Shown here: in pieces, positions 1 through 64,000 of the stretch
Layout: each line of letters begins with the position of its first letter
Numbering within the stretch: position 1 is the stretch's first letter
Assembly (NCBI RefSeq): GCF_003075525.1
Contig: NZ_QDDR01000001.1
Coordinates: 620,001-684,000, forward strand
DNA: 64,000 nucleotides
Direction: 5' to 3'
Origin: Pararhodobacter aggregans
GTDB lineage: Bacteria; Pseudomonadota; Alphaproteobacteria; Rhodobacterales; Rhodobacteraceae
The notes under the pieces: model-generated
Database searches by the model: none
Told to the model about the DNA's origin: nothing
Seen by the model: only the letters and a program-made list of their open reading frames with translations
Made by a program: the position numbers and the translations under genes

Positions 1-1
1 G

Positions 2-451
2 CTGATCGTGTTCGAACTGACCGGCGACTGGCAGACGGCGATCGCGGTGCTGGCCGCGGTCTCGACCGGCTCGGCGGTGGCCAGCCGCTTCGTGAAACGC
101 TCGTTCTTCCTGGCGCAACTGGCCCGGCGCGACGTGCGGATCGCCCAGGGGCCGCAGGAATACCTGCTGCAACTGGTCAGCGTCTCGGGCTCGACGCGCA
201 AACCCGGCAGTCCCGGGGCGCCCCCGCTCGAGGAATTGGAGGCGCTGGCCGCCCAGGGCCGCAGCATCCCCTGGGAGGCGCGGCTGAAACCGGCGCTGCG
301 GATCTTCGACCGCACCGGCGCCTCGCATCTGGCGGTGATGCAGCGCGGGGCGGACGGGGTGGTGAAGGTCGGCGGCAGCCTCAGCCATGTCGATGCGCTG
401 AAGGCCTTCAACCGGGCGCTGGCGGCGACGGCCGCCGAGGAGCATTCCTGA
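2..451 (+). CDS. ClC-family chloride channel, C-terminal part (5' end outside window)
   Basis: The open frame runs in from the window edge and stops at a TGA at 449-451. It starts inside a segment reading LIVFELTGDWQTAIAV, which matches the last transmembrane region of ClC chloride/proton antiporters (MVFELTGDY-type motif). A basic stretch RFVKRSFF follows, then about 110 residues that look like a degenerate CBS-type cytoplasmic domain. ClC proteins move chloride, often against protons, across the inner membrane. Most of the channel, including the selectivity-filter motifs, lies upstream of the window, so channel versus antiporter cannot be decided. A perfect GC-rich palindrome begins 20 bp after the stop. 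Confidence 0.85.
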   Translation: MIVFELTGDWQTAIAVLAAVSTGSAVASRFVKRSFFLAQLARRDVRIAQGPQEYLLQLVSVSGSTRKPGSPGAPPLEELEALAAQGRSIPWEARLKPALRIFDRTGASHLAVMQRGADGVVKVGGSLSHVDALKAFNRALAATAAEEHS

Positions 452-470
452 GGGGACGGGTGAGCAAGGA

Positions 471-640
471 GCGGGGGGCCAGCCCCCCGCACCCCCCGCC
501 AAAGGGGACCCTCGGGCCCCCTTTGGAAACCCCCGAGGATATTTAGAGAACAAAGATGCAAGTTAAGAGGGCGTTAAGCCGCCTTCTTTGCGCTCCAAGT
601 ATCCTCGGGGGGTGAATTGGCCGTCAGGCCAAGAGGGGGG
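471..640. repeat. Dispersed intergenic palindromic repeat, copy 1
   Basis: This block fills the gap between the ClC gene and the convergent secreted protein. It opens with a 9-bp perfect inverted repeat (471-479 with 482-490). A segment ending in CCCCTTTGGAAACCCCC follows, then GGATATTT and GAACAAAGATG. A second part in the opposite orientation carries TCTTTGCGC and TATCC. The same modules recur at 10776-10938 and 16505-16593. The position just after a stop codon suggests it also works as a transcript end, but that is inference. Confidence 0.75.
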
Positions 641-671
641 CAGAAAGCCCCCCTTTGCACCGGCCGGGGCC

Positions 672-1088
672 TCAGCGCCGGAACGCGGCCACCTCGGTCT
701 GCCAGTCGCGGAACGACAGCGCGAACCCGGGCGTGTCGGGGCGGGCGGCGCTGGCGCGGGCGACGGCGTCCGGGGTGACGCAGGAATACCAGCTGCGTCC
801 GTCGCTGTTGGTCAGGGCGATGCAGATCCCGCCATGCGCCACGTCGATCTCGCCCGAGAAGAGGTTCCACACCCCGGCCAGATCGCCGCTCTCGGTCGTC
901 AGGTTGCAGGTCCGCACGATTCCGGTCCCGCCGTCCCAGGCGTATTGCGTGGCGGTCGTCAGCGTGCCCATGGTCTTGGCCGGATAGACTTCGGCATTGG
1001 CGAAATGGCTGCCTTCGCTGCATCCCAGGGCAAGGGCGGGGCCGGTGGCGAGCAGGGAGAAGGCGGCGACGAGCAAGGTCTTGTGCAT
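672..1088 (-). CDS. Small secreted cysteine-containing protein, function unknown
   Basis: A 138-residue protein starting at the ATG complementary to 1086-1088. Residues 1-21 form a clear Sec signal peptide (MHKTLLVAAFSLLATGPALA) with an Ala-x-Ala cleavage site. The mature part has four cysteines that could form two disulfides, in the contexts LGCSEG, VRTCNL, GGICIAL and WYSCV. It has no transmembrane segment and no enzymatic motif I recognise. A longer upstream frame exists, but the signal peptide fixes this start. It is probably a periplasmic protein and stands alone between the repeat block and the cupin gene on the other strand. The family is unknown to me; it is called real because of the signal peptide and clean frame. 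Confidence 0.7.
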   Translation of the reverse strand: MHKTLLVAAFSLLATGPALALGCSEGSHFANAEVYPAKTMGTLTTATQYAWDGGTGIVRTCNLTTESGDLAGVWNLFSGEIDVAHGGICIALTNSDGRSWYSCVTPDAVARASAARPDTPGFALSFRDWQTEVAAFRR

Positions 1089-1237
1089 GAATGAAATCCG
1101 GAAATGGCTGCAAAGAGGGTCATGATGCCATGAATTGGGGCACGGCCCCAGCCCCCGGGTTTCAGGATCGCGTGAGCGGGCTCTTGACCGGCGGGGCGGG
1201 GGATCCGATCCTGCCCGGCGCTGCACAGGAGGCCCGC

Positions 1238-1624
1238 ATGACCCGCCGCGATTTCGACCCTGCCGAGGTCCTGCCCGATGGCCGCCCGGCCGCCTCGGCC
1301 CGGCTCTTCGATCCGGCGGGCGGCGGTCCCTGGCGCGGGGTGGTCGAGGGGGCGGCGCTGGCCGGGCCGGTCACGGTGCTCGCCTATGGCACGGACCAGC
1401 CGGGCGAGGGGCCGCCCTGGCATGTCCATCCCTATGACGAGACCTTCGTCGTGCTCGAGGGCCGGGCGCGGTTCTTCGTGGGGGAGGCGGTGATCGAGGC
1501 TGCGGCGGGAAGCGTGCTGCTGGGCCCCCGCGGCGTGCCGCACCGGTTCGAGAACCTCGGGCCCGGGCGCCTGCAGACGCTCGACATCCATCACGCGCCG
1601 CGCTGGATCCAGACCAACCTCTGA
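1238..1624 (+). CDS. Cupin-domain protein
   Basis: A 128-residue single-domain cupin. The start at ATG 1238 is supported by a CAGGAGG ribosome-binding site 6 bp upstream. Cupin motif 1 is visible as WHVHPYDETFVVLEG (two His and a Glu in the usual metal-binding pattern). Motif 2 is visible as GPRGVPHRFEN, supplying the last His. Small cupins of this kind are metal-binding beta-barrel enzymes or sugar/ligand sensors, and the exact substrate cannot be read from the sequence. The gene points away from the secreted-protein gene at 672-1088, so the two are divergently transcribed from about 150 bp. Confidence 0.85.
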   Translation: MTRRDFDPAEVLPDGRPAASARLFDPAGGGPWRGVVEGAALAGPVTVLAYGTDQPGEGPPWHVHPYDETFVVLEGRARFFVGEAVIEAAAGSVLLGPRGVPHRFENLGPGRLQTLDIHHAPRWIQTNL

Positions 1625-1658
1625 GGCCGCGGGGTAGGGTGGGCGATTCGCCCACCCC

Positions 1659-2954
1659 TCACATGGCGCGGATGCGCAGCCGGGTCAGGCGGTTCTCCAG
1701 CCGTTCGACCACGGTGAAGCGGAAGCCGTGGAACTGGAACACCTGCCCCGCCTCGGGGATCAGTTGCGCCTCGTGGATCACCAGCCCGGCGACGGTATTC
1801 GCCTCCTCGTCGGGCAGCGACCAGTCCATCGCCCGGTTCAGGTCACGGATCGTCATCGTGCCGTCGATCTCGATCGCGCCCGAATCGAGGCGGGTGATCG
1901 GGTCCTCGGTCGGCAGGTCGTGTTCGTCGACGATCTCGCCCACGATCTCCTCGAGGATGTCCTCGAGCGTGATGAGCCCCTGCAGCGCGCCGTATTCGTC
2001 GATCACCAGGCCGAAGTGGCGCCGCTGCTGCAGGAATTGCTGCATCTGTTCGTCCAGCGGCGTGGTGTCGGGCACGAAATAGGGCTCGCGCGCGACCGAA
2101 GCGATGTCGAGCTTGTCGACGGCCGAGAAATCGCCCTTCGCCTCGGTCACCAGGCGATGGACCTCACGCATCAGGTCGCGGACATGGATCACGCCGACGA
2201 TGTTTTCCGGGTCGTCCTTCCAGGCGGGCAGGCGCGAATGCGGCGAATTGACCGAGAGGGCGATGATCTCGGCCGGGGGGGCGGCGAGGTTCACCGTCTC
2301 CAGCTGCGAGCGGTGCAGCATCACCTCCTCGACCGTGCGATGGCCGAGGTCGAGCGCGCCCAGCAGCCGGTCGCGGTCCTGCTTGTCGACCGTGCCCTCG
2401 GAATGGCCCAGCGCCAGCGTGCCGGCGATCTCCTCGTGATACGAAAGGATCGCGCTGTCGGGATCGGTGCGCACGCCGACCAGCGCCAGCAGGGCCCGCA
2501 CCAGCATCCGCACCGCCGTCACGATCGGCGCGAAGACCAGCACGATCAGCCGGATCGGCCGGGCAACCAGCGAGGCCGCGGTCTCGGGGTTGGTGATGGC
2601 ATAGGTCTTGGGCATCACCTCGGCGAAGATGAGCAGCAGCAGCGTCATCACCAGCGTGGCCAGCGCCACGCCCGAATCGCCGAAGAGCCGGGTAAACAGC
2701 GCGGTGGCCAGCGAGGCCGAGAGGATGTTGACCAGGTTGTTGCCCAGAAGCACCGAGCCGATCAGCCTTTCGCTGTCCTCGGTGATCTTGAGCGCGGTCT
2801 CGGCGCCCGAGGAGCCACGGTCGGCCAGCGCGCGCAATTTGGCGCGCGATGAAGCGGTGAGCGCGGTCTCGCTGCCCGAGAAGAAGGCGGAAAGCACGAT
2901 CAGCGCCAGAATGGCGCCGATGGTCAGCCAGAAGGAGGTGTCGAGAACGGGCAT
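1659..2954 (-). CDS. CorC/HlyC (CNNM-like) CBS-domain membrane protein
   Basis: A 431-residue protein of the DUF21-CBS-CorC family. An N-terminal DUF21 region of about 180 residues has four hydrophobic segments and the typical FFSGSETALTASSRAKL and LLGNNLVNI motifs. A pair of CBS domains follows (about 200-330), with DEYGALQGLITLEDILEEIVGEI. A C-terminal CorC/HlyC domain (about 345-431) carries DGTMTIRDLNRAM. Bacterial members are linked to Mg2+/Co2+ efflux or ion homeostasis; some are annotated as hemolysin-like, but no toxin activity is implied here. The length is normal for the family. It is monocistronic, with its 3' end facing the cupin gene. Confidence 0.93.
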   Translation of the reverse strand: MPVLDTSFWLTIGAILALIVLSAFFSGSETALTASSRAKLRALADRGSSGAETALKITEDSERLIGSVLLGNNLVNILSASLATALFTRLFGDSGVALATLVMTLLLLIFAEVMPKTYAITNPETAASLVARPIRLIVLVFAPIVTAVRMLVRALLALVGVRTDPDSAILSYHEEIAGTLALGHSEGTVDKQDRDRLLGALDLGHRTVEEVMLHRSQLETVNLAAPPAEIIALSVNSPHSRLPAWKDDPENIVGVIHVRDLMREVHRLVTEAKGDFSAVDKLDIASVAREPYFVPDTTPLDEQMQQFLQQRRHFGLVIDEYGALQGLITLEDILEEIVGEIVDEHDLPTEDPITRLDSGAIEIDGTMTIRDLNRAMDWSLPDEEANTVAGLVIHEAQLIPEAGQVFQFHGFRFTVVERLENRLTRLRIRAM

Positions 2955-3023
2955 GATCCGATGAATGTTGGGAAGCCCTCAATCTAGGGTGCCGGGGGGG
3001 GGCTGCGCAAGGTCGCGCGGCAC

Positions 3024-3070
3024 AACAAAAAAACGACGCCCCGCGACCGGGAGGGCGCGGGGCGTCGTGT
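3024..3070 (-). terminator. Rho-independent terminator of the DUF882 gene
   Basis: A 13-bp perfect stem (3033-3045 with 3056-3068, ACGACGCCCCGCG) has a 10-nt loop. On the minus strand it is followed by a run of seven T (3033 down to 3027). It sits 24 bp after the stop of the DUF882 gene and before the start of the CorC-like gene on the same strand, so the two are separate transcripts. Confidence 0.92.
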
Positions 3071-3093
3071 GACGGGCTGACGATCTGGACGGA

Positions 3094-3663
3094 TCAGCCG
3101 CCCCAGCTGCGGACCGGGCCGCAATCCATGTGGGTGAAGTTCGAGCGCGAGTAGCGGCCGACGCCCCCGGCGTTGCAGGCGAGCGCCGCGCGGGCGACCT
3201 GGCTGACCGAGCGGTTGCTCATCCGCACATCGGCGGCCTGACCGACCATGTGGCGCGAATTGCGGGCCACGCCCGAGGACCGCGCACGCAGCATGGCGTT
3301 GGTTTCGGGCGAACGGTAGCCCGAGAGCAGCATATAGGGTTCCGAGACGTCGAGCAGGTTATGCGCGGCGGCGAGGATATCGACGGTGCGGGTGTCGATC
3401 AGATGCTCGCGGTCGTTGCGCCAGTCGCGGAAGAAGCGGTTCACTTCGGCCAGCACTTCGGGGATGTATTCGCCGTCGACCCAGTAGATCGTGTCCAGCG
3501 TTTCGCCCGAATGGCCCGAGTACATGCGGAGGCGGCGGATGTCGCCCGCGCCACGGTTGAAGCCGAAGGCTTTCGACATGGTCGGAGCGGCGGTTACGGC
3601 GGTCGCGGCGAAGATGCCAAGCAGCGAACGCCGGGAAAAACCGGTCTCAGCCGAGGAAGTCAT
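3094..3663 (-). CDS. DUF882/YcbK (MepK-like) peptidase, probably Tat-exported
   Basis: A 189-residue protein of the DUF882 family (M15-type peptidase fold). In Escherichia coli the YcbK/MepK member cuts 3-3 crosslinks in peptidoglycan. The start at 3663 is preferred over an upstream ATG because of an AGGACA-type ribosome-binding site and because it places a twin-arginine motif, FSRRSLLG, at residues 9-16 before a hydrophobic stretch. Zn-ligand-like motifs are visible: SRHMVGQAADVRM (His and Asp) and a final THMDCG (His). The neighbour on the other strand is an L,D-transpeptidase, which makes the bonds this enzyme would cut. The ycbB-ycbK pairing is also known from enterics. Confidence 0.88.
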   Translation of the reverse strand: MTSSAETGFSRRSLLGIFAATAVTAAPTMSKAFGFNRGAGDIRRLRMYSGHSGETLDTIYWVDGEYIPEVLAEVNRFFRDWRNDREHLIDTRTVDILAAAHNLLDVSEPYMLLSGYRSPETNAMLRARSSGVARNSRHMVGQAADVRMSNRSVSQVARAALACNAGGVGRYSRSNFTHMDCGPVRSWGG

Positions 3664-4194
3664 CGTTGTCCTGTCCCATCCCAAGTTCAGTTGAGAGCCT
3701 TTGCGGCTTATGGTCATGAGCATTCCCCTTCTGGGTTGCGCCGCGCTGGGGCGGTCACCGGGGGCTGTGCATCACGAAGATATTTTCCTGTCTGATGCTT
3801 CTATGCCACAACGATGTCGTTATCCCAAGCGCGGATTCGGGTGGTTCCCTGGACTGAGGACAAAATAGGCGGGAATCTGCTGAAATTCCCTTAAGGTGCC
3901 CAAAAATCTTTTGTTAACATGTCGCTGCACGCGGACCTTCATGTGGATAACGCGGTCCCGAGGGGGCCTCTGACAGGCTCCGAGGCAAGAATTCCGGGCG
4001 CGCCGCATCGCGGCACGGAACCGGATCGGGGGCAGGCGCGTTGGGCCGGGAATCGGGTGTGTCTCGACATTGTGAATCGACCCCAAATCTGCAATCTTGG
4101 CACAATTCCGTGAACTTACGGGTGTCGGGATACGACACACGCGCAACAACAGCCGGGCGACAGATCCCGGCGAACCTCTGAACGGGAGACAGCG
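3664..4194. promoter_or_regulatory. Divergent promoter region between DUF882 and L,D-transpeptidase genes
   Basis: This 531-bp region has no convincing gene. It must hold promoters for both divergent envelope genes. It contains four GANTC sequences (3834, 3873, 4050, 4074), the recognition site of the alphaproteobacterial CcrM methylase. It also contains an inverted repeat GTGTCG-N5-CGACAC at 4122-4138, about 55 bp before the transpeptidase start. No strong -35/-10 pair was assigned. Confidence 0.5.
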
Positions 4195-5805
4195 ATGCAA
4201 ACGATGCGACGGACCTCGACGGGCATGCGGGCGGCGCTGACGGCGCTGACGCTGGGCATGGGCGCCGCGGCTCCTGCGCTGGTCACGCTGATGGCGCCTT
4301 CGCCCGCGGTGGCGCAGCAATTCCCCGCCTTCCGCCAGGCGCTGGCCGAGGGCGTGGCCGAGAATCGCGAGCTGGCGGCCTTCTACCGCGAGAACGGCTA
4401 TCAGGCGATCTGGACCGGGGCCGAGGATGCGGCGCGCCGCACCGCGCTGGTTTCGGCGCTCAGCCGCGCCGCCGAGCATGGCCTGCCCGAAGCCCGCTAC
4501 GACCTGCCCGGCCTGATCGCCGCCTTCGAGGCCGTCGAGACCGAGCGGGACCGTGGTCTGCTGGAGGCCCGCGCCTCGATGACCTTCCTGCAATATGCCC
4601 GCGACATCCATTCGGGCGTGCTGGAGCCGCAGGCGCTGATCCCCGATATCGTCCGTGTCCTGCCGCGTCCCGATCCGACCGAACTGATGCGCGACTTCAC
4701 CAGCGGCGAGCCGGTCAGCTTCATCCGCAACCTGGCGCCCTCGTCGCCGGAATACGCGCGGCTCTACCGCGCCCGGCAGGAACTGGTGCAGACCATCGCC
4801 GAGGGCGGCTGGGGCCCGCAGGTGCAGGCGGGCAGCCTGCGTCCGGGCGACCGCGGCGAGGCCGTGATCCAGCTGCGCAACCGGCTGATCGCCCAGGGCT
4901 TCCTGCCGCGCATCGCCACCGCCAGCTATGACAGCCTGATGCAGCAGGCGGTACAGGAATTCCAGGAATCGGTCGGCATCGACGCCGACGGCATCGCCGG
5001 AAGCGCGACCATCCGGGCGATCAATGTCGACCCGCAGGAGCGTCTGCGCGCCATCACCGTGGCGCTGGAGCGCGAGCGCTGGCTGAACATCCCCCGCGGC
5101 GACCGCCATATCTGGGTGAACCTCACCGATTTCGTCGCCCGCATCGTCGATTTCGACCAGGTGACCTTCGAGACCCGGGCCGTCGTCGGCTCGCGCAGCA
5201 ACCAGACGCCCGAATTCTCGGACGAGATGGAATACATGGAGATCAACCCCGACTGGACGCTGCCGCGGTCGATCATCGGGGAATACTGGGGCGCGCTGTC
5301 GTCGGGCGGCGCCAACCACCTGCAATTCGTCGACGGCGCGGGCCGGGTTGTGCCGCGCGAATACGTCAACGTCGCCGCCTACACGCCCCAGACCCTGCCG
5401 TTCGAGGTTCGCCAGCCGCCGGGGCCAGGCAACGCCCTGGGCGAAATCAAGTTCATGTTCCCCAACCAATACGCGATCTACCTGCACGACACGCCCTCGC
5501 GCTCGCTCTTCGCGCAGGATACGCGGGCCTTCTCGCATGGGTGCATCCGGCTGCAGGACCCGCGTGAATTCGCCTATGCGCTGCTCGCCCCGCAGGAAGC
5601 CGATCCGGTGACCTATTACCACGCGATCCAGCGCACCGGCCGTCAGACCCGCGTGCCGCTGATCGACCATGTGCCGGTGCATTTGGTCTATCGCACGGCC
5701 TATACCTCGGTCACCGGGCGCATGCAGTACCGCGCCGATGTCTATGGCCGCGACGCGACCCTCTATAACGCGCTGGTCAACGCCGGGGTGGAAGTGGGGG
5801 CCTGA
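4195..5805 (+). CDS. L,D-transpeptidase (YcbB/LdtD type)
   Basis: A 536-residue exported enzyme. It has an N-terminal signal region (about 1-41, ending AVAQQ), a YcbB-type N-terminal domain, a peptidoglycan-binding segment near 220-285 (PGDRGEAVIQLRNRL) and a C-terminal YkuD catalytic domain. The catalytic signature is complete: HDTPSRSLF, then SHGCIRL, with the nucleophile at Cys450 and His448. The family forms 3-3 crosslinks in peptidoglycan or attaches proteins to it in the periplasm. The start is supported by GGGAGA 7 bp upstream. It is divergent from the DUF882 peptidase. The lpxD-like gene follows after 43 bp containing a hairpin, so read-through into it is possible. Confidence 0.93.
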   Translation: MQTMRRTSTGMRAALTALTLGMGAAAPALVTLMAPSPAVAQQFPAFRQALAEGVAENRELAAFYRENGYQAIWTGAEDAARRTALVSALSRAAEHGLPEARYDLPGLIAAFEAVETERDRGLLEARASMTFLQYARDIHSGVLEPQALIPDIVRVLPRPDPTELMRDFTSGEPVSFIRNLAPSSPEYARLYRARQELVQTIAEGGWGPQVQAGSLRPGDRGEAVIQLRNRLIAQGFLPRIATASYDSLMQQAVQEFQESVGIDADGIAGSATIRAINVDPQERLRAITVALERERWLNIPRGDRHIWVNLTDFVARIVDFDQVTFETRAVVGSRSNQTPEFSDEMEYMEINPDWTLPRSIIGEYWGALSSGGANHLQFVDGAGRVVPREYVNVAAYTPQTLPFEVRQPPGPGNALGEIKFMFPNQYAIYLHDTPSRSLFAQDTRAFSHGCIRLQDPREFAYALLAPQEADPVTYYHAIQRTGRQTRVPLIDHVPVHLVYRTAYTSVTGRMQYRADVYGRDATLYNALVNAGVEVGA

Positions 5806-5817
5806 GTGCCGTACACC

Positions 5818-5845
5818 GGGGGAACGTCCTGACCGGAGTTCCCCC
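5818..5845 (+). promoter_or_regulatory. Hairpin overlapping the lpxD-like ribosome-binding site
   Basis: An 8-bp perfect stem (5818-5825 GGGGGAAC with 5838-5845 GTTCCCCC) has a 12-nt loop. Its 3' arm ends 3 bp before the lpxD-like ATG, and the only Shine-Dalgarno-like GGAG (5835-5838) spans the loop-stem border. There is no T-tract, so it may be a weak terminator or a translational control element. Confidence 0.5.
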
Positions 5846-5848
5846 CAC

Positions 5849-6952
5849 ATGCCGCACAAGGTTTCCGAGATCGCCGCCGCGCTGGGCGCGGATTATGCCG
5901 GATCCGGTGACCTGACGGTGACAGGGGCCGCCGAGCCAGCCTCGGCCGGCCCCTTCGATCTGGCGATGGCCATGGATCCCCGCTTCGCCGAGGGCATCGC
6001 CAAGGGCCGCGCCCGGGCGGCGATCCTTTGGGCCGGGGCCGACTGGCAGGCGCTGGGCCTGCAGGCGGCGATCTTCGCCCCCCGCGCCCGGCTCGCCATG
6101 GCCCGGCTCACCCAGGTCTTCGATCCCGGCCCCGGGCTGCTGCCGGGTATTTCGCCCCTTGCCTCGATCCATCCCAGCGCCGAGATCGGCGAGGATGTCG
6201 CCATCGGCCCCTTCACCGTCATCGGCCCCGACGCCCGGATCGGCCCACGCTCGCGCATCGCCGAGCAGGTCTCCATCGGCGCGGGCGCGGTGATCGGCGC
6301 GGATGCGCTGATCCTGCCCGGGGTCAGGATCGGCGCCCGGGTGACCATCGGGGCGCGCTTCATCGGCCAGCCGGGCTGCGTGATCGGCGGCGACGGTTTC
6401 AGCTTCGTGACGGAAGAGCGCTCGCGCGTCGAGGAAGCCCGCGCCACGCTGGGCAAACCCGGCGAGACCAAGCCGCAATCCTGGCTGCGCATCCATTCGC
6501 TGGGCGCGGTGAGCATCGGCGACGATGTCGAGGTCGGCGCGAACAGCTCCATCGACCGCGGCACGATCCGCGACACCCGGATCGGCCGGGGCACCAAGCT
6601 CGACAGCCTCGTGCAGGTCGGCCACAACGTGGTGGTGGGCGAGGATTGCCTGCTGTGCGGGCAATGCGGGGTGGCGGGGTCGACCCGGATCGGCGACCGC
6701 GTGGTCCTGGGCGGGCAGGTCGGCGTCGTCGACAACATCTTCGTCGGCGATGACGTGGTGGTGGGCGGCGGCTCGATCGTGAGCTCGAACGCCCCCGCGG
6801 GCCGCGTGCTGATGGGTTTTCCGGCAGTGCGCATGGATCAGCATGTCGAGATCTACAAAGCCAGCCGCCGTTTGCCGAGAATCCTCACCCAAATCGCCGA
6901 GCTTCAGAAAACTGTCGCACGTCTCATGGAGAAGGGGCCGAAAGGCTCTTGA
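5849..6952 (+). CDS. lpxD: UDP-3-O-acylglucosamine N-acyltransferase (LpxD or LpxD-like)
   Basis: A 367-residue protein. It has an N-terminal LpxD uridine-binding-type domain (1-100), then a long left-handed beta-helix of hexapeptide repeats (about 105-345, for example HPSAEIGEDVAIGPFTVIG). The expected catalytic His is at 259 in VQVGHNVVVG. LpxD adds the second 3-hydroxyacyl chain from acyl-ACP during lipid A synthesis in the cytoplasm. In most relatives lpxD sits in a bamA-lpxD-fabZ-lpxA cluster. Here it is away from those genes and followed directly by an acyl carrier protein and a ketosynthase, so it may be a second specialised copy. That last point is inference. Confidence 0.85.
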   Translation: MPHKVSEIAAALGADYAGSGDLTVTGAAEPASAGPFDLAMAMDPRFAEGIAKGRARAAILWAGADWQALGLQAAIFAPRARLAMARLTQVFDPGPGLLPGISPLASIHPSAEIGEDVAIGPFTVIGPDARIGPRSRIAEQVSIGAGAVIGADALILPGVRIGARVTIGARFIGQPGCVIGGDGFSFVTEERSRVEEARATLGKPGETKPQSWLRIHSLGAVSIGDDVEVGANSSIDRGTIRDTRIGRGTKLDSLVQVGHNVVVGEDCLLCGQCGVAGSTRIGDRVVLGGQVGVVDNIFVGDDVVVGGGSIVSSNAPAGRVLMGFPAVRMDQHVEIYKASRRLPRILTQIAELQKTVARLMEKGPKGS

Positions 6953-6967
6953 TCGGGAGATGACAGG

Positions 6968-7252
6968 ATGGACGGCAGTTTTGTGGCGCTCGGAGACGGG
7001 CTGCATCGCCGCGTGATCGCGATTCTGGCCGCGCAGGCGCTGCGCGAGCCTTCGGGGCTGACCCGCGAGATGAGTCTCGAAAGCCTGGGCATCGACTCCT
7101 TGGGCATGGCCGAGATCCTTTTCGCCATCGAAGAGGCCTTCGAGGTGCAGGTGCCCTTCAACGCCAACGAACCCGGCGCGACGATGGACCTGAGCACCGT
7201 GGGCGCGATCTGCGACGCGGTCGAGGCGCTGGTGGCCGCGGACCGGGCCTGA
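6968..7252 (+). CDS. Acyl carrier protein
   Basis: A 94-residue acidic helical protein with the phosphopantetheine attachment motif GIDSLGMAE, Ser44 being the modified residue. It is longer and more divergent than the housekeeping AcpP. It lies 15 bp after the lpxD-like gene and 3 bp before a ketosynthase gene, so the three are almost certainly co-transcribed. It probably supplies a special acyl chain to the neighbouring acyltransferase. The identity as a carrier protein is firm; the cargo is unknown. Confidence 0.87.
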   Translation: MDGSFVALGDGLHRRVIAILAAQALREPSGLTREMSLESLGIDSLGMAEILFAIEEAFEVQVPFNANEPGATMDLSTVGAICDAVEALVAADRA

Positions 7253-7255
7253 GCC

Positions 7256-8461
7256 ATGGCCCGGCGCGTGGCGATCACCGGCGCGGGAAGCGTCAACGCG
7301 CTGGCCCTCGATGTGCCCGGCACCTTCGCCGCGCTGACAGCAGGGCGGGTGGCGATCGGTCCGCTCGAGTTCGAGGATGTCGAGCGGCTGACGGTGCGGA
7401 TCGGCGGCCAGATCCGGGATTGGGACGCCGAGGCGCGGCATGGGCGGCAGGAGCTGGCGCTCTATGACCGCGCCGTGCAATTCGCGCTGGAGGCAGGGCG
7501 GCAGGCCGTGGCGCAATCCGGGCTCTCGCTGACGCCGGACGAGGCGCTCAGGGCGGGCGTGGTCATGGGGACGGGTGGCGGCGGCTACACGACCATCGAC
7601 GACAGCTATCGCGCGGTCCTGTCGCAGGGCAAGAACCGGGTCCACCCCTTCACCATCCCCCGGCTGATGCATGCCGCCGCCGCCGCGCATCTGGCCATGC
7701 GCCACGGGCTGAAGGGCCCGGCCTTCACCGTCTCGACCGCCTGCGCCAGTTCCAACCACGCCATGGGGCAGGCCTTCCAGATGATCCGCTCGGGTGGCGC
7801 CGATGTCATGCTGGCGGGCGGGGCGGAGGCCACGCTCTGCTTCGGCGGGCTCAAGGCCTGGGAGGGGCTGCGCGTCATGTCGCCCGACGGCTGCCGCCCC
7901 TTTTCAGCCGACCGCAACGGCATGGTGCAGGGCGAGGGCGCGGCGGTCTTCGTCTTCGAGGATTGGGACCGCGCCACGGCGCGCGGCGCGCGGATCCTGG
8001 CCGAGGTGGCGGGCTTCGCCATGACCTCGGACGCGGGCGATATCGTCATGCCCGACCCCGACGGCGCGGTGCGGGCCATGCAGGGGGCGCTGGAGGATGC
8101 CGGGATGGCGCCGGCCGAGGTCGGCTACATCAACGCCCATGGCACCGGCACCGCGGTCAATGACCGCTCCGAGGCGCAGGCGATCCGCCGGGTCTTTGCC
8201 GCACCGCCGCCGGTCAGCTCCACCAAGTCGATGCACGGCCATCTGCTGGGCGCGGCCGGGGCGGTGGAGTTGCTGGCGGTGCTGCTGGCACTGGGCGAGG
8301 GGGTGATCGCCCCCACCGCCGGATGGACCACCGAGGATCCCGAGGTGCTGGGCCTCGACGTGGTGCCGAATGTGGCGCGCCGCGCCCGGGTGGACGCGGC
8401 GCTGAGCAATGCGTTCGCCTTCGGCGGCCTGAACGCCTGTCTGGCGCTCAGGCGGGCCTGA
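7256..8461 (+). CDS. Beta-ketoacyl-ACP synthase (FabF/KAS II-like)
   Basis: A 401-residue thiolase-fold condensing enzyme. The catalytic Cys163 lies in VSTACASSNHA. The two active-site His are in INAHGTGTAVND (His295) and KSMHGHLLGAAG (His329), and the C-terminal NAFAFGG glycine loop is present. It elongates acyl-ACP by decarboxylative condensation with malonyl-ACP in the cytoplasm. It starts 3 bp after the acyl carrier protein gene, which implies coupled expression and a working pair. It is probably a dedicated paralogue rather than the housekeeping fabF, because it is not next to fabG/acpP. Confidence 0.88.
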   Translation: MARRVAITGAGSVNALALDVPGTFAALTAGRVAIGPLEFEDVERLTVRIGGQIRDWDAEARHGRQELALYDRAVQFALEAGRQAVAQSGLSLTPDEALRAGVVMGTGGGGYTTIDDSYRAVLSQGKNRVHPFTIPRLMHAAAAAHLAMRHGLKGPAFTVSTACASSNHAMGQAFQMIRSGGADVMLAGGAEATLCFGGLKAWEGLRVMSPDGCRPFSADRNGMVQGEGAAVFVFEDWDRATARGARILAEVAGFAMTSDAGDIVMPDPDGAVRAMQGALEDAGMAPAEVGYINAHGTGTAVNDRSEAQAIRRVFAAPPPVSSTKSMHGHLLGAAGAVELLAVLLALGEGVIAPTAGWTTEDPEVLGLDVVPNVARRARVDAALSNAFAFGGLNACLALRRA

Positions 8462-8470
8462 GGACGAGGG

Positions 8471-9088
8471 TTACTGGCCGGAGCGGGCGGCGGCGGCGGC
8501 CTCGGACAGGCGGGTCTGCAGGTCGTCATAGGCGGCGGTGAACCCGGCCAGCGAGACGTTGACCCGGATCGGCTGGTCGATGGCCACGAAGGGCGCGATC
8601 ATGATCGTCGCCGAGGAGCCGGATTTCATGCTGTCGACTTCCTCGACCGAGAGGCCCATGCGGACCACGCAGCCGACCACGGTGCAGACGCGGAAGCCCT
8701 CGACCCGCATCTGGCCATCGGCGGGCTCGGTGCCGACGTAGAAGCCCATCCCGGTCGGCAGGAAGGTCTCCAAGGGCGTGGTCACCGTGGCGCCGGCGGC
8801 GAATTCCGCGCCCAGCGGCAGGGCGGCGATGCTGATCTCGGCGATCGGGTTGTTGGTCTGGTCGGTGAGCAGCTGGTACATCTCGCATTGCTGCGGCTGG
8901 CCCTCGACCTCGGGCGAACAGACGATCTGCCAGTCGCGATGGGTCGCGGCCACAACCGGCGCGCCCTGTTCGGGGGCGGCGGTGGCCGGAGCGGCCGGAG
9001 CGGCGGTCGTCGTGTCCTGCGCCAGCGCGGGCGCGGCCAGCAGGGCGGCGCCGAAAAGGCCCGAAAGCAGGGCGGAACGGAGGGTCAT
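8471..9088 (-). CDS. Invasion-associated locus B (IalB) family protein
   Basis: A 205-residue exported protein. The start at 9088 is chosen because it gives a signal peptide (1-23, ending ALAQ) and has GAGGA upstream. A low-complexity Ala/Pro/Thr linker follows, then the IalB domain (about 45-190). Three cysteines are seen, in IVCSP, QQCEM and VCTVVGCVV. IalB proteins are periplasmic or surface proteins named from Bartonella. In free-living alphaproteobacteria they are common, with no proven role in invasion. The gene is convergent with the ketosynthase, whose stop is 9 bp away. Confidence 0.85.
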   Translation of the reverse strand: MTLRSALLSGLFGAALLAAPALAQDTTTAAPAAPATAAPEQGAPVVAATHRDWQIVCSPEVEGQPQQCEMYQLLTDQTNNPIAEISIAALPLGAEFAAGATVTTPLETFLPTGMGFYVGTEPADGQMRVEGFRVCTVVGCVVRMGLSVEEVDSMKSGSSATIMIAPFVAIDQPIRVNVSLAGFTAAYDDLQTRLSEAAAAARSGQ

Positions 9089-9182
9089 GGAAGCATCCTC
9101 TGGTGCGTGACTGTCGGCCTTGGGCCTAGCATGAAGCCGGGGGCAAGTCAGGGGGAAATCACCCGCCGGACGGGGCGATGAC

Positions 9183-9229
9183 AAAAAAGCGAAAGGGGCC
9201 CGCAAGCTGGACCCCTTCCGACTTTTTTG
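9183..9229. terminator. Bidirectional-looking terminator hairpin
   Basis: An imperfect stem is formed by AAAAAAGCGAAAGGGGCCC and its partner GTCCCCTTCCGACTTTTTT. Six-base A and T runs lie at its outer edges, so it can terminate in both directions. It lies between the IalB start and the MFS gene end. It most likely ends the minus-strand MFS transcript. Confidence 0.7.
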
Positions 9230-9398
9230 CTCCCTGTCGGACTGGCCGACTTATTGAACCCGACGCTATGGACAAAAACTTCATGCGTCAACAGGAAATC
9301 AACGGTCCGTGATCAGGCCGCCGCACGGGGCGACAAGTCTCTGAAAGCGGGTGATTTTTCGGGCAAGCTGACGATTTCGGCAGCGGTTTCGGTCTGGC

Positions 9399-10616
9399 TC
9401 AGGCGGCGCGGGGGCGCATCGCCAGCCAGATCAGCGCACCGCCCGCCAGCACCAGGAAGGGCAGCATGGCGACATTGACCAGCTGCCAGCCGGTTTCCAC
9501 GTTCGAGCCCGAACAATTCATCAACTGGCCCGAACTGATCGAGGCCAGCGTGACGCCGCCGAAGACGATGGCGTCGTTGACGCCCTGGATCGTGCCGCGC
9601 TCGGCCTGGGTATGCGACCGCGCCAGCATCGTCGTGCCGCCGATGAAGCCGAAGTTCCAGCCGATGCCCAGAAGGACCAGCGCGATGAAGAAATGCTCGA
9701 GCTCGACGCCCGACAGCGCCACCGCGCCGGATCCCGCCAGGATCACGAGGCCCGCGGCGATGATCTTCTCGACCCCGAAACGGGCGATCAGATGCCCGGT
9801 GAAGAACGAGGGCGCATACATCGCCAGCACATGGGCCGAGACGATATCGGCCGCGTTCGAGGTCTGGAACCCGCAGCCCACCACCGCCAGCGGCGTCGAG
9901 GTCATGACCAGGTTCATCAGCGCGTAGCTGACCGTGGCGCAGATGATGGCGACGGCGATCACCGGCTCGCGCAAGAGCTGCATCCGGCTGCGGCCCTCGC
10001 GCGGGGTGCCCTTGGGGGCCAGGACCGGGCGCGGGATGTCGAGGAAGGCAAAGAGCCACATGCCGATGAGGTTCAGCACGATGACGCCGAAATAGGTGCC
10101 GAGGAAGGGCACGACCATGGAGTCGGCCGTGACCTTGACCAGCTGCGGCCCGATCACCGCGCTCAACAGGCCGCCGGCCATGACATAGCTGATCGCCTTG
10201 GGCTTGTAGCCATCGGACGCGGTATCGGTCGCGGCGAAGCGGTAGAAGCCCTGGGCCGACATGTAGACCCCGGTGAAGAGCGCGCCGATGACGAACAGCA
10301 TGAACGAGCCGTTCAGCAGCCCCAGCGCCCCGATCGCCGCGCCCAGCGCGCCCGCCAGCGACCCCAGCACGAAGCCCTGCCGCCGCCCGCGCCGCTGCAT
10401 GAAGGCCGACATCGGCGCGGCCGAGAGCATCGAGCCCAGCACGCTGGCCGAAATGGGCAGCGTGGCCCAGCAGGGGTTGGGCGCCAGCGATTGCCCGGCC
10501 AGACCCGCGGTGGTGAAGATCATCGGCATCTGCGCGCCGAGAATGGCCTGGGCCGCCACCAAGACGGTGACATTGCGCTTGGCGCGCCGGTCGTCGGAGA
10601 GGGGCATCGTGCTCAT
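9399..10616 (-). CDS. Major facilitator superfamily transporter
   Basis: A 405-residue integral membrane protein with about 12 hydrophobic segments. A basic loop SAFMQRRGRRQGF between segments 2 and 3 matches the MFS motif A position. The second half repeats the pattern (LIARFGVEKIIAAG). It lacks features of a known substrate class, so it is a generic MFS permease, probably an exporter or organic solute carrier. The start has two candidate ATGs (10616 and 10607). It is followed by a bidirectional terminator and is monocistronic. Confidence 0.85.
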   Translation of the reverse strand: MSTMPLSDDRRAKRNVTVLVAAQAILGAQMPMIFTTAGLAGQSLAPNPCWATLPISASVLGSMLSAAPMSAFMQRRGRRQGFVLGSLAGALGAAIGALGLLNGSFMLFVIGALFTGVYMSAQGFYRFAATDTASDGYKPKAISYVMAGGLLSAVIGPQLVKVTADSMVVPFLGTYFGVIVLNLIGMWLFAFLDIPRPVLAPKGTPREGRSRMQLLREPVIAVAIICATVSYALMNLVMTSTPLAVVGCGFQTSNAADIVSAHVLAMYAPSFFTGHLIARFGVEKIIAAGLVILAGSGAVALSGVELEHFFIALVLLGIGWNFGFIGGTTMLARSHTQAERGTIQGVNDAIVFGGVTLASISSGQLMNCSGSNVETGWQLVNVAMLPFLVLAGGALIWLAMRPRAA

Positions 10617-10775
10617 GCCGATGGCGTAGCGCGGGCTCCGGGGGAAGGGAAGTGAAAATGTTCACAGTTGAAGTTTTGTCGCGGGTGGCGGGTTGGGGGC
10701 AAAGCGGCGGGAGGCACGCTCCCACCCGCCCGCCCCGCGCGCCTCCCGCCGCGGAGAGGACGGTGTGCGTGGCAG

Positions 10776-10938
10776 CGCCGGGGGTTTCACACCCCCGGAC
10801 CCCCGTGGGATATTTGCGGAACAAAGAAAGGGGCAGGTCGCCCCTGGTCTCATCTTTGCGCCTCAAATATCCACGGGGATTTTCAAGGGGGGCGTGCCCC
10901 CCTTGAAGCAGGGGGTGCGGGGGGCGGCAGCCCCCCGC
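10776..10938. repeat. Dispersed intergenic palindromic repeat, copy 2
   Basis: Two half-elements face each other: GTGGGATATTTGCGGAACAAAG at the left, and CATCTTTGCGCCTCAAATATCC at the right. Beyond them lie further palindromes, CAAGGGGGGCGTGCCCCCCTTG and GCGGGGGGC-GGCA-GCCCCCCGC. The right half matches copy 1 (471-640) and the reverse complement of copy 3 (16505-16593). It fills most of the 449-bp gap between the MFS start and the PleD-like gene end. No gene is seen in the gap. Confidence 0.75.
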
Positions 10939-11065
10939 TCTTTGCGTTCTCTGGGGGCGGCAGCCGTCCGCTTGCGGTCGCCTGAGGGCACAGAGGGCGA
11001 AACCGCTCCGACGTCCAAAGGCCACCGCTCTGCCGGGGAGGATCCCGCTCTGGCCCGCCGTCGCC

Positions 11066-12454
11066 TCAGGCGGCGCTGGCGATCGTCACCTGGTTGCGGC
11101 CCTCGGCCTTGGCGCTCATCAGCGCGCAATCGGCGCGGTTCAGCGCCTCGCGGGCGGGGGATTCCTCGCCGGGGCCATGCGGCGCGGGGCCCATGGCCAG
11201 GCCCACCGAGATCGTCACCGCGACCGAGCCGCGGCCGTCGGGCAGCGGCACGGGCTCGTCGCCGACCACGCGGCACAGGCGTTCCGCGGCGAGGCGCGCG
11301 GAGCCCAGCGTCGCGTCGGGCAGGGCCACGAGAAATTCCTCGCCGCCGATCCTCGCCACCAGATCCGAGGGGCGCAGGTTGTTGCGCAGCCGGGTCGCCA
11401 CCGTTTCCAGCACCGCGTCGCCCGCGACATGGCCGAAGGTGTCGTTCACCGATTTGAAGCGGTCGAGGTCCAGCACCATGATCGCATAGCGCCGTCCCTG
11501 TTCGGCGGCGCGGCTGGCGATCCGGTCCAGATGGGCCAGCGCGTAGCGGCGGTTGTAGAGCCCGGTCAGCGGGTCGGTCACCGCCAGCCGCAGCCCGGTG
11601 TTCACCGCCCGCCTGAGCTGGTCGGCGCGGCGCTTGCGGGTCACGTGCAGCGTGATGCGCAGCGCGGTTTCCTGCGGGTCGAGCGGCAGCGTCAGCAGGT
11701 CCGAGGCGCCGAGATCGAGCGCCATGGCGGCGATGTCGGGATCGGCCTCGGGCAGGACCAGGGCGATGGCGGCGTGGCGGCTGGCTTCGCGTGCCCGCAG
11801 ATCCGCCACCAGCCGCTGGCCCGAGCCATGGCTGCCCAGATCGGCGGCGATCAGGTAGAAATCCGGGATCGCGCCCTGCGGCATGTCGCTGAGCGCGGCA
11901 TTGGGGGTCATCACCGCCAGCCGTTCCTGCACATGCGGCGCGAGCGCCGCGCGCCATGCCATGGCGATGGCGGGCTCGGCGGCGACCAGCGCCACCCGGC
12001 CGGGCATGGCGAAGACGGACTCGCCCTCGGCCAGGTCCAGATCGCCCCAGGTTTCCGAGCGCAGGCGAAGCTCCGCCTCGGTCTCGCGCGCCCTGAGGAG
12101 CGCCCGGATCCGGGCCAGCAGGATCACCTCGTTCAAAGGCTTGGTCAGGAATTCGTCGGCGCCTGCCTCCAGCGCGCTGAGCCGCGCCCGGCGGTCGTTC
12201 GAGGCGGTGATGATTACCACCGGGATATGCGTCGTGGTCGGGTCGGCGCGCAGCTGGCGGCAGACCTCGATCCCCGAGATATCGGGCAGGACCATGTCGA
12301 GGAGAATGAGCTTCGGCTGTTCGGTCCGGGCCACGGCCAGCGCCTCGGCCCCTGTCGCGGCCTGCAGCGTTTCATAGCAGGCCGCGTTCAGCTTGACCTT
12401 GAGTATGATCCGGTTGGTGGCCAGATCGTCGACGATGAGTATTCTGCCTGACAT
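11066..12454 (-). CDS. pleD: PleD-like response regulator diguanylate cyclase (REC-REC-GGDEF)
   Basis: A 462-residue cytoplasmic signalling enzyme. The first receiver domain (1-120) has acidic pocket Asp9/Asp10, phosphoacceptor Asp53 and Lys105. A second receiver-like domain (about 155-270) lacks a clear phosphoacceptor. A GGDEF domain (290-462) has GGEEF at 370-374 and an allosteric I-site RPSD at 361-364. It makes c-di-GMP from two GTP, switched by phosphorylation. Domain order and length equal Caulobacter PleD, which controls polar development. The start at 12454 is preferred over 12487 because MSGRILIVDD is the canonical REC beginning. It is divergent from DUF3572. Confidence 0.92.
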   Translation of the reverse strand: MSGRILIVDDLATNRIILKVKLNAACYETLQAATGAEALAVARTEQPKLILLDMVLPDISGIEVCRQLRADPTTTHIPVVIITASNDRRARLSALEAGADEFLTKPLNEVILLARIRALLRARETEAELRLRSETWGDLDLAEGESVFAMPGRVALVAAEPAIAMAWRAALAPHVQERLAVMTPNAALSDMPQGAIPDFYLIAADLGSHGSGQRLVADLRAREASRHAAIALVLPEADPDIAAMALDLGASDLLTLPLDPQETALRITLHVTRKRRADQLRRAVNTGLRLAVTDPLTGLYNRRYALAHLDRIASRAAEQGRRYAIMVLDLDRFKSVNDTFGHVAGDAVLETVATRLRNNLRPSDLVARIGGEEFLVALPDATLGSARLAAERLCRVVGDEPVPLPDGRGSVAVTISVGLAMGPAPHGPGEESPAREALNRADCALMSAKAEGRNQVTIASAA

Positions 12455-12590
12455 CGATGCTATCCTGCCTGTGCCCGCCCCGGTCATTTCGCTTGATCCC
12501 GGTGATCCGGGGGCTTAGCTGAAACGATAGCCTAACAATGGTTAACGAAACCTTTCATCCAGCAAACTTGTGCGCGAGATTCTGATTTTC

Positions 12591-12869
12591 ATGAGGCAAG
12601 AAGACGCCGAAATTGTGGCCGCGACCCTGCTCGCCTGGCTGACCGGGGATTCCGAGCGGCTGGGCAGCTTTCTGGGCTGGTCGGGCGAGTCGCCCGACTC
12701 GCTCCGGTCGCGCCTCTCGGACCCGGGCCTGCTGCTGGCGGTGCTGGAATTCATCATGGGTGACGAAGCCCTCTTGCTCGAGGCCTGCCGGGTGCTCAAT
12801 CTGCCGCCGGAAACCCCCGGCCGGGCACGCGCGGCGCTGCCCGGCGGCGCAGAGATGCATTGGACCTGA
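12591..12869 (+). CDS. DUF3572 family protein
   Basis: A 92-residue helical protein matching DUF3572: AATLLAWLTGDSERLGSFLGWSG near the N-terminus and SDPGLLLAVLEFIMGDEALLLEA in the middle. The function is unknown. The ATG at 12591 is taken; an in-frame GTG at 12570 is possible. DUF3572 genes commonly lie next to pleD-type genes in Rhodobacterales, as here. Its TGA overlaps the start of the HAD phosphatase gene, so the two are translationally coupled. Confidence 0.8.
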   Translation: MRQEDAEIVAATLLAWLTGDSERLGSFLGWSGESPDSLRSRLSDPGLLLAVLEFIMGDEALLLEACRVLNLPPETPGRARAALPGGAEMHWT

Positions 12870-13558
12870 TGATGAAGGGCATTCGCGGCATCCTTTTCGA
12901 CAAGGACGGCACGCTGTTTGATTTTCAGGCGACCTGGGGCGCCTGGGCGCGGCAGCTTCTGGGCGAACTCTCGGGCGGCGACCCGGCCCGCGCCGCGGCG
13001 ATGGCCGAGGCGATGGCCTTCGACCTGGACCGCGGGCGTTTCCGGCCGGAATCGCCGGTGATCGCCGGCACCGGCCGCGAGGTGGCCGAACTGCTGGCGC
13101 CGCTCGCGGGCCTGACGGCCGATGCGCTGGAGGCCCGGATCGCCCGCGCCGCGGCCGAGGCGCCGCTGGCCGAGGCGGTGCCGCTCAGGGCGCTGCTGGA
13201 GCGGTTGCGCGGGGCGGGCCTGAAGCTGGGCGTCGCCACCAATGATTTCGAATCCGTGGCCCGGCAGCACGTGGCCGGGGTGATCGAGCTTTTCGATTTC
13301 GTCGCGGGCTTCGATTCCGGCCATGGCGGCAAGCCCGAGCCGGGGATGCTGCTGGCTTTCGCCCGGACCGCCGGGCTCGCACCCTCGGCGGTGCTGATGG
13401 TCGGCGATTCCCGGCATGACCTGATCGCCGGACGCCGCGCGGGCATGGCGACGCTGGCGGTGCTGACCGGCGTGGCCGAGGCCGCGGATCTGGCCGACCT
13501 TGCCGATGCGGTGCGCCCCGATATCGGCCATCTGCCGGCGCTGCTCGACCTGGCCTGA
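12869..13558 (+). CDS. HAD-family hydrolase, phosphoglycolate-phosphatase-like
   Basis: A 229-residue HAD-superfamily phosphatase. Motif I is LFDKDGTLFD with the nucleophile Asp, motif II is VATNDFE, and the motif III Lys and motif IV are in GKPEPGMLL and VGDSRHDLIAGRRAG. The long helical insertion after motif I is a type C1 cap, as in Gph. It hydrolyses a small phosphomonoester in the cytoplasm. Phosphoglycolate is the usual guess, but other substrates cannot be excluded. It overlaps the DUF3572 stop by one base; an in-frame ATG 3 bp later is an equally good start. Confidence 0.87.
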   Translation: MMKGIRGILFDKDGTLFDFQATWGAWARQLLGELSGGDPARAAAMAEAMAFDLDRGRFRPESPVIAGTGREVAELLAPLAGLTADALEARIARAAAEAPLAEAVPLRALLERLRGAGLKLGVATNDFESVARQHVAGVIELFDFVAGFDSGHGGKPEPGMLLAFARTAGLAPSAVLMVGDSRHDLIAGRRAGMATLAVLTGVAEAADLADLADAVRPDIGHLPALLDLA

Positions 13559-13623
13559 GGCCGTTTGCAATTTGTTAACGCATTCACGCGACTCTCAGGG
13601 GCGGTGGAGTACGGGGACTGGGA

Positions 13624-14253
13624 ATGCATGGTCTGGTCAACAAGGCGTTGCAGAGTTTCATCAGCGATGCCTTCGGCGGCGTGGTCTGGCACGACGTGGC
13701 GCAACACTCGGGAATCACGCAGCTTCTGGGTGCGGACGGTTTCGAGGCGATGCAAAGCTATGACGATTCCCTGACGGAATCGGTGATCGAGGCCGCCGTC
13801 ATCCTGCTGCGCCGTCCGCGCGATTCGCTGCTCGAGGATCTGGGGACCTACCTCATTTCCCACGAGCGGATGGAGCCGCTGCGCCGCCTGCTGCGCTTCG
13901 GCGGGGTCAGCTTCACCGATTTCCTCTATTCGCTGGACGAATTGCAGGGCCGCAGCCATCTGGCGGTCCCCGATCTGGCGCTGCCCGATCTCGTCATCAG
14001 CGAGGCCGGGCCGGACAGTTTCCTGCTGACCTGCACCGGCGGGCCGCTTGGCTTCGGCCATGTCATGGTCGGCATCCTGCGGGCGCTGGCGGACGATTAC
14101 GGGGCGCTCGTGGTGCTGGAACATCGCGGGATGCAGCGGGCCGACCGGGCGGACGGCACCCCCGGCACGGTCGACCTGATCGGGATCGAGGTGCATGATC
14201 CGGCCTATCACGCCGGCAGACGCTTCGACCTCGCCACCGAGGCGGCACAATGA
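13624..14253 (+). CDS. Haem-NO-binding (H-NOX) family protein, apparently lacking key haem ligands
   Basis: A 209-residue protein with the H-NOX/HNOB start MHGLVNKALQSFI and the family core YLISHERMEPLRRLLRFGG. In characterised H-NOX proteins the proximal His lies in an LDEIH-type motif. Here the matching position reads LDELQ (Gln108), with the nearest His four residues later (His112). The Y-x-S-x-R haem-propionate motif expected near 136-140 reads TCTGG. So it may bind no haem, or bind it differently. It overlaps the start of a diguanylate cyclase gene by four bases. H-NOX proteins often control such a partner in response to NO. The start has GGGACTGGGA upstream. Confidence 0.78.
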   Translation: MHGLVNKALQSFISDAFGGVVWHDVAQHSGITQLLGADGFEAMQSYDDSLTESVIEAAVILLRRPRDSLLEDLGTYLISHERMEPLRRLLRFGGVSFTDFLYSLDELQGRSHLAVPDLALPDLVISEAGPDSFLLTCTGGPLGFGHVMVGILRALADDYGALVVLEHRGMQRADRADGTPGTVDLIGIEVHDPAYHAGRRFDLATEAAQ

Positions 14254-15296
14254 TGGAGGGGGATCTGCGCCAACCCGGCTTTCACCTCGGCCCCGGCGCG
14301 CTGGGGCAATTGATGCCAATGTATCTGTCGCTCGACTCCGCCTGCCGCATCCGCGGCGCCGGGCCGACGCTGCTGAAACTGATGGGCGAGGGGGCGATCG
14401 GCAAGCCGCTGGAGGAGGTCTTCACCCTGCGCAAACCCCGCAACGCGGCGCAGGCCAGCGTCCTGTTGCGCGCGCAGCGCCTGCAGATGTCGCTGCGCGG
14501 CACCCCCGCCACCACGTTCAAGGGCACCGCGGTGCCGCTTCTGGGCGACGGGGTGCTGCTGAACCTCTCCTTCGGCTTCGGCGTCAGGGATGCGGTGCGC
14601 GAACACGGGCTTTCTGCCACCGATTTCGCCGATACCGACCTCGCCATCGAACTTCTCTACCTCTACGAGGCCAAGACCGCCGTCATGGGCGAACTGACCC
14701 GCATGGCCGACCGGCTGCGCGGCGCCCGCGTCCGGGCCGAGGAACAGGCGGCGACCGATCCGCTGACCGGCCTCGGCAACCGCCGGGCGATGGAGGCGGC
14801 GCTGGACCGCCTGCTGCGCGGGGGCGAGGGCTTCGCGCTGCTGCATATCGACCTCGATTACTTCAAGCAGGTCAACGATACGCTCGGCCATTCCGCGGGC
14901 GATCATGTCCTGGCCGAAGTCGCCTCGCGGCTGCGGCGCAGTGTCCGCGCGGGCGATCTGGTGGCGCGGGTGGGGGGCGACGAATTCGTCATCCTGCTGG
15001 CCGGAGTCCTCGACCGCGCGGCGCTGGCCCGGGTCGGCGCCACGATCTACGACCACATGCGCCTGACCATCACCCATGAGGGGCACCCCTGTCCCGTCGG
15101 CCTGTCGATCGGCGCCGTGCTGGTCGGGCCGGGCAGCGACCAGGGCGAGGCAGCGCTCGTCTCGCTGGCCGATCTGGCGCTCTATGCTTCGAAACGGGCC
15201 GGACGCGGGCGCATGATGCTGTGGAACGCCGATCAGTCGGTGTCGCAGGAACTGGCCCGTGCCGATGGGGCCGAACGGCGGATCATGACCGGATGA
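14250..15296 (+). CDS. Diguanylate cyclase with N-terminal H-NOX-associated (HNOBA-type) domain
   Basis: A 348-residue cytoplasmic protein. Residues about 10-120 form a PAS-like HNOBA sensory region. Residues 130-165 form a helical linker, and 165-348 a GGDEF domain with GGDEF at 242-246 and an I-site RAGD at 233-236. Substrate-binding residues DLDYFKQVND are present. It should synthesise c-di-GMP with product inhibition. The ATGA overlap with the H-NOX gene implies a stoichiometric signalling pair in which the upstream protein tunes this cyclase. The output may reach the cellulose synthase at 25360, which has a PilZ domain; that link is inference. Confidence 0.88.
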   Translation: MMEGDLRQPGFHLGPGALGQLMPMYLSLDSACRIRGAGPTLLKLMGEGAIGKPLEEVFTLRKPRNAAQASVLLRAQRLQMSLRGTPATTFKGTAVPLLGDGVLLNLSFGFGVRDAVREHGLSATDFADTDLAIELLYLYEAKTAVMGELTRMADRLRGARVRAEEQAATDPLTGLGNRRAMEAALDRLLRGGEGFALLHIDLDYFKQVNDTLGHSAGDHVLAEVASRLRRSVRAGDLVARVGGDEFVILLAGVLDRAALARVGATIYDHMRLTITHEGHPCPVGLSIGAVLVGPGSDQGEAALVSLADLALYASKRAGRGRMMLWNADQSVSQELARADGAERRIMTG

Positions 15297-16449
15297 ACAG
15301 CGCGCCGGGCAGGGTGCTCAGCTTCTCGACCCCGGTCTCGGTGATCAGGATCGGTTCGGTGATCTCGATCCCGCCATCGTCGAGCCAGAGCGCCGGCATG
15401 AAATGCAGCGTCATGCCCGGCTGCAGGGGCGTCAGATCCCCGCGGCGCAGCGACAGCGTGCGCTCGCCCCAGTCCGGCGGATAGCTGAGGCCGATGGAAT
15501 AGCCGGTGCGGCTGTCCTTGCGGAACCCGTGCCGCCCCAGCGTGTCGTAGAAGGCGATCGCCATGTCCTCGCAGGTATTGCCCGGCCGGGCCCTGGCCAG
15601 CGCCGCCTCGGTCGCCTCCTGCACCGCGGTCTCGGCCCGCCGGTAGGTGGCGGGCGGCTCGCCGAAGAACAGCGTGCGCGATTGCGGGCAATGATAGCGC
15701 CGGTAAACCCCGGCGATCTCGAAGAAATGCGCCTCGCCCCGCTGCATCGGCCGGTCGTCCCAGGTCAGATGCGGCGCCGTCGCGTCCATGCCCGAGGGCG
15801 CCATCGGCACGATCGCCGGGTAATCCCCCCAATGCCCGCCCGCGCCCGTCGCCCCGGCATGCAGGATCTCGGCCACCAGCCGGTTCTTGGGCAGCCCGGG
15901 CTCCGCCACCTCCAGGATGCGCTTGTGCATCGCCTCGACGATGCCCGCGGCGCGCCGCATCCGGGCGATTTCCGCGGGCGATTTCACCAGCCGCTGCCAG
16001 TTCACCAGCCCCGTGGCATCGGCCAGGTCCAGATGATCGGCCAGCACGGCATGGGCCTTGGCCGAATAATAGTAATTGTCCATCTCGACGCCGACGCGCC
16101 CGCCAGCCCAGCCCTGATCGCGGATCAGCGCGGCCAGCACCTCCATCGGGTGCTTGTCCGGGTTCTGCACATAGCTGTCGTCATAGCCATGGATCGCCTC
16201 CTCGCCCATCCAGACCGTGCGCCGGGCGCCTGCCGCATCCATGCCGCGCCCCCACCAGAGCGGCGGGCCGGAAGGCCCGATCACCACCCCCTGATGCACA
16301 TAGAAGGACCAGCCGTCATAGCCGGTGGCCCAGGCCATGTTCGACGGATCGCTGACGATCAGCGCCACGAGGCCCTGCGCCGCCATCGCCACCCGGATCC
16401 GCGCCAGCCGCGCCTCGTATTCACTCAGGGAAAAATCGGTCTCGTCCAT
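15283..16449 (-). CDS. M24-family hydrolase, ectoine-hydrolase (DoeA/EutD)-like
   Basis: A 388-residue creatinase/prolidase-fold protein. The N-terminal creatinase domain (1-150) carries SDPSNMAWATGYDGWSFYVH, typical of ectoine hydrolases. The pita-bread domain follows, with FFEIAGVYRRYHCPQSRT. The usual five metal ligands of M24 aminopeptidases are not conserved, as in creatinase and DoeA, so a metal-free hydrolysis is expected. DoeA opens the ring of ectoine. The other ectoine-degradation genes are absent from this window, so the substrate is uncertain. The start at 16449 (MDETDFSLSEYEARL) is chosen over an upstream ATG. It is convergent with, and overlaps by 14 bp, the diguanylate cyclase. 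Confidence 0.75.
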   Translation of the reverse strand: MDETDFSLSEYEARLARIRVAMAAQGLVALIVSDPSNMAWATGYDGWSFYVHQGVVIGPSGPPLWWGRGMDAAGARRTVWMGEEAIHGYDDSYVQNPDKHPMEVLAALIRDQGWAGGRVGVEMDNYYYSAKAHAVLADHLDLADATGLVNWQRLVKSPAEIARMRRAAGIVEAMHKRILEVAEPGLPKNRLVAEILHAGATGAGGHWGDYPAIVPMAPSGMDATAPHLTWDDRPMQRGEAHFFEIAGVYRRYHCPQSRTLFFGEPPATYRRAETAVQEATEAALARARPGNTCEDMAIAFYDTLGRHGFRKDSRTGYSIGLSYPPDWGERTLSLRRGDLTPLQPGMTLHFMPALWLDDGGIEITEPILITETGVEKLSTLPGALFIRS

Positions 16450-16504
16450 GGCACCCCCTCGGTCATGCCCGAGTGTGGCACGCCAGAGACGCGCCACCAA
16501 ACCC

Positions 16505-16593
16505 GATCTTTGTTCCCCAAATATCCACGGGGTTTCCAAAGGGGGGCGTGCCCCCCTTTGGCGAGGGGGCGCGGGGGGCGAGCAGCCCCCCGC
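16505..16593. repeat. Dispersed intergenic palindromic repeat, copy 3
   Basis: A single half-element: GATCTTTGTTCC, AAATATCCACGGGG, the palindrome CCAAAGGGGGGC-GTG-CCCCCCTTTGG, then GCGGGGGGCG-AGCA-GCCCCCCGC. It is the inverse orientation of copy 1 and matches the right half of copy 2. It occupies the gap between the M24 gene start and the dtd stop. Confidence 0.75.
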
Positions 16594-16631
16594 CTTTGTC
16601 GCCCGCAGGCGTCAGCCCAGGGCGAAACCGC

Positions 16632-17069
16632 TCAGAGGTCCAGCCAGATGGTCATCGGCCCGTCATTGACCAGCGAGACCTGCATCTCCGCCCCGAAGAC
16701 CCCGCGCCCGACCGTCACGCCGCGCGCGGCCAGCGTCGCCGCGAAATGCTCATAAAGCGCGCGACCCAGATCGGGCGGGGCGGCGGCGGAAAACCCGGGG
16801 CGGTTCCCGCGCGAGGTATCGGCGGCCAGGGTAAATTGCGACACGACCAGCGCGCCGCCCCCGACATCGGTCAGCGAGCGGTTGGTCTTGCCCGCCTCGT
16901 CCCGAAAGATCCGCAGTTTCAGGATCTTGTCCGCCAGGGCCTCGGCCTTTGCCGTGTCGTCGCCCTGCATGGCGCAGACCAGGATCATCAGCCCCGGACC
17001 GCAGGCGCCGACGATCTCGGCCTCGACCGCGACCGAGGCCGAGGTCACCCGTTGCACCAGCGCGCGCAT
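16632..17069 (-). CDS. dtd: D-aminoacyl-tRNA deacylase
   Basis: A 145-residue enzyme that removes D-amino acids (classically D-Tyr) from charged tRNA, a proofreading step in translation. The full family length and the two signature motifs are present: SQFTLAAD in the middle and the C-terminal NDGPMTIWL (Gly-Pro motif). It begins [13 protein letters not shown], as is normal for the family. Its ATG shares one base with the stop of the zinc-ribbon gene upstream, so it is the last gene of the xpaC-telA operon. That placement is probably only for expression. Confidence 0.95.
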
Positions 17070-18247
17070 CAGCGGCCCTGCGTCACATAGAGGACGACGC
17101 CCGCCACGATCAGTGCCACGACCACGGCGCCGGCGATCTTCCAGGCCGACCAGGGCCGCTCGCCCTGCACCTTGCCGGTCTGGCCGTTGACGATGAAGCG
17201 GTAGGATTTGTCGCGGTAGCGATAGGCCGCCATCCAGATCGGCAGGAGGACGTGCTTGAACTTCTCGTTGTCGTGGTCGGTATCGACCGAATGCACCCGC
17301 TGCTCATCGCCGCCGATGTCGCGGCGCACGTCCTGGCGGATCACCTCGTCCATGCGCTGGACGCCGATCACATGCCCCTCGGGCAGCTGCACCGTATAGC
17401 CCTCGGCCCGGAAACCCGACAGGTATTGCGGGTTGTAGGGGGCGAGTTCGCCCAGCATCCAGGGCTCCAGCGCATGGGCGAAATTGCGCGGCAGCGATTG
17501 CGAGGCCATGACCAGCATGTCGCGAAAATCCCGCGCGACGCGGCCAGACACCGGCGTCCAGCGGATCCGGCGCACCCGTTCCGTCTCGGTCTTGCCGTTG
17601 CGGGTGACGGTGCGCGTCTCGTAATAGGCGTCGCCCCGCTCGCCGCGGTAGCGGCTGCGCGTGTCGGCGTCGAAGGACCAATAGGGCACATAGAGCCCGT
17701 CCAGCCGCGAGCCGTCCGAGCGCGCGTAATCCTTCAGCTTGTTCGGCGCGAACCACAGCCGCCCCAGCCAGCCGCGCATCGCGTCATGCGCCTCGCGTTC
17801 GGTCAGCTTGAAGGGCAGCACGGCGCCCGGCTTGATCTGCCGTTGCGTCCCGGTGTCGGTGACGACCGGCGAGCCGCAGAACGGGCATTGCGCCGCGTGC
17901 TGGGCGGGGTCGAATTCCACCTGCGCCCCGCAGTTCGAGCAGCTGAGGACCCGGTGTTCCTCCATCGCCTGCGGCGGCAGGTGATTGGCCAGCGCTTCGC
18001 GCAGGTCATAGGCTTCGAGCGCCGTCTCGCGTTCGCCCTCGGAATAGGGGATGTCCTGTTCGTGGCCGCAATACTGGCAGGTCAGCCGCCGCTGCCCCGG
18101 CGCGAAACGCAGCTGGGCGCCGCAATTCTCGCAGGGAAAGCGGTGCTCGTCGCTGCCCGCGGGCTCAGGGGCGGGCGCAGGGGGTGTCGGTTGCCCCCAG
18201 GGCGCCGCGCCGGGCGGCGGCGGGGGCGTGTCGTCGCTGGGGCACAT
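17069..18247 (-). CDS. Zinc-ribbon membrane-anchored protein
   Basis: A 392-residue protein. Residues 1-32 are Pro-rich. Two Cys4 zinc ribbons follow: CENCG...CQYCG (about 39-60) and CSNCG...CPFCG (about 102-125). A beta-rich region has several Trp/Tyr motifs ([20 protein letters not shown]). A single C-terminal transmembrane helix lies at about 368-388. Such proteins are sometimes auto-annotated as primosomal or helicase-like, but no helicase motif is present. It sits 6 bp after the SPFH-GYF gene, and the pair is common as a two-gene unit in bacteria. It probably acts at the inner membrane face; the function is unknown. Confidence 0.75.
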
Positions 18248-18253
18248 GGCGGC

Positions 18254-19381
18254 TTACCCCGCGGGCGGGGGCGGGGGCGGCATCGCGGCGAAGAGGGACG
18301 CCAGCGCCGGCACCTCGCCCGCCTTGGCCCAGCCGGCCATGCCCTGCGTCCAGACCATCGTGTCGCGGTCGAACTGCCCGGAGCCCATCATCTGCTGCAG
18401 CGCGGCCGTGCCGAAGGGGCCGGTGGTCTGCCCGTCCTTGGCGACGTGGAACTGCGCCGCGGCGGGCGGAGGCGGAGGCGGCGGGGCGGCACCGGCGGGC
18501 GCCTGGTTGCCCTGCTGGCCCCCCATGCCGCCCATCGCATTGGCCATGGCCTGCGCCATGCCCATCCCCATCCCCATGCCCATCCCGGCGCCCATGGCGT
18601 TGTCGCCCCCGGCACTGGCCGCGTTCTGCATCGCCTGCGCGGCCGAGAACTGGGTGTATTTGTTCAGATCGCCGACGATCCCCATCGACGAGCGCTGGTC
18701 GAGCACCTTCTCGACCTCGGGCGGCAGGGAGATGTTCTCGATATAGAGTTCCGGCATCGACAGGCCGTATTCGGTCAGCGTCGGCTGGATCGCATCGCCG
18801 ACGATCTTGGACAGGTCCTGCGTGTTCGCCGCCATGTCGAGCGCGGGGATGCCCGAGGCCGCCAGCGACTGGCTGACCTTCTGCACCACGATGTTGCGGA
18901 TCTGGCCCGAGATCTCGTCCTGGGTGAACTCGCCATCGGTGCCGACGATCTCGGTCATGAACTTGGCCGGGTCGGTCACGCGGATCGTGTAGCTGCCGAA
19001 GGCCCTGAGGCGCAGCGCCCCGAATTCCGGGTCGCGCAGCATGATCGGGTTCTGCGTGCCCCATTTCAGACCGGGGAAGCGCCGGGTGTTGACGAAATAG
19101 ACCTCGGACTTGAAGGGCGACTTGAAGCCGTGGTCCCAGTGCTGCAGCGCCGTCATGATCGGCATGTTGTTGGTTTCAAGCTCGTAGAGCCCGGGGCCGA
19201 AGATATCGGCCAGCTGGCCTTCATGGATGAAGACGGCGGCCTGCCCCTCGCGCACGGTCAGCTTGGCGCCCATCATGATGTTGTTGCCGTAGCGCTCGAA
19301 GCGGTAGACGAGTGTGTCCCGGCTGTCGTCGAGCCACTCGATGACATCGATGAACTGGCCCTTGAGGAAGCTGAAAACCAT
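18254..19381 (-). CDS. SPFH-domain protein with Gly/Met and Pro-rich linkers and GYF-like C-terminus
   Basis: A 375-residue protein of the SPFH/virion-core-protein (YdjI-like) family. It starts MVFSFLKGQFIDVIEW, has an SPFH domain to about residue 235, then a Gly-Met repeat (about 262-280) and a poly-Pro stretch (about 303-312). A GYF_2/DUF4339 domain (about 315-365, FHVAKDGQTTGPFG) ends the protein. SPFH proteins form ring-like membrane scaffolds, and the GYF part usually binds Pro-rich peptides. It could bind the Pro-rich N-terminus of the neighbouring zinc-ribbon protein. AGGAG lies 5 bp before the ATG. Confidence 0.85.
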   Translation of the reverse strand: MVFSFLKGQFIDVIEWLDDSRDTLVYRFERYGNNIMMGAKLTVREGQAAVFIHEGQLADIFGPGLYELETNNMPIMTALQHWDHGFKSPFKSEVYFVNTRRFPGLKWGTQNPIMLRDPEFGALRLRAFGSYTIRVTDPAKFMTEIVGTDGEFTQDEISGQIRNIVVQKVSQSLAASGIPALDMAANTQDLSKIVGDAIQPTLTEYGLSMPELYIENISLPPEVEKVLDQRSSMGIVGDLNKYTQFSAAQAMQNAASAGGDNAMGAGMGMGMGMGMAQAMANAMGGMGGQQGNQAPAGAAPPPPPPPAAAQFHVAKDGQTTGPFGTAALQQMMGSGQFDRDTMVWTQGMAGWAKAGEVPALASLFAAMPPPPPPAG

Positions 19382-19416
19382 GGGTCACTCCTGCGGAAAT
19401 GCTTTCAAATCTGCGG

Positions 19417-20370
19417 TCAACTTGCACCCGCCACCAGTTCGGACGCAATGGAAAAGATGATCGGGCGGGCTTCACGTTCTGTCATGCCGGGGCGCAGGCG
19501 GGGGTCGTAATGGATCTGCAGCAGCAGCAGGTCCAGATCGGTCAGCAGCGCGAATTCCTGATCGTCGTTGAAGATCGAGGGCCGCGCGCGGCCCGAATCC
19601 GCGGCCAGTCCCAGGCCCTGGCTCAGTTCTTCGTGATAGCAGGCGAGCCGCGTCAGGTCGGGGTGTTCGGCGCGGATCACCGCCACCGCCTCGGTATAGG
19701 CAGCCGAGCCGTCGCGGGCAAAGGCCATGGCCAGGCAGAAGGTCTCGCGCGGCATGTCGGTGATCAGCCGCACGGCCCGCTCGTCGATGCCGGGGATCAG
19801 GGTGCGGATGCGCTGGCCCGCCTCCTGGCGTTCGGATTCCGACAGCACCAGGACGTGGAAATTCCCCGAACTGTCGCCCAGGGGCGCCACCGTGATCGGA
19901 TGGTTCGCGGCGGTGCCCATCCGGGCGGCCAGCGCGCGGACGTCCTGATAGTCGCGCACCCGCGTCGCGCGCCCGGTCGAGGCGCCGAATTCGAGGCTGT
20001 AGCGCACCGGCACCTCCCAGCGGCGCAGCACGCTGGCGCTGCTGGTGTCGGGGGTGGCGAGTTCGTTGTTGAGGGCGATGGCGATATAGGTCTCGGCCAG
20101 CCGCGCCGGGGTCACGACGACGTCCTGCGCCCCGGGATCGGTGCGCATCAGGCCGCGGGCGCGGCGTTCGTCCTCGATCCGGGTGTAATAGGCGCGCATA
20201 TCGGCCGACCTTGGGTCAACCGGCAGCACCTCGGCCGGGCGTTGCGGGGCGGCGCTGGGGCCGGGCGCCGGTTCCCCCCGCTGCAGCGCGGTGCAGCCCG
20301 CGGCGAGGGCCGCGGTCAGCATCAGCGCAAAGAGGGCGGCGGCCCGCTCAGGCCGCCGGGTTGTCGCCAC
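19417..20370 (-). CDS. DUF2927 lipoprotein
   Basis: A 317-residue protein with a GTG start at 20370. The N-terminus is a lipoprotein signal with lipobox LAAGC (Cys26 lipidated), so it should be anchored in the cell envelope. The DUF2927 region (about 85-310) has no known catalytic motif. Its start overlaps the telA stop by 23 bp, so translation is coupled. DUF2927 is largely restricted to Rhodobacterales and relatives. The role is unknown, but membership in the XpaC-TelA operon suggests a membrane-stress function. Confidence 0.82.
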   Translation of the reverse strand: MATTRRPERAAALFALMLTAALAAGCTALQRGEPAPGPSAAPQRPAEVLPVDPRSADMRAYYTRIEDERRARGLMRTDPGAQDVVVTPARLAETYIAIALNNELATPDTSSASVLRRWEVPVRYSLEFGASTGRATRVRDYQDVRALAARMGTAANHPITVAPLGDSSGNFHVLVLSESERQEAGQRIRTLIPGIDERAVRLITDMPRETFCLAMAFARDGSAAYTEAVAVIRAEHPDLTRLACYHEELSQGLGLAADSGRARPSIFNDDQEFALLTDLDLLLLQIHYDPRLRPGMTEREARPIIFSIASELVAGAS

Positions 20371-21514
20371 GCGCCTTCGCCGCGGCGAGCGAGTCGCGCA
20401 GTTCGGCCTCCATCTTGCGCAGTTCTTCCTCGGCGGCGGCGCGCTTTGCCTTGCCCTCGTCGGCGATCTGCAGGCTGTCCTGGATCGTGGCGATCAGGCT
20501 TTCGTTGGCGTGCTTGACGGCCTCGATGTCGAAGACCCCGCGCTCCATCTGCTCGCGCACCACGCGGTTCGTCTCGCGCAGGTTGTCGGCGTTCTTGGTC
20601 AGCAGTTCGTTGGTCAGATCGTTCGCCGCGCGGATCGATTCCGCCGCCTCTTTCGAACGCTGGATGGTCAGCGCCTGGGCCAGCTGAGTCTCCCACAGCG
20701 GCACGGTGTTGACCAGCGTCGAGTTGATCTTGGTCACCAGCGACTTGTCGTTTTCCTGCACCAGCCGGATCGAGGGCAGGGATTGCATCGTCACCTGACG
20801 GGTCAGTTTCAGGTCATGCACCCGGCGCTCCAGATCGTCGCGGGCGGCGCGCAGATCGCGCAGTTCCTGCGCCACGACGATCTTCTGGTCTTCCGAGGCG
20901 GCCTCGACTTCGGCCATCTTGGCGGGGATGGTGGTGGCGTCGAGGTCTTTCAGCTTTTCTTCGCCCGCGGCGATGTAGAGCGCCAGTTCCTGATAGAAGT
21001 CGAGGGTCTTTTCATAGAGCAGATCCAGCGACTTGATGTCTTTCAGCAGCACCGTCTCATGGCCGAGCAGGGTCTCGGTGATCTTGTCGATCTGGCCCTG
21101 CACCGTTTCGTAACGGGCCATGAAATTGGCCAGCGGCGCCGCCTTGCCGGTCAGGCGTTCCCACCAGCTGCGCTCGCGCCGGGTGTCCAGCTCGCTGACC
21201 GAAAAGCCGCGGATCGTGGTGACGATCTGGCGCAGGCTGTCGCCCGCGGGGCCCACGTCCTTGTTGCGCACATCGTCCAGCATCGCCTGGCTGATGGTCT
21301 GCAATTCCAGCTGCGCGCGCGAGCCGAAGCCGATGATCGACGAGGTTTCCGTCATGTCGATCTCGTTCATCCGGCTGCGGATGGCCTCGGCCACCGGCGC
21401 ATCGGCCTGTTCGATGGGGACGAGTTCGCCGACCGGCTCGGGCAGGCGCAGCGCGGTCGCTTCCTGGATGGCGGTCGTCAGTTGCGTGGCCTGCTGGCGA
21501 ACGTCGTCAGACAT
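20348..21514 (-). CDS. telA: Toxic anion resistance protein (TelA family)
   Basis: A 388-residue, highly helical cytoplasmic protein of the TelA/KlaA family. It has long amphipathic helices with coiled-coil character (QKIVVAQELRDLRAARDDL) and the family segment near LTRQVTMQSLPSIRLVQ. Members are linked to tellurite and other toxic anion resistance, and are widely paired with XpaC. The mechanism is unknown. The gene overlaps xpaC (upstream) by 8 bp and the DUF2927 gene (downstream) by 23 bp. It is probably the core of this operon. Confidence 0.92.
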   Translation of the reverse strand: MSDDVRQQATQLTTAIQEATALRLPEPVGELVPIEQADAPVAEAIRSRMNEIDMTETSSIIGFGSRAQLELQTISQAMLDDVRNKDVGPAGDSLRQIVTTIRGFSVSELDTRRERSWWERLTGKAAPLANFMARYETVQGQIDKITETLLGHETVLLKDIKSLDLLYEKTLDFYQELALYIAAGEEKLKDLDATTIPAKMAEVEAASEDQKIVVAQELRDLRAARDDLERRVHDLKLTRQVTMQSLPSIRLVQENDKSLVTKINSTLVNTVPLWETQLAQALTIQRSKEAAESIRAANDLTNELLTKNADNLRETNRVVREQMERGVFDIEAVKHANESLIATIQDSLQIADEGKAKRAAAEEELRKMEAELRDSLAAAKARGDNPAA

Positions 21515-22496
21515 CGGGGTTTCCTTTCACGGGGACTTTCGTCTGGTTCTGAAATGCCGGAGAGAGCGGGTCAATGGCGGGATTGGCCGGGGGCAGGGCG
21601 GGGCGCAGCCCCTCGCGTTCAAGGCGTTCGCGCAGCACGTCGATCTCGATCTCCATCGCCTGGCGGTCGGAATCGCGCAAAGTCTCGGTGCGCAGCATGA
21701 AATTCTCTTCCAGATCGTCCAGAAGGTCGAGGTAATCCTTGCGCGCGCCGGGATCGCGCTGGCGCTCGTAGACCTCGACGAACTTGACCGTCGCGTCGCG
21801 GGCACCCTGCAGATAGACGCTGAGATAGCGCCGGGCGGCGGTCAGGTTCTGCGGATCGTCCTCGACTGCGCGCAGCAACTCGCGGACATGCGACTGGAAG
21901 CGGGTGAGCCGGGCCTCCAGATCGCGGTCGCGGGCGCGCAGCATGGCGTCGGACATGGCGCGCAGATAGGCCTCGGCGCCTTCGACGGCCCGGGCCACGC
22001 GGTCGGTCTGGAATTCGTCGACCCCTTCCATCCCCTTGCTGGTCAAGGGATCGGGGCCAAAGGCGGTGAGATGCAGCGCGCCGCCGATCAGGCCCAGCAC
22101 CACCGGCACCGCCATGCCATAGGCGCTGCCGACACCGGCCAGCGCCAGGCCCAGCCCCATCGCGACAGAACCGAAGATCTTGCGCGGGATGGCCGGGCGG
22201 CGGGCGACGCGGCGCTGGTCATAGGCGTCCTGGGCGATCACCCCCTCGCGCGTCAGCCAGGCCGAGAACATCAACAGCGCGAAGACCCCCAGATGCTGCG
22301 CCATGCCCGCGGGATCGCGGAAAAACGCGCTGAACGCCCAGAGGAAGGGCATCACGAACAGCAGGTTCACGCGAAAGCCGGCCGGATGGCGGCGGGCCCG
22401 CTGGCGGCGCGCGGAACGGGGCGCGGGCGCTGTGCGCTCGTTCTCCGGGCGCGGATCGCCGCCGGGGCTGTTGGGGCCGCCATAGCGTCGTGCCAT
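21507..22496 (-). CDS. xpaC: XpaC-like 5-bromo-4-chloroindolyl phosphate hydrolysis protein
   Basis: A 329-residue membrane protein. The N-terminal 45 residues are basic and Pro/Arg-rich. Four hydrophobic helices follow in two pairs (about 46-80 and 108-145), then a helical cytoplasmic domain rich in Arg/Glu (about 155-300). XpaC was named for indolyl-phosphate hydrolysis in Bacillus, but family members lack phosphatase motifs and are now seen as partners of TelA. The start is 2 bp after the stop of a tiny membrane peptide gene, and the 3' end overlaps telA. Confidence 0.85.
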   Translation of the reverse strand: MARRYGGPNSPGGDPRPENERTAPAPRSARRQRARRHPAGFRVNLLFVMPFLWAFSAFFRDPAGMAQHLGVFALLMFSAWLTREGVIAQDAYDQRRVARRPAIPRKIFGSVAMGLGLALAGVGSAYGMAVPVVLGLIGGALHLTAFGPDPLTSKGMEGVDEFQTDRVARAVEGAEAYLRAMSDAMLRARDRDLEARLTRFQSHVRELLRAVEDDPQNLTAARRYLSVYLQGARDATVKFVEVYERQRDPGARKDYLDLLDDLEENFMLRTETLRDSDRQAMEIEIDVLRERLEREGLRPALPPANPAIDPLSPAFQNQTKVPVKGNPDV

Positions 22497-22498
22497 GC

Positions 22499-22579
22499 TC
22501 AGCCCCCCACGACCCAGGCGTAGACGAGAAGCGCGATCAGCAGCGCATAGGCGGTTTTCTGCAAGCCGGTGGTGGTCAC
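22499..22579 (-). CDS. Tiny single-helix membrane peptide (26 aa)
   Basis: A GTG-started ORF of 26 residues, with a polar start MTTTGLQKTAYA followed by a hydrophobic helix ending in GG. An AGGGA sequence lies 8 bp before the GTG. Its stop is 2 bp from the xpaC ATG, the tight spacing seen across this operon. The position suggests a small membrane partner of XpaC or a translational lead-in. It is too short for family assignment; a chance ORF cannot be excluded. Confidence 0.45.
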   Translation of the reverse strand: MTTTGLQKTAYALLIALLVYAWVVGG

Positions 22580-22688
22580 GTCCGTTTCCCTGTCGTTACC
22601 CGGTGGGGAGGCCTTAGCCCCCAGATATAGGGCGTGTTATGGAAACTATAAGACAGCTGTCGGGCGAATGGAAAGCGCCGATGGCGGG

Positions 22689-23729
22689 TCAGCCGCGGGG
22701 CTTGGGCCGACCTTTGGGCGCATCGCCTGTCGGGCGGGCAGATTTGGTACCCCAGGATTTCGGCTTGGCCGGTTCGCCATCGGGGCCCTTGCGCCCGCCG
22801 TGGGACTTCATCCCCCAGGAGACGCGCTGCGGCTTGCCATCCTCGCCCACCGGCGTCCTGGTCGGGGCGCGGCCGGGTTTGGCGGGCGCTTTCGGCGCGC
22901 TCTTGGCGGGCGGGGCAGGGGGCGCGGCGCGGCCCTCGGCCACATCGTCCGCCGCAAGGCCCAGCTGGTCGCGCAGCACCCGCGGACGCAGTTCCTCGAC
23001 CGCGCCGGGCTCCAGATTGCCCAGCTGGAACGGGCCATAGGCGGTACGGATCAGCCGGTTCACCGTCAGCCCGACCGTATCCAGCGCGCGGCGGATCTCG
23101 CGGTTGCGGCCCTCGCGGATGCCGACGGTCAGCCAGGCGTTGGCGCCCTGCTGGCGGTCGACATTGACCATCATCGGCTGGAATTTCTCGCCGTCGATGG
23201 TCACGCCCAGCTTCAGGGGGGCCAGCATCGCCTCGGTCGGGGTGCCGTTCACCCGCACCCGGTACTTGCGCAGCCAGCCGGTCGAGGGCAATTCGAGCCG
23301 CCGCTTCAAATCCCCGTCATTGGTCAGCAGCAGGAGGCCTTCGGAATTGAGGTCGAGCCGCCCGACCGACAGCACGCGCCCCAGTTCGGGCGGCAGGGTC
23401 TCGAACACCGTGGCGCGGCCCTTTTCGTCCTTCTCCGAGGTCACCAGGCCCAGGGGCTTGTGATAGAGCCAGACGCGCGTCGGCTCCTTGGCGCCCAGCG
23501 GCTGGCCATCGACGGTGATCTTGTCGCGCGGCGTCACGTTCAGCGCCGGGCTGTCGATGATCGTGCCGTTGACCGAAACCCGGCCCTCGGCGATCAGCGT
23601 CTCGGCCGCGCGGCGCGAGGCGACACCGGCGCGGGCCAGCACCTTGGCGATGCGCTCGCCCGCCCGTTTGTCGCCCTGGGGCAGGGCGGTGGCGGCAGGA
23701 CGGGGGGGGGGCTTGGGCGTCAGGGTCAT
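22689..23729 (-). CDS. rluB: RluB/RsuA-type ribosomal large-subunit pseudouridine synthase
   Basis: A 346-residue enzyme from the ATG at 23729; in-frame ATGs at 23759 and 23789 are alternatives. An S4 RNA-binding domain (about 20-65, RIAKVLARAGVASRRAAETLI) precedes the RsuA-type catalytic domain. The catalytic Asp lies in GRLDLNSEGLLLLTNDG. It isomerises a specific uridine in rRNA; RluB and RluE/RsuA subtypes cannot be told apart firmly here. The last 100 residues are a Lys/Pro/Ala/Gly-rich basic tail, a frequent extension in alphaproteobacterial members. It is divergent from tadA, another RNA-modifying gene. Confidence 0.88.
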   Translation of the reverse strand: MTLTPKPPPRPAATALPQGDKRAGERIAKVLARAGVASRRAAETLIAEGRVSVNGTIIDSPALNVTPRDKITVDGQPLGAKEPTRVWLYHKPLGLVTSEKDEKGRATVFETLPPELGRVLSVGRLDLNSEGLLLLTNDGDLKRRLELPSTGWLRKYRVRVNGTPTEAMLAPLKLGVTIDGEKFQPMMVNVDRQQGANAWLTVGIREGRNREIRRALDTVGLTVNRLIRTAYGPFQLGNLEPGAVEELRPRVLRDQLGLAADDVAEGRAAPPAPPAKSAPKAPAKPGRAPTRTPVGEDGKPQRVSWGMKSHGGRKGPDGEPAKPKSWGTKSARPTGDAPKGRPKPRG

Positions 23730-23818
23730 CGGGTTCCGGGAAAGGGTCTGGGCTTGCATGGGCTTGCATGGGGGCGCGCAAGCGGGCATCCAGTCCCATC
23801 AACCGCGTTGCGCCCGCC

Positions 23819-24283
23819 ATGTCAATGAAGCCCGTTCCTGTCAGCCCCATGCAGATCGCCCTCGACGAGGCGCGGGCGGCCGCCCTCCGGGGCGAGGTGC
23901 CTGTCGGCGCGGTGGTGGTGGACCCCTCGGGACGCATCGTGGCGCAGGCCGGCAACCGCACGCGCGAGCTGTCCGACCCCACCGCGCATGCCGAGGTGCT
24001 GGCGCTGCGCGCGGCCTGCGCCGCAGCGGGCAGCGAGCGGCTGCCGGGCCACGCGCTGTGGGTCACGCTCGAACCCTGCCCGATGTGCGCCGCCGCCATC
24101 GGCTTTGCCCGCATCGCCCGGCTGTACTACGGGGCCTCGGACCCCAAGTCGGGCGGCGTGGCGCAGGCGCCGCGGGTCTATACCCATCCGCAGTGCCATC
24201 ATGCGCCCGAGGTCTATGACGGGATCGCCGAGGACGAGGCCGCGCGATTGTTGCGTGACTTCTTTACCACCCTGCGGCGATGA
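23819..24283 (+). CDS. tadA: tRNA-specific adenosine deaminase
   Basis: A 154-residue zinc deaminase that converts adenosine-34 of tRNA-Arg(ACG) to inosine. The zinc and catalytic residues are complete: HAEVLAL (His57, Glu59) and PCPMC (Cys87, Cys90). The tail ARLLRDFFTTLRR is typical of TadA. The start lies within two closely spaced ATGs (23819 and 23825). The gene has about 90 bp between it and the oppositely transcribed rluB-like gene. Confident by motif and length. Confidence 0.94.
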   Translation: MSMKPVPVSPMQIALDEARAAALRGEVPVGAVVVDPSGRIVAQAGNRTRELSDPTAHAEVLALRAACAAAGSERLPGHALWVTLEPCPMCAAAIGFARIARLYYGASDPKSGGVAQAPRVYTHPQCHHAPEVYDGIAEDEAARLLRDFFTTLRR

Positions 24284-24416
24284 ATGTCTGACCTTTCACG
24301 CACTACAAATGCCGCCCCGCAGAGCAACGGGCGCAAATTGTGGACGAGATCTTAAGAAAATCCCTAAAATTCGAGCGTTTGTGGCCCGTTCTGAGAAAGT
24401 GGATTGCGCGATTTCG

Positions 24417-24435
24417 GCAAATTCAGTAGATTTGC
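24417..24435. promoter_or_regulatory. Inverted repeat upstream of the cellulose operon
   Basis: GCAAAT-N7-ATTTGC, a perfect 6-bp inverted repeat about 135 bp before bcsN. It lies inside the AT-richer 288-bp gap between tadA and bcsN, which holds no gene. The symmetry and spacing resemble a dimeric regulator site for the bcs operon promoter. No sigma-70 elements were assigned. Confidence 0.4.
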
Positions 24436-24571
24436 AGGCAAAACAATAAACCGAGGCACAGGCAGAAACGCGTTCCCGGCTGGGCGCAGGCACAGGGTGA
24501 GCCCCGGGGCCTGCAGTCTGCCGCTACGGGTGGTTCGCTGCACTCCTCGGAAAAAAGGCAGAGCAGGCACC

Positions 24572-25309
24572 ATGTTTGACCGGTCACGGGCCAAGGGCCC
24601 CATCCGCCGCGATGCGTCCGATTCCGGGCGTTCGCTCTCGGTTCGCGCGCTATGGGGCGGGCTTGCCGCGCTGGCCCTTCTGGCGGGATGTTCGCAGGAG
24701 GCGGGCGATCAGGCGGCTGGCGGCCTCAACCGTTTCTTCAACTCCACCAACCACCCGGGGATGGAGACGCTGGAGAACACGGTCGAGTTCACCATTGTCC
24801 AGCCCTCGCGCGCCATGGTCAACGCGCCCGAGGCGCTGCTGGTCTTCGAGCGCAACCTCAACGGCGCCATAGAGCAACGGATCATCCTGCCGAACGCCAC
24901 CGCGGTCCGGGGTGACAACCTGCTGCATATCCGCGCCCAGACCGGCCGCAGCGCCGAGCTGACTCGCTTTGACTTCGACGAGATGCGGGCCCGCTTCGGC
25001 GGCCTGCCGCCGCCCTTCGAGCGGGTCTCGGCCTCGGGGCTGAACACCGGGTCGGACGCGCTGGGCAGCTATGTCTACGCCACCGAATCGGTGGGCGCGG
25101 GCACGCTTTGCGTGCTGGTGCTGCGGCGGATGGGGGTCGGCGCCCGGCCGCTGCCGCGCGGCACGCAGGCGCTCGACGTGATGATGCGCAATTGCGTCAA
25201 CGGCTCGCTGGAGCAGGCGATGGAGCCGATGGGCGGGCGCGCCTTCGGGGTCGGCGGCGCCAGCGGCACGATCTACACGATGTCGCCGCATGCGGCGCCA
25301 CAGGGCTGA
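24572..25309 (+). CDS. bcsN: Cellulose biosynthesis protein BcsN
   Basis: A 245-residue envelope lipoprotein. The basic N-terminus is followed by a hydrophobic segment and lipobox LLAGC (about residues 36-40). The rest contains BcsN-type segments such as NTVEFTIVQPSRAMVNAPEALLVFERN. BcsN occurs in alphaproteobacterial cellulose operons, where it is needed for cellulose production, though the biochemical role is unclear. It is the first gene of the bcs cluster here. The ATG is chosen because the lipobox then falls at normal distance; longer upstream extensions would bury it. Confidence 0.82.
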   Translation: MFDRSRAKGPIRRDASDSGRSLSVRALWGGLAALALLAGCSQEAGDQAAGGLNRFFNSTNHPGMETLENTVEFTIVQPSRAMVNAPEALLVFERNLNGAIEQRIILPNATAVRGDNLLHIRAQTGRSAELTRFDFDEMRARFGGLPPPFERVSASGLNTGSDALGSYVYATESVGAGTLCVLVLRRMGVGARPLPRGTQALDVMMRNCVNGSLEQAMEPMGGRAFGVGGASGTIYTMSPHAAPQG

Positions 25310-25359
25310 GCCCGACACCCAAGTTCGGGAAGGTAAAGAGTTTTGCAGGGACAGGTGAC

Positions 25360-27771
25360 ATGGGCAAGATGATCGGGACGCGGACGCTGTCCCTGGGCGA
25401 CAAGACGAATTTGCTGCTCTGGCTGGGTCTGATGGTCCTGGTGGCTGGTCTGGTCAGCGTACCGACCTCGATCCAGGTGCAGGCCACGCTGGGCATCGCC
25501 TCGTTCCTGGTTGTCGTCGCGCTCAAGCCGGTTGCCATGGAAAGCATGGTCGCGCGGTTCGCGATGATGTCCATCGCCTCGACCCTGGTGCTGCGCTACT
25601 GGGCCTGGCGCGTGACCGAAACCCTGCCGCCGGTGACCGATGTCATCTCGTTCATCCCGGCCATCGTGCTGTTTCTGGTCGAGACCTACGCGATCGGCGT
25701 CTTCTTCCTGTCGGCCTTCATGACCGCGGATCCGGTGAACCGCACGCTGCCGCCCCGGGTCGCTGCCAGCGATCTGCCGACCGTCGATATCCTCGTGCCG
25801 TCCTATAACGAGCCGGTCGAGATGCTGGCGGTCACCCTCTCGGCCGCCAAGAACATGCATTACCCCGAGCACAAGCGCACCGTGGTGCTGTGCGACGACG
25901 GCGGCACCGACCAGCGCTGCAACAGCGACAATCCCGAACTGGCCGAGAAGGCCAGGAAGCGGCGGCGTGACCTGATCCAGCTCTGCGCCGAGCTGGGGGT
26001 GATGTATTCGACGCGTGAGCGCAACGTTCATGCCAAGGCCGGCAACATGTCAGCGGCGCTGGAGAAACTCGACGGCGATATCGTCGTGGTGTTCGACGCC
26101 GACCACGTTCCCAGCCGCGATTTCCTGGCCCGCACGGTCGGCTATTTCGTCGAGGATCCGAAGCTGTTCCTGGTGCAGACGCCGCACTTCTTCCTCAACC
26201 CCGATCCCATCGACCGCAACATCGGCCTGCGCGACGATTGCCCGCCGGAAAACGAGATGTTCTACCACCTCAGCCACCGCGGGCTGGACCGCTGGGGCGG
26301 GGCGTTCTTCTGCGGCTCGGCGGCGCTGTTGCGCCGCAAGGCGCTGGACGAGGCGGGCGGTTTCGCCGGTGACACGATCACCGAGGACGCGGAGACCGCG
26401 CTGGGCATCCACGCCCGCGGCTGGAAGTCGCTCTATGTCGATCACGCGATGATCGCGGGCCTGCAGCCCGAGACCTTCGTCTCCTTCATCGAGCAGCGCG
26501 GCCGCTGGGCGACGGGGATGATGCAGCTGCTGATCCTGAAGAACCCGCTGAAATACCGCGGCCTCAGCCTGACGCAGAAGCTGTGCTACCTGAACTCGAT
26601 GACCTTCTGGCTGTTCCCGCTGGTGCGGATGACCTTCATCCTCGCGCCCTTGATGTACCTGTTCTTCGGCCTGCAGATCTTCGTCGCCACCATCGGCGAG
26701 GTCGCGGTCTACATGACCAGCTACATGGCGGTGAACTTCCTGATCCAGAACGCGCTTTACGGCAAGGTGCGCTGGCCGCTGGTCTCCGAGATCTACGAGA
26801 CGGCGCAGGCCCCCTATCTGGCGGCGGCGATCTTCAAGACCTTCTGGAACCCGCGCGGCGCCAAGTTCAACGTGACCGCCAAGGACGAGGTCCTGGAAGA
26901 GGATTTCGTCTCGCCGATCTACAAGCCCCTGATCTTCATCTTCGCGCTGACCCTGCTGGGCGTCGTCGCCGCGGCGGTGCGCTGGGTCATGTTCCCGGGC
27001 GATCACAACATCATCATGGTGGTGGGCGGCTGGGCGATCTACAACTTCCTGCTGGTCGGCGCCTCGATGCGCGCCGTCGCCGAGCGCCAGCAACGCCGCG
27101 CCGTGCCGCGCGTGCCGGTGAATGTGCCCGCGACGGTGGCGCTGGGCCTCGATCATCCGGTGTTCATGCCCGCCACGGTGGTCGATGCCTCGACCTCGGG
27201 CTGCCGGCTGGTGCTGCGCTCGAAACCGCTGGCCGATGGCACCACGCCGGTGATGCCCCGCGTCGCCGACACCTTCTATTTCACGCCCGAATTCCCCCGT
27301 TCGCCGCATCTGGAGAACGCGGTCCGCGTTCAGGTCCAGAGCGTCACGCGTGAGGGCGAGGCGGTCGCGCTGGGCGTCAAGTTCGACCCGACCCAGCCGA
27401 TGATCGTGCGCGAGACCATCGCCCACATGATCTTCGGCGACAGTGCCTCGTGGGAGGCGATCCGCGCCCGCCGCCACAAGAAGATGGGCCTGATCCGGGG
27501 CATGCTCTACGTGTTCCAGCTGTCGTTCCAGGGCATCTATCACACGCTGCGCGCGCTGGCCGAAGAGCCCGCCCGCCAGCAGCGCGTGCGCGAGCGCGAG
27601 CGCAACGCCCAGGTGACCCGCACGGTGCCCGCCCACATGATGGCCTTTGGCGAGGCGTTCGACCCGCCCACCACCGACCGGCCGATCAGCCTGCTGCAGG
27701 CGGCGATTTCGCAAAATGCCGGGCGGGGCGTGCCGCCGCAGGGGGCCAACACCCCGGGGGAGGCCTATTGA
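25360..27771 (+). CDS. bcsA: Cellulose synthase catalytic subunit
   Basis: An 803-residue inner-membrane GT2 synthase that polymerises UDP-glucose and extrudes the chain. All hallmarks are seen: CDDGG (DDG 179-181), FDADH (246-248), FCGS (317-320), TED (341-343) and QRGRW (379-383). About eight membrane helices and a C-terminal PilZ domain are present. PilZ carries the c-di-GMP motif RAVPR (Arg580, Arg584) and DASTSG about 30 residues on, so activity should require c-di-GMP. The length is close to Rhodobacter sphaeroides BcsA. The start has CAGGG upstream, and the stop overlaps the bcsB start (TGATG). Confidence 0.95.
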   Translation: MGKMIGTRTLSLGDKTNLLLWLGLMVLVAGLVSVPTSIQVQATLGIASFLVVVALKPVAMESMVARFAMMSIASTLVLRYWAWRVTETLPPVTDVISFIPAIVLFLVETYAIGVFFLSAFMTADPVNRTLPPRVAASDLPTVDILVPSYNEPVEMLAVTLSAAKNMHYPEHKRTVVLCDDGGTDQRCNSDNPELAEKARKRRRDLIQLCAELGVMYSTRERNVHAKAGNMSAALEKLDGDIVVVFDADHVPSRDFLARTVGYFVEDPKLFLVQTPHFFLNPDPIDRNIGLRDDCPPENEMFYHLSHRGLDRWGGAFFCGSAALLRRKALDEAGGFAGDTITEDAETALGIHARGWKSLYVDHAMIAGLQPETFVSFIEQRGRWATGMMQLLILKNPLKYRGLSLTQKLCYLNSMTFWLFPLVRMTFILAPLMYLFFGLQIFVATIGEVAVYMTSYMAVNFLIQNALYGKVRWPLVSEIYETAQAPYLAAAIFKTFWNPRGAKFNVTAKDEVLEEDFVSPIYKPLIFIFALTLLGVVAAAVRWVMFPGDHNIIMVVGGWAIYNFLLVGASMRAVAERQQRRAVPRVPVNVPATVALGLDHPVFMPATVVDASTSGCRLVLRSKPLADGTTPVMPRVADTFYFTPEFPRSPHLENAVRVQVQSVTREGEAVALGVKFDPTQPMIVRETIAHMIFGDSASWEAIRARRHKKMGLIRGMLYVFQLSFQGIYHTLRALAEEPARQQRVRERERNAQVTRTVPAHMMAFGEAFDPPTTDRPISLLQAAISQNAGRGVPPQGANTPGEAY

Positions 27772-29999
27772 TGCGCCGCTTCCGTCCCCTTCTGGCTGCA
27801 GCCCTGCTGTCCCTCGCCCTGCCGGTCGCGGCTTTCGCGCAATCGGGCGGGATCATCCCGCTGCCTCTGGACAGCGATCCGTCGGGCGGCGTCTCGGACA
27901 GCATGATCGACCAGCTCAACGCCGACCGGATCGAGGCCGAGGCCCACCGCGGCACCTATGTCGAGGAAATCGCCGTCGACCCCACGGTCATCAGCCCGCT
28001 GCGCCCGATCGAGGCCCGCGGCCGACCCGCGGGCAGCGCCATCCGCTTTGACGGCGAACGGCGCACGCTGCAATTCGCCCTCTTCGTGCCGCGCCCCGAT
28101 CAGGTGCGCGCGCTCAGGATTTCCACGCTCTCGTCGATCAACGTCCTGCCCGAGCGCTCGCATTACCGCGTCTGGGTCAACGAGACGATGGTGGGCGAGG
28201 GGCGGCTGGAGAATTTCACCAGCTTCGGCACCGTCGACTTCCCGATGAACGCGGCTGCCGTGCTGCCCGGGCAGAACAATGTCCGCATCGAACTGGTGCA
28301 ATACCACCGGATCTATTGCGGGCCGGAAGCCTCGTTCGCGCTGTGGTCGGACATCGACCTCGCGAATTCGGGTGCGGTGCTGGCCTCGTCCGAGGGCATC
28401 TCGGGGCAGGAGGGGTTCCTGATGGGCCTCGCCGCCGCCGCCGCCACCGGCTCGGGGATCGAGATCCGCGGCGCCGACGGGCTCGGCGCCTATCGCGACG
28501 CCTGGGTCTCGACCATCACCCAGCGGATCAGCGCCGCGCTGGGGGGTGACCCGATCCCGTTCCGCTTCACCGAATACTGGTCGGTGCAGGGCGCGGCCCG
28601 CTCGGCTGCGCGGATCACCTTCCTGCCGTCGACCGCCAACCGGCTGACCTTCCGCGTCTCGGGCGACGGGGCGCAGGTCATGGTGGTCGAATTCGTCCCC
28701 GACGAACGCCCGCACGCCCTGCCTGAATTCGAGAACATCCTGCCGCGCGTCGCCGACCGGGCCCAGCCGCCCCTGATCGACACGATGCGCCCGGTCGCCT
28801 TCTCGGAATTCGGCTTCGAGACGACCGAGGTCTATGACCATTACGCCCGCATCGACACGCGCTTCCGGCTGCCCGACGACTGGATTGTCCTGACCAACGA
28901 CAAGGCCGAGATCCGGCTCGACTATATCTTCATCGAGGGCCTGCCCGACCAATCGGTGCTGCTGGTCCATATCAACAACGAAAACGTTCGCCTGCTGCCG
29001 ATGTGGCGCGGCGGCGGCGAGCTGATCGAGCAATTCCCGGTCCGCTTCGAGGCGCGGCTGCTGCGGGCGGGCATCAACACGCTCAGCTTCGAGGTGCTGG
29101 TCCCGGGCTCGCCCCCCGACATGCCGTGCCCCTTCAACGACACGCCGATCCTGGCCATCGGCCAGAGCTCGACCCTTTCGGTGCCCTACAGCCCGTCGAT
29201 GTATCTGCCCGACATGCACATCGCCTTCGCCGGGCTGACCCCGGCCAGCGTCGAGACCAACGAGATGTCGGCCCGCTCCTTCGACGACAACGACGTGGTG
29301 ACGCTGCAGGCCGCGCTCAGCGGCGGCGAGCGGCCCGACGCTGTGGCGCTGAACACGCATCTCTACCTGCTGGCGCTGGACGATCTGGGTTCGGTGCCGC
29401 TGGGGGGCTATCAGCTCAGCCGCCGGGCGCTTGAGGCGGCGCTTCTGCACAACGACACCGCCCCGGCCGCCACCGGCGCCGAGCCCGCGCATGCGCTGCT
29501 CAGGGCGCGCGAGCGGTCGGACAGCGGGGCGGCGCTGTCGCGCGGCTGGGACTGGCTGAAGAACGGGTTCCAGACGGCGCTGCAATGGCTGCAACCGCGC
29601 TCGGGCCTGTTGCTGGAACAATGGCTCGAGCGCCAGAACGCCCAGGCGGTGCTGTTGCAGCTGGATCCCGGGCGGCCCAACCAGCTGTGGATGGTCCGTG
29701 CGCCCGAAAGCGACATCAGCGCCATCGCCTCGGCCATCGTTGCCGCGCGCACCAATACCGACGGGCCGCGCGGGCAGGTCTCGGTCCTCGACCGGGACGG
29801 CCGCTGGCAGAACTGGACCGCGCCCGACCGCCAGCCGGTGCTGCTGGAGGCCGTCACCCTGTCCAACGTCCGCCACGTGGTTGGCAATGTCGTCTCGGCC
29901 ATGCCGATCCGCTACGTGGCCGGCCTCTTCTTCCTTGCCCTCGTCTCGGCGCTTTTCGCGCTCAGACTGGTGATCGCCACGCGGGAGCACAAGCAATGA
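27771..29999 (+). CDS. bcsB: Cellulose synthase regulatory/periplasmic subunit
   Basis: A 742-residue protein. It has a signal peptide (1-24, ending AAFAQ), a large periplasmic region with the two carbohydrate-binding and flavodoxin-like repeats typical of BcsB, and one C-terminal transmembrane anchor (about 710-735). It pairs with BcsA in the membrane and guides the glucan through the periplasm. It starts within the bcsA stop codon and shares four bases with the bcsZ start. The length matches the family. Confidence 0.94.
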   Translation: MRRFRPLLAAALLSLALPVAAFAQSGGIIPLPLDSDPSGGVSDSMIDQLNADRIEAEAHRGTYVEEIAVDPTVISPLRPIEARGRPAGSAIRFDGERRTLQFALFVPRPDQVRALRISTLSSINVLPERSHYRVWVNETMVGEGRLENFTSFGTVDFPMNAAAVLPGQNNVRIELVQYHRIYCGPEASFALWSDIDLANSGAVLASSEGISGQEGFLMGLAAAAATGSGIEIRGADGLGAYRDAWVSTITQRISAALGGDPIPFRFTEYWSVQGAARSAARITFLPSTANRLTFRVSGDGAQVMVVEFVPDERPHALPEFENILPRVADRAQPPLIDTMRPVAFSEFGFETTEVYDHYARIDTRFRLPDDWIVLTNDKAEIRLDYIFIEGLPDQSVLLVHINNENVRLLPMWRGGGELIEQFPVRFEARLLRAGINTLSFEVLVPGSPPDMPCPFNDTPILAIGQSSTLSVPYSPSMYLPDMHIAFAGLTPASVETNEMSARSFDDNDVVTLQAALSGGERPDAVALNTHLYLLALDDLGSVPLGGYQLSRRALEAALLHNDTAPAATGAEPAHALLRARERSDSGAALSRGWDWLKNGFQTALQWLQPRSGLLLEQWLERQNAQAVLLQLDPGRPNQLWMVRAPESDISAIASAIVAARTNTDGPRGQVSVLDRDGRWQNWTAPDRQPVLLEAVTLSNVRHVVGNVVSAMPIRYVAGLFFLALVSALFALRLVIATREHKQ

Positions 30000-31090
30000 A
30001 CCGACGCCATTTCCTGACGCTGGCCGGAGTCGCGCCCTTTGCCGCGGCCTGCGCGGGCGGGGAGGCGGGCGCGCAGGGCCTGCTGACGACGGCGGATCTG
30101 GCGCAGACTGCCGCCCCGGTCTGGCAGGCGTGGAAAGCCGCCTATCTGCAGAACGACGGCCGGGTGGTCGACGGGTTGCAGCAGAACGCCAGCCATTCCG
30201 AAAGCCAGGGCTACGGCCTGTTCCTGTCGACCGAATTCGGCGATCAGGATGCGTTCCGGCGGATCTTTGACTGGACCGAGATGAACCTCTCGATCCGCGG
30301 CGACGGGCTTCTGGCCTGGCGCTTCCTGCCGGGGCAGGCCAATCCGGTGCCCGACCTCAACAATGCCTCGGACGGCGATCTGTTCTACGCCTGGGCGCTG
30401 GTCCGTGCCGCCAACCGCTTCAACGAGCGCCAGCATCTGGTCCGCGCCCAGCAGATCGCCACGGCGCTGGCCGAACGCTGCATCGTCGCTTCGCTGGCCA
30501 ATGCCGGCGAGACGGTGTTCCTGCCCGCGGCGCAGGGTTTCGTGCATGAGGACCGGCTGGTCTTCAACCCCAGCTACATCATGCCGCTGGCGATGCGCGA
30601 GGTGGCGATGGCCACGGGCGTGGTCGAACTGGCCCAGACCGCCCAGCATGCCGAGGCGATGCTGGTGCGGATGGCCGACAGCGGGCCGGTGCCCGACTGG
30701 GTGCAGGTCACGGCCCGCGGCATCGTTCCGGCCGAGGGCTTTTCGACCGCCGCGGGCTACGAGGCGATGCGCGTGCCGCTCTATCTGGTGTGGTCGGGCC
30801 TGAACCGTCACCCGGCGGTCACGCAGATGATGCGGGTCTATGCCCGCACCGTGCAGCCCGGGGTGCCGGTGCCCACGCGGGTGGACCCGCTGTCGGGCGC
30901 GGTGCTCGAGGCCTCGTCCGACGCGGGCTACCGGGCGCTGGCCGCGCTCGTGTCCTGCGCCGGTGCCGCGGGGAGTGTGGGGTCGGACATGCCGCCCTTC
31001 GACCCCTCGCAACCCTATTACCCGGCGACGTTGCAAATGTTCGCGATGATCGCTGCCAACCAGGTGAGCCCCGAATGCGTGCCGATCTGA
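29996..31090 (+). CDS. bcsZ: Endo-1,4-beta-glucanase of the cellulose operon (GH8)
   Basis: A 364-residue glycoside hydrolase family 8 enzyme. The N-terminus NRRHFLTLAGV fits a twin-arginine export signal. The catalytic acid Glu lies in HSESQGYGLF (canonical SEGQSYG), and the partner Asp in NNASDGDLFYAWAL. BcsZ trims or releases misplaced cellulose chains in the periplasm and is required for proper fibre export. It overlaps bcsB by four bases and the TPR gene by 16. Confidence 0.92.
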   Translation: MNRRHFLTLAGVAPFAAACAGGEAGAQGLLTTADLAQTAAPVWQAWKAAYLQNDGRVVDGLQQNASHSESQGYGLFLSTEFGDQDAFRRIFDWTEMNLSIRGDGLLAWRFLPGQANPVPDLNNASDGDLFYAWALVRAANRFNERQHLVRAQQIATALAERCIVASLANAGETVFLPAAQGFVHEDRLVFNPSYIMPLAMREVAMATGVVELAQTAQHAEAMLVRMADSGPVPDWVQVTARGIVPAEGFSTAAGYEAMRVPLYLVWSGLNRHPAVTQMMRVYARTVQPGVPVPTRVDPLSGAVLEASSDAGYRALAALVSCAGAAGSVGSDMPPFDPSQPYYPATLQMFAMIAANQVSPECVPI

Positions 31091-32559
31091 TCCCCGCCCT
31101 CCGCCCCCTTCTGGCCAGCGCCGCGACCGCTCTGGCGCTCAGCCTGATGGCGCCGATGCCGGCCATGGCCCAGGCCCCCGCGGCCGAGGATCTCAGGGCG
31201 CTGATCTATTACCTCGACCACGACGACCAGCGCGCCGTGCAGGCCGAGATGCGCCGCCTGCGCGCGCAATTCCCGCGCTGGACGCCGCCCGGCGACGTGA
31301 ACGAGCTGCGGGCGATGGGCGCCACCGCCACCGCCTCGGTCGATGTGGCGCCGATCTGGGCGCGGATCGAGCGTCAGGATTATCTGGGCGCCCGCGGCCT
31401 GATCGACGAGGCCCGCACGCGCGTGCCCGGCTGGCAGCCCGATGCCGAGATGCTGCGCGTGCTGGAACTGAACGAATCCCAGGCCGCCTTCGACGAGGCC
31501 TATGCGCGCCGCGACGCGGCCGGGGCCATCGCCGCCGCCCGCCGGGTTCCGGCGCTGATGCGCTGCGACCGGATCAACAACGCCTGGCGCCTTGCCGAGC
31601 TTTACGCCGGGGCCGGGCAGAACGGCAACGCCGTGACCACCTATCGCGGCGTGCTGTCGTCGTGCACCCGCGCGGGCGACGTCATCCCGACCCTGGAAAA
31701 GGCCAATGACGTGGCCAGCTGGGACGAGATGGTCCAGCTGTTCGAGGTGGCGCGCCAGACCGCTCCGGCGAACCGCACCCAGCTCGACCCGCTGGAAGAG
31801 CGCCTGCGCGCCGGACGGGGCGGCAGCGCCCCCCGGGCCAGCACCCCGCGCGCGCCTGCCGCGGCGACCACCACCGCCGCCGCGCCCGCACCCGCCGCCG
31901 CCGCCCCGGTCGTCAGCGCCGCGCCCAGTGTCGGGGGCCCGGCGCCCTCGGTCCCGGTGCCCGCGGGGCGCCTCGGGCTCAGGGGCGACGGCCGCGTCGG
32001 CCAGACCCGCGCGCTGAAGGAACAGGGCAACTGGCCCGCCTGCCTTGCCGCCTCGGCCAATCCGCGCTCGATCGAGCTGCTCTACGAACGCTCGTGGTGC
32101 GCCTATAACCTCGACCGCACGGGCGAGGCGCTGGCCGGTTTCTCGACCACGGTGCAATCGGGCGGCGGGCTGGGCGGCAACGTGCCGCGGGACGCGCGTT
32201 TCGGCATGATCCTGTCCTATCTGGCGATGAACATGACCGAGGAAGCCGCGCGCCTCGCCGCCGCGACCAACCTCACGCAGGAACAGCGGATCACCGCGGA
32301 ATCGTCGATCCTGGACCAGCGCGGCGTCCGGTCCTTCCACCGCCGCGATTACGCCCAGTCGATCGCCTATCTCAATGCGCTGGAGCAACTCACCGGGCCC
32401 CTGCGGCGGGATCTGGCGATGCTGCGCGCCTATGCCTATCAGAACAACGACCAGCCGCGTCAGGCGCTGGCCGAGTTCGAGCGGCTGAACAACGAGCTTT
32501 CCACCGACGAGACCCGCGCGGCGCTTGAAAACGCCCGCAGCTCCGTGGCTGGCGGCTAG
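31075..32559 (+). CDS. Cellulose-operon TPR-repeat exported protein
   Basis: A 494-residue protein with a signal peptide (1-32, ending AMAQ). Helical TPR-like repeats cover about 35-245, with an Ala/Pro/Thr-rich linker at about 255-305 and a second helical repeat block (about 310-490). It overlaps bcsZ. It occupies the position where other bacteria have BcsC, whose N-terminal TPR part binds the synthase, but no outer-membrane beta-barrel domain is present. It may be a periplasmic scaffold for cellulose export with a separate pore elsewhere. The operon place is firm; the role is inferred. Confidence 0.75.
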   Translation: MRADLIPALRPLLASAATALALSLMAPMPAMAQAPAAEDLRALIYYLDHDDQRAVQAEMRRLRAQFPRWTPPGDVNELRAMGATATASVDVAPIWARIERQDYLGARGLIDEARTRVPGWQPDAEMLRVLELNESQAAFDEAYARRDAAGAIAAARRVPALMRCDRINNAWRLAELYAGAGQNGNAVTTYRGVLSSCTRAGDVIPTLEKANDVASWDEMVQLFEVARQTAPANRTQLDPLEERLRAGRGGSAPRASTPRAPAAATTTAAAPAPAAAAPVVSAAPSVGGPAPSVPVPAGRLGLRGDGRVGQTRALKEQGNWPACLAASANPRSIELLYERSWCAYNLDRTGEALAGFSTTVQSGGGLGGNVPRDARFGMILSYLAMNMTEEAARLAAATNLTQEQRITAESSILDQRGVRSFHRRDYAQSIAYLNALEQLTGPLRRDLAMLRAYAYQNNDQPRQALAEFERLNNELSTDETRAALENARSSVAGG

Positions 32560-32571
32560 GGACGCAGCAGA

Positions 32572-33453
32572 GTGCGCCTTGTCCTCCATATCGGCGCGCA
32601 TGGCACTGACCGGGGGCAAGTCGCGGCCTGGATCGCCCAGAACCGCGCCGCGCTCGAGGCCGAGGGGATCGCCGCCCCGCCGCCGCGCCTGTTCCTGGCG
32701 CGTATCTCCGAGGCGCTGGATCTCCAGCGCGACGCCGACCCGCTGACGCGCGAGGAGGCGCTGCTCAGGGGCCTTGGCGCCACCGGTCAGCGGCGGCGCA
32801 TGGTGGTCAGCGCCCCGGGGCTTCTGGGCAGCGTCGCCGATGTGCTGGCGCCCGACGGCTTTTACACCCGCGACGTGGCGCGCCGCCTTTATGGGCTGCG
32901 CACGCTCTTTCCCCGCACCGGGCTCAGCTTCCTGCTGGCGGTGCGCAAGGCCTCGGGCGTGATCCCGGCGATCCTGCCCGACGATGCAGGCGCGGTCGAG
33001 ACGCTGGTGCCGCTGCTGACCGACGATACGCTGCCCTGGTCGCGGCTGGCCGGGACGATCCGCCGCCAGACGCCGGGCGCCTCGCTGCTGGCCTGGCGGC
33101 ACGAGGATCTGCCGCAGGTCTGGCCCGGAGTGCTGGCCGAGATCGTCGGCAATCGCGCGCCCCTGCCGCCCGCGGGCCTGCTGGATTTCGCCGCCGCCGG
33201 GCTGGGGGCCGAGGCGCGGCTGCGGCTCACCCGCTATCTGGCCAGCGCCGAGGCGCCGCCCGCCAGCGCCGGGCAGTTGCGGCAGGTGGCCGGGGTCTTC
33301 GCCCGCCGCTACGGGGCGGCGCCCGATCCCGACCCGGCCGCCGGGTTGCCGGCCTGGGCGCGGGTGCGGCTGCAGGAACTCGATGCGGGCTATGCCACGG
33401 AATGGGGCGATCTGGCGGGGATCGAGGGCGTCAGGGTGCTGATGCCCGGCTGA
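32572..33453 (+). CDS. Unrecognised protein with sulfotransferase-like N-terminus
   Basis: A 293-residue protein with a GTG start 12 bp after the TPR gene, so it ends the bcs operon. The N-terminus LHIGAHGTDRGQVAAWIAQN resembles the LHIGAHKTATT phosphosulfate-binding loop of Rhodobacteraceae sulfotransferase-like proteins. The Lys and the two Thr are replaced (HGTDRG), so PAPS binding is doubtful. The rest is Ala/Leu/Arg-rich with no known motif. It could be a degenerate family member or a regulator of glucan modification. Family assignment is weak. Confidence 0.6.
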   Translation: MRLVLHIGAHGTDRGQVAAWIAQNRAALEAEGIAAPPPRLFLARISEALDLQRDADPLTREEALLRGLGATGQRRRMVVSAPGLLGSVADVLAPDGFYTRDVARRLYGLRTLFPRTGLSFLLAVRKASGVIPAILPDDAGAVETLVPLLTDDTLPWSRLAGTIRRQTPGASLLAWRHEDLPQVWPGVLAEIVGNRAPLPPAGLLDFAAAGLGAEARLRLTRYLASAEAPPASAGQLRQVAGVFARRYGAAPDPDPAAGLPAWARVRLQELDAGYATEWGDLAGIEGVRVLMPG

Positions 33454-33456
33454 GCC

Positions 33457-35349
33457 TCAGCGCCCCCGGCGGTCGCTGCGGATCGGGTCGGCCAGCAGCC
33501 GCAGCCCGTTCAGCACCACCAGCACCGTGCCGCCTTCGTGTCCGATCACCGCCAGGGGCAAGGGCAGCTCGAAGAACAGCCCGCCGGTCACCAGCACCGC
33601 CATGGCCCCCAGCGCGAAGGTCAGGTTCTGCCTGACGATCCGGGCGGTGCGGCGGGCCAGCCGGTGGGCCTCGGCCAGACGGGTCATGTCCTCGCTCAGC
33701 AGCGCCACATCGGCGGCCTGCAACGCCACCTCGGAGCCCGCCGCGCCCATGGCGATGCCGACATCGGCCCGCGCCAGTGCCGCCGCATCGTTCACCCCGT
33801 CGCCGACGAAAGCCACCTTGCCGCGTTCGGTCATCGCCGCGATGAGCCGCACCTTGTCGCCGGGCAGGAGGTCGGCGTGGATCTCGTCCGGGCGCAGGCC
33901 CAGCTCGGCGCCGATCCTCAGCGCCACGGCCCGCCGGTCGCCGGTCATCATCGCCCGTTCGGTGACGCCGCCCGCGCGCAGCGCCCTCAGCCCCGCGGCC
34001 GAGGTGACGCGCGGCCGGTCGGCCACCGTCACCGCGCCGAGGAGCCGCTCGCCGCGCCCGGCATAGATCAGCGTCTCGGCCCCCTCGGCCAGTGCGGCGA
34101 GGGCCGGGGCGTCCGATCCAGCGCCGCGCCGGGCCACCATCCGGGCGTTCCCGGCCCAGAGCGTGCCCTCCGCATCCCGCCCCTCGATCCCCTCGGAAGG
34201 GGCGGAATGCACCGCCGTCACCGGGGCAGGCGACAGGCCCCGGCGCTGGGCCTCGGCCCGGACCGCGCGGCCGATCGGGTGCTCGGATTGCGCCTCCAGC
34301 CCCGCCAGCGCGCTCAGGAACCCGGCCTCGTTCCCGTCCGGCGTCCAGATTCCCGTCACCTCGGCCCTGCCGGTGGTCAGCGTGCCGGTCTTGTCGAAGG
34401 CAAAGGCCCGGACCTCGGCCAGCGTCTCCAGCGCGGCGCCGCCCTTGAAGAGGACACCGCCCCGCGCCGCCGCCGACAGCGCACTCAGGATCGCGGCGGG
34501 GACCGAGATCACCACCGCGCAGGGCGAGGCCGCGACCAGCAGCGTGGCCGCGCGGTAGAGCGCCAGGTCATGGCCCCAACCGAGCGCCAGAAAGATCCCG
34601 AAGGCCAGGATCGCGCCCAGCAGCACCGCGACGGTATAGCGCTGCCCGAACCATTCGCTGAACCGCTCGGAGGGGGCCTTGGCCGCCTGCGCCTCGGTCA
34701 CCAGGGCGATCATCCGGGCGACGGTCGATTCCGCCGTGCCCCGGGTCACCGTCACCGCCAGCACGCCGTCCAGGTTCACCGTCGCCTCGAAGACCGGCGC
34801 GCCGGGGCCCTTGTGCACGGGCATGGATTCGCCGGTGATGGTGCTTTCATCGAGGGCGCCGCTGCCCTCGGCGATGGTGCCATCGACCGGCACCCTTGCG
34901 CCCGGGCGCAGGACCACGACATCGCCCGGAACCAGCGCCGCGACCGGCACCTCGCGGGTGGCAGCGCCCTCGCGCCTCAGCGCCGTGTCGGGCCTGAGCG
35001 CCATCAGCGCCTCGACCGCGCGGCGGGCGCGGCCCATGGCCCGGTCCTCGAGCGTGCTGGACAGCGAGAAGAGCGTGAGCAGCACCGCCCCCTCCATCGC
35101 CGCCCCCACGGCCAGCGCCGCCAGTGCCGCGACCACCATCAGCAGGTCGATGTCGAGGACGCGTTGGCGGATCAGCTCCCGCCCGGCCCTGAGAAATGCC
35201 GGAACGCCCCCCGCCAGATAGGCGAGGAGATAGCCTGCGGCCTCCACCCCCGGCTGCGGAAGGGCCCAGCGCGCCAGCGCCGCCACCAGCAGGCCGGTAA
35301 GGGTCAGGGCGGTGAAAAGGAGGTCGGCGTCAGGCAGTCGGAACTTCAT
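33457..35349 (-). CDS. P1B-4-type heavy-metal translocating ATPase
   Basis: A 630-residue P-type ATPase with TGES at 172-175, SPC in the sixth transmembrane helix (275-277), phosphorylation motif DKTGT (Asp319), GDGVNDAAAL, and HEGGT in the last helix (604-608). SPC together with HEGG and the absence of an N-terminal metal-binding domain define the P1B-4 subgroup (CoaT, CtpD). This subgroup exports Co2+, Fe2+, Zn2+ or Ni2+. The first membrane helices are short and begin near residue 10. It is convergent with the bcs operon and has no metal regulator beside it. Confidence 0.9.
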   Translation of the reverse strand: MKFRLPDADLLFTALTLTGLLVAALARWALPQPGVEAAGYLLAYLAGGVPAFLRAGRELIRQRVLDIDLLMVVAALAALAVGAAMEGAVLLTLFSLSSTLEDRAMGRARRAVEALMALRPDTALRREGAATREVPVAALVPGDVVVLRPGARVPVDGTIAEGSGALDESTITGESMPVHKGPGAPVFEATVNLDGVLAVTVTRGTAESTVARMIALVTEAQAAKAPSERFSEWFGQRYTVAVLLGAILAFGIFLALGWGHDLALYRAATLLVAASPCAVVISVPAAILSALSAAARGGVLFKGGAALETLAEVRAFAFDKTGTLTTGRAEVTGIWTPDGNEAGFLSALAGLEAQSEHPIGRAVRAEAQRRGLSPAPVTAVHSAPSEGIEGRDAEGTLWAGNARMVARRGAGSDAPALAALAEGAETLIYAGRGERLLGAVTVADRPRVTSAAGLRALRAGGVTERAMMTGDRRAVALRIGAELGLRPDEIHADLLPGDKVRLIAAMTERGKVAFVGDGVNDAAALARADVGIAMGAAGSEVALQAADVALLSEDMTRLAEAHRLARRTARIVRQNLTFALGAMAVLVTGGLFFELPLPLAVIGHEGGTVLVVLNGLRLLADPIRSDRRGR

Positions 35350-35556
35350 TGCGGCTCATCCCCGGCTCCTGCTGCTATGATACGCAGCGGGCCGGGGGGC
35401 AAGCCGGATCGCCGCCGGGCCTGGTCGGCACGGCGCGAGGCGGTCGCGCGCACGCAGTCCGAGGGATCGTGGGCAGCGTCGAGCGGGCCGGGCTGCGCCC
35501 GCTCCTCGCTTTCCCCAACGAAGGCCGGTGCCTCCGTTGTGGCGAGGCCCGGCGTT

Positions 35557-35892
35557 TCAGATCGGCCGGTCGATCCCGTCATAGATCGCCTGCAAGGCGT
35601 CGATCCGCTGGCGATAGGCATGGCGGATGCAGGCGGCGTCGGGGCCGCAGGCCATGCGGGTTTGCAGCCAGGCGCGCTGGTCGTCCTGCATGGCGCCGCG
35701 CATGCCCATGCCAAAGAGGCCGCTGAGCAGGCGGAACATGGTCGCCATCTCGACATCCATGTCGTTGAGGTCGCGGGTCTGGCAGATCGCCCGCTCGTTG
35801 GGGGTGAGCGTCGGCAGGGAGCAATCATAGCTCGCGGCGCTGGCGGGCAGGGGCAGGGCAAGCAGGACGGCGAGCAGCAGGGCAGGGCGCAT
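35557..35892 (-). CDS. Small exported LprI/DUF1311-like protein
   Basis: A 111-residue protein with a signal peptide (1-19, ending ASAA) and the LprI-type pattern: CSLPTLTPNERAICQTRDLNDMDVEM, then DQRAWLQTRMACG and CIRHAYRQRI. Four conserved Cys are present. The family includes lysozyme-inhibitor-like proteins, though binding has been shown for few members. It lies alone; the 207 bp between it and the ATPase gene show no feature. Confidence 0.75.
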   Translation of the reverse strand: MRPALLLAVLLALPLPASAASYDCSLPTLTPNERAICQTRDLNDMDVEMATMFRLLSGLFGMGMRGAMQDDQRAWLQTRMACGPDAACIRHAYRQRIDALQAIYDGIDRPI

Positions 35893-36048
35893 CGGAACCT
35901 CCGGGCGGCTGTGCGGGGCCCTCAGCCTACGCCCGGCCGCCGCCCGCGCCTATCCCCTGTCACGCGCTCGTGCGGGGCGGGCGAGAAAGGGCTTGATCCT
36001 CCAGTGACTGGAGGAATTACCACCGCGCTGCCCATCCCGGAGATCATG

Positions 36049-36783
36049 ATGAACGACCTTGCCCCGACCCGACCCGCGCTGCTGGCCCGGACCCCGCTTC
36101 TGGATTTCGACCACCCGGCGCTGACCGCGCTGATCGCCCGCCGCGGCTGGGCGACGCTGCCCGAGGCCGGGCGGATCGGCGCCACCTATGACTTCGTGCG
36201 TGACGAGATCGCCTTTGGCTACAACCGCGAGGATGCGATCCCGGCCTCCGAGGTGCTGGCCGACGGCTACGGCCAGTGCAACACCAAGGCGGTCCTGCTG
36301 ATGGCGCTGCTCCGGGCGCTGGGCGTGCCCTGCCGGTTGCACGGCTTCACCATCGACAAGCGCCTGCAAAAGGGCGTGGTGCCGCCGCTGGTCTATCCGC
36401 TTGCCCCCCGCGATATCCTGCATTCCTGGGTCGAGATCCGCCATCAGGGGCGCTGGCTGGATCTGGAGGGCTTCATCCTCGACGCCGACTACCTTTCGGC
36501 GCTGCAACGCCGCTTCGGGGCCGGGGCGCTGTGCGGCTATGGCGCGGGGACCGAGTGTCTTGGGGCGCCCGGCGTCGCCTGGCAGGGCGAGAGCACCTAT
36601 ATCCAGCGCACCGGCATCAACGCCGATCTGGGACTCTGGGACAGCCCGGATGCCTTCTATGCGAGCCATGCGCAGGGTTTCGGCGGGCTGCGCGGCTGGC
36701 TCTACCGGCACGCCATCCGGCATTGGATGAATGCGCGGGTGCGGCGCCTGCGCGAGTCTGGATCGGCAGGAATGTATACATAA
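36049..36783 (+). CDS. Transglutaminase-like cysteine protease-fold protein
   Basis: A 244-residue protein. The ATG at 36049 has GGAG six bases upstream; the ATG at 36046 is an alternative. The transglutaminase catalytic triad is visible: Cys77 in GYGQCNTKAVLL, His125 in ILHSWVEI and Asp138 in WLDLEG. Such soluble domains usually cut or crosslink peptides. This small cytoplasmic type, with no signal peptide, is of unknown substrate. Its stop codon overlaps the palindrome ATGTATACAT. Confidence 0.85.
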   Translation: MNDLAPTRPALLARTPLLDFDHPALTALIARRGWATLPEAGRIGATYDFVRDEIAFGYNREDAIPASEVLADGYGQCNTKAVLLMALLRALGVPCRLHGFTIDKRLQKGVVPPLVYPLAPRDILHSWVEIRHQGRWLDLEGFILDADYLSALQRRFGAGALCGYGAGTECLGAPGVAWQGESTYIQRTGINADLGLWDSPDAFYASHAQGFGGLRGWLYRHAIRHWMNARVRRLRESGSAGMYT

Positions 36784-36851
36784 ACCCGGCAAGGGGCGGA
36801 AATCGGCCCGTTTCAGACTCCGGTTGAATACATCGTTGACAATACAACCGG
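36772..36851 (+). promoter_or_regulatory. Putative operators and promoter upstream of the tannase-like gene
   Basis: A perfect 10-bp palindrome ATGTATACAT lies at 36772-36781, and a CCGGTTG...CAACCGG inverted repeat at 36820-36826 and 36845-36851. The second repeat encloses a consensus -35 TTGACA (36836-36841), with a poor -10 near 36859. The arrangement fits repression by a dimeric regulator (GntR- or TetR-like), but no such gene is nearby. Confidence 0.45.
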
Positions 36852-36941
36852 ATCGCCCATAGCGTGCGACATGGCCTCCAATGACACGCCGGAGGGGAGG
36901 CCTGCACCAGGAGGGGTGCCTCCGGCCTTGGAGGAGAGATC

Positions 36942-38525
36942 ATGTTTTTCAAAATTTCGGTCCCGCTCGCCAGCGGGGTGATGGCGCTTGCCGTCCTGCC
37001 GGTTCAGGCCCAGATCGCCTGCGATGCCTTGGGCGCGCAGGCCCTGACCGGCGTCAGCGTGACCTCGGCCCAGCCTGTCGCCGCCACCGATGCCCAGCCC
37101 GCCCATTGCGAGGTTCTGGCGCAGGTGCCGCCGAGTGACCCCGAGGGCTGGCCGATCAATCTGCGCGTCGTCCTGCCCGAGGAGTGGAGCGGCGCGGCCG
37201 TGCAATTCGGCGGCGGCGGCTATAACGGGATCATCCCCCGGCAGGATGGCGGGCGCTGGCAGACCGCCGACGCAGCCGCCGCCTTCCCGCACCGGGGCCA
37301 TGTGACCTTCTCGGGCGACAGCGGCCATTCCGTCGACAACCTGCCGCTCGGCCCCGAGGCGGATCCGCGCCGCGCCTCCTTCGCGCTGAATGACGAGGCC
37401 TTCACCCGCTACGCCCGCACCTCGGTCGGCGAGACCTACGAGGCGGCGATGCAGATCATCGAGGCGCATTACGGCCGCGCGCCGGAGTTGCGCTATTTCA
37501 TCGGCTTCTCGCAGGGCGGGAAAGAGGCGATGATCGCCGCGCAGGACCACCCGACCCGCTACAACGGCATCCTCGCGGGCGATCCGGTGTCGAACCTGTC
37601 GGGCCTCAACTTCGCGCATCTGCAATCCTCGATGGGCTTTTACGGCAACGAGGGCGCGGGCTGGGTCAGCCCCGAGCTTGCGCCGCTGGTGACCGAGGCG
37701 GTCTATGCCCAATGCGACCCGCAGGACGGGCTGGCGGATGGCTGGATCGCCGATTTCGAGGGCTGCGCGCCGGATCTGACCGGCCTGCTCTGCGCCGAGG
37801 GCGCGACCGAGGGCTGCCTAACGCAGGCGCAGATCGACGCGGTGACCAACATGCACCGCCCGGTCACGCTGGACTATGAACTGGCCAACGGGCTGACCGG
37901 CCATGCGGGCTATCCATGGGGCAACACTGCCTGGCAGGGCAGCTTCGCCGGCAGCCGCGCCCAGCCTTCGCGCCCGGCCCCGAACCAGGGCGCCAATGAC
38001 GGCTATGTCTGGGGTCTGGGCGACGCCTATGCCCGCTTCATCCTCGCCCGCGATGAGGCTTATGACAGCTTCGGCTTCGACCCGAACGACCCCGCCCTGC
38101 GCGACCGGATCCAGGAGATTTCGGCCCTGCTGGACGCGACCAACCCGGACCTCTCGGCCTTCCATGACCACGGCGGGCGTTTGATCCTCTATGCTGGCGG
38201 CGCCTCCGAGGTTCCCCCGGCCGAGGTCGCCGCCTATTGGACCCGCGTGATCGAGACGCTGGGCAGTGAAGTCGTGCAGGATTTCGCCCGCTTCTACATC
38301 TTCCCCTCGATCAACCACGGCGGCGTCGGGCCGGCGGGGATGCCGAACCGGGCGGATCTGTTCAGCGTGCTGGAAGCCTGGGTGACCGAGGATCAGGCGC
38401 CGGGCGAGCTGGTCAATGCCTCGGAGGATGGCAGCGTGACCCGTCCGCTCTGCCTCTATCCGACCTGGCCGCAATACCAGTCGGGGCCCGAGGCCGAGGC
38501 AGCCAGCTTCCGCTGCGTCGAATAG
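36942..38525 (+). CDS. Tannase/feruloyl esterase family protein
   Basis: A 527-residue exported alpha/beta-hydrolase. The signal peptide covers 1-23 (ending VQAQ). The nucleophile Ser190 is in GFSQGGKEA. Many cysteines (for example CDPQDGLADGWIADFEGC) match the disulfide-rich lid of tannases. Asp and His of the triad are expected near YAGGASEVPP and NHGGVG. The family hydrolyses gallate, feruloyl or similar aromatic esters; the substrate here is unknown. GGAGAG lies 8 bp upstream. The next gene is separated by a strong terminator. Confidence 0.88.
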   Translation: MFFKISVPLASGVMALAVLPVQAQIACDALGAQALTGVSVTSAQPVAATDAQPAHCEVLAQVPPSDPEGWPINLRVVLPEEWSGAAVQFGGGGYNGIIPRQDGGRWQTADAAAAFPHRGHVTFSGDSGHSVDNLPLGPEADPRRASFALNDEAFTRYARTSVGETYEAAMQIIEAHYGRAPELRYFIGFSQGGKEAMIAAQDHPTRYNGILAGDPVSNLSGLNFAHLQSSMGFYGNEGAGWVSPELAPLVTEAVYAQCDPQDGLADGWIADFEGCAPDLTGLLCAEGATEGCLTQAQIDAVTNMHRPVTLDYELANGLTGHAGYPWGNTAWQGSFAGSRAQPSRPAPNQGANDGYVWGLGDAYARFILARDEAYDSFGFDPNDPALRDRIQEISALLDATNPDLSAFHDHGGRLILYAGGASEVPPAEVAAYWTRVIETLGSEVVQDFARFYIFPSINHGGVGPAGMPNRADLFSVLEAWVTEDQAPGELVNASEDGSVTRPLCLYPTWPQYQSGPEAEAASFRCVE

Positions 38526-38562
38526 TCGAGGCCTGGCTAATCAAGGCTTGGCCGCACCATCC

Positions 38563-38589
38563 GGGCCCGCGTTCCTCGCGGGCCCTTTT
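38563..38589 (+). terminator. Rho-independent terminator after the tannase-like gene
   Basis: A 9-bp perfect GC stem GGGCCCGCG (38563-38571) pairs with 38577-38585 across a 5-nt loop, followed directly by TTTT. The remaining sequence to the YbjN gene (38590-38833) shows no gene. Otherwise the 308-bp gap is unremarkable. Confidence 0.92.
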
Positions 38590-38833
38590 GCCATCCCGCG
38601 CCGGGGCAGGGCGGTTGTGCCCCCGGGCGATCCGGCCACGGGCGCAGTTATCCCCAGCTATTTCGGGAATTCCCGGCGCCTTGTCGCTTGTCCACAGGAA
38701 ATTTCCTTTACAGGCATGGCCTTTTCTCCCACCATATCTAGTATCGACGGTGACAAAGATCGCCGCACCTTGCCTGAGCCCGCAGTAATAGTGGGCGTGG
38801 CGTCTGTTGAGGCTAAGCAGGAAAGACCGGGAT

Positions 38834-39337
38834 ATGCCCCTGTCCGAGCACGACCTCCTGACGGATGAGATTCATCCGATCGACATCGTCGAGACCCTCG
38901 CCGAGCACCATGCCTGGGAATTCGACCGGGTGGGCGACGACCAGATCGCCATGGCGGTCGAGGGTCAGTGGCGGACCTATTCGCTGACGCTGGCCTGGTC
39001 GGCGCCGGACGAGACGCTGCGGCTGATCTGCACCTTCGAGATGGAGCCGCCCTCGGCCCGGATGCCCGAACTCTACGAAGTTCTCAATCTGGCCAATGAC
39101 ATGGTCTGGTCAGGGGGCTTCAGCTATTGGGCGCAGCAGGGGCTGATGGTCTGGCGCTACGGCCTGTTGCTCAGCGGCGGCCAGATCGCCGCCAGCGAAC
39201 AGGTCGACCAGATGATCCAGGCCGCCGTCGCCGCCTGCGAGCGGTTCTACCCGGCTTTCCAGCTGGTTGCCTGGGCCGACCGGCCGCCGGAAGAGGCGCT
39301 GAAACTGGCGATCACCCGGGCCTACGGGCGGGCCTGA
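38834..39337 (+). CDS. YbjN-domain protein
   Basis: A 167-residue soluble protein starting MPLSEHDLL. The YbjN fold (secretion-chaperone-like) spans most of the length, with LICTFEMEPPSARMPELYEVLN and a Trp-rich central part WSGGFSYW. Members are linked to stress or sensory functions but have no known enzymatic activity. An earlier in-frame ATG at 38807 is possible. The 3' end overlaps a convergent 43-residue gene by 16 bp. Confidence 0.83.
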   Translation: MPLSEHDLLTDEIHPIDIVETLAEHHAWEFDRVGDDQIAMAVEGQWRTYSLTLAWSAPDETLRLICTFEMEPPSARMPELYEVLNLANDMVWSGGFSYWAQQGLMVWRYGLLLSGGQIAASEQVDQMIQAAVAACERFYPAFQLVAWADRPPEEALKLAITRAYGRA

Positions 39338-39453
39338 GCGGGCCTCTCGAACGGCAGATCGGCGCGCTCGCGTTCGCTCATGCGGGCGATATCGGGGTGG
39401 CTCAACGGGTCGCGCCACCAGCGGGCGCATTCTTTCACGGCTTTCCAGAACAT
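39322..39453 (-). CDS. Small 43-aa protein with near-perfect ribosome-binding site
   Basis: This ORF is too short for most gene finders. It begins at the ATG complementary to 39451-39453 and is preceded by AAGGAGG at 7 bp. It starts MFWKAVKECARWW and contains SHPDIARMSERERADLP, an Arg/Trp-rich sequence resembling the helical core of small DUF1127-like Rhodobacterales proteins. It overlaps the YbjN gene end on the opposite strand and is divergent from lysR. The role is unknown; the ribosome-binding site supports real translation. Confidence 0.65.
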   Translation of the reverse strand: MFWKAVKECARWWRDPLSHPDIARMSERERADLPFERPAQARP

Positions 39454-39540
39454 CGGAACCTCCTTGGCTTGGCTTTATCCTGCCTGAAGTCAGCTCGCCT
39501 GAAAATTGACGAATCGAGGGCTGGGGTTTAGAAAACCTCC

Positions 39541-40443
39541 ATGCGTCACCTCAACCTCCTGCCCCTGTCGGCGCTGCGCGTGATCGAGGCCGCCGGGCGG
39601 CTCGGCAGCCTGACCGCGGCGGCGGCCGAGCTGGGCGTGACCCCCGGCGCCCTCAGCCAGCGGCTGCGCAAGGCCGAGGAGGCGATCGCCCGCCCGCTCT
39701 TTCACCGCCAACCTGACGGCCTGACCCCGACCGAGGCGCTGGCCGATATCCTGCCGCGGCTGACCCAGCACATGGCCGGGCTCGACGCCGCCGCGGGCGC
39801 GCTGAGGGGCGGCGAGCCCGGGGTGCTGGTGCTGTCGGTCGCGCCGGTCTTTGCCTCGCGCTGGCTGATCTGGCGGCTGCACCGCTTCGCCGAGAGCCAC
39901 CCGGAGGTCACGCTCAGGCTGGAGCCGAGCGTGACGCTCGTTGACCTCGACGCCTCGGGCGTCGATGCGGCGATCCGGGTGGGACGTGACGCCGGGCCGG
40001 GCGTTCAGGCGCTGAAGTTGATGGAGCGGCGGTTCTTTCCGGTCTGTGCGCCCGCGCTGGCGGCTGGGATCCGCAGCCTTGACGACCTCTACCGCCATCC
40101 GGTGATCCGGGGGCGCGAGGATCTGGACGATTGGGCGGTCTGGCTCGCCGCCGAAGGGCGCGGGACGCAGGGGCTGCAACCGGGACCGGCCTATGGCGAT
40201 GCGGCGCTCTGCCTCGACGCGGCGATGACCGGGCAGGGGCTCTTCATGGGGTGGGAGGCGGTGGCGGGCGATGCCGTCCGCCGCGGCACGCTGGCCGCGC
40301 CCCTGCCGCGCCGGGTGCCGAGCGGGCAGGCCTTCTGGTTCGTGACCTCGCCCCTCTCGGCCCGCAAACCGGCGGTCCGGGCCTTCCGCGACTGGCTGAT
40401 CGCCGAGATCGCCGCGGCCGAGGCCGATTGGGCCGCGCTCTGA
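39541..40443 (+). CDS. LysR-family transcriptional regulator (GcvA-like)
   Basis: A 300-residue regulator. A winged helix-turn-helix lies at about 15-65 (LGSLTAAAAELGVTPGALSQRLRK), and an effector-binding periplasmic-protein fold covers 90-300. It resembles the GcvA subgroup, with FRRQPDGL-like linker FHRQPDGLTPTEA. The target is unknown. It is followed by proC in the same direction after 56 bp and is divergent from the 43-residue gene. Confidence 0.88.
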   Translation: MRHLNLLPLSALRVIEAAGRLGSLTAAAAELGVTPGALSQRLRKAEEAIARPLFHRQPDGLTPTEALADILPRLTQHMAGLDAAAGALRGGEPGVLVLSVAPVFASRWLIWRLHRFAESHPEVTLRLEPSVTLVDLDASGVDAAIRVGRDAGPGVQALKLMERRFFPVCAPALAAGIRSLDDLYRHPVIRGREDLDDWAVWLAAEGRGTQGLQPGPAYGDAALCLDAAMTGQGLFMGWEAVAGDAVRRGTLAAPLPRRVPSGQAFWFVTSPLSARKPAVRAFRDWLIAEIAAAEADWAAL

Positions 40444-40499
40444 GGGCTTTTCCCTGCCGCCCGGCGCGGCTAGGCTGCGGCCGAACGATGGGGGTTTTC

Positions 40500-41312
40500 A
40501 TGGACATGAACGATATCGCCACGCGCGGGCTGGTGCTGCTGGGCTGCGGCAAGATGGGCTCGGCGCTGCTGGAGGGCTGGCTGCACCAGGGCCTGCCCGC
40601 GACCTCCGTGCATGTGCTGGAGCCGCGGCCGTCGGACTGGCTGACGGCCACCGGCGTGCATCTGAACGGCCCTCTGCCCGCCGCGCCCGCCGTGGCGCTG
40701 CTGGCGGTCAAGCCGCAGATGATGGGCGAGGCGCTGCCCGCGCTGCAGGCGCTGGGGGGCGGCGGGACGCTGTTTGTCTCGATCGCGGCGGGCACCTCGC
40801 TCGCCTCGCTGGAGGCGGCGCTGGGCGCGGGCACGCCGGTGGTGCGGGTCATGCCCAACACCCCGGCGGCGGTCGGGCGCGGCATCAGCGCGCTGATCGG
40901 CAATCCCTTCGTTTCCCCCGCCGAACTGGCGCTGGCCGAGAGCCTGATGGCGGCCGTCGGCCAGACGGTGATGCTGGAACACGAGGGGCAGATGGACGCG
41001 GTGACGGCCGTTTCGGGCTCGGGTCCCGCCTATGTATTCCACCTGATCGAGGCGCTGGCCGCGGCGGGCGAGGCCGAAGGCTTGCCCGCCGCGATGGCCA
41101 TGCAGCTGGCCCGGGCGACGGTCTGCGGCGCGGGCGAACTGGCGCGGCAATCGCCGGAAAGCGCCTCGCAGCTCAGGATCAACGTCACCTCGCCCGGCGG
41201 GACCACGGCGGCGGCGCTGGGCGTGCTGATGGCCGAGGAGGCGGGCTTTCCCCCCCTCCTGCGCCGCGCGGTGAAGGCCGCGGCCGACCGCTCGCGGGAG
41301 CTGGGCCGATGA
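40500..41312 (+). CDS. proC: Pyrroline-5-carboxylate reductase
   Basis: A 270-residue NAD(P)H-dependent enzyme that makes proline. The Rossmann motif LGCGKMGSALLEGW lies near residues 15-28, and MPNTPAAVGRGI at about 118-129. The C-terminal signature SGSGPAYVFHLIEALAAAGE is complete. The ATG at 40500 is taken because GGGGG lies 5 bp upstream; the ATG at 40488 would add four residues. It overlaps csaA by four bases (ATGA), forming an operon with csaA and the dehydrogenase. Confidence 0.93.
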   Translation: MDMNDIATRGLVLLGCGKMGSALLEGWLHQGLPATSVHVLEPRPSDWLTATGVHLNGPLPAAPAVALLAVKPQMMGEALPALQALGGGGTLFVSIAAGTSLASLEAALGAGTPVVRVMPNTPAAVGRGISALIGNPFVSPAELALAESLMAAVGQTVMLEHEGQMDAVTAVSGSGPAYVFHLIEALAAAGEAEGLPAAMAMQLARATVCGAGELARQSPESASQLRINVTSPGGTTAAALGVLMAEEAGFPPLLRRAVKAAADRSRELGR

Positions 41313-41641
41313 TCGACTTTGCCGATTTCGAGAAGGTGGATATCCGCGTCGGCACGGTGGTCGCCGTCGACGACTTCCCCGAGGCCCGCAAACCCGCGTG
41401 GAAGCTGACGGTCGATTTCGGGCCGGAGGTGGGCGTCAAGCGCTCCTCGGCGCAGATCACCGTGCATTACGGCAAGGAGGATCTGCTGGGCCGTCAGGTG
41501 ATGGGCGTGGTGAATTTCCCGCCCCGCCAGATCGGCAAGTTCATGTCCGAGGTGCTGGTGCTGGGCCTTTATGACGCGGGCGGCGCGGTGGTGGTGATCG
41601 GGCCGGAACGCGCGGTCCCCAACGGGTCGAGGATGTGCTGA
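41309..41641 (+). CDS. csaA: tRNA-binding domain protein CsaA
   Basis: A 110-residue EMAP/tRNA-binding OB-fold protein. It begins FEKVDIRVGTVVAVDDFPEARKP and carries SSAQITVHY and MGVVNFPPRQIGKFMSEVLVLG, typical of CsaA. CsaA acts as a dimeric chaperone-like or tRNA-binding protein of uncertain role. The gene is translationally coupled to proC, and its stop overlaps the next start (TGATG). Confidence 0.92.
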   Translation: MIDFADFEKVDIRVGTVVAVDDFPEARKPAWKLTVDFGPEVGVKRSSAQITVHYGKEDLLGRQVMGVVNFPPRQIGKFMSEVLVLGLYDAGGAVVVIGPERAVPNGSRMC

Positions 41642-42597
41642 TGAAGCTCTTTGTCTCGCGGCCCCTGCCTGAGGCGGTGATGGACGCCGCCCGGGCGGCC
41701 TTTGAGGTGACGATGCGCTCCTCCAACGCGCCGTTGTCGCATGACGAGATGGTCGCCGCGCTGAGCGACCACGACGTGGTGCTGCCGACCCTTGGCGACC
41801 GCTTTCAGGCGCCGGTCTTCGCCGCCGTGACCGCGCCCCGGGCGAAACTGCTGGCGAATTTCGGCGTCGGCTACAACCATATCGACGTGGCGGCGGCCAA
41901 GGCGGCGGGGCTCGCCGTGACCAACACGCCGGGCGCGGTCACCGAAGCCACCGCCGACATTGCCCTGACGCTGATGCTGATGAGCGCGCGGCGGGCGGGC
42001 GAGGGCGAGCGGCTGGTGCGCTCGGGCCGCTGGGAGGGCTGGCATCCGACGCAGATGCTGGGCCTGCACCTGTCGGGCAAGCGGCTGGGCGTGATCGGCA
42101 TGGGGCGGATCGGGCAGGCCATCGCCCGGCGCGCGATGCATGGGTTCGGCATGAAGATCGCCTATTTCACCCGCTCGCCCAAAGACTTGCCGGATCTGCC
42201 GGGGGCCGAGGCGGTGACCTCGCTGACCGGGCTGATGGCGCAATCGGACGTGGTGGTCGTGGCGCTGCCCGCGACCCCCGCTACCCACCACCTGATCGGT
42301 GCCGAGGCGCTGGCGGCGATGCAGCCGCATGCGCATCTGGTCAATATCGCCCGGGGCGACATCATCGACGAGGCGGCGCTGATCGCCGCGCTGGCCGAGG
42401 GGCGGATCGCCGGGGCGGGGCTCGATGTCTATGAATTCGAGCCCCGGGTGCCCGAAGCCCTGCGCGCCTTGGAGAATGTCGTGCTGCTGCCGCATCTGGG
42501 CACCGCCGCTCTGGAAGTGCGGACCGAGATGGGGCTGATGGCCGTGGCCAATGCCGTGGCTTTCAAAGAGGGAAGGGACCTGCCCAATGCCGTCTGA
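41641..42597 (+). CDS. D-2-hydroxyacid dehydrogenase (glyoxylate/hydroxypyruvate reductase-like)
   Basis: A 318-residue NAD(P)-dependent oxidoreductase. It has the Rossmann motif GVIGMGRIGQAIARRA (about 141-156), FGVGYNHID in the substrate domain, NIARGDIIDEAAL around the catalytic Arg, and Glu and His late in the chain (LLPHLGTA). Members reduce glyoxylate or hydroxypyruvate; the specificity cannot be fixed. It overlaps csaA by one base and the next small gene by 11 bp. Confidence 0.9.
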   Translation: MKLFVSRPLPEAVMDAARAAFEVTMRSSNAPLSHDEMVAALSDHDVVLPTLGDRFQAPVFAAVTAPRAKLLANFGVGYNHIDVAAAKAAGLAVTNTPGAVTEATADIALTLMLMSARRAGEGERLVRSGRWEGWHPTQMLGLHLSGKRLGVIGMGRIGQAIARRAMHGFGMKIAYFTRSPKDLPDLPGAEAVTSLTGLMAQSDVVVVALPATPATHHLIGAEALAAMQPHAHLVNIARGDIIDEAALIAALAEGRIAGAGLDVYEFEPRVPEALRALENVVLLPHLGTAALEVRTEMGLMAVANAVAFKEGRDLPNAV

Positions 42598-42970
42598 AAC
42601 CGGATCGCGGCTGAAACAGCTGGGGCTGGCGCTGCTGAATGCGACGCTGATGCTGGTGGCGCTGGTGCTGCTGCTGGCGGTGGTGCTGGTCTGGCAACTC
42701 CGGGGGCTGGCCACGGATTTGCGCACCGACCTCGGGGCGATGCAGGCTCAGGTTCAGGCCGCGCGGACCGAGGCGCGCGAGGCGCTGGCGGCGCTGGACG
42801 ATCCCGAGCGCGCGGGCGCCGCGCGCGAGGATCTGCGGGCGCTGGTCACCCGGCTCGAGGCGATGGAGGAGGCGCCCGACCTTGGCGACGGCGCGCTTTT
42901 GCACCGGCTGGCGCTGGCGATCATCGCCACCGCGGCGCAGGGGCTGATCGGGCAGGGGGCCGAGCGCTAG
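42587..42970 (+). CDS. Small single-helix membrane protein with coiled-coil tail
   Basis: A 127-residue protein. A Leu/Val-rich transmembrane helix lies at about 10-36, followed by a heptad-like coiled-coil rich in Ala/Arg/Glu (about 40-95) and a hydrophobic C-terminal segment. It has no recognised family. It overlaps the dehydrogenase by 11 bp and is therefore the fourth gene of the proC operon. Confidence 0.7.
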   Translation: MPSETGSRLKQLGLALLNATLMLVALVLLLAVVLVWQLRGLATDLRTDLGAMQAQVQAARTEAREALAALDDPERAGAAREDLRALVTRLEAMEEAPDLGDGALLHRLALAIIATAAQGLIGQGAER

Positions 42971-43041
42971 GGGGCGCGACATTCGACCCTCTGGCATTTT
43001 CCGGTCAGGCGCCTATCCTTTGGGGACAGGAGGCGCCTGCC

Positions 43042-43377
43042 ATGACCATGATGCCCGACCCCGACCCCGGACTGCCCAAACTGGTGAAGCTCTACCTGCG
43101 GCAGGTGGCGGTGGGTTTCGTACTGTCGGCGATCTTCGTCGGCCTGCTTCTGGGCTTCAACGTCGCCAATCTGCGCGGGCTGATGCTGGCGACGCAGGGC
43201 GGCTATATCGCCGCCTTCATGCTGTTCTTCTTCAACGGTCTGGTCTTCGCCGGGGTGCAATTCGCCATCTCGATCATGCGCATGGCCGACAAGGACGATC
43301 AGGGCCCCAAGGGCGGCCACCGTCAGCGGGTCCGGTACGGCCAGCCTGTCCCCGTCCGGGTGGCGGCCGGTCGCTGA
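43042..43377 (+). CDS. Two-helix membrane protein, unknown
   Basis: A 111-residue protein with two hydrophobic helices (about 23-44 and 53-79) and a basic C-terminal tail (RQRVRYGQPVPVRVAAGR). The start has CAGGAGG 9 bp upstream. No family is recognised. It is separated by 71 bp from the preceding small membrane gene. The 238 bp after it hold nothing I can identify. Confidence 0.7.
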   Translation: MTMMPDPDPGLPKLVKLYLRQVAVGFVLSAIFVGLLLGFNVANLRGLMLATQGGYIAAFMLFFFNGLVFAGVQFAISIMRMADKDDQGPKGGHRQRVRYGQPVPVRVAAGR

Positions 43378-43615
43378 GAAAAGGGAAAGGTGGCGGGCCC
43401 GCAGCGACCGTATCGGGCTGTGTTTTCCCGAGAGCCTGACGAATCAGGTGGGCGCCAGATACCGGGACCAGAATCCCGGCAGAGCCAGCCCCCTCGGAAA
43501 TGCTTATCGGCCACTGGAAAAGTGCCGTCCTCGAGAAGAGCAGAACCCGCCACTGCCCAATGTAGGGGGGCGCCCCGCTTCCGGCAAGGGCCATCACGAT
43601 CGCACGTCACCGGGC

Positions 43616-44359
43616 TCAGCGCCCGGCGACCTCCAGCCAGCCGCGTTTCTTGGCGGTGATGGCCAGAAGCTCCAGCACGGCGGCCAGCACCATCAGCCAA
43701 TGCCAGCCCGGGGCGATGCCGTCACTGCCAGCGGGCAGATTATGCAGGCCCAGCTCGATCAGGTACAGGATCGCCAGCCCGCCGAAGATCGAAGCATGCT
43801 CGCGCCGGATCACCGTTTTCAGCGAAAAGGGCATCCCGGGCGCCCGCCAGCCATGAAGGCGCGGCAGGAAGGCGGGCGTCTCGGCCGCCCAGTCGCGATA
43901 GGGCTGGCCGAATTTCCCGACCAGAAAGCTCTCTTCGGCGGCGATGATCCGCTCGTAATAGAGGATCAGCGACAGGCTCAGCACCGCCACCACCCACAGA
44001 TGCTGGGTGAACAGCGCCGCCCCCACATACATCAGGCAATTGCCCAGATAGAGCGGGTTGCGGGTCTGCGAATAGAGCCCGCCGGTGTTCAGGACCGACG
44101 CCACCTGACCCACCAGAGTGTTGCGCCCCGAAGTGCCGGCGGGGACGAAGCCCACGGTGGCGATGCGCAGCGCCTCGCCCGAAAGGACCATGAGGATGGC
44201 CAGCGCCTCGACCGTCTGGCCCAGAGCCTCGCCCCAATGCGCCTCGATGCTCTCCCCGTCCCGGACGGCCCAGACAAAAAGCGGCAGGAACACCAGCAGC
44301 GCATAGCTGCGCCAGCGGAACAGGACGTGGCCGGTGGCCACCATGCGATCGGACAGCAT
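43616..44359 (-). CDS. Isoprenylcysteine carboxyl methyltransferase-like membrane protein
   Basis: A 247-residue integral membrane protein with about six helices. The ICMT/PEMT signature is visible as TSGRNTLVGQVASVLNTGGLYSQTRNPLYLG, and ERIIAAEESFLVGKFGQPYRDW matches the family C-terminal SAM-binding part. Such enzymes methylate lipids or protein cysteines using SAM; no prenylated target is implied in bacteria. The start has GGGGAGA 8 bp upstream. It is divergent from mmcB. Confidence 0.8.
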   Translation of the reverse strand: MLSDRMVATGHVLFRWRSYALLVFLPLFVWAVRDGESIEAHWGEALGQTVEALAILMVLSGEALRIATVGFVPAGTSGRNTLVGQVASVLNTGGLYSQTRNPLYLGNCLMYVGAALFTQHLWVVAVLSLSLILYYERIIAAEESFLVGKFGQPYRDWAAETPAFLPRLHGWRAPGMPFSLKTVIRREHASIFGGLAILYLIELGLHNLPAGSDGIAPGWHWLMVLAAVLELLAITAKKRGWLEVAGR

Positions 44360-44509
44360 CGAGAAACGTCTCCCCTTGACGGGTCAGCGACAGCATGCGC
44401 CGCCGTCCGGCGTCAATGGCGATCTGGGGGGAAAACCGGCCGGGAAGGCCGCTCTCCACCTGCGGTTTGAGGCTTGGAAAGCTGGTGTTCATGATTTATT
44501 CTCGTGCCC

Positions 44510-44950
44510 ATGCCCGATGATCTGCTGATGCCCGGCCAAAGGATCGCGCGCGGCGTCTGCCGCCTGCTGCGCAGCCACGATTTCGCCTGCCTTGACGAGG
44601 TGGTGCCGAAGCCGGGCCTGCGCGTCGATGTCATGGCGCTGGGACCGAAGGGCGAGATCTGGGTGGTGGAATGCAAATCCTGCCGCGCCGATTTCACCTC
44701 GGACCGCAAATGGCAGGGCTATCTGGAATGGTGCGACCGCTTCTTCTGGGCCGTGCCGCCGGATTTCCCGACCGAGATCCTGCCGCTGGACAGCGGGGCC
44801 GGGCTGATCCTGGCCGATGATTACGGCGGTGAGATCCTGGGCCAAGGCGCCGAGACGCCACTGCCCGGCGCCCGGCGCAAGGCGATGACGCTGAAATTCG
44901 CCCGCATGGCGGCGCTGCGGCAACAGGGCTTGCGCGACCCGGGGCTGTGA
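44510..44950 (+). CDS. mmcB: MmcB family DNA-repair protein
   Basis: A 146-residue protein of the MmcB family, a restriction-endonuclease-fold DNA-repair protein in the mitomycin-C response of Caulobacter. Nuclease-like residues are seen in LRVDVMALGPKGEIWVVECKS (Asp, Glu, Lys). The DFTSDRKWQGYLEWCDRF segment is characteristic. The ATG at 44510 is taken; a GTG at 44504 would add two residues. It is convergent with the cytochrome c gene across a hairpin. Confidence 0.85.
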   Translation: MPDDLLMPGQRIARGVCRLLRSHDFACLDEVVPKPGLRVDVMALGPKGEIWVVECKSCRADFTSDRKWQGYLEWCDRFFWAVPPDFPTEILPLDSGAGLILADDYGGEILGQGAETPLPGARRKAMTLKFARMAALRQQGLRDPGL

Positions 44951-44956
44951 AACGCG

Positions 44957-44981
44957 AACGCCCCGCGCGGGGCGGGGCGTT
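44957..44981. terminator. Hairpin between convergent mmcB and cytochrome c genes
   Basis: AACGCCCC (44957-44964) pairs with GGGGCGTT (44974-44981) across a 9-nt loop. It lies between two convergent stops, so it can end both transcripts. T-runs are short. Confidence 0.65.
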
Positions 44982-45003
44982 GCACGGTCTTGGTGTGGCG
45001 CGC

Positions 45004-45447
45004 TTATTCGGCGGGCGCCGCTTCGGGCGAGACGCTGACCAGATAGGCCCACATATCCTCGGCGCCCGAGGCGAGGCGGTAGCTCATCGGCGAACGGACC
45101 GAGTTGTTGCCCAGATGCGCGCGCAGGAAGCCGGTGGGATCGGCGACATATTCCGCGAACAGATCCTCGGTCCAGACCTCGCCGCCTTCGGAGGCGGCCA
45201 GCTGGTGCAGCCCGTCCGAATAGCGGAACCCCTCGACCGAGGCCGGGGCGCGGCCCGGCAGGCCATAGAGGTTCGGCCCGGTGCGGCCGCCGCGCTGGAT
45301 AACCGTGCCGTCGTCGGCGACGATGGCATGGCACGAGCGGCAATTGCGCCACATGCCTTCGCCCGCGGCGGCATCGCCTTCGGCATGGGCAGCACCGGCG
45401 CCCAGCGACAGAAGCGCGGTGGCGGACAGGGTAAGGATCTTCATCAT
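45004..45447 (-). CDS. c-type cytochrome, soluble periplasmic
   Basis: A 147-residue protein. The signal peptide covers 1-22 (ending AHAE), a single haem-c site CRSCH lies at about 36-40, and axial Met is likely in SPMSYRL. It resembles class I cytochromes c2/c550 that shuttle electrons in the periplasm. No partner oxidase or dehydrogenase is beside it. The 134 bp before the next gene hold its promoter. Confidence 0.9.
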   Translation of the reverse strand: MMKILTLSATALLSLGAGAAHAEGDAAAGEGMWRNCRSCHAIVADDGTVIQRGGRTGPNLYGLPGRAPASVEGFRYSDGLHQLAASEGGEVWTEDLFAEYVADPTGFLRAHLGNNSVRSPMSYRLASGAEDMWAYLVSVSPEAAPAE

Positions 45448-45581
45448 GGCAACGCTCTCTCCGGCTGCGCGGGGCAGCGCTGCCCCGCAGATGGCTTTCG
45501 CTGCCCTCTATAGGCCCGGGGCGGCGCCCCGGTCTAGGGATTGCAGCGATATGTCACAGGTCGGTCACCGATGCCGCGGGC

Positions 45582-46436
45582 TCAGGCCTTCAGCCGGAAA
45601 CCGCGGCTGAGCCAGACCCAGGACAGCAGCGACAGGGCCAGCGCCGCCGCCCCGGTCACCGCCAGACCCAGCCAGGGCGAGCTGTCCGAGGCGCCGAGAT
45701 AGGCAAAGCGCGCGCCGTCGATCAGGTAGAAGAACGGGTTGGCGTGGCTGGCCGCGGCCATGGCGGGCGGCATCGCCTCGACCGAATAGAAGGTGCCGGA
45801 CAGGAACGACAGCGGCGTCACCACGAAATTGGTGATGGCGGCGATCTGGTCGAACTTGTTCGCCAGGATCCCGGCGACGATCCCCAGCGCCCCCAGAAGC
45901 GCCCCCGCCACCACGGTGATGGCCAGCAGCCACAGCGGATGCGCGGGCCAGAGGCCCAGCGTCAGCCCCACCGCCAGCACCATGACCACGGCGACCAGCA
46001 GCCCGCGGGCGATGCCCCCGGCCAGATAGCCCGCCAGCAGCTCGACCGGCGAAAGCGGCGGCATCAGCGTGTCGACGATCGACCCCATGACCTTGGAGCC
46101 GACGATCGAGGACGAGGTATTGGCGAAAGCGTTCTGGATCACCGACATCATCAGGATGCCGGGCACCAGGAAATGCAGGAAGGGCACGCCCATCACCGGG
46201 GGGCGCCCGCTCATCGCCAGCGAGAAGACGCCGAGGAACAGCGCCGCCGTCACCAGAGGCGCGGCGACGGTCTGCTGCCAGACGGCCAGGAAGCGGCGGA
46301 TCTCGCGCAGGGCCAGCGTCCAGGTGCCCAGCGTGTTGAACCGGCCGAAGCGACGCGCGCCCATGGCGCGAAGCGCGGTGATGCGCTGGGCGGCGGCGCT
46401 GGCGTCCGCATCGGGCGGGGTGACGGCATGGGTCAT
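45582..46436 (-). CDS. ABC-2-type transporter permease
   Basis: A 284-residue inner-membrane protein with six hydrophobic helices. It has the ABC-2 family motif TLALREIRRFLAVWQQTVAAPL near the N-terminus and PGILMMSVIQNAFANTSSSIVGSKVMGS. The start at 46436 is preferred (AGGAG 6 bp upstream). An upstream extension to 46616 is unlikely. No ATPase gene is adjacent, so the partner is unknown or distant. Exported substrates of such systems include polysaccharides and drugs. Confidence 0.87.
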   Translation of the reverse strand: MTHAVTPPDADASAAAQRITALRAMGARRFGRFNTLGTWTLALREIRRFLAVWQQTVAAPLVTAALFLGVFSLAMSGRPPVMGVPFLHFLVPGILMMSVIQNAFANTSSSIVGSKVMGSIVDTLMPPLSPVELLAGYLAGGIARGLLVAVVMVLAVGLTLGLWPAHPLWLLAITVVAGALLGALGIVAGILANKFDQIAAITNFVVTPLSFLSGTFYSVEAMPPAMAAASHANPFFYLIDGARFAYLGASDSSPWLGLAVTGAAALALSLLSWVWLSRGFRLKA

Positions 46437-46634
46437 GGACTTCTCCTTACTGGGGCCGGTTGCCGGGGGCGCAAAGGGGCCCTTCGCGGGCCCGGAAGCG
46501 GGGGCAGGCCTTGCCCTCGGCTGCGCCTCCTTGTATCTCACCCGCTCGCAGATAGAATAGGGACGATCGACGGCCAGTCCCGCGGTGCCATCTGGCGCCG
46601 CCCGGGCCGTCTTCACTCTTGCGGAGCGTCACGG

Positions 46635-47297
46635 ATGTCCTGGACCGACGAGCGGGTCGAATTGCTCAAGAAGATGTGGGCCGAAGGTAAATCGGCCTCG
46701 CAGATCGCCAAGGAGCTGGGCTCGGTGACGCGCAATGCCGTGATCGGCAAGGTGCACCGGCTGGGCCTGTCAAGCCGTGGTGGCGAAACCGAGGGGGCGG
46801 CGAGCCCCGCGGCGGCGGCCCCTGCGGCCAGCACCGCCTCCGCCGAGGCCGCGCCGCCGCCCGAGGCGGTCGTGCCTCAGGCCGCGTCGGCCCCGGCGGC
46901 CGAGCCCGAGCCCGAGGATGACGCGCCCGAGGCGCCGGAACCCGTGGCACCCCGCGCCGCGCCCGCCGCGCCTGCCGCCGCGCAGGGCGGGGTCGTGGCG
47001 CCGCTGGTGCCGGGCCGCCGTCCCATCGTGCCCGCCGGCCAGCCGCTGCCGCCGCAGCCCTCGGCCAATGAAATCTCGCCCGAGGCGCTGGCCACGGTGC
47101 GCGAGGTCGAGAAGACCGCGCGCAAGCTCAGCCTGATGGAATTGACCGAACGGACCTGCAAATGGCCGATCGGCGATCCGGCGACGGATGAATTCTGGTT
47201 CTGCGGCCTGCCGTCGGTGGCGGGCAAACCCTATTGCGAGGCGCATGTCTCGGTGGCGTTCCAGCCGATGCAGGCGCGCCGCGACCGTCGCCGCTGA
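46635..47297 (+). CDS. gcrA: GcrA cell-cycle transcription regulator
   Basis: A 220-residue protein beginning MSWTDERVELLKKMWAEGKSASQIAKELG, the conserved GcrA DNA-binding domain, followed by VTRNAVIGKVHRLGLS. The middle is a long Ala/Pro-rich linker (about 60-140). A C-terminal domain interacts with sigma-70 and has Cys residues (TCKWPIGDP, FWFCGLP, PYCEAH). GcrA binds methylated GANTC promoters to drive the S-phase programme in alphaproteobacteria. It is divergent from the ABC permease. Confidence 0.94.
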   Translation: MSWTDERVELLKKMWAEGKSASQIAKELGSVTRNAVIGKVHRLGLSSRGGETEGAASPAAAAPAASTASAEAAPPPEAVVPQAASAPAAEPEPEDDAPEAPEPVAPRAAPAAPAAAQGGVVAPLVPGRRPIVPAGQPLPPQPSANEISPEALATVREVEKTARKLSLMELTERTCKWPIGDPATDEFWFCGLPSVAGKPYCEAHVSVAFQPMQARRDRRR

Positions 47298-47308
47298 ACC
47301 ATGACCCG

Positions 47309-47332
47309 CGCCGCGGCCTCAGGGCCGCGGCG
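47309..47332. terminator. Perfect hairpin between gcrA and the lrp-like gene
   Basis: A 10-bp perfect stem CGCCGCGGCC (47309-47318) with loop TCAG pairs with 47323-47332. It lies between convergent stops. It has no T-run, so it may act as a boundary or a transcript-stabilising structure. Confidence 0.6.
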
Positions 47333-47349
47333 TGTCAGCCGACCGCCCC

Positions 47350-47802
47350 TCAGCCAAGCGGTGGCACATAGGCGTCGGCCACCGGCGAGGACATCGCCAC
47401 CACCGCATGCGAGCGGCCGACCTGACCCGCTGCCTTCAGCTCGGTCATGAAATCCTCGAGCGCGGCCAGCGATTCCACCCGCACTTTCAGCAGATAGCGC
47501 CATTCGCCCGTCACGTGATGGCATTCGATGACCCGCGGGTCCTGGCTGGCCTGCGCGTGCAGCTTGGCCTCGTCGCCGGTTTCGGCGAGCGTTGCCCAGA
47601 CAAAGGCCAGGATCGCCCGGTTCAGCGCCGCCGGATCCACCTCGACCGTGAAGCGCCGGATCACGCCGCGCGCCACCAGCCGCCGGATCCGCTCGTTCAC
47701 CGCAGAAGGCGACAGGCCGACATGGGCGCCGATGTCGGCCAGTGCGCGCCGAGCATCGGCCGCAAGCAGTTGAAGAATGGTTTCGTCAATAGAATTCATC
47801 AT
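47350..47802 (-). CDS. Lrp/AsnC-family transcriptional regulator
   Basis: A 150-residue regulator with an N-terminal HTH (LLAADARRALADIGAHVGLSPSAVNERIRRL) and a C-terminal RAM ligand-binding domain (about 65-150). The start at 47802 gives the usual MMNSIDETI opening. It probably senses an amino acid. It is convergent with gcrA, and no obvious target operon is beside it. Confidence 0.88.
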   Translation of the reverse strand: MMNSIDETILQLLAADARRALADIGAHVGLSPSAVNERIRRLVARGVIRRFTVEVDPAALNRAILAFVWATLAETGDEAKLHAQASQDPRVIECHHVTGEWRYLLKVRVESLAALEDFMTELKAAGQVGRSHAVVAMSSPVADAYVPPLG

Positions 47803-47933
47803 CGCCGGAAAACCCGAAGTTCCTAGGGTTATCGCGCGATTTTTGCAATTTGCAAGCGTCCTGAACACTCGGGCCCCGGATTGTCGGCGGCTCTTGCCCT
47901 CTGCCCGCCGAGGCGCTATCCCTGCAGCACCTG

Positions 47934-48007
47934 GCGGGTATGGTGTAGTGGTAGCGCCTCAGCCTTCCAAGCTGATGGGGCGGGTTCGATTCCCGCTACC
48001 CGCTCCA
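47934..48007 (+). tRNA. tRNA-Gly(TCC)
   Basis: A 74-nt tRNA with encoded CCA. The acceptor stem GCGGGTA pairs with TACCCGC, the anticodon stem is TCAGC/GCTGA with loop CTTCCAA (anticodon TCC), and the T arm is GCGGG-TTCGATT-CCCGC. The D-loop GTGTAGTGGTAGC is normal. It lies in an otherwise empty gap between the lrp-like and GNAT genes. No repeated 3'-end copy (attachment site) was seen in the window. Confidence 0.97.
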
Positions 48008-48020
48008 GGTTGTTCCCCGA

Positions 48021-48875
48021 TCATGCGTTGCAACCGGCCGCATCTGACGGGCCAATCCCCGCAACCATCTGACGCAGCGCCGTTTCCTGCGCGGTCCCGG
48101 CCAGCACGGGATGCACCAGCAGCGCAGTCTCCCGCCCCAGCAGCACCAGGCCCAGAGCGCGGCGTGTGTCGTCCTCGATGACGAAAAGCCCGGTCGAGGG
48201 GCGGCGGCAGCGGTGGGTTTCCAGGAAAGCGGCGATGCCCTCGGCGCCGGGCCACAACGCGGCCCCGGCTGATCCGGGGCGGGGCAGCAGCAGGGCCATC
48301 AGGCCCGCGTCCCGGGCCGTGGCCGGACGCAGGCGGAAGGCGCCGGACTCACGCAGCGGCGCGTTCAGGACGAGCCATTGTTCGGGCGTCAGGTGGAAGT
48401 CCTGGCAGGGCTCGGCCCGGCCGGTCGCCTGAAAGAACATCCGCCGCCCCCGGGGAGCGCGCGAAAAGCCGAGCCGGAGAAGCAGCGCCTCGGAGGCCGC
48501 GTTGCCCTCGCGCACCGTGGCGACCAGCGGCGCCCCGCCGCTCGCGACATGGGCCGTGATCGCAGCGCCCAGCGCGCGCGTCATGATCCCCCGCCCGCCC
48601 TGCGAGGGCGCCAGCCAGTACCAGAGCGCAGGCGCGATCCGCAGGCAGCCCGCCGGCTGGCCCTCCAGTTCCAGCACCCGCACCCCCTCGGCCGGATCCT
48701 CGGCCAGCGCCAGCAGCGCCTCGGCCTCGACCCGGGTGAAGGGCTGCGGCACGGCGGCCAGCCAGGGCGCGACCCTGGGGTCCGAGAGCTGCGCGCTGAG
48801 CGCGGGCAGGTCACCGGGCACAAGGGGGCGCAGGCGGCCATCGGGCAGCGGCAGGGTCAGGGGGAAAGCGGGCAT
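48021..48875 (-). CDS. GNAT-family N-acetyltransferase
   Basis: A 284-residue protein. The first part (about 10-165) is a RimJ/RimL-type GNAT domain with YWLAPSQGGRGIMTRAL as the acetyl-CoA-binding motif and NAASEALLLRLGF following. The second half (about 175-284) resembles another, degenerate GNAT-like fold with no clear acetyl-CoA motif. The acceptor is unknown. Its 3' end lies 13 bp from the tRNA-Gly. Confidence 0.82.
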   Translation of the reverse strand: MPAFPLTLPLPDGRLRPLVPGDLPALSAQLSDPRVAPWLAAVPQPFTRVEAEALLALAEDPAEGVRVLELEGQPAGCLRIAPALWYWLAPSQGGRGIMTRALGAAITAHVASGGAPLVATVREGNAASEALLLRLGFSRAPRGRRMFFQATGRAEPCQDFHLTPEQWLVLNAPLRESGAFRLRPATARDAGLMALLLPRPGSAGAALWPGAEGIAAFLETHRCRRPSTGLFVIEDDTRRALGLVLLGRETALLVHPVLAGTAQETALRQMVAGIGPSDAAGCNA

Positions 48876-49223
48876 CGGGCGCTCCGTCTCTGGCGGCGGT
48901 CAGCCCAGCCTGTGCCGATCGGGGCGGGCGAATCAAGCCGGTGATTCGCCTTGCCGCGCCGCATGCGCGGATTTGCTGCATCGCAGAAAATTTCAGGTGA
49001 CACAGAGCGTTACGCTTGCCGGAGGCGAGTGTAAAATTCCGTTACATCTTTCACGCCCCGCGCGGGCGGATCGTCGGAAAACTGCCGAAAAGCTGCGGAT
49101 TCATTTGCGTCAGATCCCCCTTTTTGCACACTGAGGGCCTGTCGAAACTTCGGTTGTCCAAGGGAGGTGGGGCCGTTGATCGAACCCAGAAAGCGACGCT
49201 GCATCGCAGCGGCGCCCGGTCTT
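48876..49223. other. 348-bp intergenic region, no gene recognised
   Basis: This is the gap between the GNAT start and the hypothetical gene at 49224-49520. It contains GCGTTACGC at about 49010, a 17-codon minus-strand ORF near 49075-49110 (MNPQLFGSFPTIRPRGA) with no ribosome-binding site, and no promoter I can assign with confidence. Confidence 0.4.
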
Positions 49224-49520
49224 TCAATGCAGTTTTCGCGGGCCGCCCGGGCGGCCGATGCCCTGGGGCAGCTGGTCCCAGATGGCCGAGAGATCGCCCG
49301 CCATCCCGGCATGCACCCGGCTCAGGATCCGGTCCTTGCGGCCCGGTTCCAGCCCGTCCAGCGCCCGCCGCGCGGCCAGCAGGTCCAGCGGCGCGCCGGT
49401 TTCCAGCGCGCGTTTCGCGGCCTGCGTCACCGCGTCGGTCTCGCTGTCGGGGGGCGGGCCGTCCTCGGCCAGAACCTGCACCAGCAGGGTGAAGAAGCGC
49501 GTGTCGACGGGGTCCATCAT
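49224..49520 (-). CDS. Hypothetical helical protein (98 aa)
   Basis: A 98-residue, mostly helical protein starting MMDPVDTRFFTLLVQVLAEDG. It has no transmembrane segment, signal or known motif. It is divergent, by 49 bp, from the coiled-coil gene at 49570, which suggests a shared control region. It belongs to the unrecognised block 49.2-52.2 kb. Confidence 0.6.
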   Translation of the reverse strand: MMDPVDTRFFTLLVQVLAEDGPPPDSETDAVTQAAKRALETGAPLDLLAARRALDGLEPGRKDRILSRVHAGMAGDLSAIWDQLPQGIGRPGGPRKLH

Positions 49521-49569
49521 CGGCCGGTTCCTTTCCTCGGAAGGCCCGCGCCCCATACAGGAGGCCGCC

Positions 49570-49866
49570 ATGACCGGTCAACACGCCCGCAGCCTTGAGG
49601 CGATCCTGCAAGACCGCCTGCGGCTCGCGCAGGACATCGCCGCCGCCAATCGCGAGCATCTGCGGCTGGTGCAGATCGCGCGGGGCCTCGAGGTGCTGGC
49701 GCTGAAGGAAGACCGCGACGGCGAGGCGACGGCGGCGCTCGGGGCCGAACAGGAGACCAGCCACCGGGCGCTCGACGACAGTCTCGAAACCCTCAACCGG
49801 CTGGATGCCATGCTGGCGGGCCTCGATGACGAGCTTGCCCGCGCGATGAAAGGACAGATCCGATGA
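49570..49866 (+). CDS. Small coiled-coil protein, unknown
   Basis: A 98-residue protein with heptad-rich helices (LEAILQDRLRLAQDIAAANREH and TSHRALDDSLETLNRLDAML). It has no Cys and no membrane segment. CAGGAGG lies 6 bp before the ATG. It overlaps the following WD40-like gene by four bases, so the two are co-translated. It may be an adaptor binding the beta-propeller. Confidence 0.65.
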   Translation: MTGQHARSLEAILQDRLRLAQDIAAANREHLRLVQIARGLEVLALKEDRDGEATAALGAEQETSHRALDDSLETLNRLDAMLAGLDDELARAMKGQIR

Positions 49867-50999
49867 ACATGGAGAAACCCCCGCAGGCGACGAGCCTCTT
49901 CGAGCTCCTGGCGCGGCGCTGGTCGCTGGGCGCGCCGGTCCGGCAGGTGCTGGCTAATGCCGCGGGCACGGCGGTGGTGGCCCTGCTGGAGGACGGGCAG
50001 CTCGCCTTCCTGCGGATGGAGGATGCCGAGAGCCCGGAAAAGCGCCTGAGGATGGAGCTGGACAGCGGCCGCATGACGATCCGCCCGCGCGAGCAGCCCT
50101 TGCCCGCGCCGCTGTTGAGCGAGGGGCCGGTGGCGGCGCCCGGCCTGCCGGTGGTCCGCTGCGGCGAGCAGGGTTTCGCCTTCGTCCATGCCCGCGGCTC
50201 CGAGGTCTGGCACGCCACCGCGCGCGGCCAATTGCTGCGCAAGGCCACGCTCAACGGCGTGACGATCACCGCGCTGGCCGCCCGGCCGCAGGCGCAACAG
50301 CTGGTCGTGGCGCAGGAGGGCGGGCAGGTCACGCTGCTGAATGAGGAATGGGGCGAGGTGATCGCCACCAGCACGCTGGCGCATCCGGTGGCGCGGCTTG
50401 CGATCTCGGCCGACGGGGCGCGGATCGCCTGCTGGGGGCCGGGGCAGGTGACGATCCTGCGGGGCGACCTCACGGCGCAGGTGCAGGTCGCGGTCGAGGG
50501 CAGCGCGCTCACGCTTGCCTTTTCGCCGGACGGTCGCTGGCTGGCTGGGGGCTGCGCCGAGAAGGCGCTGTTTCTGGTCGATCTGGCGGCGGCAAAGGCC
50601 GACCGGATCGTCGATTTCCCCGACGCGGTGAAGACCGCGGCCTTCTGTGCCGCCTCGAACGCGCTGATCGCTTCGGGCGCCTATCGCGTGGTCGGCTGGC
50701 AGGGGCCGGACCTGCCCTTCGGCGAGCACGGCGGCACCGCGCTTTCCACCGGCCGCCCGGGCCTGATCCCGGTCGAGGTACTGGCCCCTCAGCCCGGCCG
50801 CGCGCTCTGTGCGGTGGGCTATGCCAACGGGCTGGTGGTGCTGGGCCGGATCGGCGAGCGCGACGAGCTGATGCTGGCCGAGGGGCAGGGCAAGCCGGTC
50901 ACGGCGCTGGCCTGGACCCAGGACGGCGCGCATCTGGCGATCGGCGGGGCGGACGGCTCCGTCGCCATCGCCACCTTCCCGAAATCCATGTTCAAATAA
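49863..50999 (+). CDS. WD40-like beta-propeller protein
   Basis: A 378-residue cytoplasmic protein built of WD40-like blades, for example LAISADGARIACWGPGQVTIL, LAFSPDGRWLAGGCAEKALFLVDL and LAWTQDGAHLAIGGADGSVAI. About seven repeats are recognisable, and no catalytic domain is attached. Beta-propellers serve as interaction platforms. It sits between a coiled-coil gene (four-base overlap) and a 59-residue helical gene, with no known partner. Confidence 0.75.
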   Translation: MNMEKPPQATSLFELLARRWSLGAPVRQVLANAAGTAVVALLEDGQLAFLRMEDAESPEKRLRMELDSGRMTIRPREQPLPAPLLSEGPVAAPGLPVVRCGEQGFAFVHARGSEVWHATARGQLLRKATLNGVTITALAARPQAQQLVVAQEGGQVTLLNEEWGEVIATSTLAHPVARLAISADGARIACWGPGQVTILRGDLTAQVQVAVEGSALTLAFSPDGRWLAGGCAEKALFLVDLAAAKADRIVDFPDAVKTAAFCAASNALIASGAYRVVGWQGPDLPFGEHGGTALSTGRPGLIPVEVLAPQPGRALCAVGYANGLVVLGRIGERDELMLAEGQGKPVTALAWTQDGAHLAIGGADGSVAIATFPKSMFK

Positions 51000-51019
51000 C
51001 CCCCAACAGCGAGGCAGAC

Positions 51020-51199
51020 ATGACCCAAGCCCTTACCAATGAAGAGAAAAGCAAGGACGAATTCTTTCAGGCGCTGGCCCGCGTCGCCGAAGACATGGTC
51101 GAGAAACACGGCAAGGAATTCGCCTCGGGCGCGCTGATCCTGGCCGCGCAATGGGTGGCGCAGAACCGGATCGGCAAAAAGGACGACCCGATGCACTAA
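51020..51199 (+). CDS. Small helical protein (59 aa)
   Basis: A 59-residue charged protein, MTQALTNEEKSKDEFFQALA onwards, with a helix-turn-helix-like helical profile and a basic tail. GAGGCAG lies just upstream. It is 20 bp after the WD40-like gene and its stop overlaps by four bases the convergent gene at 51196-52155. No family is known. Confidence 0.6.
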   Translation: MTQALTNEEKSKDEFFQALARVAEDMVEKHGKEFASGALILAAQWVAQNRIGKKDDPMH

Positions 51200-52155
51200 T
51201 GCCGCGCCGTGGCCCGGGCCTGTGGCGGCTCGGGCGCGGTCAGGCTGTGCAGCTGGTTCACCACAATCGCGTTCATCGGCGCCGCCAGCGCCGCCAGCCC
51301 GCCCGTTCCCTCGGTTCGGGCGGCGGCCCCGGCCTCGATCAGCAGATCGGTGAAGGCGGGTTCGATCAATTGCGCGAAGGCACAGAGTTCATGCACCCGG
51401 AAGGTCGCGAAATAGAGGCTGTCGTCGTTGAGCAGGCTGTCGGGGCCGCGCGTCTCGGGCAGGCGGGTCTGCAACGCATTGCTGTGGACCGCGGCGCCCA
51501 GCGTGGCCAGCACCTGCCGCCGCCAGCCCGCATATTCGGTATCGGCAGAATGGTCGATGCCCACGGCATAGAGGCGTTCGGACACGGTCTTGAAGGCCCG
51601 GCCCCCGGCGATGTGGCGGCGCCAGAAATCGCTCGCCTCCTCGACAGTGCGGCAATCGGCAAAGGTCTGGGCCAGCTTCGGCCGCACCAGCAGCACCAGC
51701 GCCATATCGGCGTCTTCCGACACCGAACGGGCGATCTGCATGGCGGGCATCGGCAGCCCGGTCAGAGCCAGCAGCCGCAGCGCCGCCAGCTGGTCGGTCA
51801 GCCGCGCGGTGAGGCCCGCGAGCCCCTGCCATTGCGCGGCACTGAGGCCGGCGACCTGATGGCCGTGGCCGGCATGCGCCGCGGCATGCAGGGCCCGGAC
51901 CCAGAGCAGGCACTGGTCGAACAGGAACACCAGATCGACGCCCGCGCTGTTCGCCGCCAGTTCCATCCGGGGCACGGGGCGGAAGCCGGGCACCGGCCGC
52001 AGGCCCAGCCGCCAGGCGCGGTCGAAATCGAGGCCGCTGGCCGACCACAGCTGTTTCACCCGCGCCAGAAGCTGGGGCGAGAGGCCGGGGTAGCTGAGTT
52101 CGGGCGGCGCGGTGTCGAGGGGAAGTACGCCGCCGCCGGGATCGGACAAGGTCAT
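51196..52155 (-). CDS. Unrecognised 319-aa helical protein
   Basis: A 319-residue, Ala/Leu-rich helical protein with no signal peptide or membrane helix. Notable features are a His-rich segment (HAAAHAGHGH, about 90-99) and a second half containing VGIDHSADTEYAGWRR and HSNALQTRL. These could supply metal ligands, but no family is recognised. The start at 52155 (MTLSDPGGGV) is taken. It is divergent from rpoN with 95 bp between. Confidence 0.6.
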   Translation of the reverse strand: MTLSDPGGGVLPLDTAPPELSYPGLSPQLLARVKQLWSASGLDFDRAWRLGLRPVPGFRPVPRMELAANSAGVDLVFLFDQCLLWVRALHAAAHAGHGHQVAGLSAAQWQGLAGLTARLTDQLAALRLLALTGLPMPAMQIARSVSEDADMALVLLVRPKLAQTFADCRTVEEASDFWRRHIAGGRAFKTVSERLYAVGIDHSADTEYAGWRRQVLATLGAAVHSNALQTRLPETRGPDSLLNDDSLYFATFRVHELCAFAQLIEPAFTDLLIEAGAAARTEGTGGLAALAAPMNAIVVNQLHSLTAPEPPQARATARH

Positions 52156-52250
52156 CGGCCAGCCATGCGTTGGGTCGGTGCGTGAAGGATAGACTGGCCC
52201 TCGCCGCGATGGCCAGCGCTTTGTGAAGACTGGAACAACAGGGGAAAAGG

Positions 52251-53498
52251 ATGCCTCTAGGCACGCAATTGCGCACCCGTCAGGCACAGGTTTTCAGGAT
52301 GGGGCAGGTGGTGGGCATCCTGCAGATGTCCGCCGGCGAGGTCGAGGATCACCTGACCGATTGCGCCCGGGACAACCCCTTGCTGGTGGTCCGCGCCCGG
52401 CCGCCGATGCGTCTGGGCAATTCCACGACCGAGGCGCTGGAACTGACCGCCGCCGATAGCGCGAGCAGCCTTTACGACCATGCCATGCGGCAATTGGCGG
52501 GGCTTCTGGCGGGCGGCGGGCCGGTGGCGCGGCTGGTCATGGCGCTGATCGAGGATCTGGAGCCTTCGGGCTGGCTGTCGCGGCCAGTGGCGCTGATCGC
52601 CGCCGAGCTGGGGCTCTCGGTCGAGGTGGTGGACAAGGGGCTGGCACTGGTCCAGCGGCGGATCGAGCCCGCCGGGCTTTTCGCCCGCAATCTGGAGGAA
52701 TGCCTGCGGCTGCAGGTGCAGGACCGCGGGCTTTACGACGCCGCCATGGCCCTTGTGCTGCGGCATCTGGCGGTTATGGAAAGGGGCGGGCGGGCGGCGC
52801 TGGTCGCGGCGACCGGGCTCGAGCCCGGGGAGGTCGCGCGCTGCCTCGCCACGCTCCGGCGGCTCGACCCCAAGCCCGGCGCGGCCTTTGTCCGGGATCC
52901 GACGCTGATGCGCGAGCCCGATGTGCGGGTGACGCCGGGGGCCGAGGGCTGGCAGGTCGAGTTCGCCTTCGAACGCGAGGCGCAGATCGGCATCCTGCCC
53001 ATGGGCCCCGGCGCCGCCACGCCCGCCCTGCGCGAGGCACAGGCGCAGGCGCGGGCCCTGAGACAGGCGCTGGCGCTCCGGCAATCGGCGATCCGGCGGG
53101 TCATGGCGGTGCTGGTCGCGCGGCAGGGCGGCTATTTCAGGGGCGGGGCCGAGGCGCTGGTGCCGATGACCATGGCCGAGATCGCCGCCGAGACCGGGTT
53201 TCACGCCAGCACGGTCAGCCGGGTCCTGGCGGGCCTCCTGATCGAGGGGCCGGGCGGCATCGTCGCGGCGCGCGACCTCTGCGTCGGGGCGGCCTGCGCG
53301 GACGGCGCCTCGAAACCCAGGGTCATGGCCCGGCTGCGCGCCTGGATCGCCGCCGAGGATCCGGGCAACCCGTTGTCGGATCAGGACCTTGCCGAGCGGC
53401 TGGCGGCCGAGGGCATGGCCGTCTCGCGCCGTGTCGTCGCCAAATACCGGCAGGAGATCGGCAAGGCCCCCGCCGCGCAACGCCGCCAGTCGGCCTGA
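52251..53498 (+). CDS. rpoN: Sigma-54 factor (RpoN paralogue)
   Basis: A 415-residue alternative sigma factor. Region I is short (LRTRQAQVFRMGQVVGILQMS...DNPLLVV) and the acidic region II is nearly absent. The core-binding region covers about 65-290, the HTH about 300-335 (MAEIAAETGFHASTVSRVLAG), and the RpoN box SRRVVAKYRQ lies at 392-401 (canonical ARRTVAKYRE). It binds core RNA polymerase and -24/-12 promoters but needs an enhancer-binding ATPase. It lies directly before the monooxygenase operon, with a -24/-12 site between. Rhodobacter species often carry several specialised rpoN copies; this is probably one. Confidence 0.93.
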   Translation: MPLGTQLRTRQAQVFRMGQVVGILQMSAGEVEDHLTDCARDNPLLVVRARPPMRLGNSTTEALELTAADSASSLYDHAMRQLAGLLAGGGPVARLVMALIEDLEPSGWLSRPVALIAAELGLSVEVVDKGLALVQRRIEPAGLFARNLEECLRLQVQDRGLYDAAMALVLRHLAVMERGGRAALVAATGLEPGEVARCLATLRRLDPKPGAAFVRDPTLMREPDVRVTPGAEGWQVEFAFEREAQIGILPMGPGAATPALREAQAQARALRQALALRQSAIRRVMAVLVARQGGYFRGGAEALVPMTMAEIAAETGFHASTVSRVLAGLLIEGPGGIVAARDLCVGAACADGASKPRVMARLRAWIAAEDPGNPLSDQDLAERLAAEGMAVSRRVVAKYRQEIGKAPAAQRRQSA

Positions 53499-53523
53499 CC
53501 CTTTCCCCTTCGATGCCCCGAGC

Positions 53524-53552
53524 GGCGCGGTCCCCGGATCGCGCCGTTTCCT
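53524..53552 (+). terminator. Terminator after rpoN
   Basis: GGCGCG (53524-53529) pairs with CGCGCC (53540-53545) across a 10-nt loop and is followed by GTTTCCTT. It separates rpoN from the sigma-54-dependent operon. Confidence 0.65.
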
Positions 53553-53563
53553 TATGCTGCGAC

Positions 53564-53641
53564 CGCTAACGTAACAGCCGCGCTGCAGCATGTAACGTTG
53601 CGTTAACACCCCCGTGGACAGCGCTGTAACGTTTTTTGACA
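53564..53641. promoter_or_regulatory. Candidate enhancer: three TGTAACGTT-type repeats
   Basis: Copies lie at 53568-53576 (reverse strand, TGTTACGTT), 53591-53599 (TGTAACGTT) and 53625-53633 (TGTAACGTT). The last two are each followed about 7 bp later by ACA. They lie 130-200 bp upstream of the -24/-12 promoter, the usual place for sigma-54 activator sites. The cognate activator gene is not in the window. Confidence 0.7.
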
Positions 53642-53771
53642 CCCCGTCCGGCGGCGCCATCGGCGGGCACCACGCCAGCCGGATCCTGCAAAAAAATCAT
53701 GCATTTTTAAATCACGTAAATCAGGGGCTTACCGCCGCAGCCCCGGTTTTCCGGCGGTGTCGGGCCGCCTC

Positions 53772-53798
53772 TGGAACGGCTCTTGCAGGAAATAGGAC
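53772..53798 (+). promoter_or_regulatory. Sigma-54 (-24/-12) promoter of the monooxygenase operon
   Basis: CTGGAACGGCTCTTGCA at 53771-53787 matches the consensus TGGCACG-N4-TTGCA at all but one position. The invariant GG (53773-53774) and GC (53785-53786) are 10 bp apart. Transcription should begin near 53798. The sequence lies downstream of a sigma-54 gene and candidate enhancer repeats, which supports the assignment. Confidence 0.88.
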
Positions 53799-54032
53799 AG
53801 AACAGGGGAACAGCCGGGACACCGGCGACGGCCCCAAGAACGAAGGACAGGGAGAAGCGGTCGCGGACCGCGGGCCAGGGAGGAGACCCGGCGCGCGCCA
53901 TTCAAGACCGGGAGCCTCAACCTTTGCCGCCAGCCGGCGCCGCGGATGCAAGCCCGTGGCGTCCAACCGCAACGGTGAAAGCCGACAACCGCGGCCCCGA
54001 GGGGGCTGCCGAGCTGTAAGGAGGCTCACGGC
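53799..54032 (+). promoter_or_regulatory. Long structured 5' leader of the monooxygenase mRNA
   Basis: About 235 nt of transcribed leader. It is GC-rich with several possible stems (for example CCGGGACACCGG and GCCGGCGCCGCGG) and ends in TAAGGAGG 11 bp before the prmA ATG. No known riboswitch motif was recognised. Short ORFs cross it, but none has a ribosome-binding site. Confidence 0.45.
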
Positions 54033-55697
54033 ATGACATTGACGCTCAACAAGATCACGTCCCAACGGGGTATCTCGGTCGGGGAAGCCACCAAGAAGAT
54101 CTCGGATCTTGGGTGGAACCCGACTTATGTGCAGGAAGCGGCGACCTTCCCCACCGACTACAAGATCACCAAGGCCCCGCGCGACCCGATGAAGCAGGTC
54201 CTGCGGTCCTACTTCCCGATGCAGGAAGAAAAGGACAACCGGGTCTACGGCGCGCTGGACGCGGCGCTGCGCGGCGACATGTTCCGCAACGTGGAACCGC
54301 GCTGGGTCGAATGGATGAAGCTGTTCCTGGCGATCATCCCCTTCCCGGAAATCTCGGCCGCGCGCTCGATGGCCATGGTCGCCCGCCTGGCACCGGGCGA
54401 AGACCTGCGCACCGGCTTCACCATGCAGATGGTCGACGAGTTCCGCCATTCCACGATTCAGATGAACCTGAAGAAGTGGTACATGGAGAACTACATCGAC
54501 CCCGCGGGCTTCGACATCACCGAGGAAGCCTTCGGCAAGTGCTATGCCACCACCATCGGCCGCCAGTTCGGCGAGGGTTTCATCACCGGCGACGTGATGA
54601 CCTCGGCCTGCATGTACCTGACCGTGGTCGCGGAAACCGCCTTCACCAACACGCTGTTCGTGGCCATGCCCTCGGAAGCCGCCCGCAACGGCGATTACGC
54701 GCTGCCCACGGTGTTCCTGTCGGTGCAATCGGATGAATCGCGCCACATCGGCAACGGCCATTCGCTGCTGATGGCCGCGCTGAAGGAGCCGGAGAACCAC
54801 CTGCTGCTGGAACGCGACCTGCGGTATGCCTTCTGGCAGAACCACGCCATCGTCGACGCCGCCATCGGCACGCTGATCGAATACGGCACCACCAACCGCG
54901 ACAAGGACAAGGAATCCTACGCGGAAATGTGGCACCGCTGGATCTTCGAGGACTATTACCGCACCTACATGCTGCCCTTGGAAAAGTACGGCATCAAGGT
55001 CCACCACGACGACGTGCACGAGGCCTGGAACCGGATCACCAAGAAGAACTACGTCCACAAGGTCGCCCAGTTCTTCGCCGTCGGCTGGCCGGTCAACTTC
55101 TGGCGCATCGAGGCCCAGACCGAGAAGGACTTCGACTGGTTCGAGGCCAAATACCCGGGCTGGTACGCCGAATTCGGCGAGTTCTGGAAATGGTACGCCA
55201 AGCTGTCGAAGCCCGGCGAGACGGTCATCACCTTCAACCAGGACACCGGCTACGTCTATCCGCACCGCTGCTGGTCGTGCCTGGTGCCCTGCCTGATCCG
55301 CGAGGACATGGTGGTCGATCAGATCGACGGCAAATGGCACACCTTCGCCCATGATCTGGACCGCTGGACCGCCGTCGAGGCCTTCTCGGACGAATACCAG
55401 GGCCGGCCGACCCCGGCGATGGGCAAGTTCTCGGGCAAGCGCGAATGGGAGACGGTCTATGACGGCTGGGATCTCGCCGACGCGATCACCGACCTGAACT
55501 TCGTGCGCGAAGACGGCAAGACGCTGGTGCCGCAGCCGCATCTGCGGTTCGACAACAAGGACATGTGGACGCTGGACCATGTGCGCGGCCACACGCTGCG
55601 TTCGCCCTTGAACATGCTGCGTGCCATGTCGGACGCCGAGCGCGAGGCGCATGTCGCCGAGTACCGCAAGGGCTTCACCATCCGTCCCTGCAACTGA
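54033..55697 (+). CDS. prmA: Soluble di-iron monooxygenase hydroxylase, alpha subunit (propane 2-monooxygenase-like)
   Basis: A 554-residue catalytic subunit of a soluble di-iron monooxygenase. The six iron ligands are all visible: Glu106 (FPEIS), Glu136 and His139 (DEFRH), Glu201 (VAETAF), Glu235 and His238 (DESRH). With the beta subunit, reductase and coupling protein it inserts one oxygen atom into propane, acetone, phenol or a related small substrate. The cluster order (alpha, reductase, beta, coupling) equals prmABCD and mimABCD of actinobacteria (group 5). The substrate here is not proven. GGAGG lies 11 bp upstream. It is the first gene of a sigma-54-type operon. Confidence 0.93.
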   Translation: MTLTLNKITSQRGISVGEATKKISDLGWNPTYVQEAATFPTDYKITKAPRDPMKQVLRSYFPMQEEKDNRVYGALDAALRGDMFRNVEPRWVEWMKLFLAIIPFPEISAARSMAMVARLAPGEDLRTGFTMQMVDEFRHSTIQMNLKKWYMENYIDPAGFDITEEAFGKCYATTIGRQFGEGFITGDVMTSACMYLTVVAETAFTNTLFVAMPSEAARNGDYALPTVFLSVQSDESRHIGNGHSLLMAALKEPENHLLLERDLRYAFWQNHAIVDAAIGTLIEYGTTNRDKDKESYAEMWHRWIFEDYYRTYMLPLEKYGIKVHHDDVHEAWNRITKKNYVHKVAQFFAVGWPVNFWRIEAQTEKDFDWFEAKYPGWYAEFGEFWKWYAKLSKPGETVITFNQDTGYVYPHRCWSCLVPCLIREDMVVDQIDGKWHTFAHDLDRWTAVEAFSDEYQGRPTPAMGKFSGKREWETVYDGWDLADAITDLNFVREDGKTLVPQPHLRFDNKDMWTLDHVRGHTLRSPLNMLRAMSDAEREAHVAEYRKGFTIRPCN

Positions 55698-55707
55698 CCC
55701 CGATCCG

Positions 55708-55731
55708 GTGGGGGCCGTCCGCGGCCCTCAC
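55708..55731 (+). other. Intercistronic hairpin between prmA and prmB
   Basis: GTG-G-GGGCCG pairs with CGGCCC-T-CAC with one mismatch and loop TCCG (55718-55721). No T-run follows, so it is more likely an mRNA stability or stoichiometry element than a terminator. Confidence 0.5.
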
Positions 55732-55775
55732 CCCCCAACGCGCGACCACCTCAAACGTGGTCTGGGAGGACTAGA

Positions 55776-56834
55776 ATGACAGACGTGTACAAGGTCCGGC
55801 TGGAGCCGGTCGGCGTCGAGTTCGAGGTCGAGGAAAACGAGACCATTCTCAACGCGGCCTTCCGCCAGGGCATCGCCCTGCCGCACGGCTGCAAGGAAGG
55901 CCAGTGCTCGGCGTGCAAATGCGTCCAGCTCGATGGCGAAACCGAGATGCTGAAATACTCGACCTTCGCGCTGAACGACGGCGAGAAGGACAGCGGCCAT
56001 ATCCTGATGTGCCGGGCGCTCGCCTACAGCGATGTGGAGATCGAGCTTCTGAATTATGACGAAGAGGTTCTGTCCAAGTCCATTCCGGTGAAGCAATTCG
56101 CCGGCAAGATCGTCGATTTCCAGAAACTGACCCACGATATCCGGGGGGTGCAGATCGCGCTGGACGCGCCTCTCAAATTCTGGGCGGGCCAATATGTCGA
56201 CATCACCGTCAGGACGGAAAAAGGGGAGGAGATTACGCGCTCGTTCTCCATGGCAAATCCGCCGAGCGAAACCCAAAACCTCGGCTTCATCATCAAGAAA
56301 TACCCCGACGGACGGTTCTCCAACGAACTCGACGACGGCGGAATCCGGGCCGGAGCCGAGGTGCGCGTCGAAGGACCCTTCGGGATGTGCTTCCGACGCG
56401 AGGAGCGGCAAGGACCCGTGATCCTGGTCGGTGCGGGCTCTGGCATGTCGCCGGTCTGGTCGATCCTCAACGATCAGGTGACCAGCGGCGAGACGCGGCC
56501 GGTGCTGTTCTTCTACGGCGCGCGGACCCAGGCCGACCTCTTCAAGCTCGACGAGATCAAGGCCCTGACCGACGCCCACCCGGAGGTCGAATTCATCCCG
56601 GTCCTCAGCCATGCGGGCGATGACGCGGGCTGGACCGGCGAGCGCGGCTTTGTCCACGAATGCGTGGACCGGCGGCTCAAGGCGCTGGGCTGCGAAGGGC
56701 AGGGCGATGTCTATGCCTGCGGCCCGCCGCCGATGATCGACGCGCTGACGCCCGTCCTCTTCATGAACGACTTCGATAGCGAACGCATCTTCTACGACAA
56801 GTTCACGCCCACTTCCGGTTCTTCGGGCCACTGA
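55776..56834 (+). CDS. prmB: Monooxygenase NADH reductase component
   Basis: A 352-residue electron-transfer protein. The N-terminal 2Fe-2S ferredoxin domain has Cys39, Cys44 and Cys47 (HGCKEGQCSACKC) and Cys79. The FAD-binding motif RSFSMA lies at 155-160 and the NAD-binding GAGSGMSP at 219-226, with a C-terminal CGPPPM. It carries electrons from NADH to the hydroxylase di-iron site in the cytoplasm. The start has GGGAGG 7 bp upstream. Confidence 0.94.
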   Translation: MTDVYKVRLEPVGVEFEVEENETILNAAFRQGIALPHGCKEGQCSACKCVQLDGETEMLKYSTFALNDGEKDSGHILMCRALAYSDVEIELLNYDEEVLSKSIPVKQFAGKIVDFQKLTHDIRGVQIALDAPLKFWAGQYVDITVRTEKGEEITRSFSMANPPSETQNLGFIIKKYPDGRFSNELDDGGIRAGAEVRVEGPFGMCFRREERQGPVILVGAGSGMSPVWSILNDQVTSGETRPVLFFYGARTQADLFKLDEIKALTDAHPEVEFIPVLSHAGDDAGWTGERGFVHECVDRRLKALGCEGQGDVYACGPPPMIDALTPVLFMNDFDSERIFYDKFTPTSGSSGH

Positions 56835-56881
56835 GACGGCCCGAACGCTAGTGACGTGACCACATCCAAAGGGAGGCAAAT

Positions 56882-57943
56882 ATGCCAGCAACTTCCAGTT
56901 CCGTGGGATCCGGCGCCGCCGGTGACGCGATCTTCGTCGGCTCGAACAGCCGCAAATACAATTACTTCGAGCCGCGTGGCAAACGCGCCACGCATTACGA
57001 GGACGTCACCGTCGACGTCCAGCCCGACCCCGAGCGCTATCTGATCCAGGACTGGATCATCGAATTCGAGGGCGGCAAGGGGGGCGGCGCCTATCGCAAG
57101 GACAACACCGCGGCGCTGTCGTCGAACTGGCACGCCTTCCGGGCGCCCGACCAGGAATGGGAACGCACCCATTACCAGCGCCAGTCCAAGATCGAGACCA
57201 TGGTGCAGGCGGTGATCGCCAATGCCCGCAAGGCCGGCGCGCCGCGCGCCTTCGACAAGGCCTGGCAGAAGATCCTGCAAAAGCATCTGGGCGCGTGGAA
57301 ACACGCCGAATTCGGCCTCGGCACCTCGCTCATGCAGGCGCAGCGCTACGGCTACACGCAGATGATCAACAACGCGACGTTGACCAACTCGTCCTACAAG
57401 ATGCGCCTCACGCAGGACATCACCCTCTATCTGGCCGAAATCGGCATGGATATCGAGGGCTGGGACGACGAGCTGGGCAAGCGGACCTGGCTGGAAGACC
57501 CGGTCTGGCAGCCCTGCCGCGAGGCGGTCGAGACGATCATGGGCTGCGAGGATTACCTCGAGCAGTATTTCGCCATCAACATCGTCTTCGAGCCGCTGGT
57601 GGGCGAGCTGATCCGGTCCGGGTTCTTCATGCAGGCGGCGGCGGCGAACAACGATTTCATCACGCCCCCCGTCGTCTCGGCCGCCGAGGCCGATTACGAG
57701 CGCAATCTCGCGAACACGGTCGACCTGATCTACCTGCTGGCCCATGACGAGAAGCACGGCGCCCACAACCGCGCGCTGTTCGGCGCCTGGCTGAAAAAGC
57801 ACCGCGCCCTGGCCGAGAAAGCCGCCCAGGCGCTGCAGCCGATCTGGTCGCAGCCCCATTCCAAGCCCGTGTCGTTCGAGGATGTGAAAGCCGTGAGCCA
57901 AGAGCGCATCGGCCAGATCCTCCGCGAGCTGGGTCTCAGCTAA
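56882..57943 (+). CDS. prmC: Monooxygenase hydroxylase, beta subunit
   Basis: A 353-residue helical subunit of the ferritin-like fold that lacks the full iron-ligand set and stabilises the alpha subunit. Family features include DWIIEFEGGKGGGAYRKDN and NIVFEPLVGELIRSG. GGGAGG lies 7 bp upstream. It is 47 bp after the reductase gene and 20 bp before the coupling-protein gene. Confidence 0.92.
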   Translation: MPATSSSVGSGAAGDAIFVGSNSRKYNYFEPRGKRATHYEDVTVDVQPDPERYLIQDWIIEFEGGKGGGAYRKDNTAALSSNWHAFRAPDQEWERTHYQRQSKIETMVQAVIANARKAGAPRAFDKAWQKILQKHLGAWKHAEFGLGTSLMQAQRYGYTQMINNATLTNSSYKMRLTQDITLYLAEIGMDIEGWDDELGKRTWLEDPVWQPCREAVETIMGCEDYLEQYFAINIVFEPLVGELIRSGFFMQAAAANNDFITPPVVSAAEADYERNLANTVDLIYLLAHDEKHGAHNRALFGAWLKKHRALAEKAAQALQPIWSQPHSKPVSFEDVKAVSQERIGQILRELGLS

Positions 57944-57963
57944 TCCTCTGAAAGGGCAACGAA

Positions 57964-58332
57964 ATGTCTACCACCGCTCGCGATTCCTCGAAGCAGAACA
58001 TCTTCAAGTCGATGAAGGACATCACCTTCGAACAGACGATCTCGCATCAATGCGGCGTCACCATGAACGACTCGGTCGAGGCCCGCGCCATCGCCGAATT
58101 CATGGGCCAGGACCCGAAGGTGACGGTGACCTACAACCCCGCCACGATCCGCGTCGACGGCGAGGGCAAGCTGGTCTTCAAGATGGACGAGATCAGCGAA
58201 TACCTCGGCCGCGAGATGACCGCCGAGATCTTCGAGGTGAACACCTCCACCCATTACGGGCGGATGGTCCGCGTCGATGACAACACGGTCATCCTCTACG
58301 GCAACATGGACGACGTGTTCGAATACATCTGA
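57964..58332 (+). CDS. prmD: Monooxygenase coupling/effector protein (MmoB/DmpM family)
   Basis: A 122-residue cofactor-less regulatory protein. It binds the hydroxylase and controls substrate and oxygen access. The MmoB/DmpM fold covers most of the length, with NDSVEARAIAEFMGQDPKVTV and FKMDEISEYLGREMTAEIFEV. It completes the four-part enzyme. A strong hairpin follows its stop. Confidence 0.92.
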   Translation: MSTTARDSSKQNIFKSMKDITFEQTISHQCGVTMNDSVEARAIAEFMGQDPKVTVTYNPATIRVDGEGKLVFKMDEISEYLGREMTAEIFEVNTSTHYGRMVRVDDNTVILYGNMDDVFEYI

Positions 58333-58349
58333 CGGCTTTGCGCGACCCC

Positions 58350-58371
58350 GGGGCGCGGCCTGCCGCGCCCC
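58350..58371 (+). other. Perfect hairpin after prmD
   Basis: A 9-bp perfect stem GGGGCGCGG (58350-58358) pairs with CCGCGCCCC (58363-58371) across loop CCTG. No T-run follows. It separates the four monooxygenase genes from the downstream helper genes and could stabilise or partly end the prmABCD transcript. Confidence 0.65.
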
Positions 58372-58401
58372 AACGGACATTGACCAGCACAGGGGGCCAG
58401 T

Positions 58402-59481
58402 ATGGCTGCGATGATGAAGGCCGCGGTTTTCGTGGAAAAGGGGCGCATCGTTCTGGAGGACAAGCGCATCCCCGATGTCGGACCCAATGACGCGCTGGTG
58501 CGCGTCACCACCACCACGATCTGCGGCACCGATATCCATATCCTCAAGGGGGAATACCCGGTCGAGAAGGGGCTGACCATCGGCCACGAGCCGGTCGGCG
58601 TGATCGAGAAGCTGGGCTCGGCCGTGACCGGTTTCCGCGAGGGCCAGCGGGTGATTGCCGGGGCGATCACGCCCTCGGGCTGGAGCCACGCCTGCCTTTG
58701 CGGCTATTGCTCGCAGGACGGGGCCGGGACCAAGCACGGCTGGAAGGCCATCGGCGGCTGGAAATTCGGCAACACCATCGACGGCTGCCAGGCGGAATAC
58801 GTGCTGGTGCCCGATGCGATGGCCAATCTGGCGCCGATTGCCGACGGGCTGACGGATGAAGAGGTGCTGATGTGCCCCGACATCATGTCCACGGGCTTCG
58901 CCGGCGCCGAGAATGGCGGCATCAAGATCGGCGACACGGTGGCGATCTTCGCCCAGGGGCCGATCGGCCTGTGCGCCACAGCCGGGGCCAGGCTGATGGG
59001 CGCGAGCCGCATCATCGCCGTTGACGGCATCCCCGAACGGCTGGCCATGGCCCGCAAGATGGGCGCCGACGAGGTGGTCGACATCAAGGCCTCGAACGAC
59101 CCGGTGGCGGCGATCATGGAGCTGACCGACGGCCGCGGCGTCGATGTCGCGATCGAGGCGCTGGGCCTGCAATCGACCTTCGAATCCGCGCTCAGGGTCA
59201 TCCGGCCGGGCGGCACGCTGTCCAGCCTCGGGGTCTATTCGACCGATCTGCGCATCCCGCTCGACGCCTATGCGGCGGGCCTGGGCGAAAAGACCATCCG
59301 CACCGCGCTCTGCCCGGGCGGCAAGGAACGGATGCGGCGGATGATGGATGTGGTCCGCTCGGGCCGCGTCGACATGAAAAGCCTCGTCACGCATCGCTTC
59401 ACCCTCGACCAGATCGAGGATGCCTACGAGCTCTTCGGGAACCAGCGCGACGGTGTCCTGAAGGTCGCGATCACCACCTAA
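58402..59481 (+). CDS. Zn-dependent secondary-alcohol-type dehydrogenase
   Basis: A 359-residue medium-chain dehydrogenase. Catalytic zinc ligands Cys41 (ICGTDIH), His62 and Glu63 (GHEPVG) are present, and the later DIMSTGFAGAE resembles the secondary alcohol dehydrogenases of Clostridium beijerinckii and Thermoanaerobacter. The structural zinc Cys4 loop is missing, as in that group. It probably oxidises 2-propanol to acetone, the product step after propane 2-hydroxylation. It belongs to the monooxygenase operon. Confidence 0.88.
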   Translation: MAAMMKAAVFVEKGRIVLEDKRIPDVGPNDALVRVTTTTICGTDIHILKGEYPVEKGLTIGHEPVGVIEKLGSAVTGFREGQRVIAGAITPSGWSHACLCGYCSQDGAGTKHGWKAIGGWKFGNTIDGCQAEYVLVPDAMANLAPIADGLTDEEVLMCPDIMSTGFAGAENGGIKIGDTVAIFAQGPIGLCATAGARLMGASRIIAVDGIPERLAMARKMGADEVVDIKASNDPVAAIMELTDGRGVDVAIEALGLQSTFESALRVIRPGGTLSSLGVYSTDLRIPLDAYAAGLGEKTIRTALCPGGKERMRRMMDVVRSGRVDMKSLVTHRFTLDQIEDAYELFGNQRDGVLKVAITT

Positions 59482-59513
59482 GGCGAAACGTACAAGTCAG
59501 GTAGGAGGATACC

Positions 59514-60536
59514 ATGTACAAGACCCCCGACGGCAAAGAGATCTTCGTGCTGGACGGCCATGTCCATTTCTGGGACGGCAGCCCCGAGAACCAGTCGAAC
59601 ATCCACGGCAAGCAGTTCATCGACTGTTTCTACGCCTATCACACCAACCTCAGCCCCAAGGAAGAACTCTGGGCCAAGGCGCGGTTCGAGAAGTACACCG
59701 AGGACGACATCTACCGCGACCTGTTCGTCGACGGGCCGGATGACATGGCGATCATCCAGTCGACCTATCTGAAGGATTTCTACAAGAACGGCTTTTCGTC
59801 CATCGAGCGCAGCACCTCGATGGCGCGCCGCCACCCCGAGCGGTTCATCGTCAACGGCTCCTTCGATCCGCGCGACGGCGAGAAGGCGCTGGAATACATC
59901 CACTACATGAAAGAAACCTTTGATATCAAAGGGGTGAAGATGTACACGGCGGAGTGGAACGGCGACAGCAAGGGCTGGGCGCTGAACGATCCCTCGGCCT
60001 ACAAATGCTTCGAACTCTGCGACAAGCTGGGCATCCGCAACGTCCATGTCCACAAGGGCCCGACCATCATCCCGCTGTCGAAGGATGCCTTCAGCGTCGA
60101 TGACGTCGATTACGCCGCGACCGATTTCCAGAACCTCAACTGGATCGTCGAACATTGCGGCCTGCCGCGTCTCGATGATTTCTGCTGGATCGCCACGCAG
60201 GAGACCAACGTCTATGCCGGTCTGGCCGTGGCCATGCCCTTCATCCATACCCGCCCGCGCTATTTCGGCGAGGTGATGGCGGAACTGCTGTTCTGGATCG
60301 GCGAGGACAAGATCCTGTTCGGTTCGGATTACGCGATCTGGACGCCGAAATGGCTGGTCGAGAAGTTCTGGAACTACCAGATCCCCGAGGATATCGCCGC
60401 CGAGCGCGGCGTGCAGCTGACCGATGCGGTCAAGGAGAAGATCCTCGGCCTCAACGCCGCCCGGCTCTATGACATCGACGTGGCGGCCAAGCGGGCTCAG
60501 CTGGCCGGCGCCCCGGTCCAGATCGCCGCGGAGTGA
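59514..60536 (+). CDS. Amidohydrolase-family protein of the monooxygenase cluster
   Basis: A 340-residue amidohydrolase-2 TIM-barrel protein. The metal motif DGHVHFW is near residues 14-20, with VHVHKGP mid-chain and FGSDYAIWTPKW near the C-terminus. Amidohydrolases of this type are recurring members of prm/mim clusters, with undefined substrates. GTAGGAGG lies 6 bp upstream. It is 32 bp after the dehydrogenase gene. A role in product handling or in metal/cofactor assembly is possible. Confidence 0.85.
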   Translation: MYKTPDGKEIFVLDGHVHFWDGSPENQSNIHGKQFIDCFYAYHTNLSPKEELWAKARFEKYTEDDIYRDLFVDGPDDMAIIQSTYLKDFYKNGFSSIERSTSMARRHPERFIVNGSFDPRDGEKALEYIHYMKETFDIKGVKMYTAEWNGDSKGWALNDPSAYKCFELCDKLGIRNVHVHKGPTIIPLSKDAFSVDDVDYAATDFQNLNWIVEHCGLPRLDDFCWIATQETNVYAGLAVAMPFIHTRPRYFGEVMAELLFWIGEDKILFGSDYAIWTPKWLVEKFWNYQIPEDIAAERGVQLTDAVKEKILGLNAARLYDIDVAAKRAQLAGAPVQIAAE

Positions 60537-60541
60537 GGCCG

Positions 60542-61345
60542 ATGACCGTCGCCCCCCTGATCGCGGAACTGGAGTTCGATGTCTGGGAACGCCTCGAGGC
60601 GGTGACGGACCCGGAGCTTGACGAACCCATCACCGAGATGGGTTTCGTCGAGCGCGTGACGCTCACGGGGGACAGCCGGGTCCGCATCGAGTTCCGGCTG
60701 CCCACCTATTGGTGCTCGCCCAATTTCGCCTTCCTCATGGCCTTCGGCATCCGGCGCGAGGTCGCCCGGCTGCCCTGGGTCAAGGGGGTCGAGGTCCAGC
60801 TTCAGGACCATTGCTTCGGCGAGCAGGTGAACGAGGGCGTGAACAGCGGCCGCGCCTATCACGAGGTCTTCGCCGAATATTGCGACGGCGCGGATCTGGC
60901 CGAGGTCGAGGCGAAATTCCTGGCCAAGGCCTTTGACCGGCGGCAGGAATCGGTCCTCTCGGGCCTTCTGGCGCAGGGGCGGACGCCGGGGGCCATCACC
61001 CGCATGCGGCTGGGCGAGCTGGCCGAGGTGACCTTCGGCGGCGAGGAAGCGCGCGCGCAACTGCCGCGCTACCTGTCGCTGCTGGCCGAGCGGGGCCTTG
61101 CCCGGGGGCCGGAGGCTCCGGCCTTCGTCACCTGGGAGGGCGCGCTCGTCACCGAGGCGGGTTTCGCCGACCATGTCCAGCGCCTGCGTTCGACGCGGAT
61201 CAACATGGAGTTCAACGGCGCCATGTGCCGGGGCCTCGCCGCGACGCGCTACAAGGAAGTCGAGATCGGGCCGGAGGGACCGACGCTTGTCGACTTCATC
61301 CAGGGGCGGGTGCCGCCCCGGGAAGGGGCGGCTCAGCGCGCCTGA
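60542..61345 (+). CDS. DUF59/MIP18-family protein of the monooxygenase cluster
   Basis: A 267-residue protein. The N-terminal MIP18-like domain (about 10-90) carries DPELDEPITEMGFV and a Cys at 58 (YWCSPNFAF). MIP18 proteins act in iron-sulfur or di-iron assembly, so it may help metallate the hydroxylase. The rest is helical and unclassified. The ATG at 60542 is taken; a GTG at 60533 overlaps the previous stop. It is tightly linked to the amidohydrolase gene. Confidence 0.8.
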   Translation: MTVAPLIAELEFDVWERLEAVTDPELDEPITEMGFVERVTLTGDSRVRIEFRLPTYWCSPNFAFLMAFGIRREVARLPWVKGVEVQLQDHCFGEQVNEGVNSGRAYHEVFAEYCDGADLAEVEAKFLAKAFDRRQESVLSGLLAQGRTPGAITRMRLGELAEVTFGGEEARAQLPRYLSLLAERGLARGPEAPAFVTWEGALVTEAGFADHVQRLRSTRINMEFNGAMCRGLAATRYKEVEIGPEGPTLVDFIQGRVPPREGAAQRA

Positions 61346-61377
61346 CCGCCGACAATCTCGCAACGAAATCAAAAGGT

Positions 61378-61399
61378 CCCGAGGGGTTTCACCCTCGGG
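61378..61399 (+). other. Hairpin before the GroEL-paralogue ribosome-binding site
   Basis: An 8-bp perfect stem CCCGAGGG (61378-61385) pairs with 61392-61399 across a 6-nt loop. It ends just before GGGAGGAAG, the ribosome-binding site. It may raise or gate translation of the chaperonin. Confidence 0.55.
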
Positions 61400-61412
61400 G
61401 AGGGAGGAAGAT

Positions 61413-63044
61413 ATGGCTAAACTCATGGTGCATGGCGAGGCGGCGCGGCAAAGCCTCGCCCGGGGCGTGGCCCGGCTGGCGGCGGCGGTGGAACCGACGC
61501 TGGGACCGAAGGGCATGAACGCCATGGTCGACCGCCCGGTCGGCACGCCGATGGTGACCCGCGACGGCGTCAGCATCGCCAGCGAGATCGAGCTGACCGA
61601 CCGGTTCGAGAACATGGGCGCGCAGGTCGTGCGCGAAGTCTCGATGCAGACCAACGACGTGGCCGGCGACGGCACCACCACCGCCATCGTGCTGGCCAAT
61701 GCGCTGGTGCAGGGCGGCGTCAAGCTGACGGCCGAGGGCGTCGCGCCGGTCGATCTGTGCAAGGGCATCGACCTGGCGGTGCAGCGGATCCTGACGGCGC
61801 TGGACGAAAGCTCGCGCGATTGCGCCGATCACCCGGAATATCTGCAAGCCGTGGCCCGGGTTTCAGCCACCGATGCGAAGCTCGGCGCGCTGGTGGCCGA
61901 GGCCTATCAGCGGGTCGGGCGCGATGGCGTCATCTCGGCCGATTTCGGCGTGACCATCGACACGACGATGGAGGTGGTCGAGGGCATGTCCTTCGAGCGC
62001 GGCTATATCTCGCATCACATGGTCACCGACCGTGACGCGATGGAAGCGGTGCTGCGCAACCCGCTGATCCTGATGACGGATCAGAAGATCCTGAAGCCCG
62101 AGGTTCTGGCCAATGCCCGCCGCATCGCCGATGACGAGGGCCGCCCGCTGATGATCATCGCCGAAGAGATCGCGCCCGAGGTGGTGATCTCGCTTCTGGA
62201 TGGCGGCGGCGCCGGGAAATACCTGATCGTCCATCCCCCGGAATACGGCCATTGGCGCACGGCGATGCTGGATGACCTCGCGATCCTGACCGGCGGCGAG
62301 GTTCTGGCCCGCGATCTGGGCAAGAAGATCGAGAACGTCACCCGGGCGCAACTCGGCGGGGCGGAGATCGTCCGCTCCCATGCCTCGGGCACCAGCGTAT
62401 TGAAAGGGCAGGGCGATCCCGCCGCCATCACGGCCCGGCGCGCGCAGGTGCAGCGCCAGCATGACGTGGCGCCGCCGAACGTGGAGAAGGACAAGCTGCG
62501 CGAGCGGCTGTCGAAACTGACCGGCGGCAGTGCCATCATCTATGCGGGCGGCTTCACCCCGGTCGAGCAGAAGCGCACCATCCAGCTGGTCGAGGACGCG
62601 CTCTGCGCCGTCAAGGCGGCGGCCGAGGATGGCGTTGTGGCCGGCGGCGGCACGGCGCTGGCGCAGATCGCGCCCTGCCTCGACGGACTCACGCCCGAGG
62701 GCGATGCGGCCAAGGGCGTGGCGCTGGTCCGCCAGATCCTGACCCAGCCCCTGCGCCGCATCGCCCGCAACGCCGGGGCGGATGTGGAAAGCGTGGTTTC
62801 CCGGGTGACCGGCGGGGCGGCGGGCAGCGGCTATGACGCCGCGACGGGCACCTTCGGCGACATGTTCGCGGCCGGGATCATCGACCCGGCTCGGGTGCCG
62901 GCCAGCGCGCTGGTCAACGCCGCCTCGGTCGCCACGCTGATCCTGACCACCGAGACGCTGGTCGCCAGCCTCGGCGAGGGGGAACCCGACCCGACCGAGG
63001 GCCCGGCGCTGGGCGGCGGTGCCGAACTTCTGGGCCGCAAGTGA
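61413..63044 (+). CDS. groEL: GroEL-type chaperonin, monooxygenase-dedicated paralogue
   Basis: A 543-residue group I chaperonin. The ATP-binding motif NDVAGDGTTTAIVL is intact, as are FENMGAQVVREV and DGVVAGGGTALAQIAP. The N-terminus (MAKLMVHGEAARQSL) and the C-terminus differ from housekeeping GroEL; in particular the GGM-repeat tail is missing (it ends LLGRK). No groES is next to it. Actinobacterial mimABCD clusters need a similar chaperonin (MimG) to fold the hydroxylase, and this gene occupies the same place. GGGAGGAAG lies 3 bp before the ATG. Confidence 0.92.
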   Translation: MAKLMVHGEAARQSLARGVARLAAAVEPTLGPKGMNAMVDRPVGTPMVTRDGVSIASEIELTDRFENMGAQVVREVSMQTNDVAGDGTTTAIVLANALVQGGVKLTAEGVAPVDLCKGIDLAVQRILTALDESSRDCADHPEYLQAVARVSATDAKLGALVAEAYQRVGRDGVISADFGVTIDTTMEVVEGMSFERGYISHHMVTDRDAMEAVLRNPLILMTDQKILKPEVLANARRIADDEGRPLMIIAEEIAPEVVISLLDGGGAGKYLIVHPPEYGHWRTAMLDDLAILTGGEVLARDLGKKIENVTRAQLGGAEIVRSHASGTSVLKGQGDPAAITARRAQVQRQHDVAPPNVEKDKLRERLSKLTGGSAIIYAGGFTPVEQKRTIQLVEDALCAVKAAAEDGVVAGGGTALAQIAPCLDGLTPEGDAAKGVALVRQILTQPLRRIARNAGADVESVVSRVTGGAAGSGYDAATGTFGDMFAAGIIDPARVPASALVNAASVATLILTTETLVASLGEGEPDPTEGPALGGGAELLGRK

Positions 63045-63101
63045 CGCCTTCCCGCCGTCCCGGGCGCGGGGCGGCGGCCATTCCCGGAAAGGATGAGAGA
63101 G

Positions 63102-64000
63102 ATGAAAGCAGCGAGACTCTACGAATACGACCCCGAGATGAACGTCCAGCTCAAGATCGAGAACGTCGCGGCGCCGACCATCACCGGCCCGAACGAGGTG
63201 ATCGTCAAGGTGGGCGCGGCGGGCCTGTGCCGCACCGACCTCCATATTATCGAGGGGGTCTGGCGCGAGATCATGGACACCCACGGCAACCTGCTGCCCT
63301 ATATCATGGGGCACGAGAACGCGGGCTGGGTCGAGGATGTCGGCAGCGCCGTGACCTCGGTGAAGCCCGGCGATGCGGTCATCTGCCACCCGCACCGCAG
63401 CTGCGGCATCTGCCTCAACTGCCGCTATGGCCATGACATGTATTGCGACCACGGCCTCTTCCCTGGGCTGGGGCTGGACGGCGGGTTCGCCGAGTATTTC
63501 AAGACCAACGAAAGCTCGGTCATCAAGCTGAACACCGGGATCACGCCGCTCAGCGTGGCGCCGATGGCCGATGCCGGGATCACCGCCTATCGCGCCGCCA
63601 AGAAGGCCGCGAAGCTGCTGCGGCCGGGCGCCTATGTGCTGCTTCTGGGCATCGGCGGGCTGGGCCATATCGCGCTGCAGGTCCTGAAGCACATGAGCGG
63701 CGCGCGGGTCATCGCGGTGGATCGCGAGCCCGGCGCGCAGGTGCTGGCCCGCGAGTTGGGCGCCGATTTCGTGCTGGATGGCGGGCCCGACCTGCTGACG
63801 CAGGTGGCCGACATCACCGGCGGCGGCGCGCATGTGGTGATCGACTTCGTGGGCGAGCACGGGACCGAGAACCTCTGCTGGCAGATGCTGCGTCAGGGGG
63901 GCGACCTGATCATGGTGGGCTATGGCGGCACGATCCAGGTGCCGACGCTGGACCTCGTCTCGCGTGAGATCCGCATCGGCGGCAGCCTCGTGGGCGATTA
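63102..64000 (+). CDS. Zn-dependent alcohol dehydrogenase (3' end outside window)
   Basis: At least 299 residues, open at the window end. Catalytic zinc ligands Cys43 (GLCRTDLH) and His71/Glu72 (GHENAGW), and structural zinc Cys101, Cys104, Cys107 and Cys115 (CGICLNCRYGHDMYC) are present. The NAD motif GIGGLGHIALQVLKH follows. It differs from the dehydrogenase at 58402 by having the structural zinc loop, so the cluster has two distinct alcohol dehydrogenases. It may oxidise the primary alcohol or a later intermediate. GGAAAGGATGAGAG lies upstream. Confidence 0.9.
   Translation, partial: MKAARLYEYDPEMNVQLKIENVAAPTITGPNEVIVKVGAAGLCRTDLHIIEGVWREIMDTHGNLLPYIMGHENAGWVEDVGSAVTSVKPGDAVICHPHRSCGICLNCRYGHDMYCDHGLFPGLGLDGGFAEYFKTNESSVIKLNTGITPLSVAPMADAGITAYRAAKKAAKLLRPGAYVLLLGIGGLGHIALQVLKHMSGARVIAVDREPGAQVLARELGADFVLDGGPDLLTQVADITGGGAHVVIDFVGEHGTENLCWQMLRQGGDLIMVGYGGTIQVPTLDLVSREIRIGGSLVGD

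Follow-up and report, generated by a model that had tools for sequence, protein, structure and literature searches.

A prm-type monooxygenase operon of Rhodobacterales with a probable sigma-54 factor of its own

The window that we analyzed is a stretch of 64,000 nucleotides from Pararhodobacter aggregans (G000:C1:620001-684000; genome of 5.08 Mb in 32 contigs), and a gene cluster in it for small-hydrocarbon oxidation appears to come with its own sigma-54 and with a matching activator and promoter. Judging from sequence comparison, the rpoN gene directly ahead of this operon is probably a dedicated sigma-54 gene, whose product would form a self-contained circuit with the prm -24/-12 promoter and with an activator of the GAF-AAA-Fis type encoded nearby. 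The first-pass annotation of this DNA had described an rpoN paralogue, proposed as dedicated, followed by a near-consensus -24/-12 site and a full prmABCD-type cluster, and had suggested that the activator may lie beyond 64 kb; the genes, the site, and the position of the activator were borne out, and the genome search and RpoN tree that it called for returned one more copy, on contig C3, and put the window RpoN in a clade of prm-adjacent RpoNs (hereafter clade-type).

The open reading frame at 52251-53498 (forward strand, 415 aa) is a complete and intact sigma-54 gene, with Pfam matches to Sigma54_DBD (PF04552, 1.5e-36) and Sigma54_CBD (PF04963, 8.5e-30). Region I (AID, PF00309), which carries a 4-residue deletion, gives a weak match of 0.0005 and 20.3 bits, below the cut-off of 23.8, and the RpoN box reads SRRVVAKYR, the commonest form elsewhere being ARRTVAKYR. 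From its family membership, the protein is predicted to direct -24/-12 transcription with an ATP-dependent activator. The genome has two rpoN genes, the other being on C3 (matches at 217047-218096), so the window copy is a paralogue; the C3 product has a region I length and RpoN box of the usual form, and its gene is flanked by an ABC ATPase gene on one side and by hibernation-factor-like and PTS-like genes on the other, named from our reading of the sequence. Among the other genomes, two candidates for extra rpoN genes (G330 C76 and G080 C20) were rejected, as PF04552 gave only 22 and 20 bits and the RpoN profile built here gave 18-19 bits. The gap between rpoN and prmA is 534 bp and ends at 54032, the end coordinate in the first-pass annotation and the last base before prmA; a scan of window positions 52100-54100 found no sigma-70-like promoters or terminators.

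Downstream, the gene set of a prm/mim-type di-iron monooxygenase is complete (alpha, reductase, beta, coupling, GroEL, and dehydrogenase) according to Pfam and to synteny in plasmid records. All on the forward strand and assigned by Pfam, the genes run from the prmA-type hydroxylase alpha subunit (54033-55697, Phenol_Hydrox) through the prmB-type reductase (55776-56834; Fer2, FAD, and NAD domains), the prmC-type hydroxylase beta subunit (56882-57943, Phenol_Hydrox), the prmD-type coupling protein (57964-58332, MmoB_DmpM), a zinc alcohol dehydrogenase (58402-59481), an amidohydrolase (59514-60536), an FeS_assembly_P protein (60533-61345), and a GroEL-like chaperonin (61413-63044, Cpn60_TCP1) to a second zinc alcohol dehydrogenase, which starts at 63093 and runs past the window end at 64000 (L015:13093-14145). 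The prm naming is by homology only, and propane or another short alkane is a putative substrate. Upstream of rpoN lie a WD40-repeat protein gene (49863-50999, forward strand, Pfam WD40-type matches), with a homologue in 16 of 17 prm loci and none in the Methylocella stretch, and a gene for a small conserved protein of 59 aa (51020-51199, forward strand, no Pfam match), with a homologue in 15 of 17 and none in the Bradyrhizobium and Methylocella stretches; the WD40 gene adjoins prm clusters without rpoN too. A gene for a 319-aa protein (51196-52155, reverse strand, no Pfam match) is divergent from rpoN and was found in 11 of the 17 loci, namely all nine clade-type loci compared (98 residues only in G239), Gemmobacter fulvus, and G083. 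Ten of these 11 loci have a linked rpoN.

The predicted promoter, TGGAACGGCTCTTGC at 53772-53786 on the forward strand, has an A at what we take to be position -23 and differs from the consensus TGGCACGNNNNTTGC by one mismatch. The motif alone is weak evidence, with 20 matches at up to two mismatches in the window versus 31 expected, which is not above chance; the window promoter is credible because a site is conserved ahead of prmA, with up to two mismatches and 140-360 bp upstream, in 17 of 18 prm clusters versus 3.5% of 720 shuffles. The Ponticoccus site has three mismatches. With sites taken in alignment register, which also decided between two candidates of equal mismatches in G383 and G051 (the second ones being TGGCAT at -301 and GGGCAC at -305), the promoter reads TGGAAC or CGGAAC in nine of the 10 clade-type clusters and TGGCA in the other nine of the 18. 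Further upstream, we propose two putative activator-binding sites on the forward strand, TGTAACG-TTG-CGTTAACA at 53591-53608 and TGTAACGTTTTTTGACA at 53625-53641, from their conserved TGTAAC/GTTACA half-sites. Such half-sites number 41 across the 18 prm upstream regions versus 1.2 +/- 1.0 in shuffles, and they occur in 15 of these regions, mainly at -400 to -480; the strict form was found in none of the Bradyrhizobium, Methylocella, and G082 regions. Across the whole window genome, TGGAACN5TTGC has nine sites versus six in a reversed control, a count that neither proves nor excludes other targets.

The 5′ leader of prmA (53836-54032, forward strand) is conserved as well, and its last 113 nt (53920-54032) begin with ACCTTTGCCG, which is present in 16 of 18 clusters, 67-159 nt before prmA. 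The 10 clade-type leaders fold into a common structure at -35.1 kcal/mol; of its 27 pairs, eight are changed on both sides, a covariation reached by none of 500 shuffles and by no slid version, and the ribosome-binding sequence AAGGAGG sits in the loop and stem of the last hairpin. When all 16 leaders with the two conserved motifs were folded together, no common structure resulted (energy 0.0), as the six non-clade leaders abolish it, and the covariance model matches two non-clade leaders (E 3e-4 and 2e-3). Searched against 394 genomes, the model had matches in 12, of which eight were strong, all before prmA and all among the model-building sequences; it had no match in the other four prm genomes. 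The weak matches (E 5e-4 to 5e-3) were in G057, G121, G140, and G359, genomes without prmA, and are probably due to chance. A search of window positions 53480-54100 with Rfam gave no match at threshold and one below-threshold miRNA match on the opposite strand. The segment at 53920-54032 is a possible cis-regulatory RNA.

The activator gene starts 3.6 kb beyond the window end (G000:C1:687600-689663, equal to L015:17600-19663) and encodes a 687-aa protein with GAF, AAA, and Fis (HTH_8) domains by Pfam and a GAFTGA motif, which makes it the candidate cognate partner of the window RpoN. The window genome has 12 PF00158 matches, of which 10 could be aligned and two carry G[AS]FTGA, the linked activator and a REC-type GSFTGA protein on contig C9 (G000:C9:262292, L202:3833-5245). 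The latter has the domain order reported for AprX of Cereibacter sphaeroides and is a possible partner of the C3 rpoN product. In the six genomes where the prm-linked rpoN is the sole rpoN, G[AS]FTGA is present in only six of 31 PF00158 proteins (E<=1e-15), a single prm-type activator in each genome, the other 25 including near misses such as GAFAGA and GAFPGA. These prm-type activators are encoded within ~16 kb of prmA, with the exception of G361, where the gene is elsewhere on the same plasmid. We also observed two AAA proteins without GAFTGA that are annotated as sigma-54 regulators (L093:4614-6815 and L092:6992-9004), one of them encoded directly beside the rpoN of Gemmobacter fulvus.

RpoN of the window type is supported as tied to prm by its distribution over 394 genomes of the same family from 393 genera, where we took E<=1e-100 as the cut-off for prmA and E<=1e-10 for rpoN. 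At these levels prmA is present in 12 genomes and rpoN in 128, leaving 266 without rpoN, and every prm genome has rpoN versus 116 of the 382 others (Fisher p 9.6e-7). In 10 of the 12 prm genomes an rpoN lies within 6 kb of prmA, either directly upstream of it and on its strand (G000, G080, G082, G125, G239, G330, G345, and G383) or as a divergent copy (G051 and G361); in the other two, G083 and G130, the only rpoN is canonical and not linked to prm. The linked copy is the sole rpoN in six of the 12, the clade-type G080, G082, G330, G345, and G383 and the divergent-copy G361, all at 99-100% completeness. A search with the window RpoN, in which up to four candidates were scored per genome, gave eight genomes above 340 bits, all eight with prmA directly downstream, and a next match of 219 bits, so that none of the 382 prm-negative genomes had a clade-type RpoN above 340 bits. 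G222, from the same genus as the window genome, had neither prmA nor a prm-type RpoN in our searches. Other clade-type carriers are Ponticoccus alexandrii plasmid p-SCP4 and Primorskyibacter flagellatus, and divergent linked rpoN genes are found on Gemmobacter fulvus p2 (by length and position, the plasmid that is C3 in G361) and Paracoccus aminophilus pAMI4. Outside Rhodobacterales, none of seven plasmid-borne prm clusters (Aminobacter, Bradyrhizobium, Methylocella, Rhizobium, Caballeronia, Azospirillum, and Skermanella) had rpoN in flanks of 12-15 kb, and six of the seven had the activator; within the sampled clusters, linkage of a sigma factor to prm is confined to Rhodobacterales.

We collected 89 RpoNs, left out a fragment (L168) and a duplicate of L048 (L147), and built a quick tree from the remaining 87, which came from 60 stretches of the longer match list and from linked, plasmid, and contig copies. 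Ten prm-adjacent RpoNs, those of the eight family genomes, the Ponticoccus plasmid, and Primorskyibacter, group together in a single clade with SH-aLRT 100, nested in a set of 29 sequences (96) that also contains the three divergent prm-linked RpoNs. From the glutamine of region I to the leucine of LLQMS, all 10 clade members have 14 residues, a 4-residue deletion, while the same span has 18 residues in 75 of the 77 other RpoNs, 16 in one, and 20 in one. The threonine of the RpoN box is present in none of the 10 versus 72 of the 77, and box position 4 of the clade is V in seven and I, M, and A in one each. The linked divergent copies of G361, G051, and Paracoccus aminophilus fall outside the clade and keep the threonine. 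As described in PMC7057263, the RpoN box binds the -24 element and the bEBP loop makes its main contact with region I, which places the two marks of the clade where RpoN meets the promoter and the activator.

The promoter follows the same division, as an A at -23 goes with V, I, or M in the box in nine clade clusters and a C at -23 goes with T or A in six clusters (A in G082; T in G361, P. aminophilus, G051, G083, and G130). Over these 15 clusters the pairing has a Fisher p of 2e-4 if they were independent, but they are not, and the promoter/box match may come from one or two changes. Because clade members share ancestry, linkage and correlated changes amount to few evolutionary events and not to ten. 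G082, on a poorly placed branch of the clade, has the region I deletion and still the promoter TGGCAC. By best tblastn segments, identity to the window copy is 46-57% for clade RpoNs, 92-95% for PrmA, and 58-69% for the activator, the last with no match in the Primorskyibacter stretch and with a Ponticoccus stretch that ends early. Taken together, sequence signs of RpoN specialization, two in the protein (region I and RpoN box) and one in the promoter, are supported.

Three RpoNs outside the clade have V at box position 4, those of G046, G282, and G254 (L194, L195, and L196), each with the box SRRV and each encoded at the end of a polyamine-ABC-transporter-like operon. By our reading of the sequence, these operons include an aldehyde dehydrogenase gene in two of three and an amidotransferase-like gene in all three. 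In G254, an activator with a PAS match and GAFTGA is encoded ~6 kb upstream of the operon-embedded rpoN; short extra stretches around the rpoN genes of G046 and G282 yielded none. As these operons also hold rpoN, the data suggest that operons of this family repeatedly capture private sigma-54 copies.

We propose that the activator uses its GAF domain to detect a signal, which is probably a substrate or a product in the oxidation of short-chain alkanes or alcohols, and that the protein binds the TGTAACG sites ~150-180 bp upstream of the promoter, as their conservation suggests. Its GAFTGA loop would then engage a region I shortened by four residues, about one helical turn, and the holoenzyme with the window RpoN would melt TGGAAC-N5-TTGC and transcribe the operon. 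Most likely, a module that carries its own sigma-54, activator, and promoter lets the operon work whatever the sigma-54 status of the host, and the prm sigma factor would later have drifted to a matched and narrow specificity. Binding, regulation, inducer, and orthogonality of the module are what we infer from these comparisons. The module looks portable, supplying the factor that its promoter needs, because it is found on plasmids and in genomes without another rpoN. We lean slightly towards the combined reading, in which a mobile, orthogonal sigma-54 system with a re-specified -24 helix and activator interface serves one activator and one promoter, travels with a gas-oxidation operon, and installs sigma-54 transcription in bacteria otherwise without it; by linkage, RpoN4 and the fourth bEBP RSWS8N_04525 would be the counterpart pair for the prm operon of C. 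sphaeroides.

It is unlikely that the adjacent RpoN is instead the general sigma-54 of its host, lying by chance beside prm and serving other promoters too. Where it is the sole rpoN, any sigma-54 promoter must use it, but among the PF00158 proteins of those six genomes at E<=1e-15, an intact G[AS]FTGA loop is confined to the prm-type activator. The tie of clade-type RpoNs (above 340 bits, up to four candidates scored per genome) to prm-positive family genomes also speaks against a general role. We consider it quite improbable that the prm promoter is served by the C3 RpoN or by both proteins, with the adjacent copy redundant or hitch-hiking. Clusters without a linked rpoN outside Rhodobacterales, and the unlinked canonical RpoNs of G083 and G130, fit such redundancy, but the TGGAAC/CGGAAC promoter is found only in clusters with a clade-type RpoN, and the C3 RpoN, ordinary in region I and box, could have its partner in the REC/GSFTGA activator.

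The low identity of clade RpoNs beside that of PrmA, and a deletion in a key region, could also point to a decaying, non-functional protein whose divergence reflects relaxed constraint. We give this very little credence, as all 10 reading frames are open, as long as a complete RpoN requires, and have the same deletion, each of the eight genome copies can be aligned with the window copy nearly end to end without stops (Pfam domains were assigned for the window copy only), and five clade-type genomes have no other rpoN that we found to serve the conserved promoter. The dedicated factor thus stays our preferred reading, although its first description as a private sigma-54 insulated from the global RpoN needs amendment. 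The private part is backed by the second rpoN, by prm linkage in 8 of 394 genomes, always directly upstream of prmA, and by the marks of specialization. The insulation rationale does less well, since with the linked rpoN alone in half of the prm genomes there is no global RpoN there to be insulated from; insulation may be only part of the reading, and self-sufficiency in hosts without sigma-54 explains more.

Sigma-54 is usually seen as a global factor with many activators. The variants described here seem to have shrunk in nature to a single sigma with a single activator and a single operon, their protein and promoter having changed to match, and they offer a natural series for studying how sigma-54 specificity is rewired. 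They also hint at what an orphan RpoN in a model organism may do, provide candidate orthogonal parts for laboratory gene circuits, and would explain how bacteria without sigma-54 take up a sigma-54-dependent catabolic operon.

Related systems are known. Actinobacterial mim/prm clusters have a similar gene set and a MimR-like activator, and to our knowledge their hosts generally do not have sigma-54. Regulation of soluble methane monooxygenase by RpoN, MmoR, and MmoG was reportedly described by Stafford in 2003. As portrayed in PMC5874634, this system of Methylosinus and Methylocella has, as here, a di-iron operon, a -24/-12 promoter, a sigma-54 activator, and a GroEL-like protein, and the Methylocella activator has a GAF domain, as does the prm activator. 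Unlike the window, the plasmid cluster of Methylocella tundrae has no rpoN within 12 kb. The open-access literature that we searched, with most subscription papers outside its scope, did not report an arrangement of rpoN or sigma-54 with propane monooxygenase or mimABCD.

Specialized RpoNs are already known from C. sphaeroides, whose strain 2.4.1 we take to be G051. This genome has four rpoN genes and ten PF00158 matches. Five of these matches carry G[AS]FTGA, namely a putative NifA-like protein with GAF and HTH_8, two proteins likened from their gene positions to FleQ (Pfam reported no HTH for it) and to FleT (417 aa), a protein of the REC/GSFTGA type, and the prm-linked GAF protein. Its prm-linked RpoN has the box ARRTVAKHR and lies outside the clade. 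PMC11999139 describes four rpoN genes and five bona fide bEBPs, with RpoN3 and AprX (REC type) assigned to xrpA and RpoN4 and RSWS8N_04525 without an assigned role, and the word monooxygenase is absent from its main text. Strain WS8N of that study has deletion alleles for each of rpoN1-4 and for RSWS8N_04525. By elimination among these bEBPs and rpoN genes, and not by gene number, RSWS8N_04525 probably encodes the activator linked to prm, and rpoN4 is probably the linked sigma-54 gene. According to PMC11999139 and PMC7277832, RpoN1, RpoN2, and RpoN3 resemble the prm case in that several RpoNs share a cell and each one studied pairs with a bEBP of its own; the gene for RpoN2 is located within fla1, the locus that it serves, and the -11 promoter base aids specificity. 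The window genome likewise has more than one rpoN (two) and a candidate GAFTGA activator, and six of its prm relatives have one rpoN. The C. sphaeroides RpoNs serve nif, fla1, and xrpA (PMC11999139, PMC7277832), whereas the prm clade is set apart by its shortened region I, its altered RpoN box, and its changed base at -23, and in five of the eight clade-type genomes no other rpoN was found.
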